DNA of 64,000 nucleotides. Source: Thermoplasmata archaeon. GTDB taxonomy: Archaea > Thermoplasmatota > Thermoplasmata > Lutacidiplasmatales > UBA184. The notes under the pieces were generated by a model that saw only the letters and a list, made by a program, of their open reading frames with translations, was not told the origin of the DNA and searched no databases. Positions 1 through 64,000 of the stretch are shown here, in pieces. The position numbers were made by a program, and so were the translations under genes. The stretch's first letter is position 1, and each line of letters starts with the position of its first letter. Where the stretch lies: NCBI GenBank assembly GCA_021816865.1, contig JAKAWX010000007.1, forward strand, positions 1 to 64,000, written 5' to 3'.

Positions 1-122
1 TCCCCGTCTCGAGGGCAGATTGTCCGCGTGTTACTGAGCAGTGCGCCGAGGGCTTACCCCTCTCGACTCGCATGGCTTAAGCGAACTCCAATAGCGGTGC
101 CCGCCGGCAGGATCAACCGGAT
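1..122 (-). rRNA. 16S rRNA gene, 5' end only (partial)
   Basis: Read on the minus strand from about position 122, the sequence matches the conserved 5' end of archaeal 16S rRNA: a TCCGGTTGATCCTGCC block, then the helix 3-6 region including GCTTAAGCCATGCGAGTC and AGTAACACGCGGACAATCTG. Only about 120 bases lie inside the window; the rest runs off the left edge, so the 3' end and anti-Shine-Dalgarno sequence cannot be seen. No tRNA or 23S gene lies upstream, so on this side the gene starts its own transcription unit. Confidence 0.96.
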
Positions 123-405
123 TTGTTAGCACACTTTCGCGTGTGCGGGAATACGCTCGAATCGTGACCGATCTCGCTGACTGGCGGAATTGCTCTTTGT
201 TCTTGTCTTGAGCTAACTATCGCGTACGTTCTCGTACGTCTCCTCCGTCAGTCCCGAGAGGTCGCTCCCCGCTTGGGGGAGGGGTTCTCGGGGCTCCACG
301 CCCTGCTGGGCCATCTGTGGCGTCGCCCGGAAGAGTCCGGTTCATGCGTCCCCGGCTCGCCGTGGCGGCGTCGGACGGACGGGCTTCCGAAGAACCCCGC
401 TCGTT
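123..405 (-). other. 16S rRNA 5' leader (pre-rRNA)
   Basis: About 280 bases separate the predicted rRNA transcription start from the mature 16S 5' end. The stretch has no convincing gene and is less GC-rich than its surroundings near 180-225. Two perfect inverted repeats are visible: CGTACG at 223-228 and 233-238 with a 4-base loop, and GCACAC/GTGTGC at 129-134 and 141-146 with a 6-base loop just before the mature end. Archaeal 16S leaders normally pair with the 3' trailer to form a bulge-helix-bulge processing stem; the trailer is outside the window, so this cannot be tested here. Confidence 0.6.
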
Positions 406-427
406 CCGGTACGACGAACGGTGGTCG

Positions 428-437
428 GTATTTAAGC
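428..437 (-). promoter_or_regulatory. TATA box of the 16S rRNA promoter
   Basis: The minus strand reads GCTTAAATAC here, a strong archaeal TATA-box match in an otherwise GC-rich region. It predicts initiation near 403-406, giving the leader described above. It sits about 30 bases downstream of the stop codon of the HAD gene, which is co-directional. Confidence 0.75.
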
Positions 438-466
438 AAGCCACCCCGCGACGGCCGACCCGGAGT

Positions 467-1177
467 TCATCGGCCGTTCTCGATGCGGCGGACGTGGAGC
501 GGGACCTCGAGAAGGGACGTGATCTCGGGCGGGTCGTCGCCCAAGCCCCACCCGTCGCGGTTCAGCCAGACGGCGTGGAGGCCCGCGGAGATCGCCGCCT
601 TCGCGTCCGTGTTCGCTAGGTCCCCGACGTACAGCGTCTCGTTGGCCCGGACCCCCATCCGCTCGACCGCCCGCCGGAAGATCTCGGGGCTCGGCTTCTC
701 CACGCCCTCGGTCCCCGAGGAGAGGACGCTCGAAAAGTAGCCCAAGATCCCGACCCGGTCGAGGAGGCGCCGGACCCCGGCCTCGCTGGTCGAGTTCGAG
801 AGGACGCCGAGCTGCCGGCGCCCGGCGGCGAGCTCGTCGAGGCAGCGGCGGACGTCCGAGAAGAGGTGGACCGGTACCTCGACCCTCCGCACGGCCGCGA
901 GAAACTTCCCGGCGGTCTCGGACGCGACCTCGCGCCCGGCCGCGCGGGAGAGCGTCCGGCGCCAGAAGTCGAGAAGTCGGCCTTCTCGGTCGAGCCGCGG
1001 CAACGCCGCATCGGCCTCCGCCTCGACCTCGAGGTAGGCGTGGCGGAGGGCGTCCGGGTCGAGGTCGAGGTAGACCGCGCGGGCGATCTCGGTCCACCCG
1101 GCGAAATCCCGCCGGTCGACCAGCGTGCCCCCGAGGTCGAAAAGGACGGCGCGGATCCGGGGACGGGCCGCGGACAC
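467..1177 (-). CDS. HAD-superfamily hydrolase
   Basis: This 236-aa protein has all four HAD motifs in order: FDLGGTLVD near the N-terminus with the nucleophilic Asp14, LSNST as motif II, the EKPSPEIF lysine as motif III and YVGDLANTD as motif IV. An alpha-helical cap lies between motifs I and II. It is most likely a soluble small-molecule phosphatase of the haloacid-dehalogenase-like subfamily; the substrate cannot be told. I prefer the GTG at 1177 because GGATAAGC on the minus strand is centred about 28 bases upstream. An in-frame GTG at 1198 would add seven residues. It lies between nusA and the 16S gene, where the str operon usually continues in other archaea. Confidence 0.85.
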   Translation of the reverse strand: MSAARPRIRAVLFDLGGTLVDRRDFAGWTEIARAVYLDLDPDALRHAYLEVEAEADAALPRLDREGRLLDFWRRTLSRAAGREVASETAGKFLAAVRRVEVPVHLFSDVRRCLDELAAGRRQLGVLSNSTSEAGVRRLLDRVGILGYFSSVLSSGTEGVEKPSPEIFRRAVERMGVRANETLYVGDLANTDAKAAISAGLHAVWLNRDGWGLGDDPPEITSLLEVPLHVRRIENGR

Positions 1178-1290
1178 GGTCTCCGGGACGAACGGCACGG
1201 GCTTATCCTTGCCGGCGTCCCCCGCGGTTCGCGGGACGGACGACGGGGCGCCCGCCGCTCGGTCGGTCGCGACGCGCGGCGCGGCCGACG

Positions 1291-1716
1291 CTACGCTACG
1301 CTCACCGAGACGATGTCGGTGTGCCGGAGGAGGATCGCCCGGGCGACCTTGAGGTTCTTGCCCGCCTTGCCGATCGCCCGGGCTTTCCAGGCCGGGTCGA
1401 CGGTCACGGTGACGTGCCGGCCCTTCCCCTTGGTACCGAAATCGACCTTCTTCGGGTTGTACCAGTAGAAGATGTTGCGGACGAGCGCCTCGGGCTCGTC
1501 GGACCACTCGACGACCTGGATCTCCTTCTTGAGAAGCCCCTTCAGACGGTCGACCAGGACGCCGCCCGGTCCGACCGCCTTCGGGATATCTCCGGGGTAG
1601 ACGAGGAAGACGAGCTTCTCCTCGGTCTCGAGGCAGTCCTTGACCCGGGCGCCGGTCCGCTCTTCGAAGAGCCGGATGTACCCCAGGGTCGCGGTGTCGA
1701 ACGCGATCTCGGGCAT
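1291..1716 (-). CDS. nusA: Transcription elongation factor NusA-like, two KH domains
   Basis: At 141 aa this matches the short archaeal NusA, which lacks the N-terminal polymerase-binding and S1 domains of bacterial NusA. Two KH RNA-binding segments are visible: VGPGGVLVDRLKGLLKK in the first and AIGKAGKNLKVARAILL, with the GxxG loop, in the second. Archaeal NusA binds RNA and is thought to work with RNA polymerase in elongation or termination. It follows rpl30e by 26 bases in the rpoH-B-A'-A''-L30e-nusA order common in archaea, which supports the call. The ATG at 1716 starts at the conserved region; the longer reading frame upstream overlaps L30e and has no homologous look. Confidence 0.93.
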   Translation of the reverse strand: MPEIAFDTATLGYIRLFEERTGARVKDCLETEEKLVFLVYPGDIPKAVGPGGVLVDRLKGLLKKEIQVVEWSDEPEALVRNIFYWYNPKKVDFGTKGKGRHVTVTVDPAWKARAIGKAGKNLKVARAILLRHTDIVSVSVA

Positions 1717-1742
1717 CGGAAGGGGTTCCCGTCCGTCCCGGC

Positions 1743-2030
1743 CTACGTCTCGAGGGTGAGGATCGCGCTCGAGCCGGGGTCGACGATCGCCATCGCGCTG
1801 ATGGGGAACGGCCGGCCGCACGCTTGGCCCAGGTCGACGGCCGTCCCGTCGTAGTGGTAGATCGGGATCTTCCCCACCGCCCGCTGGCCGACCAGGGTCG
1901 CGTCCGGGCACGTCCGGGAGACGATCAGGAGCCGGGCCTTCTTGTCGTGCGCCGCGCGTCGGGTCTCCTCGAGCCCCAGCCGAACGGTCCCCGTCTCGAG
2001 GGCGACCTTGAGGGCGTGAGCGAGGTCCAT
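1743..2030 (-). CDS. rpl30e: Large ribosomal subunit protein L30e (eL30)
   Basis: This 95-aa protein has the L7Ae/L30e RNA-binding fold signature: an N-terminal helix (DLAHALKVALETG), a lysine-rich KKARLLIVSRTC strand and the C-terminal ISAMAIVDPGSSAIL region. It is a component of the large ribosomal subunit. It starts one base after the rpoA2 stop, so the two are translated from one transcript. The position between rpoA2 and nusA is the standard archaeal arrangement. Confidence 0.95.
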   Translation of the reverse strand: MDLAHALKVALETGTVRLGLEETRRAAHDKKARLLIVSRTCPDATLVGQRAVGKIPIYHYDGTAVDLGQACGRPFPISAMAIVDPGSSAILTLET

Positions 2031-2031
2031 C

Positions 2032-3318
2032 CTACGCCGCCTCCTTCGCTTCCTCGGGCTTCGTCACCGGGGCGGCGCCGAGCGGCCGGTAGACGAGGTT
2101 CACCGCGCCGGTGCCGAGCGTGATCGGCTGGCCGACGATGATGTTCTCGGCCACCCCCTTGAGCTCGTCGACCTCGCCGGTGATCGCGGCGCGCAGCAGG
2201 TGGGCGGCGGTGATCTCGAACGCGGCGCGCGCGAGGACGCTGCTCTTCTTCCCCGAGATCCCGTGACGACCGATCGCGCGGATGTCGCCCTCGTTCGTCA
2301 TCACGTCCGCGACCAGCATGAGGTGGCGGATGTCGACGCCCAGCCCCTGCTCCGCCAGCGTGCGGTTCGCCTCGTGGATCAGGGCCGCCCGCGCGGCCTC
2401 GACCCCGTAGACGCGGTAGATCTCGAAGACCGAGTTCGTGGTCGTCCGGACCCCGTCGACGCCGGGGATCTCGATGACCCCTTCGAGGTTCGAACCTTCC
2501 GTGTAGATCACGTACTCGTCCTTCTCCTTGCGAATGAGCGCCCGGCGGATGCCCGTGACGCCCTTGATCTGGACCCCCTTCGCCTCTTCGCTCGCAATGA
2601 GGAGCTTCTTGAACGGCATCTCCTCGGTCATCTCCTCCTTGCGCGACTTGGTCGCCCCGGCGATCGACTCTTTGAGGGTGATCTCGAACGCGCGGGTCTC
2701 GCCGCTGCCCGACCCCGACTTGAGGTCGAAGAGGCGGGCGTCGAGGTTCTCGCGCAGCGCGGCCTCGAGCTCGCTGCGCCGCACGCCCCGAGATTCGAGG
2801 AGCGCCGCCTGCGGCGACACCACGACCTTGAGGTCCTCGATGACGGTCCCGATCGACGCGACGTCGGGGACCGTCGTCACCTCGATCTGGAGCGCGATCT
2901 TCTGGACCGCCTCCCGGTCGCCCCGGACCTTTTTCTCGGCGTGGACGGTCATCATCGGTGTCGAAGGCACCCGTCGGGCGTCGACGAGCTCGATGAGGCG
3001 CGGCAGGCCGAGCGTTACGTTCATCTCCGCGACCCCCGCGTAGTGGAACGTTCGCAGGGTCATCTGCGTCCCGGGCTCGCCGATCGACTGGGCCGCGACG
3101 ATCCCCACCGACTCGTGGGCATCGACCTCGGCCCGGCGGAAGCGGCGCGCGACCTCGCGGACGACCTTCGAGGCGTCCGAGCCGCTCAGGCGAAGGCTCT
3201 GCAGCTTCGCGCGGACGCTCTCGGCGAGGGACGGCGGGAACGGCGCTCCGGTCTCCTTGCGGGCGATCTCCTGGATACGGGTCAGGAGGTCGCGCGGTGG
3301 GGCGGGTTTCTCCTCCAT
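2032..3318 (-). CDS. rpoA2: DNA-directed RNA polymerase subunit A''
   Basis: This 428-aa protein is the C-terminal part of the archaeal largest subunit. The bridge-helix/trigger-loop region is clear near residues 68-95 ([20 protein letters not shown] followed by RTFHYAGV), and the conserved C-terminal block includes [20 protein letters not shown] and the [10 protein letters not shown] ending. It forms part of the active-site cleft and clamp with A'. It begins four bases after the rpoA1 stop, so the A'/A'' split is genuine and not a frameshift. The length is slightly above the usual 390 or so residues, mostly in the tail after the conserved core. Confidence 0.97.
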
Positions 3319-3322
3319 CGGC

Positions 3323-6112
3323 CTACTCCCCTCCGAACTCGGGGCCTTCTTCGGGCGCCCCGAACTCCTCGGTCTCCTCTTCCTCGGCCTCTTCCTCCAG
3401 CTGGGCTTCGGCCTGGAGGTCCATCTCCTCCTCGGTCACCGGCGGCGCCCCGCTCGGTCCCTCGGGTCGCCGCTCTTCGCTCGCGCGGACCCGTCGGCCG
3501 AGGACCTGCGACACCACCTCGTCGAGCGAGACGGGGGCGCCCTGGTACGAGCGGGTCGGGTCGACCCCGTCCTCGCCGTACTTGTACTCGATGATCGTGC
3601 CGGCCGTGTTGCGCACGGTCCCGTCCTCGGCGACCTTGAGGTCCTCGAGGGCATTGATGAGACGGCGCTGCATGTACCCCGAGCGGCTCGTACGCACGGC
3701 GGTGTCGACCAGCGACTCGCGTCCGCCCATCGAGTGGAAGAAGTACTCGGTCGGCGAGAGCCCGCGCTTGTAGCTCGAGCTCACGAACCCGCGGGCGTCG
3801 GCGCCGAGGTCGCCCCGCTCGAAATGGGGTAACGTCCGGTGGACGTACCCGCGCAGGAGACGCTCCCCGCGCACGGATTGCTGGCCGACGGCCCCGGCCA
3901 TCTGCGTCAGGTTGAGCATCGAACCGCGGGCGCCCGATTTCGCGAGGATGACCGCGGGGTTCTCGAGACCCAGATAGCGGCCGGCGATGTCGCCGGCCGT
4001 GTCGCGCGCCTGGCCGAGCTCGCGCCGGACCATCACTTCGAGCGTCTCCTCGAGCGAGCGACCGGGCATCTGCTCGAGTTCGCCCTTGCGGTACTGCTCG
4101 ACGAGGTCGTTGACCTTCGCCCGCGCCGACGTGAGGCCCCCGAGGATCTCCTTGCGGGCCCCCTCGGGCACGTCCTCGTCGTCGATACCGGTCGATAGCC
4201 CCTTCAGGGAGATGGCGGTGATCGCGAGCCGGCTCATTTCGTCCAGGAACTGGCGCGCGCGGGGCATGCCGTCGTTACGGGCGATCGCGTCGAGGACGGC
4301 GCCCTTCTCGTAGGCGATCGCCTTCTTGTCGATCGTTCCCGCCTTGAGCACCCCGTTCTCGATCACGACGTAGGCATCGTGCTTGCACGCGAGCGGCGAG
4401 CAGTCGCACCGCGCCCAGATGTTCGAGCGGAACTCGAGGGTGAGGTCCTTCGGGAGCGTCAACGAGAACAGCTGTTTGCCCGTCCAAAACGGCTCCCCGT
4501 CCTTCCCCTTGCCCGCGGGCGGCGGAAGGGGGTAGTTCAGCTTCGAGAGGAGGTAGGTGACCTCCGCCCGGGAGAACGTCGGGTTCTGGTAGGTGAGCAG
4601 GAACGCCGCGGTGATGTGGTCGTGGAGCATCCCGATGATCGGCCCGCCGTAGCGGGGTGAAAGGATGTGCTCTTCGACCTTCATCAGGACCTTCGCCTCG
4701 GCCCGTGCCTCCTGGCTCTGGAGAACGTGGAGGTTCATCTCGTCGCCGTCGAAGTCCGCGTTGTAGGGCGGGCAGTCGCAGAGGTTGAAGCGGAACGTCT
4801 TGTGCGGCAGGATCCGCACGAAGTGGGCCATCATGCTCATCCGGTGGAGGCTCGGCTGCCGGTTGAACAACACGATGTCCCCGTCGAGCAGCTGGCGCTC
4901 GACGATCGAACCCGCCGTGACCAGCTCCGCGCACGCCTCGGCGTTCTTCTCCATCACCTTGATCCGCTGGCCGTCCTCGCGGACGAGGTAGTTGACACCG
5001 CAGCGGTAGCGACCGACCGCGTCGGGCGGCGGCGCCGGACCCCGCCGCACGAGCTCCTTCGCGACGTCCTGGTTGTGCGCCGTGACCTCGAGCGGGACCG
5101 TGAGACCCCGCGCGATCTCGGTCGGGATCCCGACCTCGTTGATCGAGAGGAGCGGGTCCGGGCTGATGACCGTGCGCGCCGAGAAGTTCACGCGCTTGCC
5201 CGAGAGGTTCGAGCGGAACCGACCGTCTTTCCCCTTCAGGCGCTGGGCGAGCGTCTTGAGCGGGCGGCCCGAGCGGTGCCGGGCGGGCGGGATCCCGCTC
5301 GTCTGGTTGTCGAAGTAGGTCGTGACGTGGTACTGCAGGAGCTCCCACAAATCTTCGACGACGAGCTGGGGCGCGCCCATGTCGCGGTTCTCGCGCAGAC
5401 GCTGGTTGATCCGCAGCACGTCGACCAGCTTGTGCGTGAGGTCGTCCTCGCTGCGTTCCCCGCTCTCGAGCGTGATCGACGGGCGGACCTGCACCGGGGG
5501 CACCGGCAGGACCGTGAGGACCATCCACTCGGGGCGGCCGAACTTCGGATTGAGCCCGAGCGCGCTCACGTCCTCGTCGGGGATCCGTTCGAGCCGGGCG
5601 CGGACCTCCTTCGGCGTGATCTTGTGGCCGTTCTCTCGGAACGTCGTCGGCTTGTCGAGGACGATCCGCTGCTGTATCTCGTGGCAGAACGGGCAGGCCC
5701 GTTCCTCCTTCGGTTCCCGCGTGCGGGGGGCCACCGTCCCCTCCTCCGCGTCGGCCGTGCTGTCGCCCCGCGGGCTCGGGGCGTCGGGGAGGATACGCCC
5801 GCACGCGCGGCAGGTGGACTGGAGCAGCCGTTTGATCTCCTTCGCGTAGCCGACGTGGATCACCGGCATCGCGAGCTCGATGATCCCGAAGTGACCGGGG
5901 CACTCGTTGACCCGCCCGCCGCACGTGCGGCATCGCAGGTTCGGCTCGATGACCCCGAGGTGGAGGTCCATGAGGCCCATCTCGATGGGGTAGCCGTCGT
6001 CGTCGTAGGTGTCGGCCGTGATGATCTTCACGCCGCTCATCCGGCGGATCTCGTCCGGCGAAAGGAACGCGAACTGCAGGCTCTTGATTTTCTTTGAAAG
6101 GCCCTGGACCAT
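3323..6112 (-). CDS. rpoA1: DNA-directed RNA polymerase subunit A'
   Basis: This 929-aa protein is the catalytic large subunit. It has the N-terminal zinc motif [16 protein letters not shown], a second cysteine cluster (CRACG then CPFCH) separated by a Ser/Pro/acid-rich insertion, and the magnesium-binding [12 protein letters not shown] motif. The C-terminus carries an unusual acidic tail of about 40 residues, mainly Glu, before the stop. The ATG at 6112 is preceded by GGAGG about 8 bases upstream and lies 11 bases after the rpoB stop, which fixes the start and marks an operon-internal, Shine-Dalgarno-led gene. A longer upstream extension in frame is antisense-like and overlaps rpoB. Confidence 0.97.
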
Positions 6113-6123
6113 CGTCGTTCCTC

Positions 6124-9100
6124 CTACCGCATCTCCTCGAGCTGGAGCCGCATGATCACGCCGAGGCTGATCAGCTCCTCGAGGAGGAGCTTGAACGAGT
6201 AGCTCATCTCGACCGGGTAGATCGACGAGGTGTTCCCGCAGCTCGGGCACCGCAGCGAACCGGCCCTCGTGTCGGGGATCGCGATGTGCCCGCATTCGGG
6301 GTTGCCGCAAACGTACTGGATCGTCCCGTCGGACTCGTCCAGGAGGCGGTCCTTGATCACCATCGCCACGCCGTGCCCGATCAGGCAATCGCGTTCCATT
6401 TCTCCGAAGCGGAGACCGCCCTGCCGGGACCGGCCTTCGGTCGGCTGGCGGGTGAGGATCTGGACGGGGCCGCGCGACCGCATGTGCATCTTGCCCGCGA
6501 CCATGTGGTGGAGCTTCTGGTAGTAGATCACGCCCACAAAGATCTCGGCCTCGAAACGTCGGCCCGTGAGCCCGTCGTAGAGGGTCTCACGCCCCGACGG
6601 GTGCAGCCCGAGGGCCTTGAGGCCCTCGCGGAGCGCCTCTTCCCGCGCGCCCGAGAACGCCGTGCCGTCGATCGTCCGCCCCTCGAGCGCGCCGACCTTG
6701 CCGCCGAGCATCTCGAGGACGTGGGCGACGGTCATGCGCGAGGGGATCGCGTGCGGATTGATCAGAAGGTCCGGCGTCACTCCGTCCCGCGTGAACGGGA
6801 GGTTCTCCTGCGGGACGATGAGCCCGATCACGCCCTTCTGCCCGTGCCGGCTCGCGAACTTGTCGCCGAGCTCGGGGACCCGCTGGTTGCGGACCTTCAC
6901 CTTCACGAGCTTCGAGATGTTCTCGCCCTCGGTGAGGATGACATTGTCGACCCAGCCGGATTCGCCGAACCGGACCGTGACGCTCGTCTCCCGGCGCTTC
7001 TGCGGCGTCAGGAGGTCCGTCTTCTCCTCGAGGAACCGCGGCGGGCTCGTCTTGCCGACGAGGACGTCGCCTTCCGTCACCTCGAGCTCGGGGTAGATGA
7101 GGCCGTCCTCGCCCAGGCTGCGGTAGGCCGTGTCGACCCGCGCGCCGGCGACGTCGGGGCGGGGGATCTCGAAGCGGTCCTCCTGGCCGCCCGGATACTT
7201 GCGCTCCTCCCCCCGGTAGGTACGGAAGAACGACGACCGGCCGAGGCCACGGTCGATCGCTCCCTTGGAGAAAACGAGCGCGTCCTGCATGTTGTACCCC
7301 TCGTAGGAGAGGACCGCCACCACGAAGTTCTGGCCGGCGGGCCGCTCCGTGAAGTGGACGTAGCGCATCGTCTCCGTCTGGAGCAGCGGGGCCTGCGGGT
7401 AGTGGAGCAAATGGCCCCGCGTGTCGGGGCGGCGGCGGTAGTTGACCGACTCGACGCCGAGCGCCTGCTTCGCCATCCCCGACCCCATCGTGTTCCGGGG
7501 GGCCGAGTTGTGCTCGGGGTACGGGATGAGACCGGTGCAGACTCCGAGCATCAGGTTCGGATCGATCTCAAGGTGCGTGCTTCGCTCGCCGATGAGGTCC
7601 GCGGTCGGGAGCTCCGCGTGGCAGAGCCCGCACTCGACGATCGCCTCGTCGCGCTTGTCGCCCATCGACATCCAGCGGACGTCACTGCGGCTGAGCGCTT
7701 TGCTGCACTTCGGGCAGCGGTCGGGCGAGACGAACGCCTCGACGGCGATGAGCGAGTCTTCCTCTTCCTCGGCGTCGATCCACTCGATCTTCCCCTGCCG
7801 AATGAGGTCGCTGAACGAGAGGGTCCCGCGCGAGAGCTCGTCGAGGTCCGAACGGGACGCCCGCGGCACCCCGTTCTTGACGACGATGAGCGGGCGCCGC
7901 AGGCGACCCGAGTCGCAGTGAACGATGACCTCGTTCATCTCGTCGTCGTAGCGGACGTTGATCTCGTAGGTCCGGTCCCCGAGGGTCGGCGAGAGCGTCC
8001 CGGTGCGCCGCCGCTCGCGGATCTCCTTCACGAGCTCGAGCGGCTGGGAGTGGAGCCCGACGAGGTTCCCGTTGACGTAGACGCGCGCGGCCCTCTTCCC
8101 TTTCGGGGCCGCCGCCTCCTGGAAGACCTCGGGACCGATCTCGCGCGTGTTGAGGTCGCGCAGGATGAGTGTGACCTCTTCCTCGTCCGCGCCCTCCGAA
8201 ACGTCGACGCACAACGCGTAGTTCTTGACGAGCCCGCAGTTCTGGCCCTCGGGGGTCTCGTTCGGACAGAGCCGGCCCCACTGCGTCGGGTGGAGGTCGC
8301 GCGCCTCGAAGTGGGGTTGGCTGCGCGTGAGGGGGCTCGTCACGCGCCGCAGGTGGCTGATCGTGGACATGTGGCTCGTGCGATCGAGCACCTGGCTCAC
8401 GCCCGAGCGTCCGCCGACCCAGTTGCCGGTCGCGAGGGCGTGGACGAGGCGCTGCGTCAGGAGGTCGGGGCGGATCGCGCTCGCGATCCGAAGGTCCTTC
8501 TTCCGCGCGAAGGAGCGCTCGAGCTGGTACTTGAGGTCCTTAAGGAGCAGCGAGAACGCGACCCGGAACAGGTCCTCCATCAGGTCCCCCGCGAGCTTGA
8601 GGCGCTTGTTCGCGTAGTGATCTTTGTCGTCCTCGCCGCGGACCTTGAGGTGGAGCTCGAGGACCGTGCGCGCCATGCGGGCGAGGTAGAGGGCCTTCTT
8701 CAGGCGGTCGGCCTTCGTGTCGCCGAGGTGGGGCAGGAGCGAACGGTCGAGGATGCCGTCGACCTTGCGCTGTCGGTACTCCTTCGCCTGGCCGGTCGCG
8801 AACTTCTTCTCGAGGAAGATGAGCGCGTCCTCGGTCGTGAGGATCCCCTCCGGCGGGTAGAGCTTCTTCGAGATGCACTCCTCGAGGTTGACGTTCAGGA
8901 GGTGCTTCATCGTCTGGACGAACGGTTCGTCCAGCGGCAGGAGCTCCCCGAGGACCGCCTGGAAGATCTCCTCGTCGTTCTTCATCCCGAGAGCCTTCAT
9001 CAGGATCACGAGCGGGATCTGGCCGCTCGCCGTCGGGACCGAGACCTGCAGCATCCCGTCCTTCTTCCTTTCGACGATCGTGAGCGAGCGATATCCGCCG

Positions 9101-9795
9101 CGCTGGCTGAAGACCTTCGCGCTCTCGATCGGCGTGCCGTAGCGTTCGTTGTACTCGGCGAAGATCCGGTTCGGGGCGAGGTCCTCGAGGCTGATGATGA
9201 CCCGCTCGGTGCCGCCGATGATGAAGTACCCCCCGGGGTCGAGGGCATCTTCGCCGTACTCGACCAGCTTCGCGCGGTACTCGTCGTCGGACAGCCAGAT
9301 CTGGTCGTCCTCGGAGATCTTGTAGCGGTTCAGGTTGCACGGACGGCTCTTGACCATGATCGGGAGGTCCCCGATGTGGACGTCCTCGGGGGCGCGCTCG
9401 ACGCCGTTCTCGACGACCGTGACCTTCAGGTAGATCGGCGCTTGGTACGTGAGGTTGCGCAGGCGCGCCTCCATCGGGGTGAGCGTCGGCTTCGAGCCGA
9501 CGGGCTCCTTGACGAACGGGGCACCGATGAAGATCGTCGGCTCGGCCGACGGGTTCACGTTCCCCCGGGCGTCCCGGCGCCGCCCGACGCGCACGTAGAT
9601 CGAGCTCTTCGTCTTCTGGACGTCGAGGCGGATGACGCCGCGTTCGGTCGAGTCCTCGCTGACACGGGCGTCGTCCACGATCCGCTGCATCCGCGAGTTC
9701 GGATTGTCCTTCGTGGGCAGGAAGTCGTTGAAGCTGGCGAGGTGGTGGTTGACGATCGACCGTTCGCGGAAGAAGCCGTCTACGATTTCGCGCAT
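6124..9795 (-). CDS. rpoB: DNA-directed RNA polymerase subunit B (undivided)
   Basis: This 1,223-aa protein is the complete second-largest subunit, not the split B'/B'' form of many methanogens and haloarchaea. Conserved elements include [19 protein letters not shown], the [20 protein letters not shown] region, [33 protein letters not shown] and a C-terminal zinc ribbon (CGNPECGH, then CPSCG). A further Cys pair cluster (CPKCSKA, CGLCHAE) is present mid-protein. It is encoded seven bases after rpoH and just before rpoA1. An unsplit B is typical of Thermoplasma-like, thermococcal and crenarchaeal lineages. Confidence 0.97.
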
Positions 9796-9802
9796 GGATT
9801 CG

Positions 9803-10144
9803 TCAATCTCCTCCGACCGACGGGACGATCAGCCGGTAGGCGATCGCTTCGCCGGCGGTGGCGCTGGGGCGTCGGATGCGGACCAGACGACCGACGAGCT
9901 TCTCGCCGCCCGACCGCGCGTCGTCGTACTTCGGGTCGGTCCTCAGGCCGGGGTCGCTGACCAGGATCTTCGGCAGGCGCTCCGACGGGGTGCCGAGGGC
10001 CTCGAGGACCTTCCCCGACTCCTCCTCCGTGAGGATCTCGTGCGGGGGAGCGAGGTGGTGGGCCACGAACGGTCGCGGAGGGGCGGCCGTTTTCTCGGGG
10101 GCGGCTCGCTTGCGGGAGCGACGGGTGCGATTGGTGGGGCTCAT
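9803..10144 (-). CDS. rpoH: DNA-directed RNA polymerase subunit H
   Basis: The C-terminal 80 residues match RpoH, the archaeal homologue of eukaryotic RPB5: [31 protein letters not shown] and [24 protein letters not shown]. The ATG at 10144 gives 113 aa, with about 30 extra N-terminal residues rich in Arg, Lys and Pro compared with the usual 75-85-aa family. No TATA box is visible between this start and the 3' end of the tRNA-Lys gene 22 bases upstream, so rpoH and the polymerase operon may be transcribed together with that tRNA. Confidence 0.94.
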
Positions 10145-10179
10145 GGGGATCTCCGAGGAGCGGAACGGGCCCGGGGGGA

Positions 10180-10217
10180 TGCTCGGGGCCGTTCCGCGGG
10201 TCCCGCGGCGCGGCTCG
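10180..10217 (-). other. tRNA-Lys intron 2, T-loop position 59/60 (38 bases)
   Basis: The T-stem GGGGG/CCCCC is the outer helix. T-loop bases TTCG (54-57) pair with CGAG of the intron (U-G, U-A, C-G, G-C) to make the central helix. The bulges are AA^C and CA^T. The inner helix is GAGCCG with CGGCCC, with one A-C mismatch. Inside it is a second hairpin of CCGCGG repeats closing on a 3-base loop. Removal of 38 bases yields the standard T-loop TTCGAAT. The geometry of two 3-base bulges at opposite ends of a 4-bp helix is exact. Confidence 0.85.
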
Positions 10218-10257
10218 TTCGAACCCCCGACCACCTGGTTAAAAGCCAGATGCTCTT

Positions 10258-10286
10258 TGTAGGACCGGCGAGCGAACCGGCCGGCC
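10258..10286 (-). other. tRNA-Lys intron 1, D-loop (29 bases)
   Basis: The splice motif is a bulge-helix-bulge. The central 4-bp helix is TAGG (D-loop bases 17-19) with CCTA near the intron 3' end, flanked by 3-base bulges TT^G and CA^A. The inner helix is GCCGGC paired with GCCGGT (six pairs including one G-U). Cutting at the carets removes 29 bases and joins the D-loop as AGTTAGGTTAA. The outer helix is the tRNA D-stem, separated from the central helix by a small asymmetric interruption, so the motif is slightly relaxed on that side. Confidence 0.8.
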
Positions 10287-10341
10287 AACCTAACTGAGCT
10301 ACGGGCCCGATCCCGTTCCGGACCGGTGGGACCCGGGCGCC

Positions 10342-10348
10342 GTATTTC
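10342..10348 (-). promoter_or_regulatory. TATA box of tRNA-Lys
   Basis: The minus strand reads GAAATAC about 37 bases before the first tRNA base. It lies just downstream of the UPF0147 stop codon. Because rpoH has no evident TATA box of its own, this promoter may also feed the RNA polymerase operon. Confidence 0.6.
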
Positions 10349-10367
10349 AACCTATGCCCGTCGGTAT

Positions 10368-10682
10368 TCACTGAAGGCTCTCCAGGCTCGAGATGATCGA
10401 CCAGATGGCGGTGCGCCCGTGCGTCGGAAGGTTCGGGTCGTTCGCGAGGTCGTCGAGGACGTAGACCGCGCTTGCGATGCGGACGTCCAGCGCGACCCGG
10501 GGCTTCGAGAGCTCGTCCTTCGCGCTCTGGGCGCCCCGGCGGACATTGCGCGGGACCGACGAGTCGTCCACGAGCTGGACGAGGGAGTCGACGATACGTC
10601 GGAACGCCGAGGCATCGACCTCGGGGGCCGCCGGCACGGCGACCTCGCTGCCGATGTCCGTGGCCGAGTGAGGGGCCGTCAT
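10368..10682 (-). CDS. UPF0147 family protein
   Basis: The C-terminal 80 residues of this 104-aa protein match the small, all-helical archaeal UPF0147 family: IVDSLVQLVDDSSVPRNVRR, AQSAKDELSKPRVALDVRIA and YVLDDLANDPNLPTHGRTAI. The family has no established function. The first 20 or so residues are low-complexity. The ATG at 10682 overlaps the stop of the preceding Lrp-type gene by four bases, so the two are translationally coupled. Confidence 0.85.
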   Translation of the reverse strand: MTAPHSATDIGSEVAVPAAPEVDASAFRRIVDSLVQLVDDSSVPRNVRRGAQSAKDELSKPRVALDVRIASAVYVLDDLANDPNLPTHGRTAIWSIISSLESLQ

Positions 10683-11020
10683 GCGTGGCGGGTCTCCCCC
10701 GCCTCCTTGTACGCCGTGACGACGAGCAGGGTCTTCGTCTCGCGGATCCCCCGGACTCCCGGAAGCCGGTGGAGAACGAACTCCTTGAGCTCCTCGTAGT
10801 GGGGGAATCGGACCTTGAGGAAGATGTCGGTGTCGCCGGTGACGAGGAAGACGTCCTCGACCTCCCCGAACTTCGAGACCTCGCCGGCGACCGTGTCGGC
10901 CTCCGCGGTCTCGACCTTGAGGGCAATGAGGGCGACGACGTTCTCGTCCCCCCATACCTTCGTGAAGGCGCTCTCGACCGCCCGACTGACCGGCGCCTTA
11001 GACTCCGACGGTTTCTCCAT
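10679..11020 (-). CDS. Lrp/AsnC ligand-binding (RAM) domain protein
   Basis: This 113-aa protein consists of a stand-alone RAM/AsnC effector domain: the segments NVVALIALKVETAEADTVAG, VEDVFLVTGDTDIFLKVR and VRGIRETKTLLVVTAYKE match its strand-helix pattern. There is no N-terminal helix-turn-helix, so it is not itself a DNA-binding Lrp. Such short proteins may bind amino acids and modulate a full-length partner. It is the first gene of a pair with the UPF0147 gene. No clear TATA box precedes it. Confidence 0.85.
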   Translation of the reverse strand: MEKPSESKAPVSRAVESAFTKVWGDENVVALIALKVETAEADTVAGEVSKFGEVEDVFLVTGDTDIFLKVRFPHYEELKEFVLHRLPGVRGIRETKTLLVVTAYKEAGETRHA

Positions 11021-11080
11021 CTCTCCTTCCTCCGAACGCGGTGCCCCAGTACCGAAAGCGGATGCCCGACCCCCCCGCCG

Positions 11081-11254
11081 TTACGCCACCGGGGCGGACT
11101 CGAACTCCTCTTGGAGGTCGTTGATGACCTGGTCGATCACAGACCCCGCGGAGGCCGCGCGGTACTCGCGCACGCCCCCGGCTTCGCTCGAAACGCGGGC
11201 GATCAGGTCGGTCGGTCCCCGAAGGAACTCGACGCTGCAGATGAACTCCTCCAT
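11081..11254 (-). CDS. Small acidic protein of unknown function (57 aa)
   Basis: I do not recognise this gene. The predicted protein opens with MEEFICSVEFLRGPTDLIAR, has an alternating strand-like first half and ends in an amphipathic helix (SVIDQVINDLQEEFES). It is supported by a clear TATA box upstream (CCTAAATAG on the minus strand, 11298-11306), an ATG and codon use like its neighbours. It lies alone between the Lrp-type gene and the divergent purS. It could be a small partner or adaptor protein. Confidence 0.6.
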   Translation of the reverse strand: MEEFICSVEFLRGPTDLIARVSSEAGGVREYRAASAGSVIDQVINDLQEEFESAPVA

Positions 11255-11297
11255 GATGGCCGGCCCCCCACCGCGCCGACCGGCCGAGAAAGGACCT

Positions 11298-11306
11298 CTA
11301 TTTAGG
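11298..11306 (-). promoter_or_regulatory. TATA box of the 57-aa protein gene
   Basis: The minus strand reads CCTAAATAG. It is centred 48 bases before the ATG at 11254, predicting a leader of about 20 bases that contains a G-rich run able to act as a ribosome site. Confidence 0.6.
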
Positions 11307-11458
11307 CTTTCGCACGTCGCCATCGCCCGACCCAGAATCGGAGCGGTCGGCCGCCTCCCCGGACCCCGTCGGCGACCTCCGCGACCGCGTGCCCGTCGGG
11401 GCCGGGAACGGCCGGACGAACGAGGCCGGGGCGCCGGCGTCGGTACGTGGGCGCGACC

Positions 11459-11466
11459 GTTATCTA
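11459..11466 (+). promoter_or_regulatory. TATA box of the purS-purL operon
   Basis: GTTATCTA is centred 36 bases before the purS GTG start. It is the only AT-rich element in the surrounding GC-rich gap and would drive purS, purL and probably the genes after them. Confidence 0.55.
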
Positions 11467-11498
11467 GTTCGCCCCGTAGCTCGACGAGGGGAGTAGGC

Positions 11499-11765
11499 GT
11501 GACCCGTCCGCCGGCTTCGGTTCGCGTCGAGGTACGGGTCGAGCTCAAGCCGGGGGTGCTGGACGCGGAAGCCGAGAGCATCGAGAAGGCTCTCGGCCTG
11601 CTCGGGATCGCGTCCGTCCCGCACGTGACGACCGCCCGCGTGTACGACCTCGAGTTCTCCGGGGTGACGCCCGACGAGGCGCGCCGGTGCGCCGACGAGG
11701 CCGTCGAGCGGCTGCTCGCGAACCCGGTGATCCATCGGGTCACGGTGTCGCCACGGTCCGGTTGA
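11499..11765 (+). CDS. purS: Phosphoribosylformylglycinamidine synthase subunit PurS
   Basis: The 88-aa product has the PurS signature: VRVEVRVELKPGVLDAEAES, then LGIASVPHVTTARVYDLEF. PurS bridges PurL and PurQ in the fourth step of purine synthesis, converting FGAR to FGAM. The GTG at 11499 is in frame and close behind a TATA-like element. purL begins five bases after the stop. PurQ, the glutaminase subunit, is not in the window. Confidence 0.9.
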   Translation: MTRPPASVRVEVRVELKPGVLDAEAESIEKALGLLGIASVPHVTTARVYDLEFSGVTPDEARRCADEAVERLLANPVIHRVTVSPRSG

Positions 11766-11770
11766 GCGCC

Positions 11771-14077
11771 ATGGCGGAGTGGGCCGAGCGCGTCCGCACC
11801 GTCCCCCTCCGGTCGGCCTCGACCTCCGACCTCGCGACGCTCTCGCGCGAGCGTGGCCTCGGATTCGATCGGACCGAGCTCGCCCGGCTGCGGGCGTACT
11901 TCCGGGCCGAGGGCCGCGACCCAACGGACCTCGAGCTCGCCGGGCTGGCGCAGAGCTGGAGCGAGCACTGCAGTTACAAGAGTTCCCGCGTCTTCCTCCG
12001 CCGTGCCTTCGGCCCGCTGCGCCGGGACCCCCGGGTCCTCGGGACCGGGGATGCGGGGGTCATGCGGTTCGAGCCGGGGTTCGCCTACGCCCTGAGGATC
12101 GAGTCGCACAACCACCCGTCGGCCGTCGAGCCGTACGGGGGGGCCGGTACCGGCATCGGTGGGATCCTGCGCGACGTCCTCGCGGTCGGCGCCAAGCCCA
12201 TCGCGCTCAGCGACCCGTTGTTCTTCGGCCCGCTCGGCCTCCCGGTCGGTGAGCTTCCCCACGGGGTCAAGAGCCCGCGCTATCTCGCCGAGGGCGTCAT
12301 CGCGGGCATTCGGGATTACGGCAACCGCGTCGGCGTTCCCACGGTGTCGGGGGGCCTCTACTTTGACCCGGCGTACACCGTGAACCCGCTCGTGAACGTC
12401 GGGTGCGTGGGGTTCCTCCCGCGGAACCGGCTGCTCCCGAACCGCGCCCGGGCCATCGGCGATCGGCTCCTCCTGGTGGGCGGGCTCACCGGACGGGACG
12501 GGATCGGAGGCGTCGCCTTCGCCTCGAAGGAGCTCACCGAACGCAGCGAGACGGAGAGCCGTGGCGCGGTGCAGCTCGGGAACCCGATCATGAAGGAGCC
12601 GCTGATCCACGCCTGCTTGGAGGCGTTCGACCGCAAGCTGGTCCAGGGTCTCAAGGACCTCGGCGGGGGAGGGGTCGCGTCCGCCTCCGGCGAGCTCGTC
12701 CACGCCGGCGGTTTCGGGTCGCACCTCGACCTGGCCCGGGTGCCGCTGCGCGAAGAGGGACTCGAACCGTGGGAGGTCTGGGTCTCCGAGTCCCAGGAGC
12801 GCATGGTCCTCGACGTACGGCCGGGCGACGTCTCGGCCGTGCTCGCGATCTTCCGCCGGTACGACGTGCCGGCCACCGACATCGGTGAGGTCACCGCGGG
12901 CCCGTTCGAGACGATCGACTGGGACGGTGCGCCGGCCGCGCACCTAAGGGTCGGTTTCCGCGTCGACCCTCCGCCGCTCCGCCGCCCCACGCGACGGCGC
13001 GCACTTCGGCACCGACCGACCCCAACCGTCTCGTCCGACGACCTCGAGGCCCTCGTCTCCGGGCTCGTGCTCGCCCCCGACTCGGTCTCCCGCGAAGGGG
13101 TGATCCGGGTCTACGACCACGAGGTCCAGGGGCGCACGGTCGTCAAATCGCTGCAGGGCCTTGTGACGAGCCCGTCCCACGGCGATGCGTCCGTCCTGCG
13201 GCCGCGGCGTGCGAGCCCGCGCGGCCTCGCCGTGACGACGGCGGCGCAACCGTGGGCGTGCCGCGAGGACCCGCACGACGGGGCCATGTGGGTCGTGGAG
13301 GAGGCGGCCCGTAACCTGTACGCGACGGGCGCCCGCCCCGACGCGTTCACGAACTGCCTCAACTTCGGCAACCCGGAGGACCCCCGGGTCCTCGCCGATT
13401 TCGCGGACGTGACGCGAGGGCTGGGGCGCGCGGCGCGAGCGCTCGGGTTCGCCGTCCCCTCCGGGAACGTGAGCTTCTACAACGGCGGCCTCGGCGCCGG
13501 GATCCCTCCGACCCCGGTCCTCCTCGCGACGGGCATCGTCGACGACATCGCGAGGTCCGTCACGACCGATTTCAAGACGGCCGGGAACTCGGTCTACCTT
13601 GTCGGCCGTTCACGGCCCGAACTCGGCGGCTCGCTCTGGGCACGGAGGAACCACCGTACCGGCCTGCGCCTTCCCCGGCCCGACCCGCCGGCCCTACGCG
13701 CCACGGGCGACCGCCTGCTCGGCGCCGTAAGGAAGGGCCTCGTTCGGTCGGCCCACGACGTCTCCGACGGGGGACTCGCGGTCGCCCTCTGCGAAATGGC
13801 GTTCGGGGGAGGCCTCGGGTTCGCGATCGACCTCGCCCCGGTCGGCCTCAACGCCCCGGGCCCCGCGCTCGCGGCGGAGGGAGGTTCGCGGTTCGTCGTC
13901 GAGGTCCCCCGAGCGAGCGAGCGACGTTTCGAGCGCGCCCTGGCCCCCCACCCCCTGGCGCGCCTTGGTTCGGTCGCGGAAGGACCGGGCGAACTCCGCT
14001 GGGACGGTCGACCCGTCGCGACGATTCCCCTCGGGCCCCTCTACGAGCGATGGCGGACCGGTCTCGGGCTCCCGTGA
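11771..14077 (+). CDS. purL: Phosphoribosylformylglycinamidine synthase subunit PurL
   Basis: This 768-aa protein is the ATP-dependent synthetase subunit of the small-PurL type, which lacks the glutaminase domain. The N-terminal WSEHCSYKSSR motif, ESHNHPSAVEPYGGAGTGIG, the MVLDVRP region and the C-terminal AHDVSDGGLAVAL motif are all present. It works with PurS and PurQ in cytoplasmic purine synthesis. The ATG at 11771 begins the conserved region five bases after purS. dph6 follows after 16 bases. Confidence 0.96.
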   Translation: MAEWAERVRTVPLRSASTSDLATLSRERGLGFDRTELARLRAYFRAEGRDPTDLELAGLAQSWSEHCSYKSSRVFLRRAFGPLRRDPRVLGTGDAGVMRFEPGFAYALRIESHNHPSAVEPYGGAGTGIGGILRDVLAVGAKPIALSDPLFFGPLGLPVGELPHGVKSPRYLAEGVIAGIRDYGNRVGVPTVSGGLYFDPAYTVNPLVNVGCVGFLPRNRLLPNRARAIGDRLLLVGGLTGRDGIGGVAFASKELTERSETESRGAVQLGNPIMKEPLIHACLEAFDRKLVQGLKDLGGGGVASASGELVHAGGFGSHLDLARVPLREEGLEPWEVWVSESQERMVLDVRPGDVSAVLAIFRRYDVPATDIGEVTAGPFETIDWDGAPAAHLRVGFRVDPPPLRRPTRRRALRHRPTPTVSSDDLEALVSGLVLAPDSVSREGVIRVYDHEVQGRTVVKSLQGLVTSPSHGDASVLRPRRASPRGLAVTTAAQPWACREDPHDGAMWVVEEAARNLYATGARPDAFTNCLNFGNPEDPRVLADFADVTRGLGRAARALGFAVPSGNVSFYNGGLGAGIPPTPVLLATGIVDDIARSVTTDFKTAGNSVYLVGRSRPELGGSLWARRNHRTGLRLPRPDPPALRATGDRLLGAVRKGLVRSAHDVSDGGLAVALCEMAFGGGLGFAIDLAPVGLNAPGPALAAEGGSRFVVEVPRASERRFERALAPHPLARLGSVAEGPGELRWDGRPVATIPLGPLYERWRTGLGLP

Positions 14078-14093
14078 GCGTCGGCGGTGGTCG

Positions 14094-14792
14094 ATGACCG
14101 TCACGGCGCTCGTCTCGGGCGGCAAGGACTCGGTCTACTCCGCCTACCTCGCCGACACGCAGGGCTGGCCCGTCGACGAGCTCGTGACCGTTCGGCCCTC
14201 CGACCCCGACTCGATGATGTTCCACACCCCGAACCTCGACCTGGTCGCGCTGCAGGCCGAGGCGTGGGGAAAGCGCCACCGCGCGGTGCCGGTCGAGGGC
14301 CGGGGCGAGGCCGCCGAGCTCGCCGCCCTGTCGGTCGCGCTCTCGGGTAGCTCGGGCCCCGTCGTGGTGGGAGCGATCGCCTCGTCGTACCAGTGGGCCC
14401 GGGTGCTCCGCATCTCCGACCGGCTCGGTCGGCGGGTCTACGCCCCCCTGTGGCGGGTGGCGCCGGGCCTCGTCGTCCGCGAGGAGGTCGCGGCCGGGAT
14501 GGACATCCGGCTCGTCCATCTCTCCGCGGAACCCCTGACTCCGGACCTCCTCGGCCGCCGGCTCGACACCGGGCTCGTCGACGAGCTCGAGCGCCGCGGC
14601 CGATCGGCACGGTCGTTCAACGTCGCCGGAGAGGGAGGCGAATACGAGACCCTGGTCGTCGACGCGCCGTTCTTCGCGCGCCGGATCGAGCTCGAATCGA
14701 TCCACGTCATCGCGGCCCCGGCGACCGCGCGGCTCGTGGTCGACCGGGCATACCTCAAGTCCAAGCCGGTGGTGCGGGGCGAGGTCCGATGA
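14094..14792 (+). CDS. dph6: Diphthine--ammonia ligase (Dph6/COG2102 family)
   Basis: The 232-aa protein starts with an adenine-nucleotide-alpha-hydrolase PP-loop, ALVSGGKDSVYSAYLA, and carries the family-specific FNVAGEGGEYETLVVD motif near residue 180. Dph6 amidates diphthine in elongation factor 2, completing diphthamide, using ATP and ammonia. The short, single-domain form is the archaeal one. The stop overlaps the start of the next gene by four bases. Confidence 0.9.
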   Translation: MTVTALVSGGKDSVYSAYLADTQGWPVDELVTVRPSDPDSMMFHTPNLDLVALQAEAWGKRHRAVPVEGRGEAAELAALSVALSGSSGPVVVGAIASSYQWARVLRISDRLGRRVYAPLWRVAPGLVVREEVAAGMDIRLVHLSAEPLTPDLLGRRLDTGLVDELERRGRSARSFNVAGEGGEYETLVVDAPFFARRIELESIHVIAAPATARLVVDRAYLKSKPVVRGEVR

Positions 14793-15562
14793 CCGTCTCC
14801 GCGCGCGTCCGTCCTCCGCCGCGTCTATCGCGGGGAGCCCTCGAGGCGACCCGCCGCGCCCGGCTGGCCCTCGGCGACAGTCGCGCCCGGCCGAACGTGC
14901 GATGGCTGGAACGGCTGACCGGGGCCTCGACCGCCCGGCTGAGCGAGGTGCTGGAGGAGCTCGGCGACCTCGTCCCGGTCGAGGCGGAGATCCGGCGCCT
15001 CCATCGCGAGGGGGGCCGCTCCCATTATGCCCAGTTCCGCGCCCCGTTCGAGCTCTACGCGATCGTCCGCCTACTTCGCCCGGACCACGTGGTCGAGACC
15101 GGTGTGAGCAGCGGGGTCTCCTCCGCGCATCTCCTCCTCGCGCTCGCGCGCAACCGTGCGGGCCACCTGCACTCCATCGACCTCCCGACCCCCCAGCGGG
15201 GTGCGACGTTCGGCCCTTCCGACTCACCGGTCGCGGTGCCCCCGGGCCGATCGAGCGGTTGGGCGATTCCGGCGTCCGTTCGGTCCGGCTGGGACCTGAG
15301 GCTCGGGGCAAGCGAGACCCTCCTCCCCCGCGTGGTGCGCGAGGTGGGCTCGATCGGGCTCTTCCTCCACGACAGCCGGCACACGCCCGCCCACCTCGCG
15401 TTCGAGCTCGAGACCGTCCGACCCAAGCTCGTCCCGGGCGCGGTCGTCCTCGCCGACAACACGGCCTGGACCGGTCGGTCGTTCCCTCGGTTCGCCCGGT
15501 CGCTCGGGGTCCCCGTCGCCCGGCGCGGCCGCACCGACCTCGTGGGTCTCCGCGTCGCCTAG
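14789..15562 (+). CDS. Class I SAM-dependent methyltransferase
   Basis: The 257-aa protein has a Rossmann SAM-binding motif (HVVETGVSSGVSSAHLLLAL), an acidic strand end (HLHSIDLP) and a later LFLHDSRHTPAHLAFELE segment, giving the Methyltransf_24-like pattern used by small-molecule and glycan methyltransferases. The N-terminal 70 residues are helical and Arg-rich. The ATG overlaps the dph6 stop by four bases, so it is in the same operon, but a shared function is not evident and the substrate is unknown. Confidence 0.8.
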   Translation: MTVSARVRPPPRLSRGALEATRRARLALGDSRARPNVRWLERLTGASTARLSEVLEELGDLVPVEAEIRRLHREGGRSHYAQFRAPFELYAIVRLLRPDHVVETGVSSGVSSAHLLLALARNRAGHLHSIDLPTPQRGATFGPSDSPVAVPPGRSSGWAIPASVRSGWDLRLGASETLLPRVVREVGSIGLFLHDSRHTPAHLAFELETVRPKLVPGAVVLADNTAWTGRSFPRFARSLGVPVARRGRTDLVGLRVA

Positions 15563-15622
15563 GACCCCGCGGTGGCGGTCCCGAGGGCGCTCTCCCCGCC
15601 CGTCGTCGTCGGCTCCTCCACC

Positions 15623-15630
15623 GTTATACT
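15623..15630 (+). promoter_or_regulatory. TATA box of methylmalonyl-CoA mutase
   Basis: GTTATACT is centred 28 bases before the ATG at 15655. With initiation about 25 bases downstream, the mRNA would begin at or next to the start codon and be leaderless. Confidence 0.7.
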
Positions 15631-15654
15631 GCCGTTCGCCTGTCCTCGATCGCG

Positions 15655-17373
<1,719 letters not shown>

Positions 17374-17931
17374 GGCCCCTAGGGGACGGCGTCTTGCGGC
17401 CCCTTTTCCGGGGTGGACCACGCGCCGCTCGCACGCCCCGTGCGTCACGACGGGTCTCCCGACGTCTACGCCGCGCTCGCGACCGACGTGGGGGAGGGGG
17501 GCGCGCGACGGTCCCTCGCAGCGCCCCGGGGGCCCGGGGCCGTGTCGTCCGTCGTGGGACCGCGCTCCCGGGGAACGAACTTCCCGGGTCCACGAAGGTG
17601 CGGGAGCGGCCCGTCACCGACCCGGCCGGGTGGCTCGACGACGGCGATTCCCCGGTGGTCCCCCAGATCGATCGTTCGCGGCGTATCCGTTCCAACGGAC
17701 GAGGGGGAGCCCCTGCCAAACGGCGGACCCTGAGGGACCCGTCGTTCCCCGACGGTCGTTGGGCCGCGTCGGTCGCGGCGCCCGGCCCGTCCTCTTCTCG
17801 CTCGAAGGGGAGCGGACTCCGGTGGGACGGCACGAAGCGAGTCGTGACGCGTCCTGCCTAAGGCCGCTTCTCGCTTCCGTGCACCGGCCGGAGCGCCGAG
17901 CGACCTCGCGCCAGGGTCGGTCCGAGTCGTG
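17374..17931. other. Gap of 558 bases with no convincing gene
   Basis: The region lies between the converging ends of the mutase gene and the acetoacetate-decarboxylase homologue. It begins with the palindrome CCCCTAGGGG and a CCCCTTTTCC tract just after the mutase stop, a plausible terminator. The rest is GC-rich with many short open frames whose codon use does not look coding. I looked for SRP RNA and RNase P RNA signatures on both strands and saw none. No tRNA T-arm or tandem repeat is present. Confidence 0.5.
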
Positions 17932-18675
17932 TCAGACCCGGTTGTCGGAGGCCGCGTCGGACAGGATCGTCCCCCCCGGTAAGGTCCAACTCGACTCGAG
18001 GTACCATGCGTTCACGATTCGCGTGGGCGCGAGACGATGGATGTCGGCATGGGCCGACCCGAAGAACTCGACGTGACCGCGGCCCTCCCAGATCTCGTGG
18101 AGAGCATACCCCTCGAGGGTCGTGAAGACGACCTGCCGCAGGCCCGGCACGCCGGGGTCGGGACTCGGGATCGTCCGTAGGCAAAGGCGGTTCGGCGTCG
18201 TGGGCAGGTCCGTGGCGTTCCCCCGACGGCCGTAGGTAAAGGCGACCCGCACGAGCGGACCGGTGCGCCGACGGATCGTCCCGACCACCTCGTTCCCGTC
18301 CTCGACGAGCACCTCCGGTTCGCACAGCATCTTCGCCATGCCGTAGAGCTCGCGGCCGACCAGCAGGGCCTCGTCGCTGGAGGTCCAGAGGAACGGGGCG
18401 TAGGTCGAGGTGCGGTCCCGGAACTTCACTCCGAGGAGCAGCGCGCCTTCGTGATACCGTCCCGGTCCGGGGACCTGCCTCATGTCGCCAACGAACGCGC
18501 AGGCGAACGGGCGTTCGGGTGCCTCGAACGGTGGAGGGATGAGGCGGGCAATCTGCGTCGGGTCGGCCTCGAACTGGACCAGAACCTGTCGGCAATGCGT
18601 CATGTCGAACGGCGGGGGTCCGTAGGCGGGAGATGTCCACGGAAGCGTGTAGCCTTCCGGCGCGCCGGGAGCCAT
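17932..18675 (-). CDS. Acetoacetate decarboxylase family protein
   Basis: The 247-aa length matches bacterial acetoacetate decarboxylase. The Schiff-base lysine context is present as GRELYGMAKMLCEPEV, with the lysine at residue 115, the same number as in the Clostridium enzyme. A Glu at 76 (YHEGALL) and an Arg at 29 also fall at positions reported for that active site. True decarboxylases release CO2 from acetoacetate; other family members act on larger 2-oxo compounds, so the substrate is uncertain. The ATG at 18675 lies about 25 bases after a TATA box. The gene is divergent from folC. Confidence 0.82.
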   Translation of the reverse strand: MAPGAPEGYTLPWTSPAYGPPPFDMTHCRQVLVQFEADPTQIARLIPPPFEAPERPFACAFVGDMRQVPGPGRYHEGALLLGVKFRDRTSTYAPFLWTSSDEALLVGRELYGMAKMLCEPEVLVEDGNEVVGTIRRRTGPLVRVAFTYGRRGNATDLPTTPNRLCLRTIPSPDPGVPGLRQVVFTTLEGYALHEIWEGRGHVEFFGSAHADIHRLAPTRIVNAWYLESSWTLPGGTILSDAASDNRV

Positions 18676-18695
18676 GCGGGCGAATGCGCAAGGCG

Positions 18696-18703
18696 CTATT
18701 TGA
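18696..18703 (-). promoter_or_regulatory. TATA box of the acetoacetate-decarboxylase-like gene
   Basis: The minus strand reads TCAAATAG, centred about 25 bases before the ATG at 18675, predicting a leaderless transcript. Confidence 0.6.
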
Positions 18704-18824
18704 CGTGACGAGACGGCATGACGGCGGCCGACGCCGTGGGTCCGAGGGGGGACCGTTGGGATGCCGTGGCGGTCCGTTCGGAGTCGGGCCGCGCGCGCGT
18801 CCGACGCGACGGGGCCCCGGTGAG

Positions 18825-18833
18825 CCTAATAAG
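18825..18833 (+). promoter_or_regulatory. TATA box of folC
   Basis: CCTAATAAG is centred about 34 bases before the folC GTG at 18864. This position decides between that start and longer in-frame alternatives upstream. Confidence 0.6.
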
Positions 18834-18863
18834 CGGCTGCTCGGCTCCGGACCTCCCCATCCC

Positions 18864-20276
18864 GTGGAGCGAGACGAGTACCGGACGACCCTCGAGAGCC
18901 TCTTTGGCCGCCGGCGCTTCGGCCTGCGGCCCGGGCTCGACGTGATCCGCGTGCTGCTCGATGCGTTGGGGAATCCCCAGCGCTCCTACCCCGCGATCCA
19001 CATCACCGGGAGCAAGGGAAAGGGCTCGGTGGCCACGATCGCCCAGTCGATCCTATCGGCGCACGGCATCCGCACCGGGCTCTACACGTCCCCCCATCTC
19101 GCGAGCTATCGCGAGCGGATCCGCATCGACGGGGTCCCGATCTCGACGGGGGAGGTCGTCGAGGGCGTTGCCCGGATCGACACTCTTACGGAGAAGCTCG
19201 AGCGGACGGGCCGGCTCGACCGGCCCCCGACGTTCTTCGAGGTGACGACCGCCCTCGCGCTCGACCGGTTCGCCCGGGAGGAGGTCGGGGTCGCGGTCGT
19301 CGAGGTCGGCATCGGGGGCCGTCTCGACGCGACCAACGTCCTCTCGAGCCGCGTCGGCGTCATCACGACCCTCGAGCTCGAGCACACGGACGTCCTCGGA
19401 CCGACGCTCGCGGCGATCGCCACCGAGAAGGCGGGGATCCTGCACCCGGGGATGACCGGGGTCGTCGGCCGGATTCCCGCCGAGGCCGAAGCGATCGTCG
19501 CGGCCGAGGCCGCACGGTGCGGGGTCCCGCTCTGGCGCCTCGGGACCGAGGTGCGGGTCGGCGAGCGGACGCTCTCCGAGGAGGGCCAGACGTTCACGGT
19601 CCGGCTGCCCGGACGATCGTTCGAGGCCGTTCGGATGCCCCTGCTCGGGCGGTTCCAGCCCGAGAACGCGGCGCTCGCCGTCGCCGCGGTCGTGCGATTC
19701 CTCGCGGCGGACGGACGAGCGCCCGACGACGGCGCGGTCCGGGCGGGGCTCCGGGCCGTTCGATGGCCCGGCCGCCTGGAGCGGGTCGGGCGTCGCCCCG
19801 AGGTTTTCTACGACGTCGCCCACACGCCCGAAAGTGCCCGGGCGGTCGCCGAGAGCCTGGGCGAGATCGCGCCGCTCGCCGAGCCCGCCGAGAGTTCGAT
19901 CGTCTTCGGTTGTCTGCGCGGCAAGGACGTCGACCGGATCCTGGACGCGCTCGCCCCCCTCGCCCGCACGCTCGTCGTCGTGCCGGTCCGCTCCGAGCGG
20001 GCGCTCGGGGTCGCCGAGGTCCGGGCGAGCGCGATCGGTCGGTTCCCCCGGGTCGTCCTCGCTCGGTCCGCCGAGGAAGGGGTCCGACTCGCCCGCGCCG
20101 CCACCGGACCGGACGGTCTCGTGCTCGTCGTCGGGAGCGACTACCTGATCGGGGAGCTCGTGCGGCGCGGCGACGACCGGGCCGAGCCCGACCTCTCGGA
20201 CCCGGGGGCCGGAGAGCGGCCTCCGCTCCCCGCGCCGTCCGACGCCGGTCGCCGGCCCCGACGGGGTGGGCGCTAG
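18864..20276 (+). CDS. folC: Folylpolyglutamate/dihydrofolate synthase family (FolC)
   Basis: The 470-aa Mur-ligase-family protein has the FolC ATP site ITGSKGKGSVATIAQSIL, the TSPHLASYRERIRIDG motif, VEVGIGGRLDATNVL and a C-terminal domain with YDVAHTPESARAVAESL. It adds glutamate to folates, or to another C1 carrier in archaea lacking folate. The GTG at 18864 begins the family's usual N-terminus (ERDEYRTTLESLFG). The final 40 residues are low-complexity Pro/Arg. Its stop codon overlaps the nth start by one base. Confidence 0.92.
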   Translation: MERDEYRTTLESLFGRRRFGLRPGLDVIRVLLDALGNPQRSYPAIHITGSKGKGSVATIAQSILSAHGIRTGLYTSPHLASYRERIRIDGVPISTGEVVEGVARIDTLTEKLERTGRLDRPPTFFEVTTALALDRFAREEVGVAVVEVGIGGRLDATNVLSSRVGVITTLELEHTDVLGPTLAAIATEKAGILHPGMTGVVGRIPAEAEAIVAAEAARCGVPLWRLGTEVRVGERTLSEEGQTFTVRLPGRSFEAVRMPLLGRFQPENAALAVAAVVRFLAADGRAPDDGAVRAGLRAVRWPGRLERVGRRPEVFYDVAHTPESARAVAESLGEIAPLAEPAESSIVFGCLRGKDVDRILDALAPLARTLVVVPVRSERALGVAEVRASAIGRFPRVVLARSAEEGVRLARAATGPDGLVLVVGSDYLIGELVRRGDDRAEPDLSDPGAGERPPLPAPSDAGRRPRRGGR

Positions 20277-21118
20277 TGCCGTCGTCCCGCTCCCCGTTCC
20301 CGTGGGTGGAGATCCTCGACCGCCTCTCGTCGTTCTACGGCACCGGGGACTGGAGGACGCCGTACCTGCGGGAGCACGCGGAGAACCCGTTCCAGGTCCT
20401 GATCGGGACGATCCTGTCGCAGCGGACCCGGGACGAGAACACCGACCGCGCGTCCGCGCTCCTCTTCGCGCGCTTCCCCGACGCCCGCTCGCTGGCGGCG
20501 GCCCCTCTCCCCGAGGTCGAGCCGCTGATCCGGGCGACTGGCTTCTACCGCGTGAAGGCGCGCGCGATCGTCGCGTGCGCCGCGACCCTGCTCGACCGCT
20601 TCGGGGGGGTGCCTCCGCCGTCGTTCGAGACGCTCACGTCGCTGCCGGGCGTCGGCCCGAAGACCGCGAACTGCGTCCTCGTCTTCGGCTACGGGATCCC
20701 CGCGATCCCCGTCGACACGCACGTCCACCGGATCGCCAACCGGCTCGGCGTCGTGCGGACACGCCGACCGGACGAGACCGAACGAGCGCTCCGGGAGGTC
20801 CTGCCCGACCGGTTCTGGATCCCCCTCAACCCCCTCCTCGTTCAGCACGGCCAGAACGTCTGCCGTCCGATCGGCCCGCGCTGCGGGGCGTGTCCCATCG
20901 CCGCGCTCTGCGCGACCGGGCGCGCGCTCAGGGCTGGACGTCCGCCGCCGCGACCGGAGGACGCGCCGCCGGGGTCCGGGGCAACGCCACGAGCGCGACG
21001 AGCGTCAGTGCGACGGTCGCCGCGAGGACCTCCCAGGCGACCGCGTACGAGCTCACCGAGACGAGCCAACCGAAGAGGAACGCGACGGCCGCCCCGCCGG
21101 CGAGCTGGACCGAGTTGA
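20276..21118 (+). CDS. nth: Endonuclease III (Nth) DNA glycosylase/AP lyase
   Basis: The helix-hairpin-helix LPGVGPKTANCVL carries the catalytic Lys129, followed by VDTHVHR with the catalytic Asp147. The [4Fe-4S] ligands C196-x6-C203-x2-C206-x5-C212 are complete. The enzyme removes oxidised pyrimidines in base-excision repair. The conserved protein ends near residue 218, but the reading frame runs on to residue 280 in a Pro/Arg-rich tail. That tail is antisense to the 3' end of the MFS gene, so about 190 bases are shared by two convergent genes. The tail may be unconserved read-through or a lost stop codon. Confidence 0.93.
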   Translation: MPSSRSPFPWVEILDRLSSFYGTGDWRTPYLREHAENPFQVLIGTILSQRTRDENTDRASALLFARFPDARSLAAAPLPEVEPLIRATGFYRVKARAIVACAATLLDRFGGVPPPSFETLTSLPGVGPKTANCVLVFGYGIPAIPVDTHVHRIANRLGVVRTRRPDETERALREVLPDRFWIPLNPLLVQHGQNVCRPIGPRCGACPIAALCATGRALRAGRPPPRPEDAPPGSGATPRARRASVRRSPRGPPRRPRTSSPRRANRRGTRRPPRRRAGPS

Positions 21119-22163
21119 ACAGGCCGATCGCGAGCGGAACCTCCTCGGAGGGGATGTCGGTCCAGTAGTGAGGCAGTACGTACATCACGGCGTAGACGAA
21201 CCCGTACGAGAACGAGAAGACGACCCCGACGAGGATCGTCGCCGCGACCCCCAGGAAGGGGATCAGGGTCAGCACGCCGGCGCCGACGAGCGTCACGACC
21301 ACGAACTGGGTGCGATGGTGCCGGTCCCGCTCGGCGACCGGGCCACCGACCGGGCCGCCGAAGAGGCTCGGCACGACGAACATCATCCCGATGGCCCCGG
21401 CGAGCGCGATCGACCAGCCCCGGACCGTCTCCCCGAACGGCACGATGAACTGCCCGGTCGCGAACGCGGCCCCCTCCATCCCGATGAACGCGAGCCCGAC
21501 CGCCCACGCCGCCCGGCTCGTCAGCGCCCGGGGCCACCGCCTCGGCGGCCGGAGGGACGGTGGCGGCGCGGCCCCGGCCGTAACCGGGATCAGGGCGATC
21601 GCGAGGAGGACGAGGAGGCCGAGCACGAGCCCGCCGAAAGCCATCGACCCCCGCCAGCCGATCAGCGGGATGAGGAGCGAGCTGCCGAGGACGCCAAGGC
21701 CCGCCCCCGCGCTGTACGCCGAACTGAACGTTCCGACGGGCAACCCGCGTCGACCCTCGGGGTAGAGGCTCGCGACGAGGCCGATCGCCGGGGAGAAGAA
21801 AAGTCCCGCGCCGACACCGGCGATGATCCGGGTCGCGAGCAGAACGGCGAACGACGGAGCGAGGGCGCTCGCGAGGCCGCCGGCCGCGAGGAGGCCGACC
21901 CCCCACAACGAGACCGACCGTGCCCCGGACCGCCGCGCGAGGAGACCGGCGGGGACCTGCATCGCCCCGGCCCCTACGAGGAACCCGGCGACCAGGAGGC
22001 CCCACGACGCCGAGCCGACCCGGAACTCGGCGCCGAGCGAGAGGAGGCCCGGCCCGATGTCGAACCAGTTGTACGCGTACCCGACCCGCAGCGCGATCAG
22101 GATCGCCGTCGCCCGGCCGGTCGAGCCCGCGCGCCCCGGCCCGCTCGCCCGCGTTCCCGCCAC
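20928..22163 (-). CDS. Major facilitator superfamily transporter
   Basis: The protein has about 12 hydrophobic helices, with the MFS signature region after helix 2 (VPAGLLARRSGARSV) and a second half starting near the RALTSRAAWAVGLAF segment. It is an inner-membrane secondary transporter of unknown substrate, loosely like nitrate/sugar-phosphate-type carriers. I choose the GTG at 22163 (411 aa) because the ATG at 22202 overlaps the TATA box. With that ATG the protein would gain 13 residues. It converges with nth and shares its 3' 190 bases with it. Confidence 0.88.
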   Translation of the reverse strand: MAGTRASGPGRAGSTGRATAILIALRVGYAYNWFDIGPGLLSLGAEFRVGSASWGLLVAGFLVGAGAMQVPAGLLARRSGARSVSLWGVGLLAAGGLASALAPSFAVLLATRIIAGVGAGLFFSPAIGLVASLYPEGRRGLPVGTFSSAYSAGAGLGVLGSSLLIPLIGWRGSMAFGGLVLGLLVLLAIALIPVTAGAAPPPSLRPPRRWPRALTSRAAWAVGLAFIGMEGAAFATGQFIVPFGETVRGWSIALAGAIGMMFVVPSLFGGPVGGPVAERDRHHRTQFVVVTLVGAGVLTLIPFLGVAATILVGVVFSFSYGFVYAVMYVLPHYWTDIPSEEVPLAIGLFNSVQLAGGAAVAFLFGWLVSVSSYAVAWEVLAATVALTLVALVALPRTPAARPPVAAADVQP

Positions 22164-22193
22164 GCCCCGGTCCCGGGCCAATCGGCCAAACAC

Positions 22194-22199
22194 CTTAAG
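22194..22199. promoter_or_regulatory. Palindromic TATA element shared by the MFS gene and alaS
   Basis: CTTAAG reads the same on both strands. It is centred about 30 bases before the alaS ATG and about 33 bases before the MFS GTG at 22163. Both distances fit leaderless archaeal promoters, so one palindromic element may serve two divergent genes. Confidence 0.5.
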
Positions 22200-22225
22200 C
22201 ATCGGCGCCCGTCGGCGATTCCGTC

Positions 22226-24790
22226 ATGGACGACGCCGAGTACGACCTGCCGTTCTTCCACCGGCAGGGGTTCCGCCGCCGCTCGTGCGTCGTCTGCGGA
22301 CACGCCTTCTGGTCGCTCGGCGACCACGACCGGTGCCAGGAGGCCCCGTGCCGGGACTACGGCTTCATCGGCGCCCCGATCTTCGCGCGGCCGTACGACC
22401 TCCGGGGCATGCGCGAGGCGTTCCTCTCGTTCTTCGAGCAGCGCGGCCACGCGCGGCTGCGACGGTACCCGACCGTCGCGCGTTGGCGGAACGATGTCTT
22501 CTTCACGCAGGCGTCGATCTACGACTTCCAGCCGTGGGTAACGAGCGGCGCGGTCCCGCCGCCGGCGAACCCGCTCGTGATCAGCCAGCCGTGCTTGAGG
22601 TTCATCGACCTCGAGGAGGTCGGCCGCAGCGGCCGGCACTTCACGCTCTTCGAGATGATGGGCCACCACGCGTTCAACCGCCCCGACCACGAGGTCTACT
22701 TCAAGGACCGGTGCACCGAGCTCTGCCACGAGTTCTTCGTGAACACCCTCGGGGCCGACCCGAAGGGGATCACCTACAAGGAGGAGGTCTGGGAGGGCGG
22801 CGGGAACCTCGGCCCCTCCCTCAGCGTGAGCTCGCTCGGGCTCGAGGTGGCGACCCTCGTGTTCATGGAGTACGTGCGCGAGGGCGCGACGATGAAGCCG
22901 ATGCCGCTCACCGTCGTCGATACCGGCTACGGGCTCGAGCGGTGCGTCTGGGGCAGCCACGGGTCGAAGAACGCCTACGAGGTCGTCTTCGGCGCGCAGT
23001 ACGACGACCTGCGCCGGGCCTTGCCGCCGCGCGAAAGCGCGATATTGATCGACCACGCCCGGGCGCTCAACTTCCTGCTCACGGACGGCGTCGTCCCGTC
23101 GAACAGCAAGGAGGGATACTTCGCCCGCCTCCTGCTCCGCCGGTCGCTGCGCCTCCTCGCCCGGGCTCCCGAGGCCCCGGACCTCATCGCGATCCTCGAC
23201 CGCGTCGGCCGGGAGATCGCGAAGGACTACCCCGAGGTCGGCGCCCACCGCGACGACCTGCACAAGGTCGTGGCCGCGGAGATCGAGCGGTACGGGGAGG
23301 CGATCGGCCGCGCGCGCCAGACGATCCGACGTCACGAGGAGCGGCTCCGCGAGAGCGGAGCCCGCGTCACCGAGGAGGACCTGCTCGGCTGGTACGACTC
23401 TCTCGGCGTCCCGCCCGACGTCGCCGTCGAGGAGCTCGCGCACCCTCCCGCGATCCCCGAGGACTTTTACGCCCGCGTCGCCGCGCGCCACGAGAACGAG
23501 CGACCGACGACGGACTACGCCGAGCCGACGGTCGACCTTCCGGATCTCCCGGCGACCCTGGCCCGCACCGAGGTCCTCTACTATCTCGACCCGTACACGG
23601 TCTCGTTCGACGCCCACGTCCTCTGGACGGACGGCGCGCACGTCGTCCTCGACCGGACCTACTTCTACCCGACCGGCGGCGGGCAGGTCGCGGACCGGGG
23701 CCACCTCGGCGACCTCGAGGTCGTCGACGTCGCGACGCGGGGGCCGTGGGTCGTCCACCGGCTCGAGCGGCCCTCCCCGTTCCACGTCGGCGACCGCGTC
23801 CGCGGCCGCATCGACCCGACGCGGCGCACGCAACTGATGCAGCACCACACCGCGACCCACCTCCTCAACGGGACGCTTCGCGAGATCCTCGGACCGCACG
23901 TCTGGCAGGCCGGGGCGTACAAGTCGACCGAGTCGGCCCGCATCGACGTCACGCATTACCGACCCCTCTCGCCGGAGGAGCTGCGGGCGGTCGATCGTCG
24001 CGTCAATCAGATCGTGCGCGAGGACCGCCCGGTCAAGAGCTACTTCGAATCGCGCGGCGAGGCCGAGCGACGGTTCGGATTCACGCTCTACCAGGGCGGG
24101 GCGGTTCCCGGCCGCGAGCTGAGGATCGTCGAGGTCGAGGGGTTCGATGTCGAAGCGTGCGGCGGTACGCACTGCACCCACACGAGCGAGGTCGGGGCGA
24201 TCGCGATCCTGGGCGTGGAGCGGATCCAGGACGGGGTCCTGAGGCTCATCTACGCGAGCGGGGAGCGCGCGCTCGAGGTCCGCGAAGAGCACGAGGCGAT
24301 CCTGCGCGAGGCGTCCCGACGGCTCGGGGTCCCGGTCGCCCAGTTGCCGGAAGGGATCGACCGGCTCCTCGGGGAGATCGAGGAGACGCGACGGTCGAGC
24401 CGCGAACGGCGCCGAGAGGACCTGGGGGGGACCGCCGAGCGGCTCCTCCGCGACCCGTCCGCGACGGCGACGGTCGGGACCATCACGATCGTGGCGGCCG
24501 CCGTCGACCTCGACCGCGACGAGATGATGGAGCTCTCGCGGCTCCTGAGCCGGGAGAAGGACCGGGTCACGATCCTCGCGGCGGAACGTGACGGCAAGGG
24601 AACGCTGTTCGTGGGGTCGACCGCCCCCGGGGTCTCCGCCGTCGCGATCGTGGGCGAAGCGAAGACCGCGTTCGCCGCCAAGGGGGGCGGGAACCCTGCC
24701 GCGGCGACCGCGGTCGGAGAACCGGGGGCGCCGTTGCGGTCGGCCCTCGAGGCGGCCCGCTCCGCGGCGCGGCGGGCCGTGCCGGCCTAG
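22226..24790 (+). CDS. alaS: Alanyl-tRNA synthetase
   Basis: The 854-aa archaeal-type enzyme begins with the archaea-specific N-terminal extension containing paired cysteines (CVVCGHAFWSLGDHDRC). The class II catalytic core follows (FEMMGHHAFN, DTGYGLERCVWG), then the editing domain with HHTATH around residue 540 and CGGTHC around 645-649, and a short DHHA1-like C-terminus (FAAKGGGNPAAATA). It charges tRNA-Ala and clears mis-acylated Ser or Gly. It is transcribed from the element shared with the MFS gene. Confidence 0.97.
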   Translation: MDDAEYDLPFFHRQGFRRRSCVVCGHAFWSLGDHDRCQEAPCRDYGFIGAPIFARPYDLRGMREAFLSFFEQRGHARLRRYPTVARWRNDVFFTQASIYDFQPWVTSGAVPPPANPLVISQPCLRFIDLEEVGRSGRHFTLFEMMGHHAFNRPDHEVYFKDRCTELCHEFFVNTLGADPKGITYKEEVWEGGGNLGPSLSVSSLGLEVATLVFMEYVREGATMKPMPLTVVDTGYGLERCVWGSHGSKNAYEVVFGAQYDDLRRALPPRESAILIDHARALNFLLTDGVVPSNSKEGYFARLLLRRSLRLLARAPEAPDLIAILDRVGREIAKDYPEVGAHRDDLHKVVAAEIERYGEAIGRARQTIRRHEERLRESGARVTEEDLLGWYDSLGVPPDVAVEELAHPPAIPEDFYARVAARHENERPTTDYAEPTVDLPDLPATLARTEVLYYLDPYTVSFDAHVLWTDGAHVVLDRTYFYPTGGGQVADRGHLGDLEVVDVATRGPWVVHRLERPSPFHVGDRVRGRIDPTRRTQLMQHHTATHLLNGTLREILGPHVWQAGAYKSTESARIDVTHYRPLSPEELRAVDRRVNQIVREDRPVKSYFESRGEAERRFGFTLYQGGAVPGRELRIVEVEGFDVEACGGTHCTHTSEVGAIAILGVERIQDGVLRLIYASGERALEVREEHEAILREASRRLGVPVAQLPEGIDRLLGEIEETRRSSRERRREDLGGTAERLLRDPSATATVGTITIVAAAVDLDRDEMMELSRLLSREKDRVTILAAERDGKGTLFVGSTAPGVSAVAIVGEAKTAFAAKGGGNPAAATAVGEPGAPLRSALEAARSAARRAVPA

Positions 24791-24925
24791 CCGTTCCGAT
24801 CGGGCCGAACGGTCCGTGCTCGGAACCGACCCGGCCATGACGGGCCGCGCGGGCCCGGAGCTGACGCCGGCCCACGGTTCCCCCGACGGCCCGGCCGCCC
24901 CGGCGGGCCGCCCCATGATGCGAAA

Positions 24926-24934
24926 CCTTTACTT
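24926..24934 (+). promoter_or_regulatory. Possible TATA box of the GvpD-like ATPase
   Basis: CCTTTACTT lies about 90 bases before the ATG at 25021 and 46 bases before an in-frame TTG at 24976. It implies either a leader of some 65 bases or a 15-residue longer protein. Confidence 0.4.
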
Positions 24935-25020
24935 TCCGTAGGTGCCCATGAAGGCACGGGACACGGAATGGTTCGTTGGGCTCCGGCACCCTCGATCCGG
25001 CCGTGCGCCACGGGTCCAAC

Positions 25021-26565
25021 ATGAGCGCGAGCGAGGGAAGCACGGTCGGCGGAGTGCCGCCCGAGGTCGTCCTCTTCCTCAGTGGGAAGGGCGGACGATC
25101 TCTCATCGTCAAGGGCGGTGCGGGAACGGGAAAGACGACGTTCGGGCTCGAGCTGCTCGAACGGATCGGACAGCCGACGCGCTCGTACTATTTGTCGACG
25201 CGCGTGGGCGACGAGGCGCTCTACCGCCAGTTCCCGTGGCTCCGGACGACCGAGATGCGCACGCGGATCCTCGACGCCGCCAAGCTGTTCCTCGACGCGA
25301 TCGGCCCGGGCCGCAAGGCGCACGAGGCCGAGCTGCCCGAGTCGGAGCAGCGCAAGGTCCGCGCCGGCCGGGAGGTCCTCGGAAGCTTCGGCCAGGAACG
25401 GGGACCGCCGACGCGCGTCGACCGCACGCACCTCCAGGCGCTCCTCAAGCGGAGCCCGATGCCCGAGGTCGAGAACGTCTACAACCGGATCGAGCGCGCG
25501 CTGCCGGAGAAGTCGCTCCTCGTCATCGATTCCCTCGAGGGTGTGACCCACAAGTACGGACTCGAGATGGAAGAGTTCGTGATGGCGCTGCAGAAGGACC
25601 TGGTCGAGGCGTCCAGCACCGATGTCGTGATGATCCTCGAAAAGCCCGAGGCGGGCGGCATCGAGTACCTCGTCGACGGCCTCATCTCGATCCAGCGCGA
25701 GGAGCTGGACGAGCGCCGGGTGCGCCACCTGCGCCTGGAGAAGCTGCGGGCGACGAACATCGGACGGGCGCGCTACGCGGTGACGCTCGACGGCGGGCGG
25801 TTCTCCGCGCTCGGCATCGGCCCGAACGGGAGCTCGGCGACGGGGAGCGGACCGTGGAAGCCGGTGCCCGACCCCGAGCGGTTCTACTCGACGGGGATTC
25901 CCGACTTCGACAAGCTTCTCGGCGGCGGGCTGCGCCGAGGCAGCTTCAACGCCTTCGAGGTCGACGTCAACGTCGGGATCAACGACTACTACACCCTCTT
26001 CACGCCGACGTTCCTCAACTTCCTCTCCCAGGGGCGCGGGATCATCGCGGTCCTCGCCGCGGGCGAGTCCCCCGAGGAGCTGCGCGAGACGCTCATCCGC
26101 CACACGCCCGCGAACCAGTTCGACACGCGGGTGCGGGTGCCCGACTACAGCGCGAACGAGACCGAGGAGCCGTACATCCTGCCGATGGCCCGGTTCGGCC
26201 GGGACGAGGCGATGCGGGCGATGGTCACGGCCGAGAAGGCGGTCGCCGGCCCGGACCGCAAGCCGTTCCTCGAGTACACCGCCTTCGACACGTTCGAGAG
26301 CCTGATGGGCGACCAGGTCGCGATCCGGCTGTACTACCAGGGCGTTTCGCGGACGAAGCACGTCGGGAACCTCGGGATCGGCCTGCTGAAGCCGGGCCTC
26401 CTGATCTCGAGCGAGATCCTGAACATGATGGACACGTACTTCCGGATCATCAACATCGACAACGCCCCCTGCATCTACGGGATCCGTCCGCGCACGACGC
26501 TCCACGCGATCAGCCACGACCCCGAGAAGGGCGCGCCCCACGCGGTGCTGACCCCGATCGTCTAG
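25021..26565 (+). CDS. GvpD/KaiC-like RecA-superfamily ATPase with a degenerate second domain
   Basis: The 514-aa protein has a first RecA-like domain with Walker A GGAGTGKTT at residues 32-40 and Walker B SLLVIDSLEGV near 170. The second half re-starts like KaiC (STGIPDFDKLLGGGLRRGS) but has FEVDVNVGIND where a P-loop should be, so it probably does not bind ATP. The domain pair is typical of archaeal GvpD-like proteins, whose halophile founder represses gas-vesicle genes; no gas-vesicle genes are visible here. It is likely a regulatory or signalling ATPase. An in-frame TTG at 24976 is an alternative start. Confidence 0.82.
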   Translation: MSASEGSTVGGVPPEVVLFLSGKGGRSLIVKGGAGTGKTTFGLELLERIGQPTRSYYLSTRVGDEALYRQFPWLRTTEMRTRILDAAKLFLDAIGPGRKAHEAELPESEQRKVRAGREVLGSFGQERGPPTRVDRTHLQALLKRSPMPEVENVYNRIERALPEKSLLVIDSLEGVTHKYGLEMEEFVMALQKDLVEASSTDVVMILEKPEAGGIEYLVDGLISIQREELDERRVRHLRLEKLRATNIGRARYAVTLDGGRFSALGIGPNGSSATGSGPWKPVPDPERFYSTGIPDFDKLLGGGLRRGSFNAFEVDVNVGINDYYTLFTPTFLNFLSQGRGIIAVLAAGESPEELRETLIRHTPANQFDTRVRVPDYSANETEEPYILPMARFGRDEAMRAMVTAEKAVAGPDRKPFLEYTAFDTFESLMGDQVAIRLYYQGVSRTKHVGNLGIGLLKPGLLISSEILNMMDTYFRIINIDNAPCIYGIRPRTTLHAISHDPEKGAPHAVLTPIV

Positions 26566-26584
26566 TCGCGGGCCCCACGCCCGC

Positions 26585-27238
26585 CTACCCCGGGAGCCCG
26601 AGGAGCACGACCCCGACCGCGTAGAGCACGAGCGCCGGCGCGAACGTCATCGCAAGGTCGTCGTCGGACCAGGGGATCTTCGGGTACTCGACCGCGATCG
26701 CGACGGGGGCGGCGAGGATCGCGAGGCCGGCCGAGAGCGCGAGCGGCCAGCCGCCGACGAGCCGTAACCCGACGAACGCGAGCAGGCCGTACGCGACGAG
26801 CGGGAGGCCCGGATAGAGCCCGCGGGAGCGGCCGAGCGCGCGCACCTCGCCCGCGAGGGGGTCGACGATCGCAGTTCCGAGGACGACCGCCGCCGCGATC
26901 GGCACTGGGAAGAACAGCACGGCACCGACGAGCGCGATCGCGTAGACCGCGTAGCTGCCGACCCGATGCGCCTCGTACGGCCGGATCGTGGGCAGCGAGA
27001 GCCCCACCGTGTGGCGCAGGAGCTCGACCACGAGGACCGCGGCGAGCGCGGCGAGGAGGACGTCGACCTTCGGGACGAGGACGAAGAAACCGTTGGGGAG
27101 CGGGTAGTACAGCAGCACCGCCGCACCGAAGAGGTGGAGGAACCGACGCCACAGCCGGTCGCCGAGCGCCTCGTCGCCACCGAACCGCGCCCCGAGCCAG
27201 CGGCGGAACCGACCGTCGCGGTGGAGCTTCAGTGCCAC
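26585..27238 (-). CDS. Polytopic membrane protein, possibly CTP-dependent polyprenol/lipid kinase-like
   Basis: The 217-aa protein has about six hydrophobic helices after a basic N-terminus of 35 residues. A loop motif AIVDPLAGEVRALG is placed where dolichol-kinase/DGK1-type enzymes have a G-D-x-x-A-x-x-x-G motif, and the C-terminal PKIPWSDDDLAMTFAPA segment fits that fold. This is a family-level guess only. The GTG at 27238 is chosen because residues further upstream are low-complexity Arg/Gly/Pro. It converges with the GvpD-like gene and diverges from purE. Confidence 0.65.
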   Translation of the reverse strand: MALKLHRDGRFRRWLGARFGGDEALGDRLWRRFLHLFGAAVLLYYPLPNGFFVLVPKVDVLLAALAAVLVVELLRHTVGLSLPTIRPYEAHRVGSYAVYAIALVGAVLFFPVPIAAAVVLGTAIVDPLAGEVRALGRSRGLYPGLPLVAYGLLAFVGLRLVGGWPLALSAGLAILAAPVAIAVEYPKIPWSDDDLAMTFAPALVLYAVGVVLLGLPG

Positions 27239-27682
27239 GGTCGGCTCACCCGCGACCCGCCCGCCGGAGGACCGCGCGGTTCCGCGCGGCGATCCGCCGG
27301 CTCGGGGGAGCCCCGTCGGCTCGAGTCGGAACGGCGGGCCCGGCGCCCGGCCGTGCCGGGGCGAGGTACGGGTCGGCCGAGTCGGGGCCCGCCTCCCGCG
27401 GCGTCGGCCGCCTCCTCCCCGACCGCTCCGTCCGGATCCGCGGGCGCGCGGTCGGGAAGGACGGAGCCGGCGCGACGCCCGACGCACGGGTCCGCGCCGT
27501 TAGGAGACCGACGGAAGAAGCCCCCAGAAGGTTCCATCCGACGCGAGTCGGCCCGCCGAGATTTCAACGTTTCGGGCGGGCGACGGTCGGCCGGGCCGGC
27601 GGGGTCGGGGCGACGGGGCCGTGCCGGTCGGTCCCCGGGGGCCGGGAGAACGATATAGCGGTCGGGCCCGTCCCCACCCGGC
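27239..27682. other. Divergent intergenic region, 444 bases
   Basis: The region separates the membrane-protein gene from purE. It contains the purE TATA box (27652-27658) and, on the minus strand, GTTGAAATC at 27560-27568, which could start a transcript with a leader of about 300 bases for the membrane-protein gene or a separate RNA. The leader segment is extremely GC-rich and could be highly structured. I recognise no known riboswitch, RNase P or SRP signature in it. Confidence 0.45.
27652..27658 (+). promoter_or_regulatory. TATA box of purE-guaA-B
   Basis: GATATAG is centred 28 bases before the purE ATG, predicting a leaderless mRNA. Confidence 0.65.
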
Positions 27683-28144
27683 ATGAAGGTCACCGTGCTC
27701 GTAGGCAGCAAGTCCGATCTCGAGATCGCGGAGAAGGTTCGCGTCCGGCTGGGCGACCTCGGGGTCCCCTGCGAGGTCCATGTCGCCTCGGCGCACCGAA
27801 ACCCCGACAAGGTCGACCGCCTGGTCCGCGACCCGGACACGGACGTCTTCGTCGCGATGGCCGGTCTTTCGGCCGCCCTGCCCGGGGTCGTGGCCGCCCG
27901 GACGCTGAAGCCGGTGATCGGGGTCCCGCTCCACCGCGGCCTCGGTCTCGACAGCCTCCTCTCGGTCGTCCAGATGCCGCCCGGCATCCCCGTCGCTTCG
28001 GTCGGCCTGGACGCCGCGGAGAACGCGGCCCTCCTCGCCACGGAGATCCTCGCCCTCCGCTATCCCGAGCTCGTCGCCGCCCTCGAGCGCTACCGTGCGA
28101 AGTGGCGCGAGGAGCCGACCGGGACGGCGGGAGGGCCGTCGTGA
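27683..28144 (+). CDS. purE: N5-carboxyaminoimidazole ribonucleotide mutase or AIR carboxylase (PurE)
   Basis: The 153-aa protein has the PurE fold signatures VLVGSKSDLEIAEKV, VASAHRNPDKV, AGLSAALPGVVAARTLKPVIGVP and a C-terminal helix. PurE carries out the carboxylation or rearrangement that makes CAIR in purine synthesis. No PurK is seen nearby, so I cannot say whether it is class I or class II. Its stop overlaps the guaA-B start by four bases. Confidence 0.92.
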   Translation: MKVTVLVGSKSDLEIAEKVRVRLGDLGVPCEVHVASAHRNPDKVDRLVRDPDTDVFVAMAGLSAALPGVVAARTLKPVIGVPLHRGLGLDSLLSVVQMPPGIPVASVGLDAAENAALLATEILALRYPELVAALERYRAKWREEPTGTAGGPS

Positions 28145-29088
28145 CCGACCCGGCCCGCTTCGTCGACGAGGCCGTCGCGGCGCTCCGGGCGGCCGTCCCC
28201 GGCCATGCGGTCGTCGCCGCTTCGGGCGGGATCGACTCGACCGTCGCCGCGCTCCTGGCGGCGCGGGCGCTCGGGGAGCGGGCGCACGCGATCTTCGTCG
28301 ACACGGGGCTTCTGCGGGCGGGCGAGGTCGAGGCGGTCAGTGCGATCTTCCGGTCGAGCCACCTTTCGTTCGAGCTCGTGACCGCGGCCGACCGGTTCTT
28401 TGCCTCGCTCGAGGGGGTCACCGAGCCCGAGGAGAAGCGCCGGCGGATCGGGGTCGCGTTCGTACGCCTGTTCGAGGAGGAGGCGCAACGGATCGGCGCC
28501 GACCACCTCGTCCAGGGAACGATCGCCCCCGACTGGATCGAGAGCGGGGGCGCGCTCCGCGACACGATCAAGACCCACCACAACGTCGGCGGGATTCCCG
28601 CCGACCTCCGGCTCACGATCGTCGAACCGCTGCGCGACCTCTACAAGGACGAGGTCCGGGCGGTCGCTCGGCACCTCGGGGTCCCCGACTCGGACCGGCA
28701 GCCGTTCCCCGGGCCCGGCCTCGCGGTGCGGGTGAACGGCGTCGTGACGCGAGAGCGGGTCCGCCGCGCGCGGGTCGCGAACGCGATCGTCACCGAGGAG
28801 GTCGACCGCGCGGTCGCCGACGGACGCATGGCGCGACCGTGGCAGTACTTCGCGGTCCTCCTCCCCGTCCGCACGGTCGGGGTGACCGGCGACAACCGGG
28901 TCTACGGGGAGGCGGTGAGCGTCCGGGTCGTCGACTCGATCGACGCGATGACCGCGACCTCGACGGACGTCCCCCGGGCGGTCCTCAACCGGATCGCCGA
29001 GCGGGTAACGCGGGAGCTCGCGGGCGAGGTCGTCCGGGTCCTTTACGACGTGACCGACAAGCCTCCCGCGACGATCGAGTGGGAGTGA
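28141..29088 (+). CDS. guaAB: GMP synthase subunit B (PP-ATPase)
   Basis: The 315-aa protein is the synthetase half of GMP synthase, which in many archaea is separate from the glutaminase. The PP-loop ASGGIDSTVAALLAARALG, VDTGLLRAGE, GTIAPDWIES and PFPGPGLAVRV are diagnostic, and the C-terminal dimerisation domain ends in TDKPPATIEWE. It adenylates XMP and uses ammonia from the glutaminase subunit, which is not in the window. The GTG at 28141 overlaps the purE TGA. Confidence 0.95.
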   Translation: MTDPARFVDEAVAALRAAVPGHAVVAASGGIDSTVAALLAARALGERAHAIFVDTGLLRAGEVEAVSAIFRSSHLSFELVTAADRFFASLEGVTEPEEKRRRIGVAFVRLFEEEAQRIGADHLVQGTIAPDWIESGGALRDTIKTHHNVGGIPADLRLTIVEPLRDLYKDEVRAVARHLGVPDSDRQPFPGPGLAVRVNGVVTRERVRRARVANAIVTEEVDRAVADGRMARPWQYFAVLLPVRTVGVTGDNRVYGEAVSVRVVDSIDAMTATSTDVPRAVLNRIAERVTRELAGEVVRVLYDVTDKPPATIEWE

Positions 29089-29116
29089 GCCGGTCCCGTC
29101 CCTCCGTCACGAAGAA

Positions 29117-29124
29117 TCTATCTA
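29117..29124 (+). promoter_or_regulatory. TATA box of the ribbon-helix-helix-like gene
   Basis: TCTATCTA is centred about 30 bases before the GTG at 29150, predicting leaderless transcription. Confidence 0.55.
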
Positions 29125-29149
29125 CCTTCGACGGTCCGACCTCCCGTCC

Positions 29150-29368
29150 GTGACGCCCGATCCCGAGCCGGCCCGCACGGTCCGGATCCCCGAGGAGGTC
29201 GCGCGGGGCCTCGAGGCGCGCATCCGCTCGTCGGCGTTCGAGTCGGTCGATGCGTTCGTGAGCTTCGTCCTCGCCCGGCTGCTCGAGGAGCCGGGGGAGT
29301 CCGGGTTCAGCGAGGAGGACGAGCGCCACCTGCGCGAGCGCCTGCGCTCGCTCGGGTACATCGACTGA
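29150..29368 (+). CDS. Small ribbon-helix-helix-like protein (72 aa)
   Basis: The N-terminal half reads RTVRIPEEVARGLEARIRSS then FESVDAFVSFVLARLLEE, a strand followed by two helices as in CopG/RHH domains. The C-terminal SEEDERHLRERLRSLGYID is a short helical tail also seen on other archaeal proteins. It may be a small DNA-binding regulator or a dimerisation module. It has its own TATA box and a GTG start. Confidence 0.7.
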   Translation: MTPDPEPARTVRIPEEVARGLEARIRSSAFESVDAFVSFVLARLLEEPGESGFSEEDERHLRERLRSLGYID

Positions 29369-29384
29369 CCGCGACGGCCGCCAA

Positions 29385-29393
29385 CGATTAACC
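29385..29393 (+). promoter_or_regulatory. TATA box of the small zinc-ribbon gene
   Basis: CGATTAACC is centred about 27 bases before the GTG at 29415, predicting leaderless transcription. Confidence 0.55.
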
Positions 29394-29414
29394 GTTCGCG
29401 CGCCTCGCTCGGGC

Positions 29415-29690
29415 GTGCTCCACTGTCCGTTCTGCGGCGCGTCGGAGGCCGACCGCTTCGATCTCGAGGGGCGACGCTTCCTGGTCTTCGCGTGCGCCTT
29501 CACCCCCGCGGTCGACCCCGCGCTCTCGGACGAGGAGATCGCCCGCGAGCTCGCCGACGCGTACCGGCCCGGGGGGGCGGGCGCGTACTTCCGGTCGGTG
29601 TGCGACCGGCTCCACGTGTACGTCACGAAGGGGGAGGGCGCGCGGAGGCTCGGCGCCGACCCCCGGTCCGAGCCGACCCGTGGGCCCTAG
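29415..29690 (+). CDS. Small CxxC-containing protein (91 aa)
   Basis: The protein starts LHCPFCGASEADRFDLEG, half of a zinc ribbon, then RRFLVFACAFTPAVDP. No second CxxC pair is visible; a single Cys in FACAF and one in RSVCDRL could complete a site. The middle is helical (LSDEEIARELADAY) and the tail is low-complexity. I do not recognise a function. The GTG start is supported by TATA spacing. Confidence 0.65.
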   Translation: MLHCPFCGASEADRFDLEGRRFLVFACAFTPAVDPALSDEEIARELADAYRPGGAGAYFRSVCDRLHVYVTKGEGARRLGADPRSEPTRGP

Positions 29691-29754
29691 ACGGCCGGCG
29701 GGAAACTCGGCTCCGCTCCGCCCCGCCCCCCGCGTCGGCCTTGGGCCGGGTCGC

Positions 29755-30645
29755 TCACGCACCGGAGGGTCGGACGCGCGCGAGGGCCGGCTCCGTCGGC
29801 ACGAGGTGGCGCGGCAGGCCGAGCTCCTCGGGGGTCGCCCCCAGCGCCAGGCCGACCAGCTGGGGAAGGTGGAAGACGGGCATGTCGAGGCGGGCTCCGA
29901 CGGCCTTCTCCGCCTTGTTCTGGTAGGCGTCGAGCGTGATGTGGCAGAGCGGGCACGGAGTCGCCATCGCGTCCGCGCCGTGCGACTTCGCGTCCTGGAT
30001 CTGGTGACCCGCGATGCGGTTCGCCGTGGCCTCCTTCACGAACTGGATGGGGAAGCCGCAGCACATCACGCGGCCCCGGTAGTAGACCGGGTCCGCACCG
30101 ATCGCCGCGAGCAGGTCCTCGAACGAGTGAGGTTCCTCGCCGTCGCCGCCGCCCTCGCCGCCCATCTCGTCCGTGGGTCGCAGGAGGTGACAGCCGTAGA
30201 ACGCCCCGACCTTGAGGCCGGCGAGCGGCCGGCGTACCTTCGCCCGGATCGCGGGGAGTCCGACCTCCTCCACGAGGACGCGCAAGAGGTGCGTCACCCG
30301 GACGGTCCCGCGGTACTCGATGCCGAGGGGTTTCAGCGCGCCGTCCACGCGCGCCCGGACCTTCGGGTCCGCCATACGGTGGTTCGCGAGCGTCAACATC
30401 CCCTGGCACGTCGAACAGATCGTGAGGAGGTTGAGCCCGGCGCGCTCGGCGATCGCGAGGTTGCGGGCGTTGATCGCGACGTTCAGGACCTCGTTCGCCT
30501 CGTCGACGAACCCCGACCCGCAGCACGAGAAGCTCGGGAACTCCACGAGCTCGATCCCGAGGGCCCGGCAGACCCAGCGGGTCGCGAGGTCGAGCTCCTT
30601 GCCCGACTCCTGGGCGACACACCCCGGATAGTACGCGAACTTCAT
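29755..30645 (-). CDS. sdhE: Succinate dehydrogenase subunit E, two CCG domains (HdrB-like)
   Basis: The 296-aa protein carries two cysteine-rich CCG domains: YYPGC, FSCCGSGF and CSTCQGML in the first half, then FYGCHL, VMCCGFPIQF and CPLCHITL in the second. Such domains hold the special [4Fe-4S] clusters of heterodisulfide reductase HdrB and of the archaeal non-classical succinate dehydrogenase subunit E. It overlaps sdhB by four bases, so a role in the same complex is very likely. It probably passes electrons from SdhB to a quinone or thiol acceptor at the membrane. No cytochrome b anchor gene is nearby. Confidence 0.88.
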   Translation of the reverse strand: MKFAYYPGCVAQESGKELDLATRWVCRALGIELVEFPSFSCCGSGFVDEANEVLNVAINARNLAIAERAGLNLLTICSTCQGMLTLANHRMADPKVRARVDGALKPLGIEYRGTVRVTHLLRVLVEEVGLPAIRAKVRRPLAGLKVGAFYGCHLLRPTDEMGGEGGGDGEEPHSFEDLLAAIGADPVYYRGRVMCCGFPIQFVKEATANRIAGHQIQDAKSHGADAMATPCPLCHITLDAYQNKAEKAVGARLDMPVFHLPQLVGLALGATPEELGLPRHLVPTEPALARVRPSGA

Positions 30646-31616
30646 TTCGGCGCCTCCGACCCGGTGTCGAGCGCGGCGTAGATCTTCTCGATCTCCTCGA
30701 CCTTCTCGATGCGGTGGGGCCGACGAACCACTTCGGGCTTCTTGCGCCAGATGCGCAGGCCCTGGCCGAGCTGGCCGAAGAGGCCGAGGGGCCCGTAGGT
30801 CCGCCGCACGAGCTGCATCTCGTTGAGAAGGCCCGCACCCCGGATGCTCTCCTTGAAGCCGACCGCGTGGCGGGAGCCCGGCTCGGTCGCGCCTTGGGCG
30901 GCGATCGCGAGCTCCTTCAGGTCGCGGATCCGCTCCGACGGCCGGACGTCCTTCGGACAGGCGTCCGTGCACAGGTGGCACCTCAGACAGAGCCAGAGGC
31001 CGCCCGCCTGGATCCCGACGAGACGCTCGCGCGTCGCGGTGTCCCGCGGATCGACCACGTAGCGGTAGAGCTTCGCGAGGGCCATCGGGCCGGGAAACTC
31101 CGGGTCGGCCTCGACCGCCGGGCAGGACGAGTAGCACGCGGCGCACGCGATGCACCGGGGGGTCTCTTTGAACCGCTCGACCTGCTCGGGCGTCATCGAG
31201 GTCGGCCGGTCGGCGGGCATTGGGCGAGCGGGGTCGAGCTTCAGGTGCGGCTCCACGCGCTCGTACTCGCGCCAGAACGGCGTCTGATCGACGACCAGGT
31301 CGCGCAGCACCGGCTGGTTGTGCATGGGCTCGACGACAATGCGCCCGTGGCGGGCGATCTCGGGGCCGATCTGGGTCTCGCAGGCGAGCCGGCTCTTCGA
31401 GTTCACCTGCATCGCGCAGGACCCGCAGATCGCGCTCCGACACGAGTAGCGCAGCGACAGCGTGGGGTCGACCTCGGCCCGGATCCGGAGCAGCGCCGTG
31501 AGGACGGGAGTGTGCGGGGCGAGGTCGAGAGTGTAGCGCTGGTAGCGCGCGGAGCGGTCGACCGCGGGGTCGAATCGGTAGACGTCGAAGGTAGCGGAGA
31601 TCGTCGTGTCGGCCAT
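30642..31616 (-). CDS. sdhB: Succinate dehydrogenase/fumarate reductase iron-sulfur subunit
   Basis: The 324-aa protein has an N-terminal ferredoxin domain with CRSAICGSCAMQVN and a later Cys for the [2Fe-2S] cluster. Two further motifs follow: CIACAACYSSCP and CLRCHLCTDACP. The second has a Cys where classical SdhB holds a hydrophobic residue, so the usual [3Fe-4S] centre is probably a second [4Fe-4S], as in Sulfolobus-type and thiol-dependent enzymes. A C-terminal extension of about 90 residues goes beyond bacterial SdhB. Its ATG overlaps the sdhA stop. Confidence 0.94.
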   Translation of the reverse strand: MADTTISATFDVYRFDPAVDRSARYQRYTLDLAPHTPVLTALLRIRAEVDPTLSLRYSCRSAICGSCAMQVNSKSRLACETQIGPEIARHGRIVVEPMHNQPVLRDLVVDQTPFWREYERVEPHLKLDPARPMPADRPTSMTPEQVERFKETPRCIACAACYSSCPAVEADPEFPGPMALAKLYRYVVDPRDTATRERLVGIQAGGLWLCLRCHLCTDACPKDVRPSERIRDLKELAIAAQGATEPGSRHAVGFKESIRGAGLLNEMQLVRRTYGPLGLFGQLGQGLRIWRKKPEVVRRPHRIEKVEEIEKIYAALDTGSEAPK

Positions 31617-33298
31617 CAGTACACCCGCTCCTTCGGCTCCCACCGCGTGTACGCGACCGGCGAGTACGACAACTGGGGCCCGTCCGCGGCCTTCTTCGCG
31701 AGCGTGTGCCGCATCCACCGCGCATCGTCCCGCTTCGGATAATCGGTTCGGGAGTGCGCGCCGCGGCTTTCCGTGCGGGCGTACGCCCCCACCACGATCG
31801 TTTCCGCGAGCTCGAGCATGTGGCCCGTCTCGACCGCGTCGGTGAGGTTCAGGTTGAAGACCCGCGACCGATCGACCACGCGCACGCGCTCGAACCGGGC
31901 CCGGAGCGCACGGATCTGACGAAGGCCCTCGAGGAGATCGGCCTCGCTGCGGTAGATGCCTACGTACCGATCCATCGTCCGCTGCATCTCGGTGCGCAAG
32001 GTCGACGGATCCTCGCCGTCCGACCGGCTCGACCAGGCCCGGATCGGCGCGACCGAACGGTCGAGATCGGCGGGGTCCAGGGCCGAGGCGGTCGCCCTCT
32101 CCGCGTGCTCGGCGGCGGCGACGCCCGCCTGCTTGCCGAAGACGAGGGTCTCGAGGAGCGAATTTCCCCCGAGTCGGTTCGCCCCGTGGATCGAGACGCA
32201 CGCCGCCTCCCCCGCGGCGTAGAGCCCGGGGAGGTTCGTCTCGCCGCGGATGTTCGTGCCGATCCCGCCCATCATGTAGTGCTGGGCCGGGTACACAGGG
32301 ATCGGCTCCGTGACCGGGTCGATCCCGGCAAAGTGCCGCGAGTAGTCGCAGATCTCCTGCAGGCGGCTCTCGACCTTCTCCTTCCCGAGGTGCATCAGCT
32401 CGAGGTGGACGTAGTCGCCGTACGGGCCGTGGAACCCGCGGCCCGCGAGGACCTCGGTGACGATCGCCCGCGAGACGACGTCCCGGGACGCGAGCTCGAG
32501 CACGTGGGGCGCGTACCTCGACATGAACCGTTCGCCGGCCGAGTTGCGGAGGTAGCCGCCCTCGCCGCGGGCGCCCTCGGTGATCAGGATGCTCGACTCG
32601 AGCAGGGCGGTCGGGTGGAACTGGACGAACTCCATGTCCTTCAGATACGCGCCCGCGTCGTAGGCGACCGCGAGGCCGTCTCCCGTACAGCTGTGCGCGT
32701 TCGTCGTGTGCCCGTAGATCCGGCCCGCCGGTCCGGTCGCGAGCACGACCGACCTCGCCCCGATCATCTCGAACTCGCCGCGACGCCGGTCGAAGGCGAC
32801 GAGGCCCTGGACGCTCCCGTCCCGGACGAGGAGGTCGGTGAGGTCCCACTCCGAGTAGAGGGTGAACTCCTCGGTCCCGAGACGCTCCCAGAGCCCCTGG
32901 AGGAGCGCGAGTCCCGTTCGGTCGGCGGCGTAGATCGTGCGCGGGAACCCGGCGCCGCCGAACGCCCGACGCGCCAGCGAGCCGTCGGGGGCCCGGCTGA
33001 AGATCGTGCCGAAGTGCTCCATCTCGACGACCGTCGGCCCGGCTTCGCGGCAGAAGAACTCGATCGCGTCCTGGTCACCGAGGTAATCCGACCCCTTCAC
33101 CGTGTCGTAGATGTGGGTGTCCACCGAGTCCTCGGCGCCGACCGCGGCGTTGATCCCGCCCTGCGCCGCGCCCGAATGCGATCGTAACGGGTGGAGCTTC
33201 GAGACGACCGCGACGTCCCGCCCCGCCTCGACGGCCGCGAGCGCCGCCCGCTGTCCGGCGAGGCCGGCTCCCACCACGACGACCTCGTGCCGTATCAT
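31616..33298 (-). CDS. sdhA: Succinate dehydrogenase/fumarate reductase flavoprotein subunit
   Basis: The 560-aa protein has the dinucleotide-binding [20 protein letters not shown], the flavinylation motif [15 protein letters not shown] (His linked to FAD), the [11 protein letters not shown] active-site block, the [10 protein letters not shown] region and [18 protein letters not shown]. It oxidises succinate to fumarate, or the reverse, on the cytoplasmic side. It leads the sdhA-B-E operon from a leaderless promoter. There are no sdhC or sdhD membrane-anchor genes in the operon. Confidence 0.96.
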
Positions 33299-33327
33299 GG
33301 ACGATCGGGCTCCCGTAGCGGAGGAGG

Positions 33328-33335
33328 TTTTAATC
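33328..33335 (-). promoter_or_regulatory. TATA box of the sdhA-B-E operon
   Basis: The minus strand reads GATTAAAA, centred 33 bases before the sdhA ATG at 33298. Confidence 0.65.
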
Positions 33336-33425
33336 GGTGTCGTGGCCGGCCGGCGTTCGACGCCCCGGTCGCGGCCGCGGGCGGCGGGGTGTCTTCGTGG
33401 TCCCGCGGTAACCGCCGCGTGAGCC

Positions 33426-33434
33426 GTTATATAG
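33426..33434 (+). promoter_or_regulatory. TATA box of psmB
   Basis: GTTATATAG is centred about 52 bases before the psmB ATG. It predicts a leader of about 25 bases, which contains TTACTCGGAGGTCG, a fair ribosome site. Confidence 0.65.
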
Positions 33435-33481
33435 AGTCCTCGGGTCCGCCGTTGGCGTTCCGGTTACTCGGAGGTCGAACG

Positions 33482-34156
33482 ATGCAGAGCGTGGTCAGTG
33501 CCGTCGATGAGGAGCGCCTGTTGAAAGGGACCACGACGATCGGCATCGTTTGCAAGGACGGGGTCGTCCTCGCGACCGAGCGCCGCGCCACCGCCGGCAA
33601 CTTCATCTCGAACAAGCAGACCCAGAAGCTCTTCAAGATCGACCAGAACATCGGGATCACGATCGCGGGACTGGTCGGCGACGCCCAGGTCCTCGCTCGG
33701 TATCTGAAGGCGGAGGTCTCGCTCTACCGGCTTCGACGTAGCGCCCCCCTGAGCGCGGAGGGCGCGGCGACGCTGCTCGCCAACATCCTGAGCGGGAACC
33801 GCTACTACCCCTACTACGCCTGGCTCATCCTCGGGGGGGTGGACGCGAAGGGCGGGCACGTCTTCTCGGTCGACCCCGCCGGCGGCTGCATCGAGGACCG
33901 ATTCGTCTCGGTCGGCTCCGGGTCGTCGTTCGCCTACGGTCTCCTCGAGGAGGGGTACTCGCGCGACATGTCGACCGCGGACGCGGTCGACCTCGCGCTG
34001 CGGGGGCTCACCGCGGCGATGAAGCGCGACAGCGCGAGCGGGGACGGCTACCTGGTCAACGTCATCACGGCCAAGGAGTACCGCGAACTGACCGAGGACG
34101 AAATTAATAAACGCCTGAAAGCCCTTAAGATACCGTTGCCTCCCCAGCTACCGTAG
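33482..34156 (+). CDS. psmB: Proteasome subunit beta
   Basis: The 224-aa protein has a 16-residue propeptide ending in LLKG, followed by TTTIGIVCKDGVVLATERRA. Thr17 becomes the N-terminal nucleophile after self-cleavage. The core then reads VLARYLKAEVSLYRL and YYAWLILGGVDAKGGHVF, with the SVGSGSSFAYGLLEEGY loop. It forms the inner rings of the 20S proteasome. aCPSF1 follows directly, a pairing seen in many archaea. Confidence 0.96.
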   Translation: MQSVVSAVDEERLLKGTTTIGIVCKDGVVLATERRATAGNFISNKQTQKLFKIDQNIGITIAGLVGDAQVLARYLKAEVSLYRLRRSAPLSAEGAATLLANILSGNRYYPYYAWLILGGVDAKGGHVFSVDPAGGCIEDRFVSVGSGSSFAYGLLEEGYSRDMSTADAVDLALRGLTAAMKRDSASGDGYLVNVITAKEYRELTEDEINKRLKALKIPLPPQLP

Positions 34157-34204
34157 GACCGGGACGCGCCGGGGGCGCACAGCCCCAACCTTTTCCATGG
34201 CAGA

Positions 34205-36109
34205 ATGAGTTTCGACTCTCTCGTCGACCAAACCCGGGAAGCGCTGAAAGAGGTGCTTCCCGAAGCAATCGAGGTCACCGACATCGAGCTGGAAGGCCCG
34301 CACATCGTCCTCTACACCAAGCAGCTCGACGCCTTCCTGTCGAGCGGCGATTACCTGCGTCAGATCGCCCAGCGACTCCACCGGCGGGTCGTCGTCCGGT
34401 CCGACCCCGAGACGCTGATCGACCCGAAGGAAGCGGAGAAGCTCGTCCGGGAGCTGATCCCGGCCGAGGCCGAGATCAACCAGCTCTTCTTCGAGCCCGA
34501 GACCGGCGAGGTCACGATCGAGGCGGCGAACCCCGGCGCGGCGATCGGACGGGGCGGGGCGGTCCTGAACGACCTCAAGCGTCGCATCGGGTGGATGCCG
34601 ACCGTCGTGCGGACACCGCCGATCCCGTCGAAGACCGTCGAGGAGGTCCGCATCCACCTGCGCAACTCGTTCGACGACCGTCGGTCGTTCCTCAAGAAGG
34701 TCGGGATCCGCATCGCCCGCGACCCGCTCCCCGAGAAGCTCTGGGCCCGGACGACCGCCCTCGGAGGGTATCGCGAGGTCGGACGCAGCGCCCACCTGCT
34801 CACGACCCAGAACTCGAAGATCCTCATCGACTGCGGGATCGACCCGGGGTCGGACCGGACCCCGTACTTCAACGCGCCCGAGCTCCTTCCGCTCGATTCG
34901 CTCGACGCGGTCGTGGTGACGCACGCGCACCTCGACCACTGCGGCCTCGTTCCCGTACTCCTCAAGTACGGCTACAAGGGGCCGATCTACTCGACCGCGC
35001 CGACGCGCGACCTCATGACCCTGATGCTCCTCGACGCGATCAAGGTCGTCAACCAGGAGGCCCGGCGGGGCCTCTACGACTCGTCGCACGTCCGCGACCT
35101 CGTCACCCGGACGGTCCCGTTGCGGTGGGGGGAGACGACCGACATCGCCCCCGACGTTCGGCTCACGCTCCACAACGCGGGCCACATTCTCGGCTCGTCG
35201 ATCTGCCACTTCCACCTGGGCGAAGGCGACCACAACCTCGCCTACTCGGGCGACATCAAGTTCGAGAGGAGCTGGCTGTTCAACCCCGCGACCAACCGAT
35301 TCCCCCGGCTCGAGACCCTCGTCCTCGAGTCGACGTACGGAGGTTTCCGCGACGTCCAGCCGAGCCGCCAGCAGGCGACGGAGGCGTTCAGCGCGCTCGC
35401 GACGCGCATCCTGTCGCGGGGCGGGAAGCTCATCGTTCCGGTCTTCGCGGTCGGCCGGTCGCAAGAGGTGATGCTCGTCCTCGAGGAGAAGATGCGCGAG
35501 GGGAAGATCCCGCGGGTGCCGGTCTACCTCGATGGGATGATCTTCGAGGCGACCGCGATCCACACCGCGTACCCCGAATTCCTCAACAGCCAGCTGCGCA
35601 CGCAGATCTTCCAGCAAGGCGACAACCCGTTCCTGTCGGACGTGTTCCACCGCGTCGATTCGTCGCAGATGCGCCTCGGGATCCTCGACTCGAAGGACCC
35701 CTGCATCATCCTCGCCACGTCGGGGATGATGAGCGGCGGCCCGGTGATGGAGTACTTCCGCGCCTGGGGGCACGACGAGAAGAACGGCCTCCTGTTCGTC
35801 GGGTACCAGGCGGACGGCACGTTCGGTCGTCGGCTGCAGCGCGGGATGGCGGACGCGACGTTCCTCGACGGCTCCCGCCAAGTGAACGTCCCCGTCAAGC
35901 TCGACCTCGCGACCATCGAAGGGTTCTCGGGTCACTCCGACCGGGTCCAGCTGATGAACTACGTGGCGACGCTCGACCCGCGGCCGCAGCGGATCATCCT
36001 GAATCACGGGGAGGAGTCGAAGATCCTCGACCTCGCGTCGAGCCTCCACAAAAGGTTCAATCTCGAGTCCCGGGCGCCGTTCAACCTCGAGGCGATCCGC
36101 GTTCTCTAG
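34205..36109 (+). CDS. KH-domain metallo-beta-lactamase/beta-CASP ribonuclease aCPSF1 (FttA)
   Basis: The 634-aa protein has two N-terminal KH domains, the second around NPGAAIGRGGAVLNDL. A metallo-beta-lactamase domain follows with the zinc motif VVVTHAHLDHCGLVP and HNAGHILGSS. The beta-CASP insertion and the C-terminal FSGHSDRVQLMNYV and LNHGEESK motifs complete it. aCPSF1 is the general archaeal transcription termination factor that cleaves 3' ends after U-tracts. The length is that expected for the family. The ATG follows psmB by 49 bases. Confidence 0.96.
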   Translation: MSFDSLVDQTREALKEVLPEAIEVTDIELEGPHIVLYTKQLDAFLSSGDYLRQIAQRLHRRVVVRSDPETLIDPKEAEKLVRELIPAEAEINQLFFEPETGEVTIEAANPGAAIGRGGAVLNDLKRRIGWMPTVVRTPPIPSKTVEEVRIHLRNSFDDRRSFLKKVGIRIARDPLPEKLWARTTALGGYREVGRSAHLLTTQNSKILIDCGIDPGSDRTPYFNAPELLPLDSLDAVVVTHAHLDHCGLVPVLLKYGYKGPIYSTAPTRDLMTLMLLDAIKVVNQEARRGLYDSSHVRDLVTRTVPLRWGETTDIAPDVRLTLHNAGHILGSSICHFHLGEGDHNLAYSGDIKFERSWLFNPATNRFPRLETLVLESTYGGFRDVQPSRQQATEAFSALATRILSRGGKLIVPVFAVGRSQEVMLVLEEKMREGKIPRVPVYLDGMIFEATAIHTAYPEFLNSQLRTQIFQQGDNPFLSDVFHRVDSSQMRLGILDSKDPCIILATSGMMSGGPVMEYFRAWGHDEKNGLLFVGYQADGTFGRRLQRGMADATFLDGSRQVNVPVKLDLATIEGFSGHSDRVQLMNYVATLDPRPQRIILNHGEESKILDLASSLHKRFNLESRAPFNLEAIRVL

Positions 36110-36148
36110 GCCCGGCAACGGCCGTTCGGCCGGGGGGTAGACGAGGTT

Positions 36149-36156
36149 TTTTATAC
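36149..36156 (+). promoter_or_regulatory. TATA box, preceded by a T-run ending aCPSF1
   Basis: TTTTATAC overlaps a six-T run (36147-36152). The T-run could terminate the aCPSF1 transcript. The TATA element would start the phosphodiesterase-like gene with a leader of about 25 bases that includes TTGGGAGAGGT as a ribosome site. Confidence 0.55.
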
Positions 36157-36202
36157 GGCTATTCGGGTCGTTCGCCCGCCGCCGTTCGTTCTTGGGAGAG
36201 GT

Positions 36203-37705
36203 ATGGATCCGCGTCACCGTCGGTTTCTCGTTCTTGGCCTGGACGGGGGGACGTTCGACCTCCTCGACCCGTTGATGGCGGCCGGCGAGCTCCCGTTCCT
36301 CCGGTCGCTCGTCGGACGGGGGTTCCGGGCTCCGCTGCGCTCCGTCTACCCGGCGAAGACGATCCCGGCGTGGTACTCGTTCGCGACCGGCAAGGACCCG
36401 GGCGAGCTCGGAATCTTCGGCTTCTCCGAGCCGGACGGGGGGCCCGGCCGCTCGAAGCTCGTGCAGACGTTCCGGCCCGCCGAGGCGGTCTGGGACCGCC
36501 TCTCGCGGCTCGGCGTGAAGGTCGGGGTGCTCAACTTCCCGATGGCACCGCCGTACCCTCTCCACGGGTTCATCGTCCCCGGGATGTTCTGTGACGACGC
36601 CGCCACGTACCCGCGCTCGTTGCGCGACGAGATCGAGGGCGAGCTCGGCGAAGCGTACCCGGGCGAGCTGCCGGTCTATCGCGAGCCGGAACGCGCCGCG
36701 TGGATGGCGCAGGCGACCCGGGCGGTCGAGCAGCGCGGACGCATCGCCGCGCAGCTCGCCCGGGCGCACCGGCCCGGCTTCCTGTTCGCCCTCTTCCGCG
36801 AGACCGACCGCGTCGAGCACCAGCACTGGGCGGAGCTCAACCGGCCGGTCTCGGAGATCCCCTCCGACCTTCTCGACTTCTGGCGGGCCGTCGACCGCGC
36901 GTGCGCCGAGGTCGACACGGCGTTCCGGTCCGGCGGCGGGCCCGCGGTGACGCTCGTCATCTCCGACCACGGCCACGGCGCGATCCGATCGGACTTCCTG
37001 ACGAACCGCTGGCTCGCGGACGAGAAGTTCCTTGTCTTTCGGGACGGCCACGACCTCGCCCGGCGACGCTTCGTCTCCCGCCTCGTCTTCCTGGGCCAGC
37101 GGTTCCCGCTCGCGCGCCGCCTGAGCCGGGTCGTCGCGGAGTTCCTGCGGGACGGCCGCCACGACGAACTCGCGGCGCTCGTCGGGGGCCGCGCGTCGTT
37201 CGAGGACGTTGCGGCCCGCATCGACTGGACCCGGACCCTCGCGTTCTCCTACCCGACGCCCGAAGGGATCTACCTCAACCCGTACAACCCCGACCTGACC
37301 CCCGCGCGACGGGCGGAGATCGTCCGGCAGATCCGAGAGCGGCTCGAGGCGTTCCCGGACGCCCACATCGAGGTCTTCGGCCCGAGCGAGCTCTACCGCG
37401 GCGCCGCGGCCCCCCGGGCGCCGGCGCTCCTGATCCGCGTCGACCGAATGGAGACCGAGCCGCGCATGGACTTCAGCTATCCCCACCCCCTGATCCGCGA
37501 CCGACCGGAGTTCTTCTACGGCTCGGGGACGCACCGGATGGACGGGATCCTCATCGGCGCGGGCGACGGGGTGGTCCGCGGCGCCGCGACCCGGCCGCTC
37601 AGCTTGCTCGACGTGACGCCGACGATCCTGGACGGGATGGGGCTCGAGACGCCCCCCGAGCTCTCGGGGCACTCGTTCGCCCGCGACCTCGGCCTCTCGG
37701 CGTGA
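36203..37705 (+). CDS. Alkaline-phosphatase-superfamily (type I phosphodiesterase/nucleotide pyrophosphatase) protein
   Basis: The 500-aa protein has the metal-binding FLVLGLDGGTFDLLDPLM at its N-terminus and AKTIPAWYSFATGKDPG with the likely nucleophile Thr. Further metal ligands are in RETDRVEHQHW and VISDHGHGAI, and the GSGTHRMDGILIGAG region lies near the end. There is no signal peptide, so it is probably cytoplasmic. Relatives hydrolyse phosphodiesters or transfer phospho groups; the substrate is unknown. It precedes a glycosyltransferase by 52 bases, suggesting cell-surface or glycolipid work. Confidence 0.87.
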   Translation: MDPRHRRFLVLGLDGGTFDLLDPLMAAGELPFLRSLVGRGFRAPLRSVYPAKTIPAWYSFATGKDPGELGIFGFSEPDGGPGRSKLVQTFRPAEAVWDRLSRLGVKVGVLNFPMAPPYPLHGFIVPGMFCDDAATYPRSLRDEIEGELGEAYPGELPVYREPERAAWMAQATRAVEQRGRIAAQLARAHRPGFLFALFRETDRVEHQHWAELNRPVSEIPSDLLDFWRAVDRACAEVDTAFRSGGGPAVTLVISDHGHGAIRSDFLTNRWLADEKFLVFRDGHDLARRRFVSRLVFLGQRFPLARRLSRVVAEFLRDGRHDELAALVGGRASFEDVAARIDWTRTLAFSYPTPEGIYLNPYNPDLTPARRAEIVRQIRERLEAFPDAHIEVFGPSELYRGAAAPRAPALLIRVDRMETEPRMDFSYPHPLIRDRPEFFYGSGTHRMDGILIGAGDGVVRGAATRPLSLLDVTPTILDGMGLETPPELSGHSFARDLGLSA

Positions 37706-37757
37706 GCGGACGCGTCCGCCGGAACGTTTTTGGCGTTCGGCGGCTCCCCGCCCCGAG

Positions 37758-38891
37758 ATGGCGGCCCCGACGGTCGACCTGGTCGCCACCGGACCCCCTC
37801 CGTTCGACCCGTACGACCCCGACTCGGCGGCGTGGGCGCTCGCGCGCGCCTTCGCCGCCCGCGGGGACCGGGTGAACGTCCTCTACCCGGCCGGCCCGAC
37901 GGGCGATCTTCCTCCACCGGGGGCGACCGCGACCCCGATCGCCGTGCCCCTGCGGCGCCCCGGGGCTCTGGTCGAGGCGGCCGACTTCGCGGCGGCGGCG
38001 GGTCGGGCGCTCCGGCCCGACGCCGAGCTCGTCGTGCGCGACCCGAGCGGTCTCGGGCCCCTCGGGCTCGGCCGACACCGTCCGTACCTCGCGTCGTTCG
38101 TGCGCTCGATCGCGCTCCACGAGTTCGACACCGAGCGGGGGGGTCGTCCGGGCGCCGGATTCGTGGACCGGGTCGACGTCTGGAGGGACCGACGCGCCGT
38201 GCGCCGACTCGAGCGGATGGCGCTCGACGAGCCCGACGCGCTCTTCTGCGACCGCCCCGAGCTCGGGTCCGCGCTCGCCACCGAGTACGGGATCGCCCCG
38301 GGCCGGCTGCGGCCGACGGTACCTCCCGTGCCGCTCCTGCCGGCGGTCGCCTCGCGCGAGGAGGCCCGCGCCGCCTTCGGGATCCCGCCCGACGTTCCGG
38401 TCGCGGTCGCGGCGGCCCCCGACCCGGGCCCCGAAGCGGCCGGCTTCGAGCTCGTGCGCGACGCGTTCCGCCGCGTCCGCTCGTTCTTTCCCGGAGCCCG
38501 GCTCCTGCTCGTCGGCGCGACCAGCCCGGCCGAGCCGGGCGTCGTCGGGACGCCGTCGCGCGCGGCGTCGGCGTTCGCGGCCGGGTTCGTTGCGGCCGAC
38601 GTGGCCCTGTTCGCGCGGAGGTCCCCCGGCTTCGACCCGGGCGTCGTCTTCGCGATGCGCGCGGGGGTCGCGCCGATCGCCGCGCCGTCGGTCACGTTCC
38701 CGGTCGACCCCGGTCCGGCGGTCCGCCGGGCGGTGAGCGACGACGCGGGGGACGTCGCCTCGGCGCTCGCCGAGCTCCTCGCCGACCCGGCGCTCTGCCG
38801 CGAAGTGAGCGCCCGCGGGACGGCGTTCGCGGCCGCGTTCGACCCGGCGGCGATCGTCCGCTCGATCGGACCCGCCCGGGTGCCGGCGTAA
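37758..38891 (+). CDS. Glycosyltransferase, GT4-like
   Basis: The 377-aa protein begins with a Rossmann-like half, including a loop FDPYDPDSAAWALARAFAARG that resembles GT-B acceptor domains. A second half follows with FPGARLLLVGATSPAEPGVV and GFVAADVALFARRSPGFDPG, the nucleotide-sugar-binding region, then the C-terminal LAELLADPALCREVSARG helix common to GT4 enzymes. It is Ala/Pro/Arg-rich. The donor sugar and acceptor are unknown. It ends 33 bases before the convergent PD-(D/E)XK-like gene. Confidence 0.78.
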   Translation: MAAPTVDLVATGPPPFDPYDPDSAAWALARAFAARGDRVNVLYPAGPTGDLPPPGATATPIAVPLRRPGALVEAADFAAAAGRALRPDAELVVRDPSGLGPLGLGRHRPYLASFVRSIALHEFDTERGGRPGAGFVDRVDVWRDRRAVRRLERMALDEPDALFCDRPELGSALATEYGIAPGRLRPTVPPVPLLPAVASREEARAAFGIPPDVPVAVAAAPDPGPEAAGFELVRDAFRRVRSFFPGARLLLVGATSPAEPGVVGTPSRAASAFAAGFVAADVALFARRSPGFDPGVVFAMRAGVAPIAAPSVTFPVDPGPAVRRAVSDDAGDVASALAELLADPALCREVSARGTAFAAAFDPAAIVRSIGPARVPA

Positions 38892-38924
38892 GCTCTTGGT
38901 CCCCCCGGCCGCGGCGGCCGACGG

Positions 38925-39485
38925 CTAACGGCCCGGAGGACCCGTCTCGTCAAGGCGCCACTCGCGGAACCCCCGACCGCCCGAGGCCCGTCGCACCTCG
39001 GAGAGGACGTCGTCCCACCGGACCGCGGGCGGAAGCTCGCCGGACTCGAGCGCGTCGAGGAGCCGGCGGAACCGCGCGCGGAGGTCCGCGAACGGGTCGG
39101 CCGCCGGGTCCTCCGCCCACGGCCGGGCCTCCCGGTGGATGGTGACGGTGCCGGCCGAGACGCTCCAGACGCCGACCGGCTCCGCGCGAGTACCGCGGGT
39201 ACGCGCGGCGAGCCGGGCCGCCGACACCGGCGAGCCGAGCGCGACCGAGGTCCAGTCGCCCCACCCCCGGCGTCGCAACGCCTGGACGAGGACCCGACGC
39301 GCATCGCTCACCTTCGCCTCCACGAGCCCCACCTCGTCGCCGCGCCGGGCGACGAGGTCGAAGTAGTCGGTCCCGTCGGGGTCGACCCGCACCCGGTAGC
39401 CGGCGCGCACCAGGTGGGCGCGGACCGTCTCCACGACCTCCGCCTCGCTCGGCCGGGCACGGCCGGCCCCCGGCCGAAGGCTCAC
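38925..39485 (-). CDS. Putative PD-(D/E)XK-type nuclease domain protein in the mutSL operon
   Basis: The 186-aa protein reads HLVRAGYRVRVDPDGTDYFD then LVARRGDEVGLVEAKVSDAR. The Asp before LVARR and the E-A-K triad fit the core of restriction-endonuclease-like folds. The remainder is helical and Arg-rich with no second known domain. The GTG at 39485 overlaps the mutL TGA by three bases, so it is the third gene of mutS-mutL-this. It might nick or bind DNA in mismatch repair, but that is inferred from position and motif only. Confidence 0.65.
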   Translation of the reverse strand: MSLRPGAGRARPSEAEVVETVRAHLVRAGYRVRVDPDGTDYFDLVARRGDEVGLVEAKVSDARRVLVQALRRRGWGDWTSVALGSPVSAARLAARTRGTRAEPVGVWSVSAGTVTIHREARPWAEDPAADPFADLRARFRRLLDALESGELPPAVRWDDVLSEVRRASGGRGFREWRLDETGPPGR

Positions 39486-41269
39486 GGGCCGCTCCGCAGG
39501 AACCACCGGTCGAGGCGGGAACGGTCGAAGCGGAGGAGGATCGGTCGGCCGTGCGGGCACGTCACGGCGGCGTCGCCGAGCGCCGCCAGCTCGCCGAGGA
39601 CGCGCGACAGCTCCTCGGGGGCGACCGTGTCGCCGGCGCGGATCGCGGCGTGGCAGGCGAGGGTCGCGGCCGTCCGCTCCTGCATGCCGTCGGGGGCCGT
39701 GGGCCGTCCTCCCTCCGCGAGCTCGTCGAGCAGGTCCGACACCGCCTCGGCCCGCGCGCGGGCGCCCCGGAACGTCGGCACCGTACGGACGCGGTGGGTC
39801 CCTGGGCCGAACTCTTCGACGTCAAAGCCGGCGCGCAGGACCTCGTCGGCGTGGGCGCGCAGCGCCGCCCGTTGCGTCCCCGAGAGCCGGATCGTCACCG
39901 GATCTACGAGCGCCTGGCGGGCGACGGGTCGCCCGCGATAGAGCGCCTCGAACAGCACGCGCTCGCTCGCGGCGTGCTGGTCGATGAGCACGAGCCCCTC
40001 GCCCGACTCCGCGACCCAGTAGAGGGACTGGACGCATCCGAGGAGGGTGAGCGACGGGCGCCCCCCGCCCGCCCGGACCTCGACCCGGGCCGGGGCCTCC
40101 GACGGCCGGTCGAGCGTCTTTTGGATCGACTCGCCCGCGATTGACGGCCCCGACGACGGGAGGGAGCGCACCGAGCCGACCACCGCACCGGTAGCGGGCG
40201 CGCCGAGGGTTCCGAGGTGCCCGACACCGGGCCGGGGGGCGACGTCGGTCAGGGGATCCGCCCCGATCAACGCCTCCCGCACCCGGACGCGGACCGCCTC
40301 GGCGACCTCTCGCTCCCGGGCGAGGCGCACCTCGCGCTTCGTCGGGTGAACGTTGACGTCGAGGCGGTGGCGGTCGAGCTCGAGGTGCAGGAGACCGACC
40401 GGGTACCGCCCGCGAGGGAGCTCCTGCGCGAACGCGGCGCGCACGGCGCCCTGCAGCGCCCGGGACGCGACCGCGCGTCCGTTGACGGCGAGGTAGAGCC
40501 CCCGGGGCGTTGAGGCGGCGAACGGAGGGCGGCCGAGCGCGCCGTAGAGCCGGCCGCCCGGCACCTCGTCGCCGACCGGGAACGACGCCCGGAGGAACTC
40601 GGGGCCGAGGACGCGCGCCGCGGCGTCGCGGAGGTCCGATGTCGCCGGGTACGTGCCGAGCTCCCGGCCCTCCGACTCGAGACGGAGCGTTACGGACGGG
40701 TGGGCCGCATAGACGCGCTCGACCTGGTCGACGATCTCGAGCTGCTCGGCCGCCGGGCTCTTGAGGAACTTGCGCCGCGCCGGGGTGTTGAAGAAGAGGT
40801 CCTCGACCTCGACCGTCGTGCCGGGCGCGCGGGCCTCGACGAACCGGCCCGCGAGGGCGCCCCCAACGACGGAGATCCCTTCGCTCGACTCCTGCTCGCC
40901 GGTCCGGGAATACAGGCGCAGCCGGGCGACGGTCGCGATGGCGGCGAGCGCCTCGCCCCGGAACCCGAGCGAGCCGACGCCCTCGACGGGGCCTTCGGGC
41001 GCGAGCTTGCTCGTCGCGTGGCGCTCGACCGCGAGCTCGAGCTCGGAGGGCGGGATCCCATGGCCGTCGTCGGCGACCTCGATCCGGTCGAGCCCGCCGT
41101 TCACGATCCGCACGGTGATCGCCGTCGCCCCGGCGTCGATCGCGTTCTCGACCAGCTCCTTCACGACGGACGCGGGGCGCTCGACGACCTCGCCGGCCGC
41201 GATCCGTTCGACCGTGGCGGGGTCGAGGCGGCGAATCGGTCGTCGCCCGGTGCTCGGGGCGTCGCTCAC
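39482..41269 (-). CDS. mutL: DNA mismatch repair protein MutL
   Basis: The 595-aa protein has the GHKL ATPase motifs ELVENAIDAGATAI, ADDGHGIPPSE and GSLGFRGEALAAI, and the VNVHPTKREVRL transducer segment. The C-terminal domain carries DQHAASERVLFE, the D-Q-H-A-x2-E-x4-E endonuclease motif, plus ACHAAIRAGD and CPHGRP metal-site motifs. It is therefore a nicking-type MutL. The GTG at 41269 overlaps the mutS stop by three bases. MutS and MutL are patchy in archaea and often arrive by transfer from bacteria. Confidence 0.96.
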   Translation of the reverse strand: MSDAPSTGRRPIRRLDPATVERIAAGEVVERPASVVKELVENAIDAGATAITVRIVNGGLDRIEVADDGHGIPPSELELAVERHATSKLAPEGPVEGVGSLGFRGEALAAIATVARLRLYSRTGEQESSEGISVVGGALAGRFVEARAPGTTVEVEDLFFNTPARRKFLKSPAAEQLEIVDQVERVYAAHPSVTLRLESEGRELGTYPATSDLRDAAARVLGPEFLRASFPVGDEVPGGRLYGALGRPPFAASTPRGLYLAVNGRAVASRALQGAVRAAFAQELPRGRYPVGLLHLELDRHRLDVNVHPTKREVRLAREREVAEAVRVRVREALIGADPLTDVAPRPGVGHLGTLGAPATGAVVGSVRSLPSSGPSIAGESIQKTLDRPSEAPARVEVRAGGGRPSLTLLGCVQSLYWVAESGEGLVLIDQHAASERVLFEALYRGRPVARQALVDPVTIRLSGTQRAALRAHADEVLRAGFDVEEFGPGTHRVRTVPTFRGARARAEAVSDLLDELAEGGRPTAPDGMQERTAATLACHAAIRAGDTVAPEELSRVLGELAALGDAAVTCPHGRPILLRFDRSRLDRWFLRSGP

Positions 41270-43893
41270 GGACTCCCTTCGGTCCCGGAGGACCGACGCG
41301 CCCGTTGGGAGAGGGCGCGCAGCACGGCGGCCGCTTCCTCGGCCGTCATCTTCTCGACCGCGAGCGACGCGAGCTCGGCGGTCAGGGGGTCCGGCGGGCG
41401 AGACGCCGAGCCGTCGAGCAGGACGGCCTGGGTGTAGCGCGGGGAGCGGGCCCGCGGCGTTCGGTGGGCGGCGCCGCCCACCCCGTCCGACTCGAGCCGG
41501 CGGAGCATACGGTCGGCTTCGGCGAGGACATCGGTGGGCAGCCCTGCGAGGCGCGCGACGTGGATCCCGTAGCTGCGGTCCGTGCTCCCGGGAACCAGGC
41601 GGTGGAGGAAGACGATGCCGTCCGGTCGGTCCGCGACCGCGAGGTGGCCGTTCTCGGCGGCGGCCAGGCCGCGGACGAGGTCGGTGAGCTGATGGTAGTG
41701 GGTCGCGACGATGCACCGGGCCTGTGTCGTGTCGTGGAGGTGGCGCAGGGTCGCCCAGGCGAGCGCCAAGCCATCGAACGTGCTCGTCCCGCGGCCGACC
41801 TCGTCGAGGAGGACGAGGGACCGCCGGTCCGCGGCCCGCAGGATCTCCGCGACCTCGGTCATCTCGACCATGAAGCTCGACTTCCCGTGGCCGATCTCGT
41901 CCGTGAACCCCATCCGGGTGAACAGTCGACGGACGAGGCCGACGCGAGCGAACCGCGCCGGGACGAACGAGCCGGCTTGGGCCAGGACGACCGCGAGGCC
42001 GACCTGGCGCATGTACGTCGACTTCCCGGACATGTTCGGGCCCGTCAGCACGAGCAGACGGCGGTGTTCCGCGTCGAGCTCGGTGTCGTTCGGCACGAAC
42101 TTCTCGCCGAGCTGGCGGTCGAGCACTGGGTGTCGGCCGTCCCGCACGACGAGCGCCGTGGAGGTGTCGACCGTCGGGCGCACGTACCCGCGGTTCCGGG
42201 CGAGGTGGGCGAACGTCGCGAGCGCGTCGAGCTCACCGACCGCCCGCGCGATCCGGTGGACGGCCCCGACGTGCCGCTCCGCCGCGTCGAGCAGGGCGTC
42301 CCACGCTGTGGTCTCGGCGGTCCGGACCCCATCGCGGGCCTCGAGGATGCGGTGCTCGAGCTCGTCGAGCCGGTCCGACGTGAACCGCTCCGCCTGCGCG
42401 ACGGTCTGCCGGCGACGGAAGTGCGACGGCACTCGGGCGAGGTGCGGCTTGGTGACCTCGAAGTAGTAGCCGAAGACCTGGTTGTATCCGACCTTGAGCG
42501 TGCGGATCCCCGACGCTTCCTGTTCGGAGCGCTCGAGGTCGGCGAGCTCGCGGAGCGCCCCCTCCTCGACCGCGCGGAACCGGTCGACCTCGGGCGCGTG
42601 CCCCGGTCGGAAGAGCGTCCCCGGCTCCTCGACGGGGGGAATAACGTCCGGGAGCGCGGCGGCGAGCGTCGCCTCGAGCGTCTCGGGCGGGGCGAGCTCC
42701 TCGGCGAGACGCGAAAGACGGCCGAGATCCCCCGATCTCGCGAGAAGCCCCCGGAGCGATCTCGCCGCTGCGAGTCCGGCGCGTAGGACGCCGAGCTCGG
42801 GCGGCCGAACCCGCCGTCCCGCGATGCGCGTCGCGATCCGCGCGAGGTCGGCGATCCCCCGCAGCGTCGCCCGGAGCTCGTCGAGCTCGGCGCCCCGCCC
42901 GACCAGGGCGGCGACCGCGTCCTGGCGCTCGACGATCGGCGCGACCTCGCCGAGCGGGTTCGCGAGCCAGAAGGTGAGGGTCCGTCGCCCGGAGGCCGTG
43001 ACCGTCTCGTCGAAGGTCGAGAGGAGCGTTGCCCCGTGCGGGTCGTCCGGATTCATCGGGCGCGTGATCTCGAGGTGCCGCAGCGTCTTCGGGTCGAGGA
43101 CGAGCCTCGCCCCTCCCGCGGCCCGCTCGAGGAGGGCCAGGTGGGGAACGATCCGCGGCTGCGTCGCGCGAACGTAGGCGAGGAGCCGGCGGTCCGCCTC
43201 CGACCCGTCGGCGGGGCCGGGGGCCGGACCCCCGAGCGACACCGGCATTTCCGCCTCGGCGACCGGACCGGGGGCGGCTTCGAGCCGGGCGAACGGGAAC
43301 TCGTGCCGGAGCGCGGCGAGCGCCCCGGTCTCCGCGTCGGGAGGGAGGCGATAGAGCACTTCGCGCGGCTGGAACGGGGCGAGCGCCGAAACGAGGCCTT
43401 CGGCCCCGGGGCCGTCCGCGACGCCGTGGATCCACTCGCCGGTCGTGATGTCGACCACGGCATACGACCCCGGCTCGGCCGACGGCAGGACGACGCTCGC
43501 GAGGAAACTGTGGTCGGGGCCGCCGAGCAACCGGTCCTCGACCACGGTCCCGGGCGAGACGACCCGCGTCACCTCGCGCCGCACGAGTCCTTTCGCGAAC
43601 CGGGCGTCCTCGACCTGGTCGCACAGCGCCACCTTGTACCCCTTGCGCACGAGCCGGCCGAGGTAGGTCTCGACCGCGTGGTGCGGCACGCCCGCCATCG
43701 GGGTCCGTTCGCCGCGGGCGTCGGCGCTGCGCGCGGTGAGGACGACGTCGAGCTCGCGGGAGAGGAGCCGCGCGTCCTCGCCGAACGTCTCGTAAAAATC
43801 GCCGACCCGGAAGAGAACGAGATGCCCGGGGTAGCGGGCCTTCACTCCCTCGTACTGCTCGAGAAGGGGCGTGGACGGGACGGCCACCGACAT
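41266..43893 (-). CDS. mutS: DNA mismatch repair protein MutS
   Basis: The 875-aa protein has the mismatch-reading F33-Y34-E35 in GDFYETFGEDA, then the connector and lever domains. The ATPase has Walker A GPNMSGKST near residue 615 and the LLDEVGRGTSTFDGLALAWA signature. It recognises mismatches and recruits MutL. The ATG at 43893 lies 30 bases after a TATA box, so the operon is probably leaderless; longer in-frame starts run into the tRNA-Ser gene and are rejected. Confidence 0.97.
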   Translation of the reverse strand: MSVAVPSTPLLEQYEGVKARYPGHLVLFRVGDFYETFGEDARLLSRELDVVLTARSADARGERTPMAGVPHHAVETYLGRLVRKGYKVALCDQVEDARFAKGLVRREVTRVVSPGTVVEDRLLGGPDHSFLASVVLPSAEPGSYAVVDITTGEWIHGVADGPGAEGLVSALAPFQPREVLYRLPPDAETGALAALRHEFPFARLEAAPGPVAEAEMPVSLGGPAPGPADGSEADRRLLAYVRATQPRIVPHLALLERAAGGARLVLDPKTLRHLEITRPMNPDDPHGATLLSTFDETVTASGRRTLTFWLANPLGEVAPIVERQDAVAALVGRGAELDELRATLRGIADLARIATRIAGRRVRPPELGVLRAGLAAARSLRGLLARSGDLGRLSRLAEELAPPETLEATLAAALPDVIPPVEEPGTLFRPGHAPEVDRFRAVEEGALRELADLERSEQEASGIRTLKVGYNQVFGYYFEVTKPHLARVPSHFRRRQTVAQAERFTSDRLDELEHRILEARDGVRTAETTAWDALLDAAERHVGAVHRIARAVGELDALATFAHLARNRGYVRPTVDTSTALVVRDGRHPVLDRQLGEKFVPNDTELDAEHRRLLVLTGPNMSGKSTYMRQVGLAVVLAQAGSFVPARFARVGLVRRLFTRMGFTDEIGHGKSSFMVEMTEVAEILRAADRRSLVLLDEVGRGTSTFDGLALAWATLRHLHDTTQARCIVATHYHQLTDLVRGLAAAENGHLAVADRPDGIVFLHRLVPGSTDRSYGIHVARLAGLPTDVLAEADRMLRRLESDGVGGAAHRTPRARSPRYTQAVLLDGSASRPPDPLTAELASLAVEKMTAEEAAAVLRALSQRARRSSGTEGSP

Positions 43894-43918
43894 GGGCGTC
43901 CTCGCGAGCGGGCTACGA

Positions 43919-43928
43919 GATATAAGAG
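43919..43928 (-). promoter_or_regulatory. TATA box of the mutS-mutL operon
   Basis: The minus strand reads CTCTTATATC, centred about 30 bases before the mutS ATG. It sits between the tRNA-Ser 3' end and mutS. Confidence 0.7.
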
Positions 43929-43948
43929 GCGTAGGGGAGGCGGGGGAA

Positions 43949-44032
43949 CGCTGAGGGGGAGATTTGAACTCCCGTGGCGGAACCGCCACCAGCTTTCAAG
44001 GCTGGCGCCTTGCCGGACTAGGCTACCTCAGC
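43949..44032 (-). tRNA. tRNA-Ser(UGA)
   Basis: The gene is 84 bases with no intron. The acceptor stem is GCTGAGG/CCTCAGC with discriminator G. The anticodon arm CCAGC-CTTGAAA-GCTGG gives anticodon UGA. A long variable arm (TGGCGG/CCGCCA) marks a class II tRNA. The T-arm is GGGAG-TTCAAAT-CTCCC. CCA is not encoded. Confidence 0.95.
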
Positions 44033-44058
44033 GCGGTCGCCGCTAGCGGGGGCCGTAG

Positions 44059-44066
44059 GAATAAAC
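44059..44066 (-). promoter_or_regulatory. TATA box of tRNA-Ser
   Basis: The minus strand reads GTTTATTC, centred about 30 bases before the first base of tRNA-Ser. Confidence 0.6.
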
Positions 44067-44095
44067 CCTCTCCCGAAGGCCCGCGGGCGACGGAA

Positions 44096-44198
44096 TGCAG
44101 GTGCCGGGAGCTCCGCGGAGACCCTCGCGCGGGGCCTCCGATTCGAACCCGGGTGGTCAGCTTGGAGGGCTGACATCCTACCACTAGATTACACCTGC
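44096..44198 (-). tRNA. tRNA-Gly(UCC) with a T-loop intron
   Basis: The precursor is 103 bases. The acceptor stem is GCAGGTG at 44192-44198 paired with CACCTGC at 44097-44103, with discriminator A. The anticodon arm TCAGC-CCTCCAA-GCTGA gives anticodon UCC. The T-stem is CCGGG with CCCGG, but the two halves are separated by extra sequence. Removing 44110-44141 gives a 71-base tRNA with the standard T-loop TTCGAAT. The D-stem is a short ATC/GAT, as in other tRNA-Gly. There is no canonical 37/38 intron. Confidence 0.92.
44110..44141 (-). other. tRNA-Gly intron, T-loop position 59/60 (32 bases)
   Basis: The T-stem is the outer helix. T-loop TTCG (54-57) pairs with CGGA of the intron (U-A, U-G, C-G, G-C) as the central helix. 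The bulges are AA^T and GC^T. The inner helix is CGGAGGCC with GGTCTCCG (eight pairs, one G-U), closed by a 9-base loop. Cutting at the carets removes 32 bases and restores TTCGAAT. This is a complete bulge-helix-bulge motif. Confidence 0.88.
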
Positions 44199-44237
44199 AC
44201 GGGACGCCCGCGGACCGAGGGGACGACCGAACACTGA

Positions 44238-44246
44238 GGTTAATGC
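44238..44246 (-). promoter_or_regulatory. TATA box of tRNA-Gly
   Basis: The minus strand reads GCATTAACC, centred about 44 bases before the first tRNA base. It overlaps the stop codon region of the Cgi121-like gene. Confidence 0.5.
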
Positions 44247-44803
44247 TTTGGGGTCGGGGGGCGGCCCGACGGGGCCGACAGATCGAGGAGCGCGACGCGT
44301 TCGAGGACGAGCCCCTCCCAAGCGGACGGTGGTACCGCCGCCCATTCCGCCGGCTCGATCCCGAGCCGGCCCAGCGTCTCGGGGTCGACCGGCCGCGGGT
44401 ACGCGGACGGGTCGGGGTCGAGCTCGAACCGCTCGAGGAGGGCGTTCGGGTCGCGGGGTCGCTCGGCGACGAGAACGACCTCGACGGTCGCGGGCGACAC
44501 TCCGACCTTCGCGAGCGCGCGCGGCAGCTGGTCGTCGCCGGCGACGTACAGCACGAGCTCGGCCCCGCGGTCGCGCAGCCGGCTCTCGCCCCGGCCGCGC
44601 GCTCGGCCGAGGTGGGCCCACGCGGACAGGAGGTGGCGTTCGCCGCCCACCGCTCGGGCGTCGAAGAGGGCGACCAGCGCCTCCGACCCCTTCGCGAGCT
44701 CCCGGAGGGTCCGAACGATCGCCTCGGTGGCCGGCGCCCCGGGGCGGCGCCGTCGGGCGCCGACCGCGAGGAGGCCGCGGGATTCGGGAGGAGGAAGCGG
44801 CAT
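44240..44803 (-). CDS. KEOPS complex subunit Cgi121-like protein
   Basis: The 187-aa protein has the Cgi121 pattern: VALFDARAVGGERHLLSAWA near the N-terminal third, then ELVLYVAGDDQLPRALAKVG and VEVVLVAERP. KEOPS makes the t6A modification at base 37 of tRNAs reading ANN codons; Cgi121 is the tRNA-binding accessory subunit. The C-terminal third is more variable and Pro-rich. It follows the metallo-beta-lactamase gene by 10 bases. Confidence 0.75.
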   Translation of the reverse strand: MPLPPPESRGLLAVGARRRRPGAPATEAIVRTLRELAKGSEALVALFDARAVGGERHLLSAWAHLGRARGRGESRLRDRGAELVLYVAGDDQLPRALAKVGVSPATVEVVLVAERPRDPNALLERFELDPDPSAYPRPVDPETLGRLGIEPAEWAAVPPSAWEGLVLERVALLDLSAPSGRPPTPKH

Positions 44804-44813
44804 CGGAGCGATC

Positions 44814-45425
44814 TCATTCCGCGAGGAACTTGAGGAACTCGTCCCGGGTCCTCGGCTGCAGGGTGTAGTTCTCCTCCTTTTCCCGCCCGATCGTCGACGT
44901 CGGCGTCGCGCCGTAGTCGTGGCCGGGGAGGACGACGAGCGCATCGTCGAGCGCGCGGATCCGGCGGTGGAGGCTGTCGTACATCTCGCTGGGGTCGCCG
45001 CCCGCGAGGTCGGTGCGGCCGCACTCTCCGACGAAGAGAGTGTCGCCGGTGGCGACGTGTCCTTCGAAGAGGTAGAGGACGCTGTCCTTGGTGTGCCCAG
45101 GGGTGTGCAGGACCTGGAAGCGGACGCGACCGGTGTCGAAACCGTCCCCGTCCTCGACCGAGAGGTCCTGGCCGAGCGGGGCGACCCGGTGCGCGACCAC
45201 CTTCGCTCCGGTACGGGCCCGGACGTCCTGGTTTCCCGCGACGTGGTCCGGGTGGCTGTGCGTGTTCAGGATATACCGGACCTTGACGTGACGGCGGTCG
45301 ACCGCCTCGAGCACGGCGTCGACGCCGAACGAGGGGTCGATGACGACCCCCTCGCCGCCCTCCTCGTCGGCGACGAGGTACGTGAAGTTGAGGTACGGTC
45401 CGATGCGGAACTGGTCGAGCAGCAC
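44814..45425 (-). CDS. Metallo-beta-lactamase-fold hydrolase (glyoxalase II/ETHE1-like)
   Basis: The 203-aa protein has the zinc motif NTHSHPDHVAGN, the metal-bridging Asp in HVATGDTLFVGECGRTDL and VLPGHDYG near the end, and HTPGHTKDS in between. The CGRTDL sequence resembles persulfide dioxygenase/ETHE1-like enzymes, though glyoxalase II activity is also possible. The GTG at 45425 lies about 26 bases after the TATA box; another GTG at 45434 would be too close to it. Confidence 0.85.
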   Translation of the reverse strand: MLLDQFRIGPYLNFTYLVADEEGGEGVVIDPSFGVDAVLEAVDRRHVKVRYILNTHSHPDHVAGNQDVRARTGAKVVAHRVAPLGQDLSVEDGDGFDTGRVRFQVLHTPGHTKDSVLYLFEGHVATGDTLFVGECGRTDLAGGDPSEMYDSLHRRIRALDDALVVLPGHDYGATPTSTIGREKEENYTLQPRTRDEFLKFLAE

Positions 45426-45446
45426 GCCCTCCACGAGCGGGGAGCG

Positions 45447-45454
45447 CTATTTGA
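45447..45454 (-). promoter_or_regulatory. TATA box of the metallo-hydrolase/Cgi121 pair
   Basis: The minus strand reads TCAAATAG, the same sequence as at 18696-18703. It is centred about 26 bases before the preferred GTG at 45425. Confidence 0.55.
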
Positions 45455-45468
45455 CCGTAGGGGCGGCC

Positions 45469-46383
45469 CTACGGCACGCTCGCCTCGACCTCCGAGGTGC
45501 GTCGGCCGGTGACGGCGTCGAGGACCACCCGTCCGTCGCTCCCCTCCGCGTACCAGTGGGGGACGTAGAGCAGCACGAACGGCCCGAGTCGGATATCTTC
45601 GGCCGATGGCGGGATGCGCCGGGCCTCGATGACGAGGGCGCCTCCGTGCTGCTCGGTGTGGTCGACGTGGACGGTGTGGATCCGCCGGATCGCCTCGACG
45701 GCGATCGCGAGCGCCTGCCCTTCCGAGAGCTGCGGCGAGAGACGTTGGTGGGGCCCGTCGACTTCGGTGACGAGCTCCCGGTCCCCGTCCCGCCAGGCCT
45801 CGGCCCGGCGCGAGACCGCGTTCACGGCGATCAGCTGGCGAACGATCGATCCCGTGCCTCCGTGCGGCGAGGCGGGTCGGACGCGGTAGGCGGCGACAAA
45901 GAACGGGACGAGCCTCAGGGTGTATCGAGGCCCGTCGACCCCGGCGAGCGCTTCCGCCTCGGCCCGGTCGATGCGGGGTCGCACGGTCCGCTGCCCCTCC
46001 AGCGTGAGGACGAACGGGGGCTCGAGCGGGTGACCCCCGCCCGGTCCGTCGTCCAGCTCTTCGGGGCCGATCCGGGACGGCAGCAAAAGCTCGCCGAGCG
46101 CGGAGCCGAGCGTGGACGGGTCAAGCACCTCGATACCGCGGTCCGCCGCGAGGGCGCGGGCGACCGGCCCCGGGTCGTCGTCGTAGACGATCGCGCGGTG
46201 CACCGCGTCCGGTGGGAAGAAGGTCTCGACCTCGGCCGGGGACCGGGCCGACGCGACCAGGACGACCGCTCGGTGGTCCCGGGGCCGCACCGCCGTCACG
46301 GCGTCCCCGCGGGCCTCGATGCGGTACCCGGCGGCCTCGAGGAGGCGGCCGAGCATGGACGAGGAGACCCCGGAGCGTCGCAT
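45469..46383 (-). CDS. Protein of unknown function, possible nuclease-like N-terminus (304 aa)
   Basis: I do not recognise the whole protein. The N-terminus (MLGRLLEAAGYRIEARGDAV, then RAVVLVASARSP) looks like a degenerate restriction-endonuclease-like fold without a clear E-x-K. The centre contains TLRLVPFFVAAYRV and SGSIVRQLIAVNAVS-like strands. The C-terminus has GPFVLLYVPHWYAEG followed by VVLDAVTGRRT. There are no transmembrane helices. The ATG at 46383 is 26 bases after TATA-like GATATTCT, consistent with leaderless expression. Confidence 0.6.
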   Translation of the reverse strand: MRRSGVSSSMLGRLLEAAGYRIEARGDAVTAVRPRDHRAVVLVASARSPAEVETFFPPDAVHRAIVYDDDPGPVARALAADRGIEVLDPSTLGSALGELLLPSRIGPEELDDGPGGGHPLEPPFVLTLEGQRTVRPRIDRAEAEALAGVDGPRYTLRLVPFFVAAYRVRPASPHGGTGSIVRQLIAVNAVSRRAEAWRDGDRELVTEVDGPHQRLSPQLSEGQALAIAVEAIRRIHTVHVDHTEQHGGALVIEARRIPPSAEDIRLGPFVLLYVPHWYAEGSDGRVVLDAVTGRRTSEVEASVP

Positions 46384-46404
46384 CACCGTGCGTACCCGTG
46401 GGCC

Positions 46405-46413
46405 AGAATATCT
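46405..46413 (-). promoter_or_regulatory. TATA box of the 304-aa protein gene
   Basis: The minus strand reads AGATATTCT, centred about 26 bases before the ATG at 46383. It fixes this start rather than an in-frame one further upstream. Confidence 0.55.
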
Positions 46414-46465
46414 CGGTTGTGTTGCTCGGGACGCCGGGCCGGTCGGCAACGCGGCCCCGCGAAAG

Positions 46466-46473
46466 CCTAAGGG
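46466..46473 (+). promoter_or_regulatory. TATA-like element of the DUF72 gene
   Basis: CCTAAGGG is centred about 27 bases before the GTG at 46496. It is a weak match, but its spacing agrees with the other leaderless promoters in the window. Confidence 0.4.
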
Positions 46474-46495
46474 TCGGACCGCTTCCTCGGGGAGC

Positions 46496-47329
46496 GTGGG
46501 CCGGTACTGGCTCGGCTGCTCCGGATGGGCGTACGCCGACTGGGTCGGGCCGTTCTACGCGCGGGGCACCCCGCCCGCCGAGTTCCTCCGGTGCTACGCG
46601 AGGGTGTTCCGAACCGTCGAAGTCGACTCGAGTTTCTACCGTCCGCCCCCGCCATCGCTCGTTCGCCGCTGGGCGGACGTAGCCCCGTCGGGATTCCGTT
46701 TCTCCCTCAAGGTCCCACGAGACGTGACGCACGTCCGCGCGCCGGAGGAGGAACCGGAGGGGCTCCTGGCCGGGTTCCTCGCGAGCCTCGCGCCGCTTCG
46801 GTCGTCGGGCCGCCTGGGCGCGGTCGTCCTGCAGTTTCCGGGCTCGTTCCGGGCGGGCGCGACGGCCCGACTCGCCGCGCTCCTCGACCGCATCCCACGG
46901 GAGTTCCCGCTCGCGGTCGAGCTGCGCCACGCCTCGTGGTGGACCGAGGGGACGCGGGCCCTGCTCGAAGGCCGGGGGGCGTCGCTCGTCTGGTCCGTGG
47001 TCCCCCACACACGACCCCCGCCGTGGGTGACGGCCGACTTCCTCTACACGAGGTTCGTGGGGGATCGGGCCCTGAGCGAGTTCGGCCACGTCCAGCGGGA
47101 CGGTACGCAGGACCTCGACCGGATGCGCCGGCTCTGGGACGAGGAAGGGCGCCTCGCGACGACCGTGTACGCCTACGCGAACAACCACTTCATGGGCTTC
47201 GGGCCGGGGACTATCGAGGCGCTCGCTCGCCGGATGGGCGAGCCGCCGACCGACCTTTCGGCCGCCGCGCGTCCGCGAGGGCAGACGAGCCTGGTCGGTG
47301 ATCGCGAGACCCCCCGCCCCAAGGATTAA
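46496..47329 (+). CDS. DUF72 family protein
   Basis: The 277-aa protein is a TIM-barrel DUF72 member: YWLGCSGWAYADWVGPFY at the start, FRTVEVDSSFYRPP, FRFSLKVPRDVTH, GAVVLQFPGSF, LAVELRHASWW and VYAYANNHFMGFGP at the end. The biochemical function of the family is not settled. The GTG at 46496 starts exactly at the conserved region. The last 30 residues are low-complexity. Confidence 0.9.
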   Translation: MGRYWLGCSGWAYADWVGPFYARGTPPAEFLRCYARVFRTVEVDSSFYRPPPPSLVRRWADVAPSGFRFSLKVPRDVTHVRAPEEEPEGLLAGFLASLAPLRSSGRLGAVVLQFPGSFRAGATARLAALLDRIPREFPLAVELRHASWWTEGTRALLEGRGASLVWSVVPHTRPPPWVTADFLYTRFVGDRALSEFGHVQRDGTQDLDRMRRLWDEEGRLATTVYAYANNHFMGFGPGTIEALARRMGEPPTDLSAAARPRGQTSLVGDRETPRPKD

Positions 47330-47371
47330 TCTCCGGTACGCCTCCCGTAGTGCGGGAGCGTCGGAGAGGCC

Positions 47372-47764
47372 GTGCGGACGATCCTGTGCGCCAGCGACGC
47401 GCCCGACGAGCTCATCGGGCGGGCGTTCGCGACCGTCGTCGACGAGGTCCAGCGGGAGGTCCGCTATCAGGTCGGCCCGAGCCGGGTCGCGCTCTTCGTC
47501 GGGTCGAAATTCTTTTTCCGGACGAACGACCGGATCGCGGGGATCCTGCTGGCGGTCTCGAACGGGGCCACCGAGCGGATCGACCTGATCTACGGGGGCG
47601 GCGGTTCGGGCCTCCTCGGGGCCCAGTGGGGAGCGGGAGACGACCTGGAAGGACAGTTGACGGAGGCGATCGCCGGGGCCCTCCGGGGCGCGGGGCTCCG
47701 CTTCGAAGAGTCCCCGGGGACCCCCGAAGGACCGTCACCGCCCGGCTCGTCACCGCTTCCCTAG
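47372..47764 (+). CDS. Conserved-looking protein of unknown function (130 aa)
   Basis: The protein has an alternating alpha/beta pattern: LIGRAFATVVDEVQREVRY, then RVALFVGSKFFFRTNDRIAG, ILLAVSNGATERIDLIYGG and a C-terminal helix. The last 20 residues are Pro/Ser/Gly. I recognise no family with certainty. A TATA-like GGATTAATC at 47323-47331 overlaps the end of the DUF72 gene and is about 45 bases upstream of the GTG. Confidence 0.6.
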   Translation: MRTILCASDAPDELIGRAFATVVDEVQREVRYQVGPSRVALFVGSKFFFRTNDRIAGILLAVSNGATERIDLIYGGGGSGLLGAQWGAGDDLEGQLTEAIAGALRGAGLRFEESPGTPEGPSPPGSSPLP

Positions 47765-47853
47765 GTCCGCGCGTCCCCACGCACCCCGCCGGCACCGCGC
47801 CCGGCGGACTCGTTTCGGCTCCGGCGAACGCGAACGAGCGTCAGGAACGAAAC

Positions 47854-47861
47854 CCTTTAAG
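47854..47861 (+). promoter_or_regulatory. TATA box of cdc48
   Basis: CCTTTAAG is centred about 31 bases before the ATG at 47889. Confidence 0.6.
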
Positions 47862-47888
47862 TCCGCGAGCGGGTCCAAACGCTCGCCG

Positions 47889-50114
47889 ATGGCCGAGGCC
47901 GTCACCCTCCGGGTCGCCGAGGCGTTCCAGCAGGACATCGGTCTGGGCACCGCCCGGCTGGACGTCCAGACGCGCCAGCGGCTCAAGGTCGGACTCGGCG
48001 ACATCGTCGAGGTCCGCGGCCGCAAGCCGACGCCCGCGATCGTGAGCCGGGCCCAGCCGGACGACGAGGGCAAGGGCGTCGTGCGGATCGAGGCCGTCGT
48101 CCGACGCAACGCGGGCGTGAGCATCGGGGACCGGATCTCCGTCCAGCGCGTCGACTGTCCGACCGCCGATACGATCACGATCGCCCCGATCTACGCGGGG
48201 TCGGCCCGAATGGACCTCGGGCCCGGGCTCGAGAGCTTCGTCGCGAAGGCGCTCGCGCGTCGGCCGTTCGTGCGCGGAGACGTCTTCGTCATCCCCGGGG
48301 TCTTCCTGATGGGGGGGTCGCTGCCGTTCATGGTCGTCGCGACCCAGCCGAAGGGGATCGTCCAGGTCGCTCCGTCGACGCTGATCACGATCAAGGAGGA
48401 GACGGTCAGCGAGACCGAGGTCGCCGCTCCGCGCATCTCCTACGAGGACATCGGGGGTCTCACGGAGAAGCTCGGACGCGTCCGCGAGATGATCGAACTT
48501 CCGCTCAAGCATCCCGAGCTGTTCGACCGGCTCGCGATCACCCCACCGAAGGGCGTCCTCCTTTACGGGCCGCCCGGCACCGGCAAGACCCTGATCGCGA
48601 AGGCGGTCGCGAACGAGGCGGGCGCCCACTTCATCGGCATCCAGGGGCCCGAGATCATTTCGAAGTACTACGGGGAGAGCGAGAAGGAGCTCCGCGAGAA
48701 GTTCGAGGAGGCCGAGAAGAACGCGCCGAGCGTCATCTTCATCGACGAGCTTGACTCGATCGCGCCGCGGCGGGACGAGGTCGTCGGCGAGGTCGAGCGG
48801 AGGGTCGTCGCCCAGCTGCTGACCCTGATGGACGGCCTCTCGGGCCGGGGAAACGTCATCGTGATCGCCGCGACGAACCGCGAGGAGGCGATCGACCCCG
48901 CGCTGCGACGCCCCGGGCGATTCGACCGCGAGATCGAGATCGGGGTGCCGACGCAAGAGGGCCGCCTCGAGATCCTGCAGATCCACACGCGCGGGATGCC
49001 GATCGAGGGGAGCGACCGGGACCGCGACCGCACCCTCAAGGAGCTCGCGGCGCAGAGCCACGGGTTCGTCGGCGCCGACCTTTCCTCCCTCGCTCGCGAG
49101 GCGGCGATGCGCGCCCTCCGGCGCTACCTGCCCGAGATCGACTTCGACCAGCCGATCCCGCTCTCCCTGCTCGAACGGATGAAGGTGACCGAGACCGACT
49201 TCCGCGAGGCGCTCAAGCAGATCGAGCCGTCGAGCCTCCGGGACGTCGCGGTCGAGGTCCCGACGACCCGGTGGAACGAGGTCGGCGGGGTCGAGCGTGT
49301 CCGCCGCATCCTCGAGGAGTCGGTCGAGCTGCCGTTCAAGAACCCCCAGGTCTACCGCCACATCGGCATCGAGCCGCCCCGCGGAATCCTCCTCTACGGT
49401 CCTCCCGGGGTCGGGAAGACCCTGCTCGCGAAGGCGGCCGCGACCGAGAGCCAGGCGAACTTCATCTCGGTGAAGGGCCCCGAGGTGATGAGCAAGTGGG
49501 TCGGCGAGAGCGAGAAAGCCGTCCGGATGATCTTCAAGAAGGCCCGCCAGGCCTCGCCGTCGATCGTCTTCATCGACGAGCTCGACTCGATCGCACCGCG
49601 CCGGGGCCTCCAGACGTCGAGCGGGGTGACCGAGCGGATCGTGAACCAGCTCCTCACCTCGATCGACGGCCTCGAGAGCCTCGAACGCGTCCTGGTCATC
49701 GCGGCGACCAACCGCCCCGACATCATCGACGAGGCGCTCCTGCGGACCGGCCGGTTCGACCGCCTCCTCTACGTCGAGCCTCCGACCTCGGCCGGCCGGC
49801 TCGAGATCCTCAAGGTCCATACCCGCAAGATGCCGCTCGCGGACGACGTCGACCTCGAGTCGCTCGCGGGCCGCACCGAGGGGTACGTCGGGAGCGACCT
49901 CGCGGCGCTTTGCCGAGAGGCGGGGCTCACCGCGATCCGCGAGAACCTCCGGGCCTCGAAGGTCACGCGCGCCCACTTCGACGCGGCGCTCAAGCAGGTG
50001 CGGGCGTCGTGCGACCCCGAGTCGCTGCGCTTCTACGAGGAGTTCGAAAAGCACCTCCTGAAGGAGCGCGTCGGCCGCCGGCGCGACGAGCCGGTCGAGG
50101 GGATCTACCGCTAG
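47889..50114 (+). CDS. cdc48: CDC48/VCP-like AAA ATPase
   Basis: The 741-aa protein has the N-terminal double-psi-barrel and CDC48 domain 2, then two AAA modules. Walker A is GPPGTGKT near residue 227 and GPPGVGKT near 504; each is followed by a Walker [14 protein letters not shown]. Arginine fingers are in RPGRFDR and RTGRFDR. It unfolds proteins for the proteasome; psmB is also in the window but not adjacent. The length matches archaeal CDC48 (about 730-760 aa). The C-terminus is a short helical tail. Confidence 0.96.
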
Positions 50115-50157
50115 TCCCCCCGGGCTCGAGCGCTGCCGGCGAGCGCTGCCGAGCAAG

Positions 50158-50164
50158 CTATAAG
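50158..50164 (+). promoter_or_regulatory. TATA box of the surface-protein gene
   Basis: CTATAAG lies about 62 bases before the GTG at 50223, predicting a leader of about 35 bases that contains GGGGGG and GGGAGACG near the start codon. Confidence 0.6.
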
Positions 50165-50222
50165 TAGTGAGGCAAGGTTCGGCGCGCCGCCCCCCCCGAT
50201 AGGGGGCTATCGTACGGGAGAC

Positions 50223-53200
50223 GTGAAACAGTTGGGTAAGCACCTGTACCGCGCCGCTCTGTGGGCGCTCGTGATCGTCGTGCTGGCGAGCCTGCTGGCC
50301 ACGGTCCCCGGCATCCTCGGGGCTTCCCCGAGCTACACCCTGACCGGTTACGTGCGACAACCCGGGGGGGCTCCGGTCCCCGCGGGTGTCCAGGTCGACC
50401 TGGTCTCTCGGGCCACGGGCACGGTGTACACCACCCAGACGGTCGGCGCGGGCGGCCAGTTCTCCTTCACGAGCGCGGGGACGCAGAACGCGCTCGTCCC
50501 CGGCTACTGGTCCGTCTACGTGCCCGCCCAGGGGAACGGCAGCTGGACCGGCTGCAAACCGTGCGCCGCGCTCCCCGTGAACCAGAACCCGCAGTGGAGC
50601 TACCAGAGCGTGACGGAGCTCACGACGACGTCGAGCCCTACGATCGTCACCGGCGTCCAGGTCCTCGCGTACAACACGACGTTGAGCGGCACCGTGAGCC
50701 AGGGCGGTTCGCCCGAAGCTGGCGCGTCCGTTCGCCTCCTTGCCCCCACGTACAACGGCCTCGTTCTTTCGAACAACACCACCGCGTCGAACGGCGCCTA
50801 CAGCCTCAAGGTCCCGTTCGGCACGTGGGTCCTCCAGTCGACCGCGCCGGGCCCCTCCCCCAATTACGTGAACTCGACGAAGGTCGTGATCTCGAGCCGC
50901 TCGCCGCCCGCGGTCAATCCGCAGATCCAGCGCTACCTCGTCGCGGGGAACCTCCTGACCACCTCCGGTGCCCCGGTCGCCAGCCCCGGGAACGCGACCC
51001 TCTTCGACGGGTACAACGGCTACATCTACACGAGCGCGACGGCGCCCGGTGGGTACTACCAGCTGGGGACCTACGCGGGGAACTTCTCGAGCGGTTCGCA
51101 ATCGTTCGACGTGATCCTGTCGTCGTCGGGGTACTCGACCGCCTGGTATCCCCTCACGGTGACGAGCGGTTCGCCCGTGACGCATGACGTGACGGTCCCG
51201 ACGATCGCCCCCCGGCAGCTCGGCGTCTACACGACCACCCTGAACTTCTCGGCGCTCAACACCGCGACCGGCGCCGGCAACGTCACGGTCCGCACGAACG
51301 CGGTCCTCGGCAACGACACCGTCTTCCCGAACCTGCCGAACGGCACCGTCGGTCAGCTCTGGGCCCAGCTCGGGCTCGATTTCGCGCATTCGCTCTCGTT
51401 CCCCAGCACCTCGCTGCCCACGGTCTACGCGCTCGCCAACGCCTCGGGGCCGTTCTTCCCCGTGGCGCAGGCGCTCCTGACGGTGAACGGGACCGGGTTC
51501 GTCGCCCCGACGACCCCGGAGTCGCTCGCGTCCGGGACGTCGACCTGCAGCGGGAGCTGCGGGCTCGGCAGCAACGCGACCCTCGGCCTCAACTGGTCGG
51601 GGCAGTACGCGCTCAACGGCACCGTCGCGAAGAACAGTCCGACGTACTCGATCGGGTTCAACTTCCGCCACCCGTCGTCGAGCCTTGACGTGTTCAACTA
51701 CACGCTCGTGCTCCCGGCGGGCTACGTCCTCCAGGCGGGAACCGCGGCCCCCGCGAACACGGCCCTCGTCGCCGACGGGCCGGGCGGAACGTGGACCAGC
51801 TTCACCCTCTCGAGCCAGGCGAGCACCACGCCGGGCGGGACGGCGCAGTTCACGATCGTGAAGTACGCGGGCCTGACCGCGGTCGTCAACGCGACCGTGC
51901 CCGGCTTCTTCGGGTTCTCGAACCAGAATGTCCTCAACCAGACCGAAGGCAACTACACGGTCGAGGTCGGCGTGGGCCAGAACGTCACGTTCAGCGCGCA
52001 GAACTCGATCTATCCGGCCGGGACGAACGGCACGCGGTTCGCCTGGACGTTCGGCGACCTCGGGACCGCCACGACCTCGACGCCCTCCGCGTCCCACATC
52101 TACACGACCCCGAGCGGCGCGACGCCCGAGAACGGGACCCTGACGGTCACGAGCTCGGGGGGCCGCACCAACTCGACGGTGTTCCACGTCTGGGTGGCGT
52201 CGGGACCCGTGACCGCGGGGATCGCGTCGAACGCGACCGCGAACGAGACCAAGTCCGCGGGCGGGGTGACGTATCTCTTCCTCAAGTGGGGCACGACGCT
52301 GAAGTTCAACGCAACGCCCAGCACGGCCGCCGTCTCGCCGAGCGCCCCCGTGAAAGGGGTCCTCTCGGTCGCGTCGTTCGCGTTGACGTCGAAAGGGTTC
52401 ACCCAGAGCGCGAACTACTCGGCGGGCCAGGGCGCGTACTTCGGTTCGAACTTCAGCGTCCAGTTCCTCGGCGCGGGCGCGTACCTCTCGAACGGGATCG
52501 TCAACGGCACGCTCGTTCCGCTCAAGGGCTGGCAGTACAACCTCTCGTTGACCGTATGGTCCGGCGGAGGGCAGTCGGCGAAGGCGTCGCTCGTGATCCT
52601 GGTCAACGACACCCAGGCCCCGGTCTCCGCGTTCCAGATCCTCAACGCGGCCGGTAAGCCCGTGTCGGGCACCGGGCTCGTGGCCGGGTCGAACGCGTCG
52701 ACGCTCGTCCAGCTGAACGGGGCGAACGCGAGCGACCCCAACAACGGGTCGATCACGAAGTACTACTGGCTCGTGACGAACGCCGGGGACAGCTCGATCC
52801 ACCTCGGCGTCAACGCGACCGCGGTTCGGCCGTACCCGCTCCTCTGGCTCGCCGCCCAGTCGAAACCCTACACCGTGAACCTCACCGTCTGGGACCTGAA
52901 CGACAACCACGGCTACTCGACGCAGTCGCTCACGGTCACGGTGAACTCCTCGATCACGCCGATCCTGCAGGCGAACAACCTGACCGGGCCCACGAAGCTC
53001 ACGGACGGAAGCTCGTACACCTTCTGGGTGAACGTGACGGTGGGCGGCGGGACGCGGTCGGTCGCCCAGAACGTCGAGGTCGCCTTTTACATGACGAGCC
53101 CCGGCGGGACGAGCCGTACGTACGTGGCCGGGTCGCCCGGGTCGGTGCGGTTCTTCAACTACACCTCCCCCGGCGTTCCGAACTCGGTCGCGATGTCGGT

Positions 53201-53558
53201 CGGATCGATCGCGAGCCTCGCGTACAACACGACCGTGCGCGCCCAGATCACGTGGACGCCCGGCCTCACGGGGAACTTCGTGCTGTACGCGAACGCGACC
53301 GCCTCGAACGAGTTCTCGGGGGACATCGCGTCCGGCTCGGGGGTCCGATCGATGTCGGTGACGCTCAGCCCGAACCCCACGACGCAGCTCCTCGAGTACG
53401 TCGCGATCGGGGTCGTCGTGGTGGTGGTGCTGCTCCTCATCATCGTCTACTACCGCCGCCGGTCGGGCCGGGGTCCCGCCCCGAAGACCTCGACCGGCCG
53501 CTCCGGGCTCGAGCGCGGCAGCCGCCGCTCCGGGCCGGACGACGACGACGAATCGTAG
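50223..53558 (+). CDS. Large secreted, C-terminally anchored surface protein (1,111 aa)
   Basis: A signal peptide covers residues 1-33 (basic start, then WALVIVVLASLLATV). Carboxypeptidase-regulatory-like beta repeats follow (YTLTGYVRQPGGAPVP; TTLSGTVSQGGSPEAG; YLVAGNLLTTSGAPVA). A PKD-like segment at about 580-650 includes RFAWTFGDLGTAT. Many Asn-x-Ser/Thr sequons suggest heavy N-glycosylation. A single helix near 1057-1078 (LLEYVAIGVVVVVVLLLIIV) and a basic tail anchor it with most of the chain outside. Its Ser/Thr/Asn-rich composition contrasts with its neighbours. It could be an S-layer-like or adhesin-like envelope protein. Confidence 0.88.
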   Translation: MKQLGKHLYRAALWALVIVVLASLLATVPGILGASPSYTLTGYVRQPGGAPVPAGVQVDLVSRATGTVYTTQTVGAGGQFSFTSAGTQNALVPGYWSVYVPAQGNGSWTGCKPCAALPVNQNPQWSYQSVTELTTTSSPTIVTGVQVLAYNTTLSGTVSQGGSPEAGASVRLLAPTYNGLVLSNNTTASNGAYSLKVPFGTWVLQSTAPGPSPNYVNSTKVVISSRSPPAVNPQIQRYLVAGNLLTTSGAPVASPGNATLFDGYNGYIYTSATAPGGYYQLGTYAGNFSSGSQSFDVILSSSGYSTAWYPLTVTSGSPVTHDVTVPTIAPRQLGVYTTTLNFSALNTATGAGNVTVRTNAVLGNDTVFPNLPNGTVGQLWAQLGLDFAHSLSFPSTSLPTVYALANASGPFFPVAQALLTVNGTGFVAPTTPESLASGTSTCSGSCGLGSNATLGLNWSGQYALNGTVAKNSPTYSIGFNFRHPSSSLDVFNYTLVLPAGYVLQAGTAAPANTALVADGPGGTWTSFTLSSQASTTPGGTAQFTIVKYAGLTAVVNATVPGFFGFSNQNVLNQTEGNYTVEVGVGQNVTFSAQNSIYPAGTNGTRFAWTFGDLGTATTSTPSASHIYTTPSGATPENGTLTVTSSGGRTNSTVFHVWVASGPVTAGIASNATANETKSAGGVTYLFLKWGTTLKFNATPSTAAVSPSAPVKGVLSVASFALTSKGFTQSANYSAGQGAYFGSNFSVQFLGAGAYLSNGIVNGTLVPLKGWQYNLSLTVWSGGGQSAKASLVILVNDTQAPVSAFQILNAAGKPVSGTGLVAGSNASTLVQLNGANASDPNNGSITKYYWLVTNAGDSSIHLGVNATAVRPYPLLWLAAQSKPYTVNLTVWDLNDNHGYSTQSLTVTVNSSITPILQANNLTGPTKLTDGSSYTFWVNVTVGGGTRSVAQNVEVAFYMTSPGGTSRTYVAGSPGSVRFFNYTSPGVPNSVAMSVGSIASLAYNTTVRAQITWTPGLTGNFVLYANATASNEFSGDIASGSGVRSMSVTLSPNPTTQLLEYVAIGVVVVVVLLLIIVYYRRRSGRGPAPKTSTGRSGLERGSRRSGPDDDDES

Positions 53559-53728
53559 GGCTCGGGCCACCTACGGGACAACCCCTTCTCCGCCCGTTTC
53601 TTGACGCCCCGGTGCCGAGGCCCCACCTACCTTCTGGGCCGCCCGGACGCGCCCGGAACCGTCCTGCGCCCGCGAGGAGGCCGCAATACACCGGGGGCCG
53701 ACCGCGAACGAAGCGCGGGCGGGCCCGC

Positions 53729-53926
53729 CTACCCGTAGGGACCGACCTCGTCGAGCAGGTCGACGTGGGTGAGCAGCATCCGCCGGCAACAGTACCGGTG
53801 GAGACCGAGCGCGTCGAGGACCGCGCCGGCGGGCTCGCCCCGGGAGGTTCGCTCCCGGTACTCGTCCCAGCACTGGCCGATCACGGCGCCGCAGGTGAAG
53901 CACCGGACGGGCACCATCATCGTCAT
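53729..53926 (-). CDS. rpoN: DNA-directed RNA polymerase subunit N
   Basis: The 65-aa protein is the archaeal RPB10 homologue with the zinc motif VRCFTCGAVIGQCW and YCCRRMLLTHVDL, and the expected length. It helps assemble the polymerase core. It ends the L18e-L13-S9-RpoN operon, a standard archaeal order. Confidence 0.96.
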   Translation of the reverse strand: MTMMVPVRCFTCGAVIGQCWDEYRERTSRGEPAGAVLDALGLHRYCCRRMLLTHVDLLDEVGPYG

Positions 53927-53948
53927 CGGTTCGATCCTCCGCCGCCGT

Positions 53949-54356
53949 TCAGCGGTACGACTTCTGGCGGCGCTTGCGCGCGCCGCGGCCGCCCGCCCGC
54001 TTGGGGAGCTTGCGGCGGGGGTCGTTCACGATCAGCGAGCGGTCGTAGTGCTTGAACGTCTCGCGCAGCTCGGGGTCCTTGAGCCACTCGAGGAGCCCGC
54101 GCGCCACGGCCGTGCGGGCCGCCGACGCCTGGCCGATGATCCCGCCGCCGCGGACGTTCACCGAGATGTCGAGGTTCTTCGCCTTCGCCCCGACCATCAG
54201 GAGCGGTTCCTGGACCTTCTGACGCACGATGTCGGGCTCGACGAGCTCGAGCGGCCGGTCGTTGAAGTGCACGAGCCCGGCGCCCTTGCGCACGGTCGCT
54301 CGGGCGACCGCCGTCTTCCTCTTGCCGGTCGCGAGCACGATCACGGGCGCCTTCAT
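53949..54356 (-). CDS. rps9: Small ribosomal subunit protein S9 (uS9)
   Basis: The 135-aa protein has VLATGKRKTAVARATVRKG at the start, VNVRGGGIIGQASAARTAVA in the middle and the basic tail KRAGGRGARKRRQKSYR that reaches the P-site tRNA. The ATG overlaps the L13 stop by four bases. Confidence 0.96.
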   Translation of the reverse strand: MKAPVIVLATGKRKTAVARATVRKGAGLVHFNDRPLELVEPDIVRQKVQEPLLMVGAKAKNLDISVNVRGGGIIGQASAARTAVARGLLEWLKDPELRETFKHYDRSLIVNDPRRKLPKRAGGRGARKRRQKSYR

Positions 54357-54760
54357 ACGCGCGCCCCCAGGAGGCGGGTGACCTCTTCGAGCGTGATCGG
54401 CGGACGGGCCGTCGGCCGCGCGCGCGCTCCCTCGAGCGTCTCGGTCGTCGCACCCTTGAGGGCGTCGGGAACGCCGATGTGGACCTCGAGGCGTCGGAAC
54501 GCGACCTTCCCGCGGCTCTTCAGGTGCGGGAGCATCCCGCGGACGGTGCGTCGAAAGATCCGGTCGGGGTATCGAGGATAGTGGGGACCCGAGCGCACGG
54601 AGCCGCGCGCGCGCGCCGCCGTGAAGTGGGCGATCACCTGGGAGCGGCTCCCCGTGACGAGGCTCTTCTCGGCGTTGACGACGACGATCGACTCGCCCCG
54701 GAGCAGTCGACGGGCGATCAAGCTCGCCGCCCTCCCGAGGATGAGGCCGCTCGCGTCCAC
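54353..54760 (-). CDS. rpl13: Large ribosomal subunit protein L13 (uL13)
   Basis: The protein reads VDASGLILGRAASLIARRLL, then IVVVNAEKSLVTG, PHYPRYPDRIFRRTVRGMLP and the RRLEVHIGVPDALKG region, all typical of archaeal L13. I choose the GTG at 54760 (135 aa), where the family normally starts; an in-frame TTG at 54796 would add 12 residues and lie just before the L18e stop. It is followed by rps9 with a four-base overlap. Confidence 0.94.
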   Translation of the reverse strand: MDASGLILGRAASLIARRLLRGESIVVVNAEKSLVTGSRSQVIAHFTAARARGSVRSGPHYPRYPDRIFRRTVRGMLPHLKSRGKVAFRRLEVHIGVPDALKGATTETLEGARARPTARPPITLEEVTRLLGARV

Positions 54761-54788
54761 GACCGCGGGCGGAGCCCCCGTACCGGCG

Positions 54789-55154
54789 TCAGGCAAGGAG
54801 GCGCACCCCCGAGCCGTCCGGGCGACTTTTGAGAAGGTCGTGGACCGTGATCGCCGTGCCCCCCGCAGCGTGGATCTTCGCCCGGGCCTCGCTCGAGTAG
54901 GCGAACGCCGCGACCGTGAGGCGCTTCGAGAGCGGGCCGGTGGCCAGGAGCTTGCCCGGCACGACGACCGTCTCCTCGGGCGAGGCGAGGCGCTCGAGGT
55001 GCCCCACGTTGAGGGGCATCGAGCGGCGACGCGGGCGCTCGAGCCGGTCGGCGACCGAGCCCCAGATCGGGGCGTGGTGCGACCGGGCGGCGCGTCGCAG
55101 TTCGACGACGAGCCGCACGAGCTCCGTGTTCTCCTTGCGAACCGTACGGGCCAT
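54789..55154 (-). CDS. rpl18e: Large ribosomal subunit protein L18e (eL18)
   Basis: The 121-aa protein has the L15/L18e fold: ENTELVRLVVELRRAARSHH, WGSVADRLERPRRRSMPLNV, VVVPGKLLATGPLSKRLTVA and IHAAGGTAITVHDLL. It is the first gene of the ribosomal/RpoN operon. The ATG is 32 bases after a strong TATA box, so the mRNA is probably leaderless. Confidence 0.95.
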   Translation of the reverse strand: MARTVRKENTELVRLVVELRRAARSHHAPIWGSVADRLERPRRRSMPLNVGHLERLASPEETVVVPGKLLATGPLSKRLTVAAFAYSSEARAKIHAAGGTAITVHDLLKSRPDGSGVRLLA

Positions 55155-55182
55155 GCGCGGGACGCCTCCGACCCGGGTGCCC

Positions 55183-55190
55183 GATATAAG
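55183..55190 (-). promoter_or_regulatory. TATA box of the L18e-L13-S9-rpoN operon
   Basis: The minus strand reads CTTATATC, centred 32 bases before the rpl18e ATG. Confidence 0.7.
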
Positions 55191-55281
55191 CGTTGCCGCC
55201 GAGCGACGCCGCACGGCGACCGGAACGGGCCGGCCGGCCGAGCGCGCGGACGGTCCGGACGCTTCCGATTCCCACCAACGG

Positions 55282-55289
55282 TTAAATAC
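55282..55289 (+). promoter_or_regulatory. TATA box of the PRC-barrel gene
   Basis: TTAAATAC is centred about 37 bases before the ATG at 55323. It is divergent from the ribosomal operon promoter. Confidence 0.65.
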
Positions 55290-55322
55290 GCCCCCCCGCC
55301 ATCGGCGCCCGAGGCCCTCCCT

Positions 55323-55565
55323 ATGCGCAAGTTCCTCACCGAACTCCGAGGCAAGACCGTGATGACCAACGACGGCCAGATCCTCGGGTTGATCGACAAC
55401 TTCGTCGTCGACACCATGACCGGCGGGATCGCCCACGTCCTCGTGACCCCGAGCGAGGACGTCGAGCAGCGCCTCTTCCAGAGCGACGCGTCGGGCCGCC
55501 TCGTGCTCCCTTTCAAGAGCATGCGCGCGGTGAAGGACGTCGTCGTGATGGACATTGGGAAGTGA
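55323..55565 (+). CDS. PRC-barrel domain protein
   Basis: The 80-aa protein is a single PRC barrel: LRGKTVMTNDGQILGLIDNF, VDTMTGGIAHVLVTPSED and VLPFKSMRAVKDVVVMDIG. Stand-alone archaeal PRC-barrel proteins are abundant and have been linked to cell division and RNA metabolism; CdpB-type proteins bind SepF, and sepF is also in this window. A functional link here is only a possibility. It overlaps the following glycosyltransferase by 11 bases. Confidence 0.88.
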   Translation: MRKFLTELRGKTVMTNDGQILGLIDNFVVDTMTGGIAHVLVTPSEDVEQRLFQSDASGRLVLPFKSMRAVKDVVVMDIGK

Positions 55566-56475
55566 GACGAACCTTCGTCGTCCGCTGACCTCGGTCGTCA
55601 TAACCGTACGCAACGAGGAGCGGCACCTCGCTCCGCTGCTGGACAGCCTCCTCGTGCAGGAGGGGCCGCTCGAGGTCGTGGTCGTCGACGCCGAGAGCCG
55701 GGACCGCACGTTCGAGATCGCCGCCGCGTACGCCGCGCGCTACCCCGACCGGATCCTTGCCGTTCGCCGCTCGGGCTCGCGCGGGGTCGGACGGAACGCC
55801 GGCGTGGAGCGGGCCCGCGGCGCGTACGTCGCGTTCATCGACGGCGACTGCTACGCGGACCCCGAGTGGCTCGGGCGGATGCGCGCCGGGCTCGCGACGG
55901 CGCAGGTCGTCGCCGGGCGCACGGAGAACGTCGGCAAGCCCCGCTACGGCCAGCTCGAGCGCGTCGAGCTGTTCCAGAGCGGCTACGACGTTACCTACCC
56001 GTCGTGCAACCTCGCGTACCGGCGGGAGCTCTTTCGACGGCTCGGGGGATTCGACCCCCGGTTCGTCACGGCGGAGGACATCGACCTCAACCTGCGCGCC
56101 GTGCGCGCGGGCGCGTCGATCGGCTACGACCCCGGCGCGGTCGTCTACCACCACATGCGGACGTCGTTCGTCCGGTTCCTCTACCAGGCGTTCTGGAACG
56201 GCTACGGGCGCAAGCAGCTCACGGAGAAGCACGGGAGCCTGTGGGGACGGTACCGCGTCCGTCGGCTGATCACGGGCCAGCGGTCGGTCGTTGCATGGGC
56301 CCGGCTCGCCGCGGCGTTCGCGGGGTACGCGTTCCGGGTCCTCACGGGCGCGGACCACCGGCTGGCGCCGCCTCGCGAGTCGGGAGCGAATCCGCCGACT
56401 CAGGACGGGGGATCGGGCGCGACCGACGACGGCGGGCCCCCGCCTAGTTCGCCTTCAGTACTTCGGCGACCTTGA
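55555..56475 (+). CDS. Glycosyltransferase family 2 protein
   Basis: The protein has the GT2 core TSVVITVRNEERHLAPLLDS, VVVVDAESRDRTFEIA, then AYVAFIDGDCYADPEWL with the DxD-type motif, and FVTAEDIDLNLRAV as the catalytic ED. It lacks clear transmembrane helices. The only in-frame start before the conserved region is TTG at 55555, inside the PRC-barrel gene. The 30-residue tail is low-complexity and overlaps the 3' end of the convergent roadblock gene by 32 bases. Confidence 0.88.
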   Translation: MGSETNLRRPLTSVVITVRNEERHLAPLLDSLLVQEGPLEVVVVDAESRDRTFEIAAAYAARYPDRILAVRRSGSRGVGRNAGVERARGAYVAFIDGDCYADPEWLGRMRAGLATAQVVAGRTENVGKPRYGQLERVELFQSGYDVTYPSCNLAYRRELFRRLGGFDPRFVTAEDIDLNLRAVRAGASIGYDPGAVVYHHMRTSFVRFLYQAFWNGYGRKQLTEKHGSLWGRYRVRRLITGQRSVVAWARLAAAFAGYAFRVLTGADHRLAPPRESGANPPTQDGGSGATDDGGPPPSSPSVLRRP

Positions 56476-56803
56476 CGACCTCGGCGAGGACCTTCCCGAG
56501 GTCCGCGCTCTGGTCGACGACCGCGACGAGCAAGGCCTTCTTGCCGCTCCCCACGATCACCGTCTTCGAGTCGTTCCCTTCGATGACGATGCGCTCGGGC
56601 GGAGAGCGGTTGAGCTCGGTGTTCGCCGTCGCCGCCGCGCCGAGGATCGTGGCGCACATGATGGCGAACGTTTCCGTGTACACCCCCGCCGGGACGTCCG
56701 CGTACAGGACGAGCCCGTCGCGCGAGACGAGCGCCGCGGCGATCCCCGCGATGCGAGACTTGAGGTCCTTGATGACCGCGCCCACGTTCCCGGTTGCCAT
56801 CAT
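56444..56803 (-). CDS. Roadblock/LC7 domain protein
   Basis: The 119-aa protein has the roadblock fold: VIKDLKSRIAGIAAALVSRD then GLVLYADVPAGVYTE, NTELNRSPPERIVIEGNDSK and VIVGSGKKALLVAVVD. Roadblock proteins bind small GTPases or regulate motility and polarity. It starts 17 bases after the V4R gene, so the two form an operon. The adjacent ATG at 56800 is an alternative start. Confidence 0.9.
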   Translation of the reverse strand: MMATGNVGAVIKDLKSRIAGIAAALVSRDGLVLYADVPAGVYTETFAIMCATILGAAATANTELNRSPPERIVIEGNDSKTVIVGSGKKALLVAVVDQSADLGKVLAEVVKVAEVLKAN

Positions 56804-56819
56804 CTGTGCTCTGACCCCT

Positions 56820-57221
56820 CTACATCTCCTCGATACGGAAACGGCACTCGGGGTGCCCGGTGCTGGCGCACATCTCTTCGGTACACTTAGCACGGCTCCC
56901 CTTAAAACGTTCGTAGAACTCGCGGAGCATCCCCCGCAGGCGGTGGCAGGTCGGGATGTCGCTCGGGGCGACCTCGATCGACCCCTTGACGACGACCTCG
57001 TGGTCGGTGAACGCGATCTCGTCGACCCAACCGCGCTCCTTGAGGATGTGACCGACGCGCTCGAAGTAGTGGCCGCGGTCCTTGAGCGCCTCCTCGGCCA
57101 TCCCCGATCCGATGACCGACCCTTCCTTGAAGAAGAGGCCGTGGCACGCGTGCGACATCACGCCCTCGTAGAGCTCCTTGATCTGGCGGAGCTCGCTCTG
57201 GTCGATCTTGACCGATCGCAT
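56820..57221 (-). CDS. V4R-domain protein
   Basis: The 133-aa protein consists of a V4R (4-vinyl reductase) sensor-like domain: IKELYEGVMSHACHGLFFKE, GSGMAEEALKDRGHYFERV, DHEVVVKGSIEVAP and a C-terminal cysteine set (CTEEMCASTGHPECRFRIE) that may bind zinc. V4R domains bind small hydrophobic molecules. It leads the V4R-roadblock operon, which looks like a small-molecule signalling pair. Confidence 0.85.
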   Translation of the reverse strand: MRSVKIDQSELRQIKELYEGVMSHACHGLFFKEGSVIGSGMAEEALKDRGHYFERVGHILKERGWVDEIAFTDHEVVVKGSIEVAPSDIPTCHRLRGMLREFYERFKGSRAKCTEEMCASTGHPECRFRIEEM

Positions 57222-57248
57222 GGACGGGGCGGGCACCGCGGCGCCTCG

Positions 57249-57255
57249 TATATAT
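57249..57255 (-). promoter_or_regulatory. TATA box of the V4R-roadblock operon
   Basis: TATATAT, within a longer TATATATG-type run, is centred 31 bases before the ATG at 57221, predicting a leaderless mRNA. Confidence 0.7.
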
Positions 57256-57285
57256 GTATTCAGGCAGGAACGGAAAGCCGTTCCG

Positions 57286-58041
57286 TCACTCGTCGGCGCC
57301 GCCGTCGGCGTCGAGCGGGGCCGCGCCGGCCGCGAGCGTCCCCTCGAGCGCATCGAGCGTCGTGAACCGTCCCGCCTGGACCTTGGGCCAGGCGTCCCGG
57401 CGGTCGAGCAGGACCGCGCGCAGGCCGGCGCGGTGCGCGGCCCGCACGTCGCTCCAGAAGAGGTCCCCCACGTAGGCCGTGCGGGCCGGCGCGCTCCCGA
57501 GGCGCTCGCACCCCGCCCGGAACGCCGCCCGATCGGGCACCACCGGGCCCGGCGGGTCCCCCGCGACGAGGAGGAGCGCCTCGGGAAGGCCCGTCCGCCG
57601 CAGGAGCCAGCGCGCCGCCTCGCCCGGTAGCGGAGTCGCGACCCCCGACCGCACGCCGGCCGCCGTGAGCCGGTCGAGGGCCGGACGGACGTCGGCGAAG
57701 CGCTCGACCTCGCCCGCGGGTCGCAGAAAGCGCCGCACCACCGCCTCGCTCTCGGCGTCGGGGAGCGGATGCCCCGCGAGCGTCGCGAGGGTGTCGGCAA
57801 GCTGCCGGCGCAGTTCGGCGAGGTCCGCGGGCGGGGCCTTTCCCGTGAGCCCTTGCCATCGACGGCGGTCCCAGGCCTTGAGGGAGCGCTTGACCGCCGA
57901 TCGGACCCGGCGATCGCCGAGGAGGGGTCCTTGGGGCTTCCACGCCCATTGCCACGCGGCCGGGGTGTGGAACGGGACGAGGACGTCGTCGAGGTCGAAG
58001 AGGACCGCCTCGATCGTGTCGGTCCCGTACGGAAGCGTCAC
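57286..58041 (-). CDS. HAD-superfamily hydrolase
   Basis: The 251-aa protein has motif I AVLFDLDDVLVPFHTP, a helical cap, motif II region SGVATPLPG, motif III around PVVPDRAAF and motif IV AYVGDLFWSDVRAAH. Motif III lacks the usual Lys (PVVPDR instead of KPxP), which may affect activity. The GTG at 58041 lies 12 bases after the coiled-coil gene stop, so they are likely co-transcribed. The substrate is unknown. Confidence 0.82.
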   Translation of the reverse strand: MTLPYGTDTIEAVLFDLDDVLVPFHTPAAWQWAWKPQGPLLGDRRVRSAVKRSLKAWDRRRWQGLTGKAPPADLAELRRQLADTLATLAGHPLPDAESEAVVRRFLRPAGEVERFADVRPALDRLTAAGVRSGVATPLPGEAARWLLRRTGLPEALLLVAGDPPGPVVPDRAAFRAGCERLGSAPARTAYVGDLFWSDVRAAHRAGLRAVLLDRRDAWPKVQAGRFTTLDALEGTLAAGAAPLDADGGADE

Positions 58042-58052
58042 GCTCGTCGAGC

Positions 58053-58916
58053 CTAGGCGCGGCCGGTCTTCTGCAGTTCGAGGAGGTCCTCGGTGGAGAC
58101 CTTCTCGCCTTTCTTGAGTCGGGCGAGGAAGTCCTCTTCGCGCGGAGGCTCCGCCTCCCCCCAGCTCGCCGGGGCGTGGCCGCCGCGGGCCGCGTAGAGG
58201 AGCTTCTCGATGTCGCGGACCTCTTCGATCGCCGCGATGTGCGCGCGATGGGCCTCGTCCGCCTGGCCCTTGACCTCGATGAGCTTTTGCTGGACCTCGT
58301 CGGCCCGGCGGCGCAGTTCGTCGACCGACTCGTAGAGCGCGACCATCGCCTCGTGCTCGGCCTGGGCCTCCTCGGCGTACCGCCCGACCGCGGCGTGGTG
58401 CGCCTCGGCCTCCGTCCGGGCCTCGGCGAACGCCTTCAACGTCTGCTCGACCTCGGGATCCTGCCGGAGCTCCTGGTCCTGCTCCCGGATCTCTGCCTCG
58501 AGCCGCTTCATCTCCTCGATGAGACGCTTTTCCTGTTCGTTCGTGAGCGCCGTCGTCATGTGACGGAACTCGAGCTCCTTCAACTCCTTCTTCAGGCGCC
58601 AGACGGGGACGGCCCCGGGTCGGGGGGCGCGCGCCCGCTTGAGCTCCTGGACGCGGTCGCCGAGCTCCTGGAGCTTGCGGTTCCACTCCTCGCGGAACGC
58701 CTTCTCCTCGCGGACCTGCGCGTTGAGGGTGTCGCGTCGCCGGCGGTGCTCCTGGGCTTCCGAGCTCTTGTCGTGAAGTTCGTCGAGGATGCGAGAGCGC
58801 TCTTCGGCGGTCGCCCGTGCGTCGGCGTTCAGGCGGTCCCGACGCGCCCGGGACTCGTCCGCCCGGGCGTTCGTCTCGGCTCGCCGTTTCTCGAGCTCTT
58901 CGGTCGCGTCCGTCAA
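58053..58916 (-). CDS. Archaeal coiled-coil protein (COG1340-like)
   Basis: The 287-aa protein is almost entirely charged helix, with heptad-like stretches from residue 5 to about 240 (RRRRDTLNAQVREEKAFREE; LTNEQEKRLIEEMKRLEAEI). It ends in EEDFLARLKKGEKVSTEDLL, a short tail typical of COG1340 archaeal coiled-coil proteins. The function is unknown. The start is a TTG at 58916, since no ATG or GTG lies in a suitable place. It diverges from the HerA-type gene. Confidence 0.8.
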   Translation of the reverse strand: MTDATEELEKRRAETNARADESRARRDRLNADARATAEERSRILDELHDKSSEAQEHRRRRDTLNAQVREEKAFREEWNRKLQELGDRVQELKRARAPRPGAVPVWRLKKELKELEFRHMTTALTNEQEKRLIEEMKRLEAEIREQDQELRQDPEVEQTLKAFAEARTEAEAHHAAVGRYAEEAQAEHEAMVALYESVDELRRRADEVQQKLIEVKGQADEAHRAHIAAIEEVRDIEKLLYAARGGHAPASWGEAEPPREEDFLARLKKGEKVSTEDLLELQKTGRA

Positions 58917-58974
58917 GCGGCCACCGCCCGGTGCGGGACACGCCCTACCGGGGAGGCGTTCGACAAGAGGGCCC

Positions 58975-58983
58975 GATATAAAG
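58975..58983 (-). promoter_or_regulatory. TATA box of the coiled-coil protein gene
   Basis: The minus strand reads CTTTATATC, about 63 bases before the TTG at 58916. This predicts a leader of around 35 bases. Confidence 0.55.
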
Positions 58984-59026
58984 ACTTCCGACGGACCCCG
59001 GAGCTCGGCTTCGCCTGCCGCGTCAC

Positions 59027-59034
59027 CCTAATAA
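59027..59034 (+). promoter_or_regulatory. TATA box of the HerA-type ATPase
   Basis: CCTAATAA is centred about 28 bases before the GTG at 59058, predicting leaderless transcription and deciding the start. Confidence 0.6.
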
Positions 59035-59057
59035 CCCGCACCCTCGATGAATCGCGC

Positions 59058-60506
59058 GTGGAGGAGGTCGGGCGGATCTTCGGCGACGTTGGGCTCGGCC
59101 AGTTCCAGCTGAGCCTCTCGCACCCGATCGAACGGGGCGATTACCTCGCGGTCGAGGACGAGCAGCACGGCAAGGTCCTCTGCCAGCTCGACGACCTGAA
59201 GCGCAAGAGCGATTTCGACCTCGAGCGCGCGGGGAGCCTCGGACCGAAGGACGAGGCGGCGATCCACGAGAACCTTCTCGGGACCGCCCGCATCATCGGC
59301 TACCGCGACGGGCAGGGGCTCGTCAAGATCCCGACGATCCCGTTCCGACCGGGGGCCCACGTCTACCGGGCCGAAGAGCCGCTGATCGCCGACGTCCTCG
59401 GCCTCAAGCACCGTCCGAACGTCGGGGCGTACGTCGGTCTCCTGCGCAACCACAACCTCAGGGTCGAGCTCGACATCAACCAGCTCGTCCAGCGCCACGT
59501 GAGCGTCCTCGCGAAGACCGGTGGCGGGAAGAGCTACCTGCTCGGCGTCCTGATCGAGGAGCTCCTCCGCCACCGGGTGACGTGCGTCATCATCGACCCG
59601 CACGGGGAGTACGGCTCGCTCCGCGTTCCGGCGGAAAAGAACGGGGTCCACGCGCGCTTCGGTGTCGAGTCCCAGGGGTTCGCGCGCCAGGTGCAGGAGT
59701 ACTCGCCCGACGTCTCCCTCAACCCGACCGCGAAGCCGCTCACGTTCTCGCTCCGCCACATCGACCCGCGCGACCTCCTCGTCTTCATGGGGCTCACGAA
59801 CGTCAAGTCGTTCCTCGCGCCGCTCAAGCAGTTGATCGAGCGCGTCGGCGCGTCGAACCCGGACTTCTCGGTCCACGACCTCGTCCGCGCCGCGGAGGGC
59901 GGCGAGGGGATCGTCGCCGAGACCCTGCACGAGCGGCTCGAGTACGTCGAGCAGACGAAGCTCCTCGGACCGGTCGGCACGAGCCTGAACGACCTCGTGA
60001 AGAAGGGCGATGCGACGCTCGTGAACCTGCGCGGCGTCGCGCCGGACGTGCAAGAGCTCGTCGTCGCCCGCATCGCGTCGACGCTCTTCGAGAACCGTAA
60101 GAAGGACAAGATCCCCCCGCTCTTCCTCGTGATCGAGGAAGCGCACAACTTCGCCCCCCAGCAGGGGAGCGCGACGTGCTCGCGAACGCTCAAGAACATC
60201 GCGAGCGAGGGCCGGAAGTTCGGCCTCGGCCTGTGCGTCGTCACCCAGCGCGCCGCGCGGATCGACAAGAGCGTGCTGTCGCAGTGCAACACCCAGCTGA
60301 TCCTCCAGGTGACGAACCCGCTCGACTTGAAGGCGATCGCCCAGTCGATCGAGGGGCTCACGAACGGGATGACCGAGATGATCCAGTCGTTGCCCGTCGG
60401 CACCGCCCTCATCACGGGAGGGGGCTACCACACGCCCCTCTTCTGCGAGGTCCGGCCGCGCGCGACCCGGCACGGCGGCGAGAGCGTCCAGATCGTCGCG
60501 GCGTGA
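59058..60506 (+). CDS. HerA-type DNA translocase ATPase (DUF87)
   Basis: The 482-aa protein begins with a HAS-barrel (VGRIFGDVGLGQFQLSLSHP). The FtsK/HerA-type ATPase has Walker A LAKTGGGKSYLLGVLIEELL near residue 154, VIIDPHGEYGSL, Walker B LFLVIEEAHNFAP and the VTQRAARIDKSVLSQCNTQL sensor segment. HerA works with the nuclease NurA and Mre11-Rad50 in end resection, but none of these genes is adjacent, so it may be a stand-alone paralogue. Confidence 0.9.
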   Translation: MEEVGRIFGDVGLGQFQLSLSHPIERGDYLAVEDEQHGKVLCQLDDLKRKSDFDLERAGSLGPKDEAAIHENLLGTARIIGYRDGQGLVKIPTIPFRPGAHVYRAEEPLIADVLGLKHRPNVGAYVGLLRNHNLRVELDINQLVQRHVSVLAKTGGGKSYLLGVLIEELLRHRVTCVIIDPHGEYGSLRVPAEKNGVHARFGVESQGFARQVQEYSPDVSLNPTAKPLTFSLRHIDPRDLLVFMGLTNVKSFLAPLKQLIERVGASNPDFSVHDLVRAAEGGEGIVAETLHERLEYVEQTKLLGPVGTSLNDLVKKGDATLVNLRGVAPDVQELVVARIASTLFENRKKDKIPPLFLVIEEAHNFAPQQGSATCSRTLKNIASEGRKFGLGLCVVTQRAARIDKSVLSQCNTQLILQVTNPLDLKAIAQSIEGLTNGMTEMIQSLPVGTALITGGGYHTPLFCEVRPRATRHGGESVQIVAA

Positions 60507-60572
60507 GCACCGGAGCGCTCCGCGACCGCCGGGTCCACGCCCCCGGACACTGCGCTCGTCTTTGGGGGGCTT

Positions 60573-60749
60573 TTGGTCCGGGCCTACTTCGTGCCCGGGA
60601 CCGGCTTCGCGGCCCGGCTCACCGAAGCCTATCTCGACCGCCGTTTCCTGCACCGGGAGGTCGGTCGCCCCGAGCGCCCGTGGCTCTTCTTGGCCGGTCC
60701 GGACGGGTCCGCCGACCCGCGCCCGGTCACGCCCGGGAGGACGCCATGA
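60573..60749 (+). CDS. Possible small protein (58 aa), weak
   Basis: A TTG-started frame gives VRAYFVPGTGFAARLTEAYL, then DRRFLHREVGRPERPWLFLA. It has protein-like composition and fills much of the space between the HerA-type and pepA genes, but it has no clear TATA box or ribosome site. It also overlaps the 3' end of pepA by 23 bases. It could be chance. Confidence 0.25.
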   Translation: MVRAYFVPGTGFAARLTEAYLDRRFLHREVGRPERPWLFLAGPDGSADPRPVTPGRTP

Positions 60750-62256
60750 GGTGCCGCACGACCAGTCGGACGCCGAAGGCGGTCGCGCCGACGTTCTGGT
60801 ACGCGGGCTGGTACTTGCGGGTCGCCGGGGTCGTGTAGGACGCGCCGGCGATGTCGAGGTGCGCCCACGCGGTCCCCGGGCCGACGAACGTCTCGAGGAA
60901 GGCCGCCGCGGTGAGCATCCCGGCGACCGGGATCTCGATCGAGTTCCGCACGTCCGCGATGTCGCTCTTCACGAGCTCGCGATGGTAGTCGGTGAGCGGC
61001 ATCCTCCACACGGGTTCGCCCGTCGCCGCGGAGGCGGCGAGAAGGCTTTGGGCGAGCTTGTCGTCGTTCGAGACGAGGCCCGCGGTGTCGTCGCCGAGCG
61101 CGACCACTTGGGCACCCGTGAGCGTCGCAAGGTCGATCACTTCGTCCGGGCGGTAGTGCTGGACCACGTAGCCGAGCCCGTCCGACAGGACGACCCGACC
61201 CTCCGCGTCGGTGTTGACGACCTCGATCGTCTTGCCGCTGAACGTCCGCACGACGTCGCCCGGGCGGTACGCCGAGCCGCTCGGGAGGTTCTCCGAGGCG
61301 CAGAGGACGCCGAGGACCCGGGGCGCGACCTTGAGCGTCGCGGCGGCCCGCAGGATGCCGAGCACCGCGACGGCGCCCGACTTGTCGAACTTCATGTTCT
61401 GCATCGCGAGCCCGGGCTTGATCGAGATCCCGCCCGAGTCGAACGTGATCCCCTTCCCGACGACCGCGATCGTGCGGCCGCGCTTTGCGCCCCCGGGGTA
61501 CTCGAGGACGATCATCCGGGGAGGGTGGACCGATCCCTGGCCGACCGCAAGGATGCCGCCGCAACGCATCTCCGCGAGCGCCTTCTCGTCGAAGACCGTG
61601 ACCTTGAGCCCGACCTCCTTGCCGAGCGCCCGCGCCTCTTCGGCGAGTCGTTCGGGGGTCGCCGTGTCGGCGGGGAGGTTCGCGATCTCCCGCGTCCAGA
61701 CGACCGTTTCGGCGATCTCCGACTGCTCGGCGACCGCCTTCTTCAGCGCCGCCTCCTCGCGGCCGTGCTCCTCGCCGAGGTGGACGGTCGCTTCCTCGAC
61801 CCCGCCCTCCGAGCGTGCCTTGTACTTCGAGAACTCGTAGCCGCCGAGGACGGCCCCGTCGACGAGGGCCCGCGCGGACGCCTCGGCGCCCACGGCGTCC
61901 GCGACGAACGAGGCGAGCCGGAACGAGAGCGTTCGGGCCCCCTTTCCCCGGAGCGATCTCACGACCTCGGCCGCCGCCCGACGCACGATCTCGGCGTCGA
62001 ACCGGGCCCGCGGGCCGAGCCCGACGAGCACGACCCGGCCCCGGCCGTCGGGGCGATGAAAGACGGTGAGCTCCTTGCGCTTCCCGCGGACCTCCTTTCG
62101 CTCCCACGCGGTCCTGAGGGCACCGCCGGTCGCCTCGTCCTCCTTGGCGAGCGAGCGAGGGAACGTGTCGTCCTTCTCCCCGCGCTCGAAGACGCCGGAG
62201 GCGGCGGCGTCAGCGACCGCCGCAAGCGCGGCGCGACGGTCCGTCTGGACCTTCAT
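60727..62256 (-). CDS. pepA: Leucyl aminopeptidase, M17 family
   Basis: The 509-aa protein has an N-terminal macro-like domain and the M17 catalytic core: VVGKGITFDSGGISIKPG with the metal-binding Lys/Asp, KFDKSGAVAVLG and VVNTDAEGRVVLSD with the NTDAEGR signature. The ending HLDIAGASYTTPATRKYQ is standard. It removes N-terminal residues from peptides and is probably a hexamer with two metals per site. It is 12 bases downstream of sepF. Confidence 0.95.
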   Translation of the reverse strand: MKVQTDRRAALAAVADAAASGVFERGEKDDTFPRSLAKEDEATGGALRTAWERKEVRGKRKELTVFHRPDGRGRVVLVGLGPRARFDAEIVRRAAAEVVRSLRGKGARTLSFRLASFVADAVGAEASARALVDGAVLGGYEFSKYKARSEGGVEEATVHLGEEHGREEAALKKAVAEQSEIAETVVWTREIANLPADTATPERLAEEARALGKEVGLKVTVFDEKALAEMRCGGILAVGQGSVHPPRMIVLEYPGGAKRGRTIAVVGKGITFDSGGISIKPGLAMQNMKFDKSGAVAVLGILRAAATLKVAPRVLGVLCASENLPSGSAYRPGDVVRTFSGKTIEVVNTDAEGRVVLSDGLGYVVQHYRPDEVIDLATLTGAQVVALGDDTAGLVSNDDKLAQSLLAASAATGEPVWRMPLTDYHRELVKSDIADVRNSIEIPVAGMLTAAAFLETFVGPGTAWAHLDIAGASYTTPATRKYQPAYQNVGATAFGVRLVVRHLMASSRA

Positions 62257-62268
62257 CGCCGGTCCCCT

Positions 62269-62649
62269 CTAGAACGAGGGGCGGATCTTCTGCCGGTCGA
62301 TGCGGATGCCCGCCGGCGTGATCGCGAGAAGGTTCTTCGCGATCCCGGCGACGTCCCCGCCCGTGTCCTTGGCGACGTTCTTCAGGTCGACGCTCATCCG
62401 CTTGACGGCGATCTGGTCGTTGGCGATCGAGGTGTAGTCGAGGAGGACGACATCGCCCTGGTACGCGAGTTTCGTGACCTGGTGCAGGTCCTCGAACCGG
62501 AGGATCTCGGCGAGGCGGACCGTTCCCTTGCTGCCGGCGAGCGCGCCCGCCTCGTCCTCGAACTGCATGGTGCCGAGGTCGAGGAACGTCCCCTCTTCCA
62601 ACGTGTCCGACCCGTGATGCCGCCGGAGAATCCCGCTCTTCTTCATCAT
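62269..62649 (-). CDS. sepF: Cell division protein SepF (archaeal)
   Basis: The 126-aa protein matches archaeal SepF: RLAEILRFEDLHQVTKLAYQ, DVVLLDYTSIANDQIAVKRM and LKNVAKDTGGDVAGIAKNLL, then ITPAGIRIDRQKI. The N-terminus (MMKKSGILRRHHGSD) can form a short membrane-binding helix. Archaeal SepF anchors FtsZ to the membrane, so this organism probably divides with FtsZ, although no ftsZ gene is in the window. Confidence 0.93.
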   Translation of the reverse strand: MMKKSGILRRHHGSDTLEEGTFLDLGTMQFEDEAGALAGSKGTVRLAEILRFEDLHQVTKLAYQGDVVLLDYTSIANDQIAVKRMSVDLKNVAKDTGGDVAGIAKNLLAITPAGIRIDRQKIRPSF

Positions 62650-62693
62650 GGAACCGCGCTCCCGCTTCCCGACGCGCGACGGGGGAATCGACT

Positions 62694-62699
62694 CTTAAG
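62694..62699 (-). promoter_or_regulatory. Possible TATA element of sepF
   Basis: CTTAAG, within CCTTAAGAG on the minus strand, is about 47 bases before the sepF start. It lies just before the nmd3 stop and could be a promoter internal to the nmd3-sepF-pepA row. Confidence 0.4.
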
Positions 62700-62700
62700 G

Positions 62701-63477
62701 CTATTGTTCCACTGTCGGCGGTTCCGGTCCGGCCCGCGGGTCGGTCGGCGGGCGCGGGAACCGTACGCAGAACGTCACCCGGTAGACGTCGTGGCCGTCC
62801 TTGCGGCCGAAGAGGCTCGCCGACTCCTTCAGGGAGGCGCCGAACCGTTGCTTGGCGAGGCGGGCGATCGCGCGGGCGGGGAGCGTCTCGGTGAAGTAGC
62901 AGTCCCAACCTTCGGGGAGCTCCTCCCGCCAGGAGAGCGCCCGACGCCATTCGGGGCGCGCTTCGCGAAGGATCTCGCTCCATCGGCCGTCCAGGCGGCG
63001 GCGAAGGGCGGGCGGCCGCTCGTTCGAGCGGCCGGCGTCGCCCCGCAACTGGACGATCGCGGTGTAGTAACGCCCGCTCTTGCGGCTGCACTCGGGGCAC
63101 GACCGGGAGACCACCCGGACCGTGAGGGGCACGTCGACGTCCCGTCGGGCGCCCCGGAAGACGACCGAGGCCCGTCCGACCAGCTTGCGGACGTTGGCGG
63201 TCGCCTCCGTCTCCTCCCAGCGGATCTGCCGGATCCCCACCTCGGGGTGGATCTCGAGGAACGGCGCGAGGTCTTCCGCGTCGAGGGCGCGGCTCGTGCC
63301 GGCGCGCTCCCAGTGGGCCCGGACCTCCCGGGCCCCGCAATGCGGGCAGATCGTGACGGTTCCGTGTCGGGGCGCCGCGACGAGCACCGCGCGGTCGGCG
63401 GCGCACTCGCTGCAGAGCCCGTCGACGAGCGGTCGGCCGGTCGCCCCGCAGACCACGCAGAATTCCCCGTCGCCCAT
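62701..63477 (-). CDS. nmd3: Nmd3-like ribosomal subunit export/assembly protein
   Basis: The 258-aa protein has the N-terminal zinc clusters of Nmd3: CVVCGATGRPLVDGLCSECA, then CPHCGAREVRAHW and CPECSRKSGRYYTA. The IRQIRWEETEATANVRKLVG segment follows. In eukaryotes Nmd3 exports the 60S subunit; the archaeal form is a shorter protein tied to large-subunit maturation. It lies 23 bases after the DUF424 gene. Confidence 0.9.
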   Translation of the reverse strand: MGDGEFCVVCGATGRPLVDGLCSECAADRAVLVAAPRHGTVTICPHCGAREVRAHWERAGTSRALDAEDLAPFLEIHPEVGIRQIRWEETEATANVRKLVGRASVVFRGARRDVDVPLTVRVVSRSCPECSRKSGRYYTAIVQLRGDAGRSNERPPALRRRLDGRWSEILREARPEWRRALSWREELPEGWDCYFTETLPARAIARLAKQRFGASLKESASLFGRKDGHDVYRVTFCVRFPRPPTDPRAGPEPPTVEQ

Positions 63478-63500
63478 CGCTGCTCCGCCCGGCGGACGTG

Positions 63501-63818
63501 CTAGCGGCTCACGGAGAAGATCTCGGCGTGCGGGACCCCGCCGAGCGTGCCCATGCCGTCCGCCGCGACGAACCCTCCCTCCTCGGCGAGGCGCAGCACC
63601 CGCTCGCCGAGCAGGTTCGCGATCGTGGCCCGCTCGAGGGCCCAGAGGACCTCTTCCCGCGAGACCCGACGCTCGCCGTAGAACTGGGAGGAGATGCGGA
63701 CCGTGCGGCCGGCGTCGCCCACGGGGAGGTCGCGCCCGACGAGCTCGGCGTCGCACGCCGCGACCACGAACTCCGCCCGGACCTTGTGGATGCGCATCAC
63801 GATCCCGTCGTCGGACAT
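63501..63818 (-). CDS. DUF424 family protein
   Basis: The 105-aa protein has the DUF424 pattern: GIVMRIHKVRAEFVVAACDA, VRISSQFYGERRVSREEVL and the ATIANLLGERVLRLAEEGGF block. The function is unknown, although the family is near universal in Euryarchaeota and its genes sit by translation and replication genes. A TATA-like GTTTATCT (minus, 63858-63865) is about 43 bases upstream. Confidence 0.9.
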   Translation of the reverse strand: MSDDGIVMRIHKVRAEFVVAACDAELVGRDLPVGDAGRTVRISSQFYGERRVSREEVLWALERATIANLLGERVLRLAEEGGFVAADGMGTLGGVPHAEIFSVSR

Positions 63819-63885
63819 GGGAAGGGTCCTCCGGCTCCCCTCCTAGGGGCCGTCGGCAGATAAACGGTACGCCCCGCGCCCGCCC

Positions 63886-64000
63886 CTAGAAGCGTACGAG
63901 CTGGAGCTGGTTCGGCCGGGCCTCGATGATCTCGCCCTGGTTGCGCAGCGACTGGAGAAGCGCCTCGGCCTTCGGGAGGGCGATCCCGGCCCGCTCGGCC
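63886..64000 (-). CDS. C-terminal end of a winged-helix protein, probably MCM helicase (partial)
   Basis: Only the last 37 residues are inside the window, ending AERAGIALPKAEALLQSLRN then QGEIIEARPNQLQLVRF and a TAG stop. This helix-turn-helix plus G-E-I-x-E-x-R-P ending resembles the C-terminal winged helix of archaeal MCM replicative helicases. The gene continues beyond the right edge, so the assignment rests on a short segment. Confidence 0.5.
   Translation of the reverse strand, partial: AERAGIALPKAEALLQSLRNQGEIIEARPNQLQLVRF

Follow-up and report, generated by a model that had tools for sequence, protein, structure and literature searches.

Introduction

Introns at non-canonical positions of archaeal tRNAs are known from several lineages. 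In Crenarchaeota and Nanoarchaeota they occur at sites that include 20/21 and 59/60, carry junctions of the bulge-helix-bulge (BHB) type and may number several per tRNA; both sites stand on the list of known non-canonical intron sites given in one review (PMC4090602). tRNAs with multiple introns have been reported from Crenarchaeota, Nanoarchaeum, M. kandleri, M. thermautotrophicus, Korarchaeum and ARMAN (PMC4033280), and the Asgard Atabeyarchaeia and Freyarchaeia are described as having many non-canonical and multiple introns, with 92-95% of the tRNA genes in their genomes interrupted (PMC11291895).

The range of introns has been linked to the type of the splicing endonuclease EndA. The reviews tie multiple or non-canonical tRNA introns to heterotetrameric or loop-bearing endonucleases (PMC4090602, PMC4033280), and the lengths given for the insertions that confer broad specificity are 11 residues (ASL) and 15-18 residues (CSL). 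Efficient removal of relaxed motifs is ascribed to (alpha-beta)2 and epsilon2 enzymes only (PMC6379350), homomeric enzymes are described as acting on canonical motifs only (PMC4033280), and Euryarchaeota with alpha4 or alpha2 enzymes are stated to have single introns at the canonical site (PMC4090602). Still, the alpha'2 enzyme of A. fulgidus, reported to be limited to canonical BHB motifs, can act on a full pre-tRNA and excise its bulge-helix-loop intron at 37/38 (PMC6379350). Homodimers are said to cut bulge-helix-loop motifs, and the Ferroplasma EndA to cut minimal BHBs (PMC8707768).

For Thermoplasmatota, no title or abstract among the open-licence papers searched describes introns of this kind, though GtRNAdb may list them. 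In the study of Lutacidiplasmatales genomes, tRNAs were predicted by tRNAscan-SE 2.0.5, and the word "intron" does not occur in the main text (PMC9287336). Here we describe a tRNA-Lys(UUU) gene with one intron in the D-loop and another in the T-loop, located in a 64,000-nt stretch of contig JAKAWX010000007.1 of a Thermoplasmata archaeon (hereafter the window). A sequence-only reading of the window had proposed this split gene and regarded multiple non-canonical introns as documented mainly in Thermoproteales. That view understates the range, which takes in Thaumarchaeota, Nanoarchaeota, Korarchaeota, ARMAN, some thermophilic methanogens and Asgards.

Results

Anatomy of the tRNA-Lys(UUU) precursor

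Read along the minus strand from 10308 to 10166, the precursor consists of GGGCCCG-UA-GCUC, a 40-nt D-loop, GAGC and an uninterrupted anticodon arm with CUUUUAA, followed by the variable loop, GGGGG, a 45-nt T-loop region, CCCCC, CGGGCCC and a final G (Table 1). Excision of 31 nt and 38 nt gives a 74-nt cloverleaf tRNA-Lys with the D-loop AGTTAGGTA and the T-loop TTCGAAT. A canonical tRNA is restored on removal of the two inserts, as is expected of archaeal BHB-type introns, and ARAGORN calls the spliced sequence tRNA-Lys(TTT). The place, strand and identity given in the sequence-only reading were thus confirmed, and so was its 38-base T-loop intron. Its D-loop intron of 29 bases was rejected in favour of 31 nt, because only the latter length yields the D-loop form of the intronless orthologues, whereas 29 would leave that loop two bases too long. 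The site numbers 20/21 and 59/60 are our own count.

Table 1. Features of the interrupted tRNA-Lys gene, its downstream neighbour and a second interrupted tRNA gene in the window.
Feature	Coordinates	Strand	Basis
pre-tRNA-Lys(UUU), 143 nt, three exons	10166..10308	-	ARAGORN on the spliced form; match of covariance model R1
Exon 1: acceptor 5' arm, D-stem 5' arm, D-loop to U20	10288..10308	-	Agreement with intronless orthologues
D-loop intron, 31 nt, site 20/21	10257..10287	-	Orthologue comparison; covariation
Exon 2: A21, D-stem 3' arm, anticodon arm, variable loop, T-stem 5' arm, T-loop to A59	10218..10256	-	
Anticodon UUU	10241..10243	-	ARAGORN call of the spliced sequence
T-loop intron, 38 nt, site 59/60	10180..10217	-	Orthologue comparison; covariation
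Exon 3: U60, T-stem 3' arm, acceptor 3' arm, G73	10166..10179	-	
rpoH (RNA polymerase subunit H/Rpb5), gene after tRNA-Lys	9803..10144	-	Pfam PF01191; NCBIfam subunit H below its cut-off
tRNA-Gly(UCC) with a 32-nt T-loop intron at about 44110-44141	44096..44198	-	Precursor missed by ARAGORN; Rfam below gathering cut-off

Two observations concern the surroundings. The tRNA-Lys leader (10309-10325) and trailer (10161-10166) look complementary (GGAAC/GTTCC) and possibly form a processing stem, and the contig starts inside an archaeal 16S rRNA gene (positions 1-123, minus strand, Rfam RF01959).

Splice motifs and folding

At the T-loop junction, a 4-bp central helix UUCG/CGAG (U-G, U-A, C-G and G-C) is flanked by the 3-nt bulges AAC and CAU, which makes it a near-strict BHB with one G-U pair. 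The D-loop junction is looser. Its central helix UUAG/CUAC has three standard pairs and a U-C mismatch at the exon end (the first pair); the 5' site lies in a 3-nt bulge, while at the 3' site AG faces the three bases before the D-stem, so that an internal loop (2x3, or 3x4 if the mismatch is counted) stands in place of a pure bulge. The D site therefore lacks a 4-bp helix between 3-nt bulges and fits the relaxed bulge-helix-loop type. The proposal that both junctions fold as a 4-bp helix with two 3-base bulges held for the T site and failed for the D site. Among 86 distinct D loops, the first pair of the central helix is standard in 70 and non-standard in 16.

When the window precursor was folded alone, the lowest-energy structure contained the T central helix (4/4 pairs), but neither the D central helix (0/4), the D-stem (0/4) nor the T-stem (0/5, in a shifted register), and it lay 8.6 kcal/mol below the intended fold. 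RNAalifold on 21 genes recovered the T-stem (5/5), the T central helix (4/4) and most of the D central helix (3/4), with the D-stem at 0/4. The predicted D motif is thus based on consensus and covariation, and is in conflict with the single-sequence fold, in which it does not appear.

Conservation and covariation

Over the 210 pairs formed by 21 equal-length genes, identity was 95.9% for exons, 66.4% for D introns and 54.5% for T introns. Covariation was assessed by permuting the 3' partners among distinct loops (86 D and 85 T loops, 2000 shuffles). The D central helix was paired at 95.3% against 76% in the shuffled sets, the D intron stem at 88.8% against 62% and the T intron stem at 73% against 49%; none of the 2000 shuffles reached any of these three values. 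The near-invariant T central helix scored 98.5% against 97.7%, a value reached by 27 of 2000.

Because relatedness inflates such tests, they were repeated on sets of mutually dissimilar loops (21 D and 29 T representatives). Again none of 5000 shuffles reached the values of the D central helix, the D intron stem or the T intron stem, while 1430 of 5000 reached the T central helix, which hence has no support from covariation. A stricter cut (10 D and 12 T loops) gave 0, 0 and 1 of 5000 for the same three measures. When the test was confined to the close clade, support held for the D central helix and for the T intron stem (0/5000 each), the D intron stem was weak, little above the shuffles (39/5000), and the T central helix was uninformative. 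Pairing has therefore been kept despite sequence change in the D helix and in both intron stems across the loops of the class.

Orthologues and distribution of the two introns

The RpoB encoded in the window matches that of Thermoplasmata MAGs and is 90% identical to that of Ca. Lutacidiplasma silvani, whose genus is placed by NCBI taxonomy in Ca. Lutacidiplasmatales, Thermoplasmatota. The host is accordingly a member of Thermoplasmatota, as had been supposed from the gene set, and probably of the order Ca. Lutacidiplasmatales; Ferroplasma belongs to the same phylum. Eighty RpoB loci were returned, of which 12 were dropped, most of them with little or no upstream DNA (one dropped locus, L093, parsed with both introns), and 68 were examined. 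A tRNA-Lys(UUU) gene lies no more than 1500 nt upstream of rpoB in 52 of these relatives, and none was seen within that distance in the other 16. All 52 rpoB-linked genes have the D-loop insert and all but two (L049 and L094) the T-loop insert; L068 contains a third insert in the anticodon arm. An assembly artefact was rejected, as the same layout recurs in other assemblies at 84-96% RpoB identity.

A wider survey employed a pattern of the middle exon, which is blind to D- and T-loop introns and matched 95 of 140 class genomes; the remaining 45, with no match, could carry introns inside the pattern, as L068 does. Loci were fetched for 90 of the other 95 listed rows, giving 91 orthologous class loci with the window. 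Eighty-five were parsed by program and six were read by eye, namely five missed by the D-stem rule of the parser and one tandem copy. Both introns are present in 54 of the 91, the T intron alone in nine, the D intron alone in two and neither in 26. Aligned with its relatives as the sequence-only reading had advised, the gene therefore shares both introns with 53 of the 90 other class loci. The 117 distinct precursors parsed, a set outside which all six eye-read loci fall, comprise 85 with D and T introns, one with D, anticodon and T introns, two with D only, five with T only and 24 with none.

Introns were found in 12 of the 16 family codes sampled (f1, f2, f3, f7, f11, f15, f16, f20, f56, f57, f59 and f61; none in f4, f5, f6 and f8), and the carriers include MAGs labelled Methanomassiliicoccus sp. 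Outside the class, all 30 loci fetched among the matches listed (four family codes) are intronless; the looser pattern used there matched at least 358 of 389 phylum genomes, class included. These intronless genes have D-loops such as AGCTAGGTA or AGCCAGGTA and the T-loop TTCGAAT or TTCGAAC, and the spliced window tRNA-Lys agrees with them at both junctions.

Detection of the precursor

ARAGORN, with or without its anticodon-intron option, did not call the unspliced precursor at 10166-10308, and the Rfam tRNA model listed it neither at the gathering score nor, in the genome search, with E allowed up to 10. When a covariance model was made from nine other tRNAs of this genome, with tRNA-Lys excluded, it matched exactly 10166-10308 (E = 8e-10, on a rough calibration). 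Together with the class loci that have both introns, this independent match shows that the precursor signal exceeds chance. In the genome of AcS3-62 the Lys gene (L029) also contains both introns; as tRNAs for all 20 amino acids were reported for AcS3-62 (PMC9287336), tRNAscan-SE probably finds this doubly interrupted gene.

Search for another lysine tRNA

A second, intact tRNA-Lys(UUU) gene had been named as an outcome that would reduce the interrupted one to a pseudogene. A pattern for tRNA-Lys with UUU or CUU, at up to three mismatches, revealed no second Lys gene in the 83%-complete genome. At three mismatches this pattern also matches one Arg and one Ile tRNA, and it would miss a gene with an anticodon-loop intron. 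The anticodon half of tRNA-Lys(CUU) was found in one of 31 family genomes (G471, two matches, a candidate) and was not found in the other 30, the reversed control pattern matching 0-3 times per genome. Judged from these searches, the genome probably has no lysine tRNA gene besides the interrupted one, although a further gene split within the searched pattern, or missing from the assembly, would have escaped notice. In this family the UUU tRNA might be the only one to read lysine AAG codons.

Other interrupted tRNAs of the genome and its relatives

The Rfam tRNA model gave 27 matches in the genome at E up to 10, which were taken as tRNA genes, and the T-intron model from nine tRNAs added tRNA-Lys and tRNA-His (the latter read by eye). 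The resulting 29 genes are a minimum, since the assembly is 83% complete and 150 of 2288 candidates were scored in the model search. Fourteen of the 29 are interrupted. A T-loop intron is present in 11, i.e. Lys, Glu CUC, Arg UCU, Arg UCG, Gly GCC, Gly UCC, Asp GUC, Ser GCU, GGA and CGA, and His, with anticodons assigned partly by eye, and a D-loop intron in three, i.e. Lys, Met and Arg GCG (the last two by eye and fold). In Leu UAA (L018) the intron was placed in the anticodon loop by ARAGORN. Two other ARAGORN placements were rejected by eye and fold: L013, called an intron-bearing tRNA-Asp(GTC), was read as tRNA-Met with a D-loop intron, and the intron of L020, tRNA-Arg(GCG), was moved to the D-loop. 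The tRNA-Gly(UCC) gene of Table 1 adjoins a tRNA-Ser(UGA) gene at 43948-44033.

Among the nine tRNAs with T introns, all three with G57 have four standard pairs in the central helix, the fourth being G-C, while the six with A57 show A-G (five) or A-A (one) at the fourth position and none has a standard pair there. An A-U pair is apparent by eye at this position in tRNA-His (L273).

With the same model, T-loop introns were seen in at least 13 tRNAs of a genome of the same genus (G271), at least five of G040, at least two of G256, at least one of G083 and at least three of G426 (Lys included), in a search that left 32 of 54 loci unparsed (15 of 17 in stretches L314-L330 among them) and misparsed L294. 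Other combinations were also noted. In the congeneric G271, a tRNA-Leu(UAG) gene (L313) parses with D-loop and T-loop introns, and in G426, from another family of the class, two tRNA-Arg genes (L281 and L325) parse with anticodon-loop and T-loop introns.

Splicing enzymes

One open frame with EndA domains was found in the genome, and it has two PF01974 matches. Read from an internal GTG it encodes about 353 aa, in which PF02778 and PF01974 each match two stretches, giving two N-terminal domains and two catalytic ones. A tandem repeat of the N+C unit within a single chain is the mark of the alpha'2 type, and the protein aligns over residues 33-336 to the alpha'2 EndA of A. fulgidus (1r0v, 2gjw). 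The best-scoring solved chain was 5x89 (E = 6e-35, matched in three pieces), which we take to be the M. kandleri EndA.

The structure 3p1y is presumably a CSL chimera, consistent with its 10 extra residues relative to 1r0v. These residues, taken for the CSL insertion, lie between YGS and the LSL strand of the catalytic unit. At this CSL/ASL site the EndA studied here reads YGSRVGDRLELSL and is as short as that of A. fulgidus. No CSL/ASL insertion was seen in 30 EndAs extracted from 31 loci (our genome and the best-scoring 30 of 129 genomes). EndA domains occur in 129 of the 140 class genomes, mostly as two matches (one match in 15 genomes, three in three). RtcB is also present in our genome.

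Discussion

Taken together, the sequence data make a working, doubly interrupted tRNA-Lys(UUU) gene by far the best reading, and we hold it with high confidence, because the spliced product fits the orthologues, the exons are conserved, the stems covary, a second Lys gene was not found and the splicing genes are present. Two non-canonical introns in a Thermoplasmatota tRNA-Lys, as first suggested from the window itself, are thus well founded.

The introns would be of the archaeal, protein-spliced type, situated at 20/21 and 59/60. In the folded transcript, each would form a hairpin that stacks on a short helix to which the exons contribute bases. The two-repeat EndA, acting as a homodimer, may then cut both ends of each hairpin, at bases predicted from the motifs, and RtcB would join the exons, in an order we can only suppose, to give a normal tRNA. 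From its distribution, the double interruption seems to be old in the class Thermoplasmata, and to have been kept or partly lost by descent.

Several points of this scheme resemble systems described elsewhere. The sites, the BHB-type junctions and the occurrence of several introns per tRNA are shared with Crenarchaeota and Nanoarchaeota; here, in contrast, the host is one of the Thermoplasmata, a two-repeat EndA stands in place of their heterotetramer, and the D+T pair recurs in tRNA-Lys throughout the class. The Asgard lineages resemble our genome in having many such introns outside Thermoproteales, yet nearly all of their tRNA genes are reported as interrupted, against 14 of 29 seen here, mostly at the T-loop site. 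M. kandleri and M. thermautotrophicus likewise have multiple introns in euryarchaeal tRNAs (PMC4033280), but the M. kandleri EndA is described as a heterotetramer lacking special loops (PMC6379350), unlike the two-repeat chain found here. Among the enzymes, the A. fulgidus alpha'2 EndA also has two repeats in one chain and no specificity loop; its reported range is confined to canonical BHBs save for the one bulge-helix-loop intron, whereas the introns of our genome include looser motifs.

This discrepancy raises the question of the enzyme acting at the D site. The introns may be real and the D intron may be removed by something other than, or besides, the two-repeat EndA, such as a helper or an unseen EndA subunit. 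The D motif is not a strict BHB, the broad-specificity loops are absent and the genome is incomplete, all of which speak for such a factor; against it, a sole open frame with EndA domains was found in the genome, and homodimers are reported to cut bulge-helix-loop motifs (PMC8707768). We consider this explanation unlikely.

Much less probable still is that both inserts stay in place and give the mature RNA enlarged D- and T-arms. The inserts do form hairpins, but the junctions keep the geometry of the archaeal splice motif, the D helix and the intron stems covary, the spliced loops match those of the intronless orthologues, and EndA and RtcB are both present. An enlarged T-loop is moreover expected to disturb the contact between D-loop and T-loop. 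The least credible reading of all is that the gene has decayed into a pseudogene with two insertions and that another tRNA decodes lysine: this would suit the failure of ARAGORN and the Rfam model to see the precursor, the incompleteness of the assembly, from which another gene could be missing, and the blindness of the Lys pattern to anticodon-loop introns, but it is opposed by exons that stay nearly identical among relatives while the introns do not, by interruption of the same two sites in 54 of 91 class loci and by the second Lys gene not found in the genome.

For the doubly interrupted working gene, then, the novelty should be stated with care. Multiple non-canonical tRNA introns are already known elsewhere; what is new is the lineage, the depth of conservation and the type of enzyme, and the finding is of interest because of these three. 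A tRNA intron of a known kind is thereby found in a group where the reviews cited did not expect it, and since this counterexample to the association of enzyme and intron types occurs in 12 of the 16 sampled family codes of the class, that association becomes directly testable. In practical terms, the tRNAs of these genomes are under-counted by scanners that do not search for non-canonical introns.

A possible, if rather doubtful, extension is that, across the class, a two-repeat EndA lacking both CSL and ASL has acquired broad specificity in some other way, so that T-loop introns could spread to more than one third of the tRNAs seen here and a sole tRNA-Lys with two introns could persist. Such long retention would suggest a use, for instance in ordering the modification of the D- and T-arms or in delaying folding. 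If true, this would break with the accepted view that the type of enzyme and the range of introns go together.
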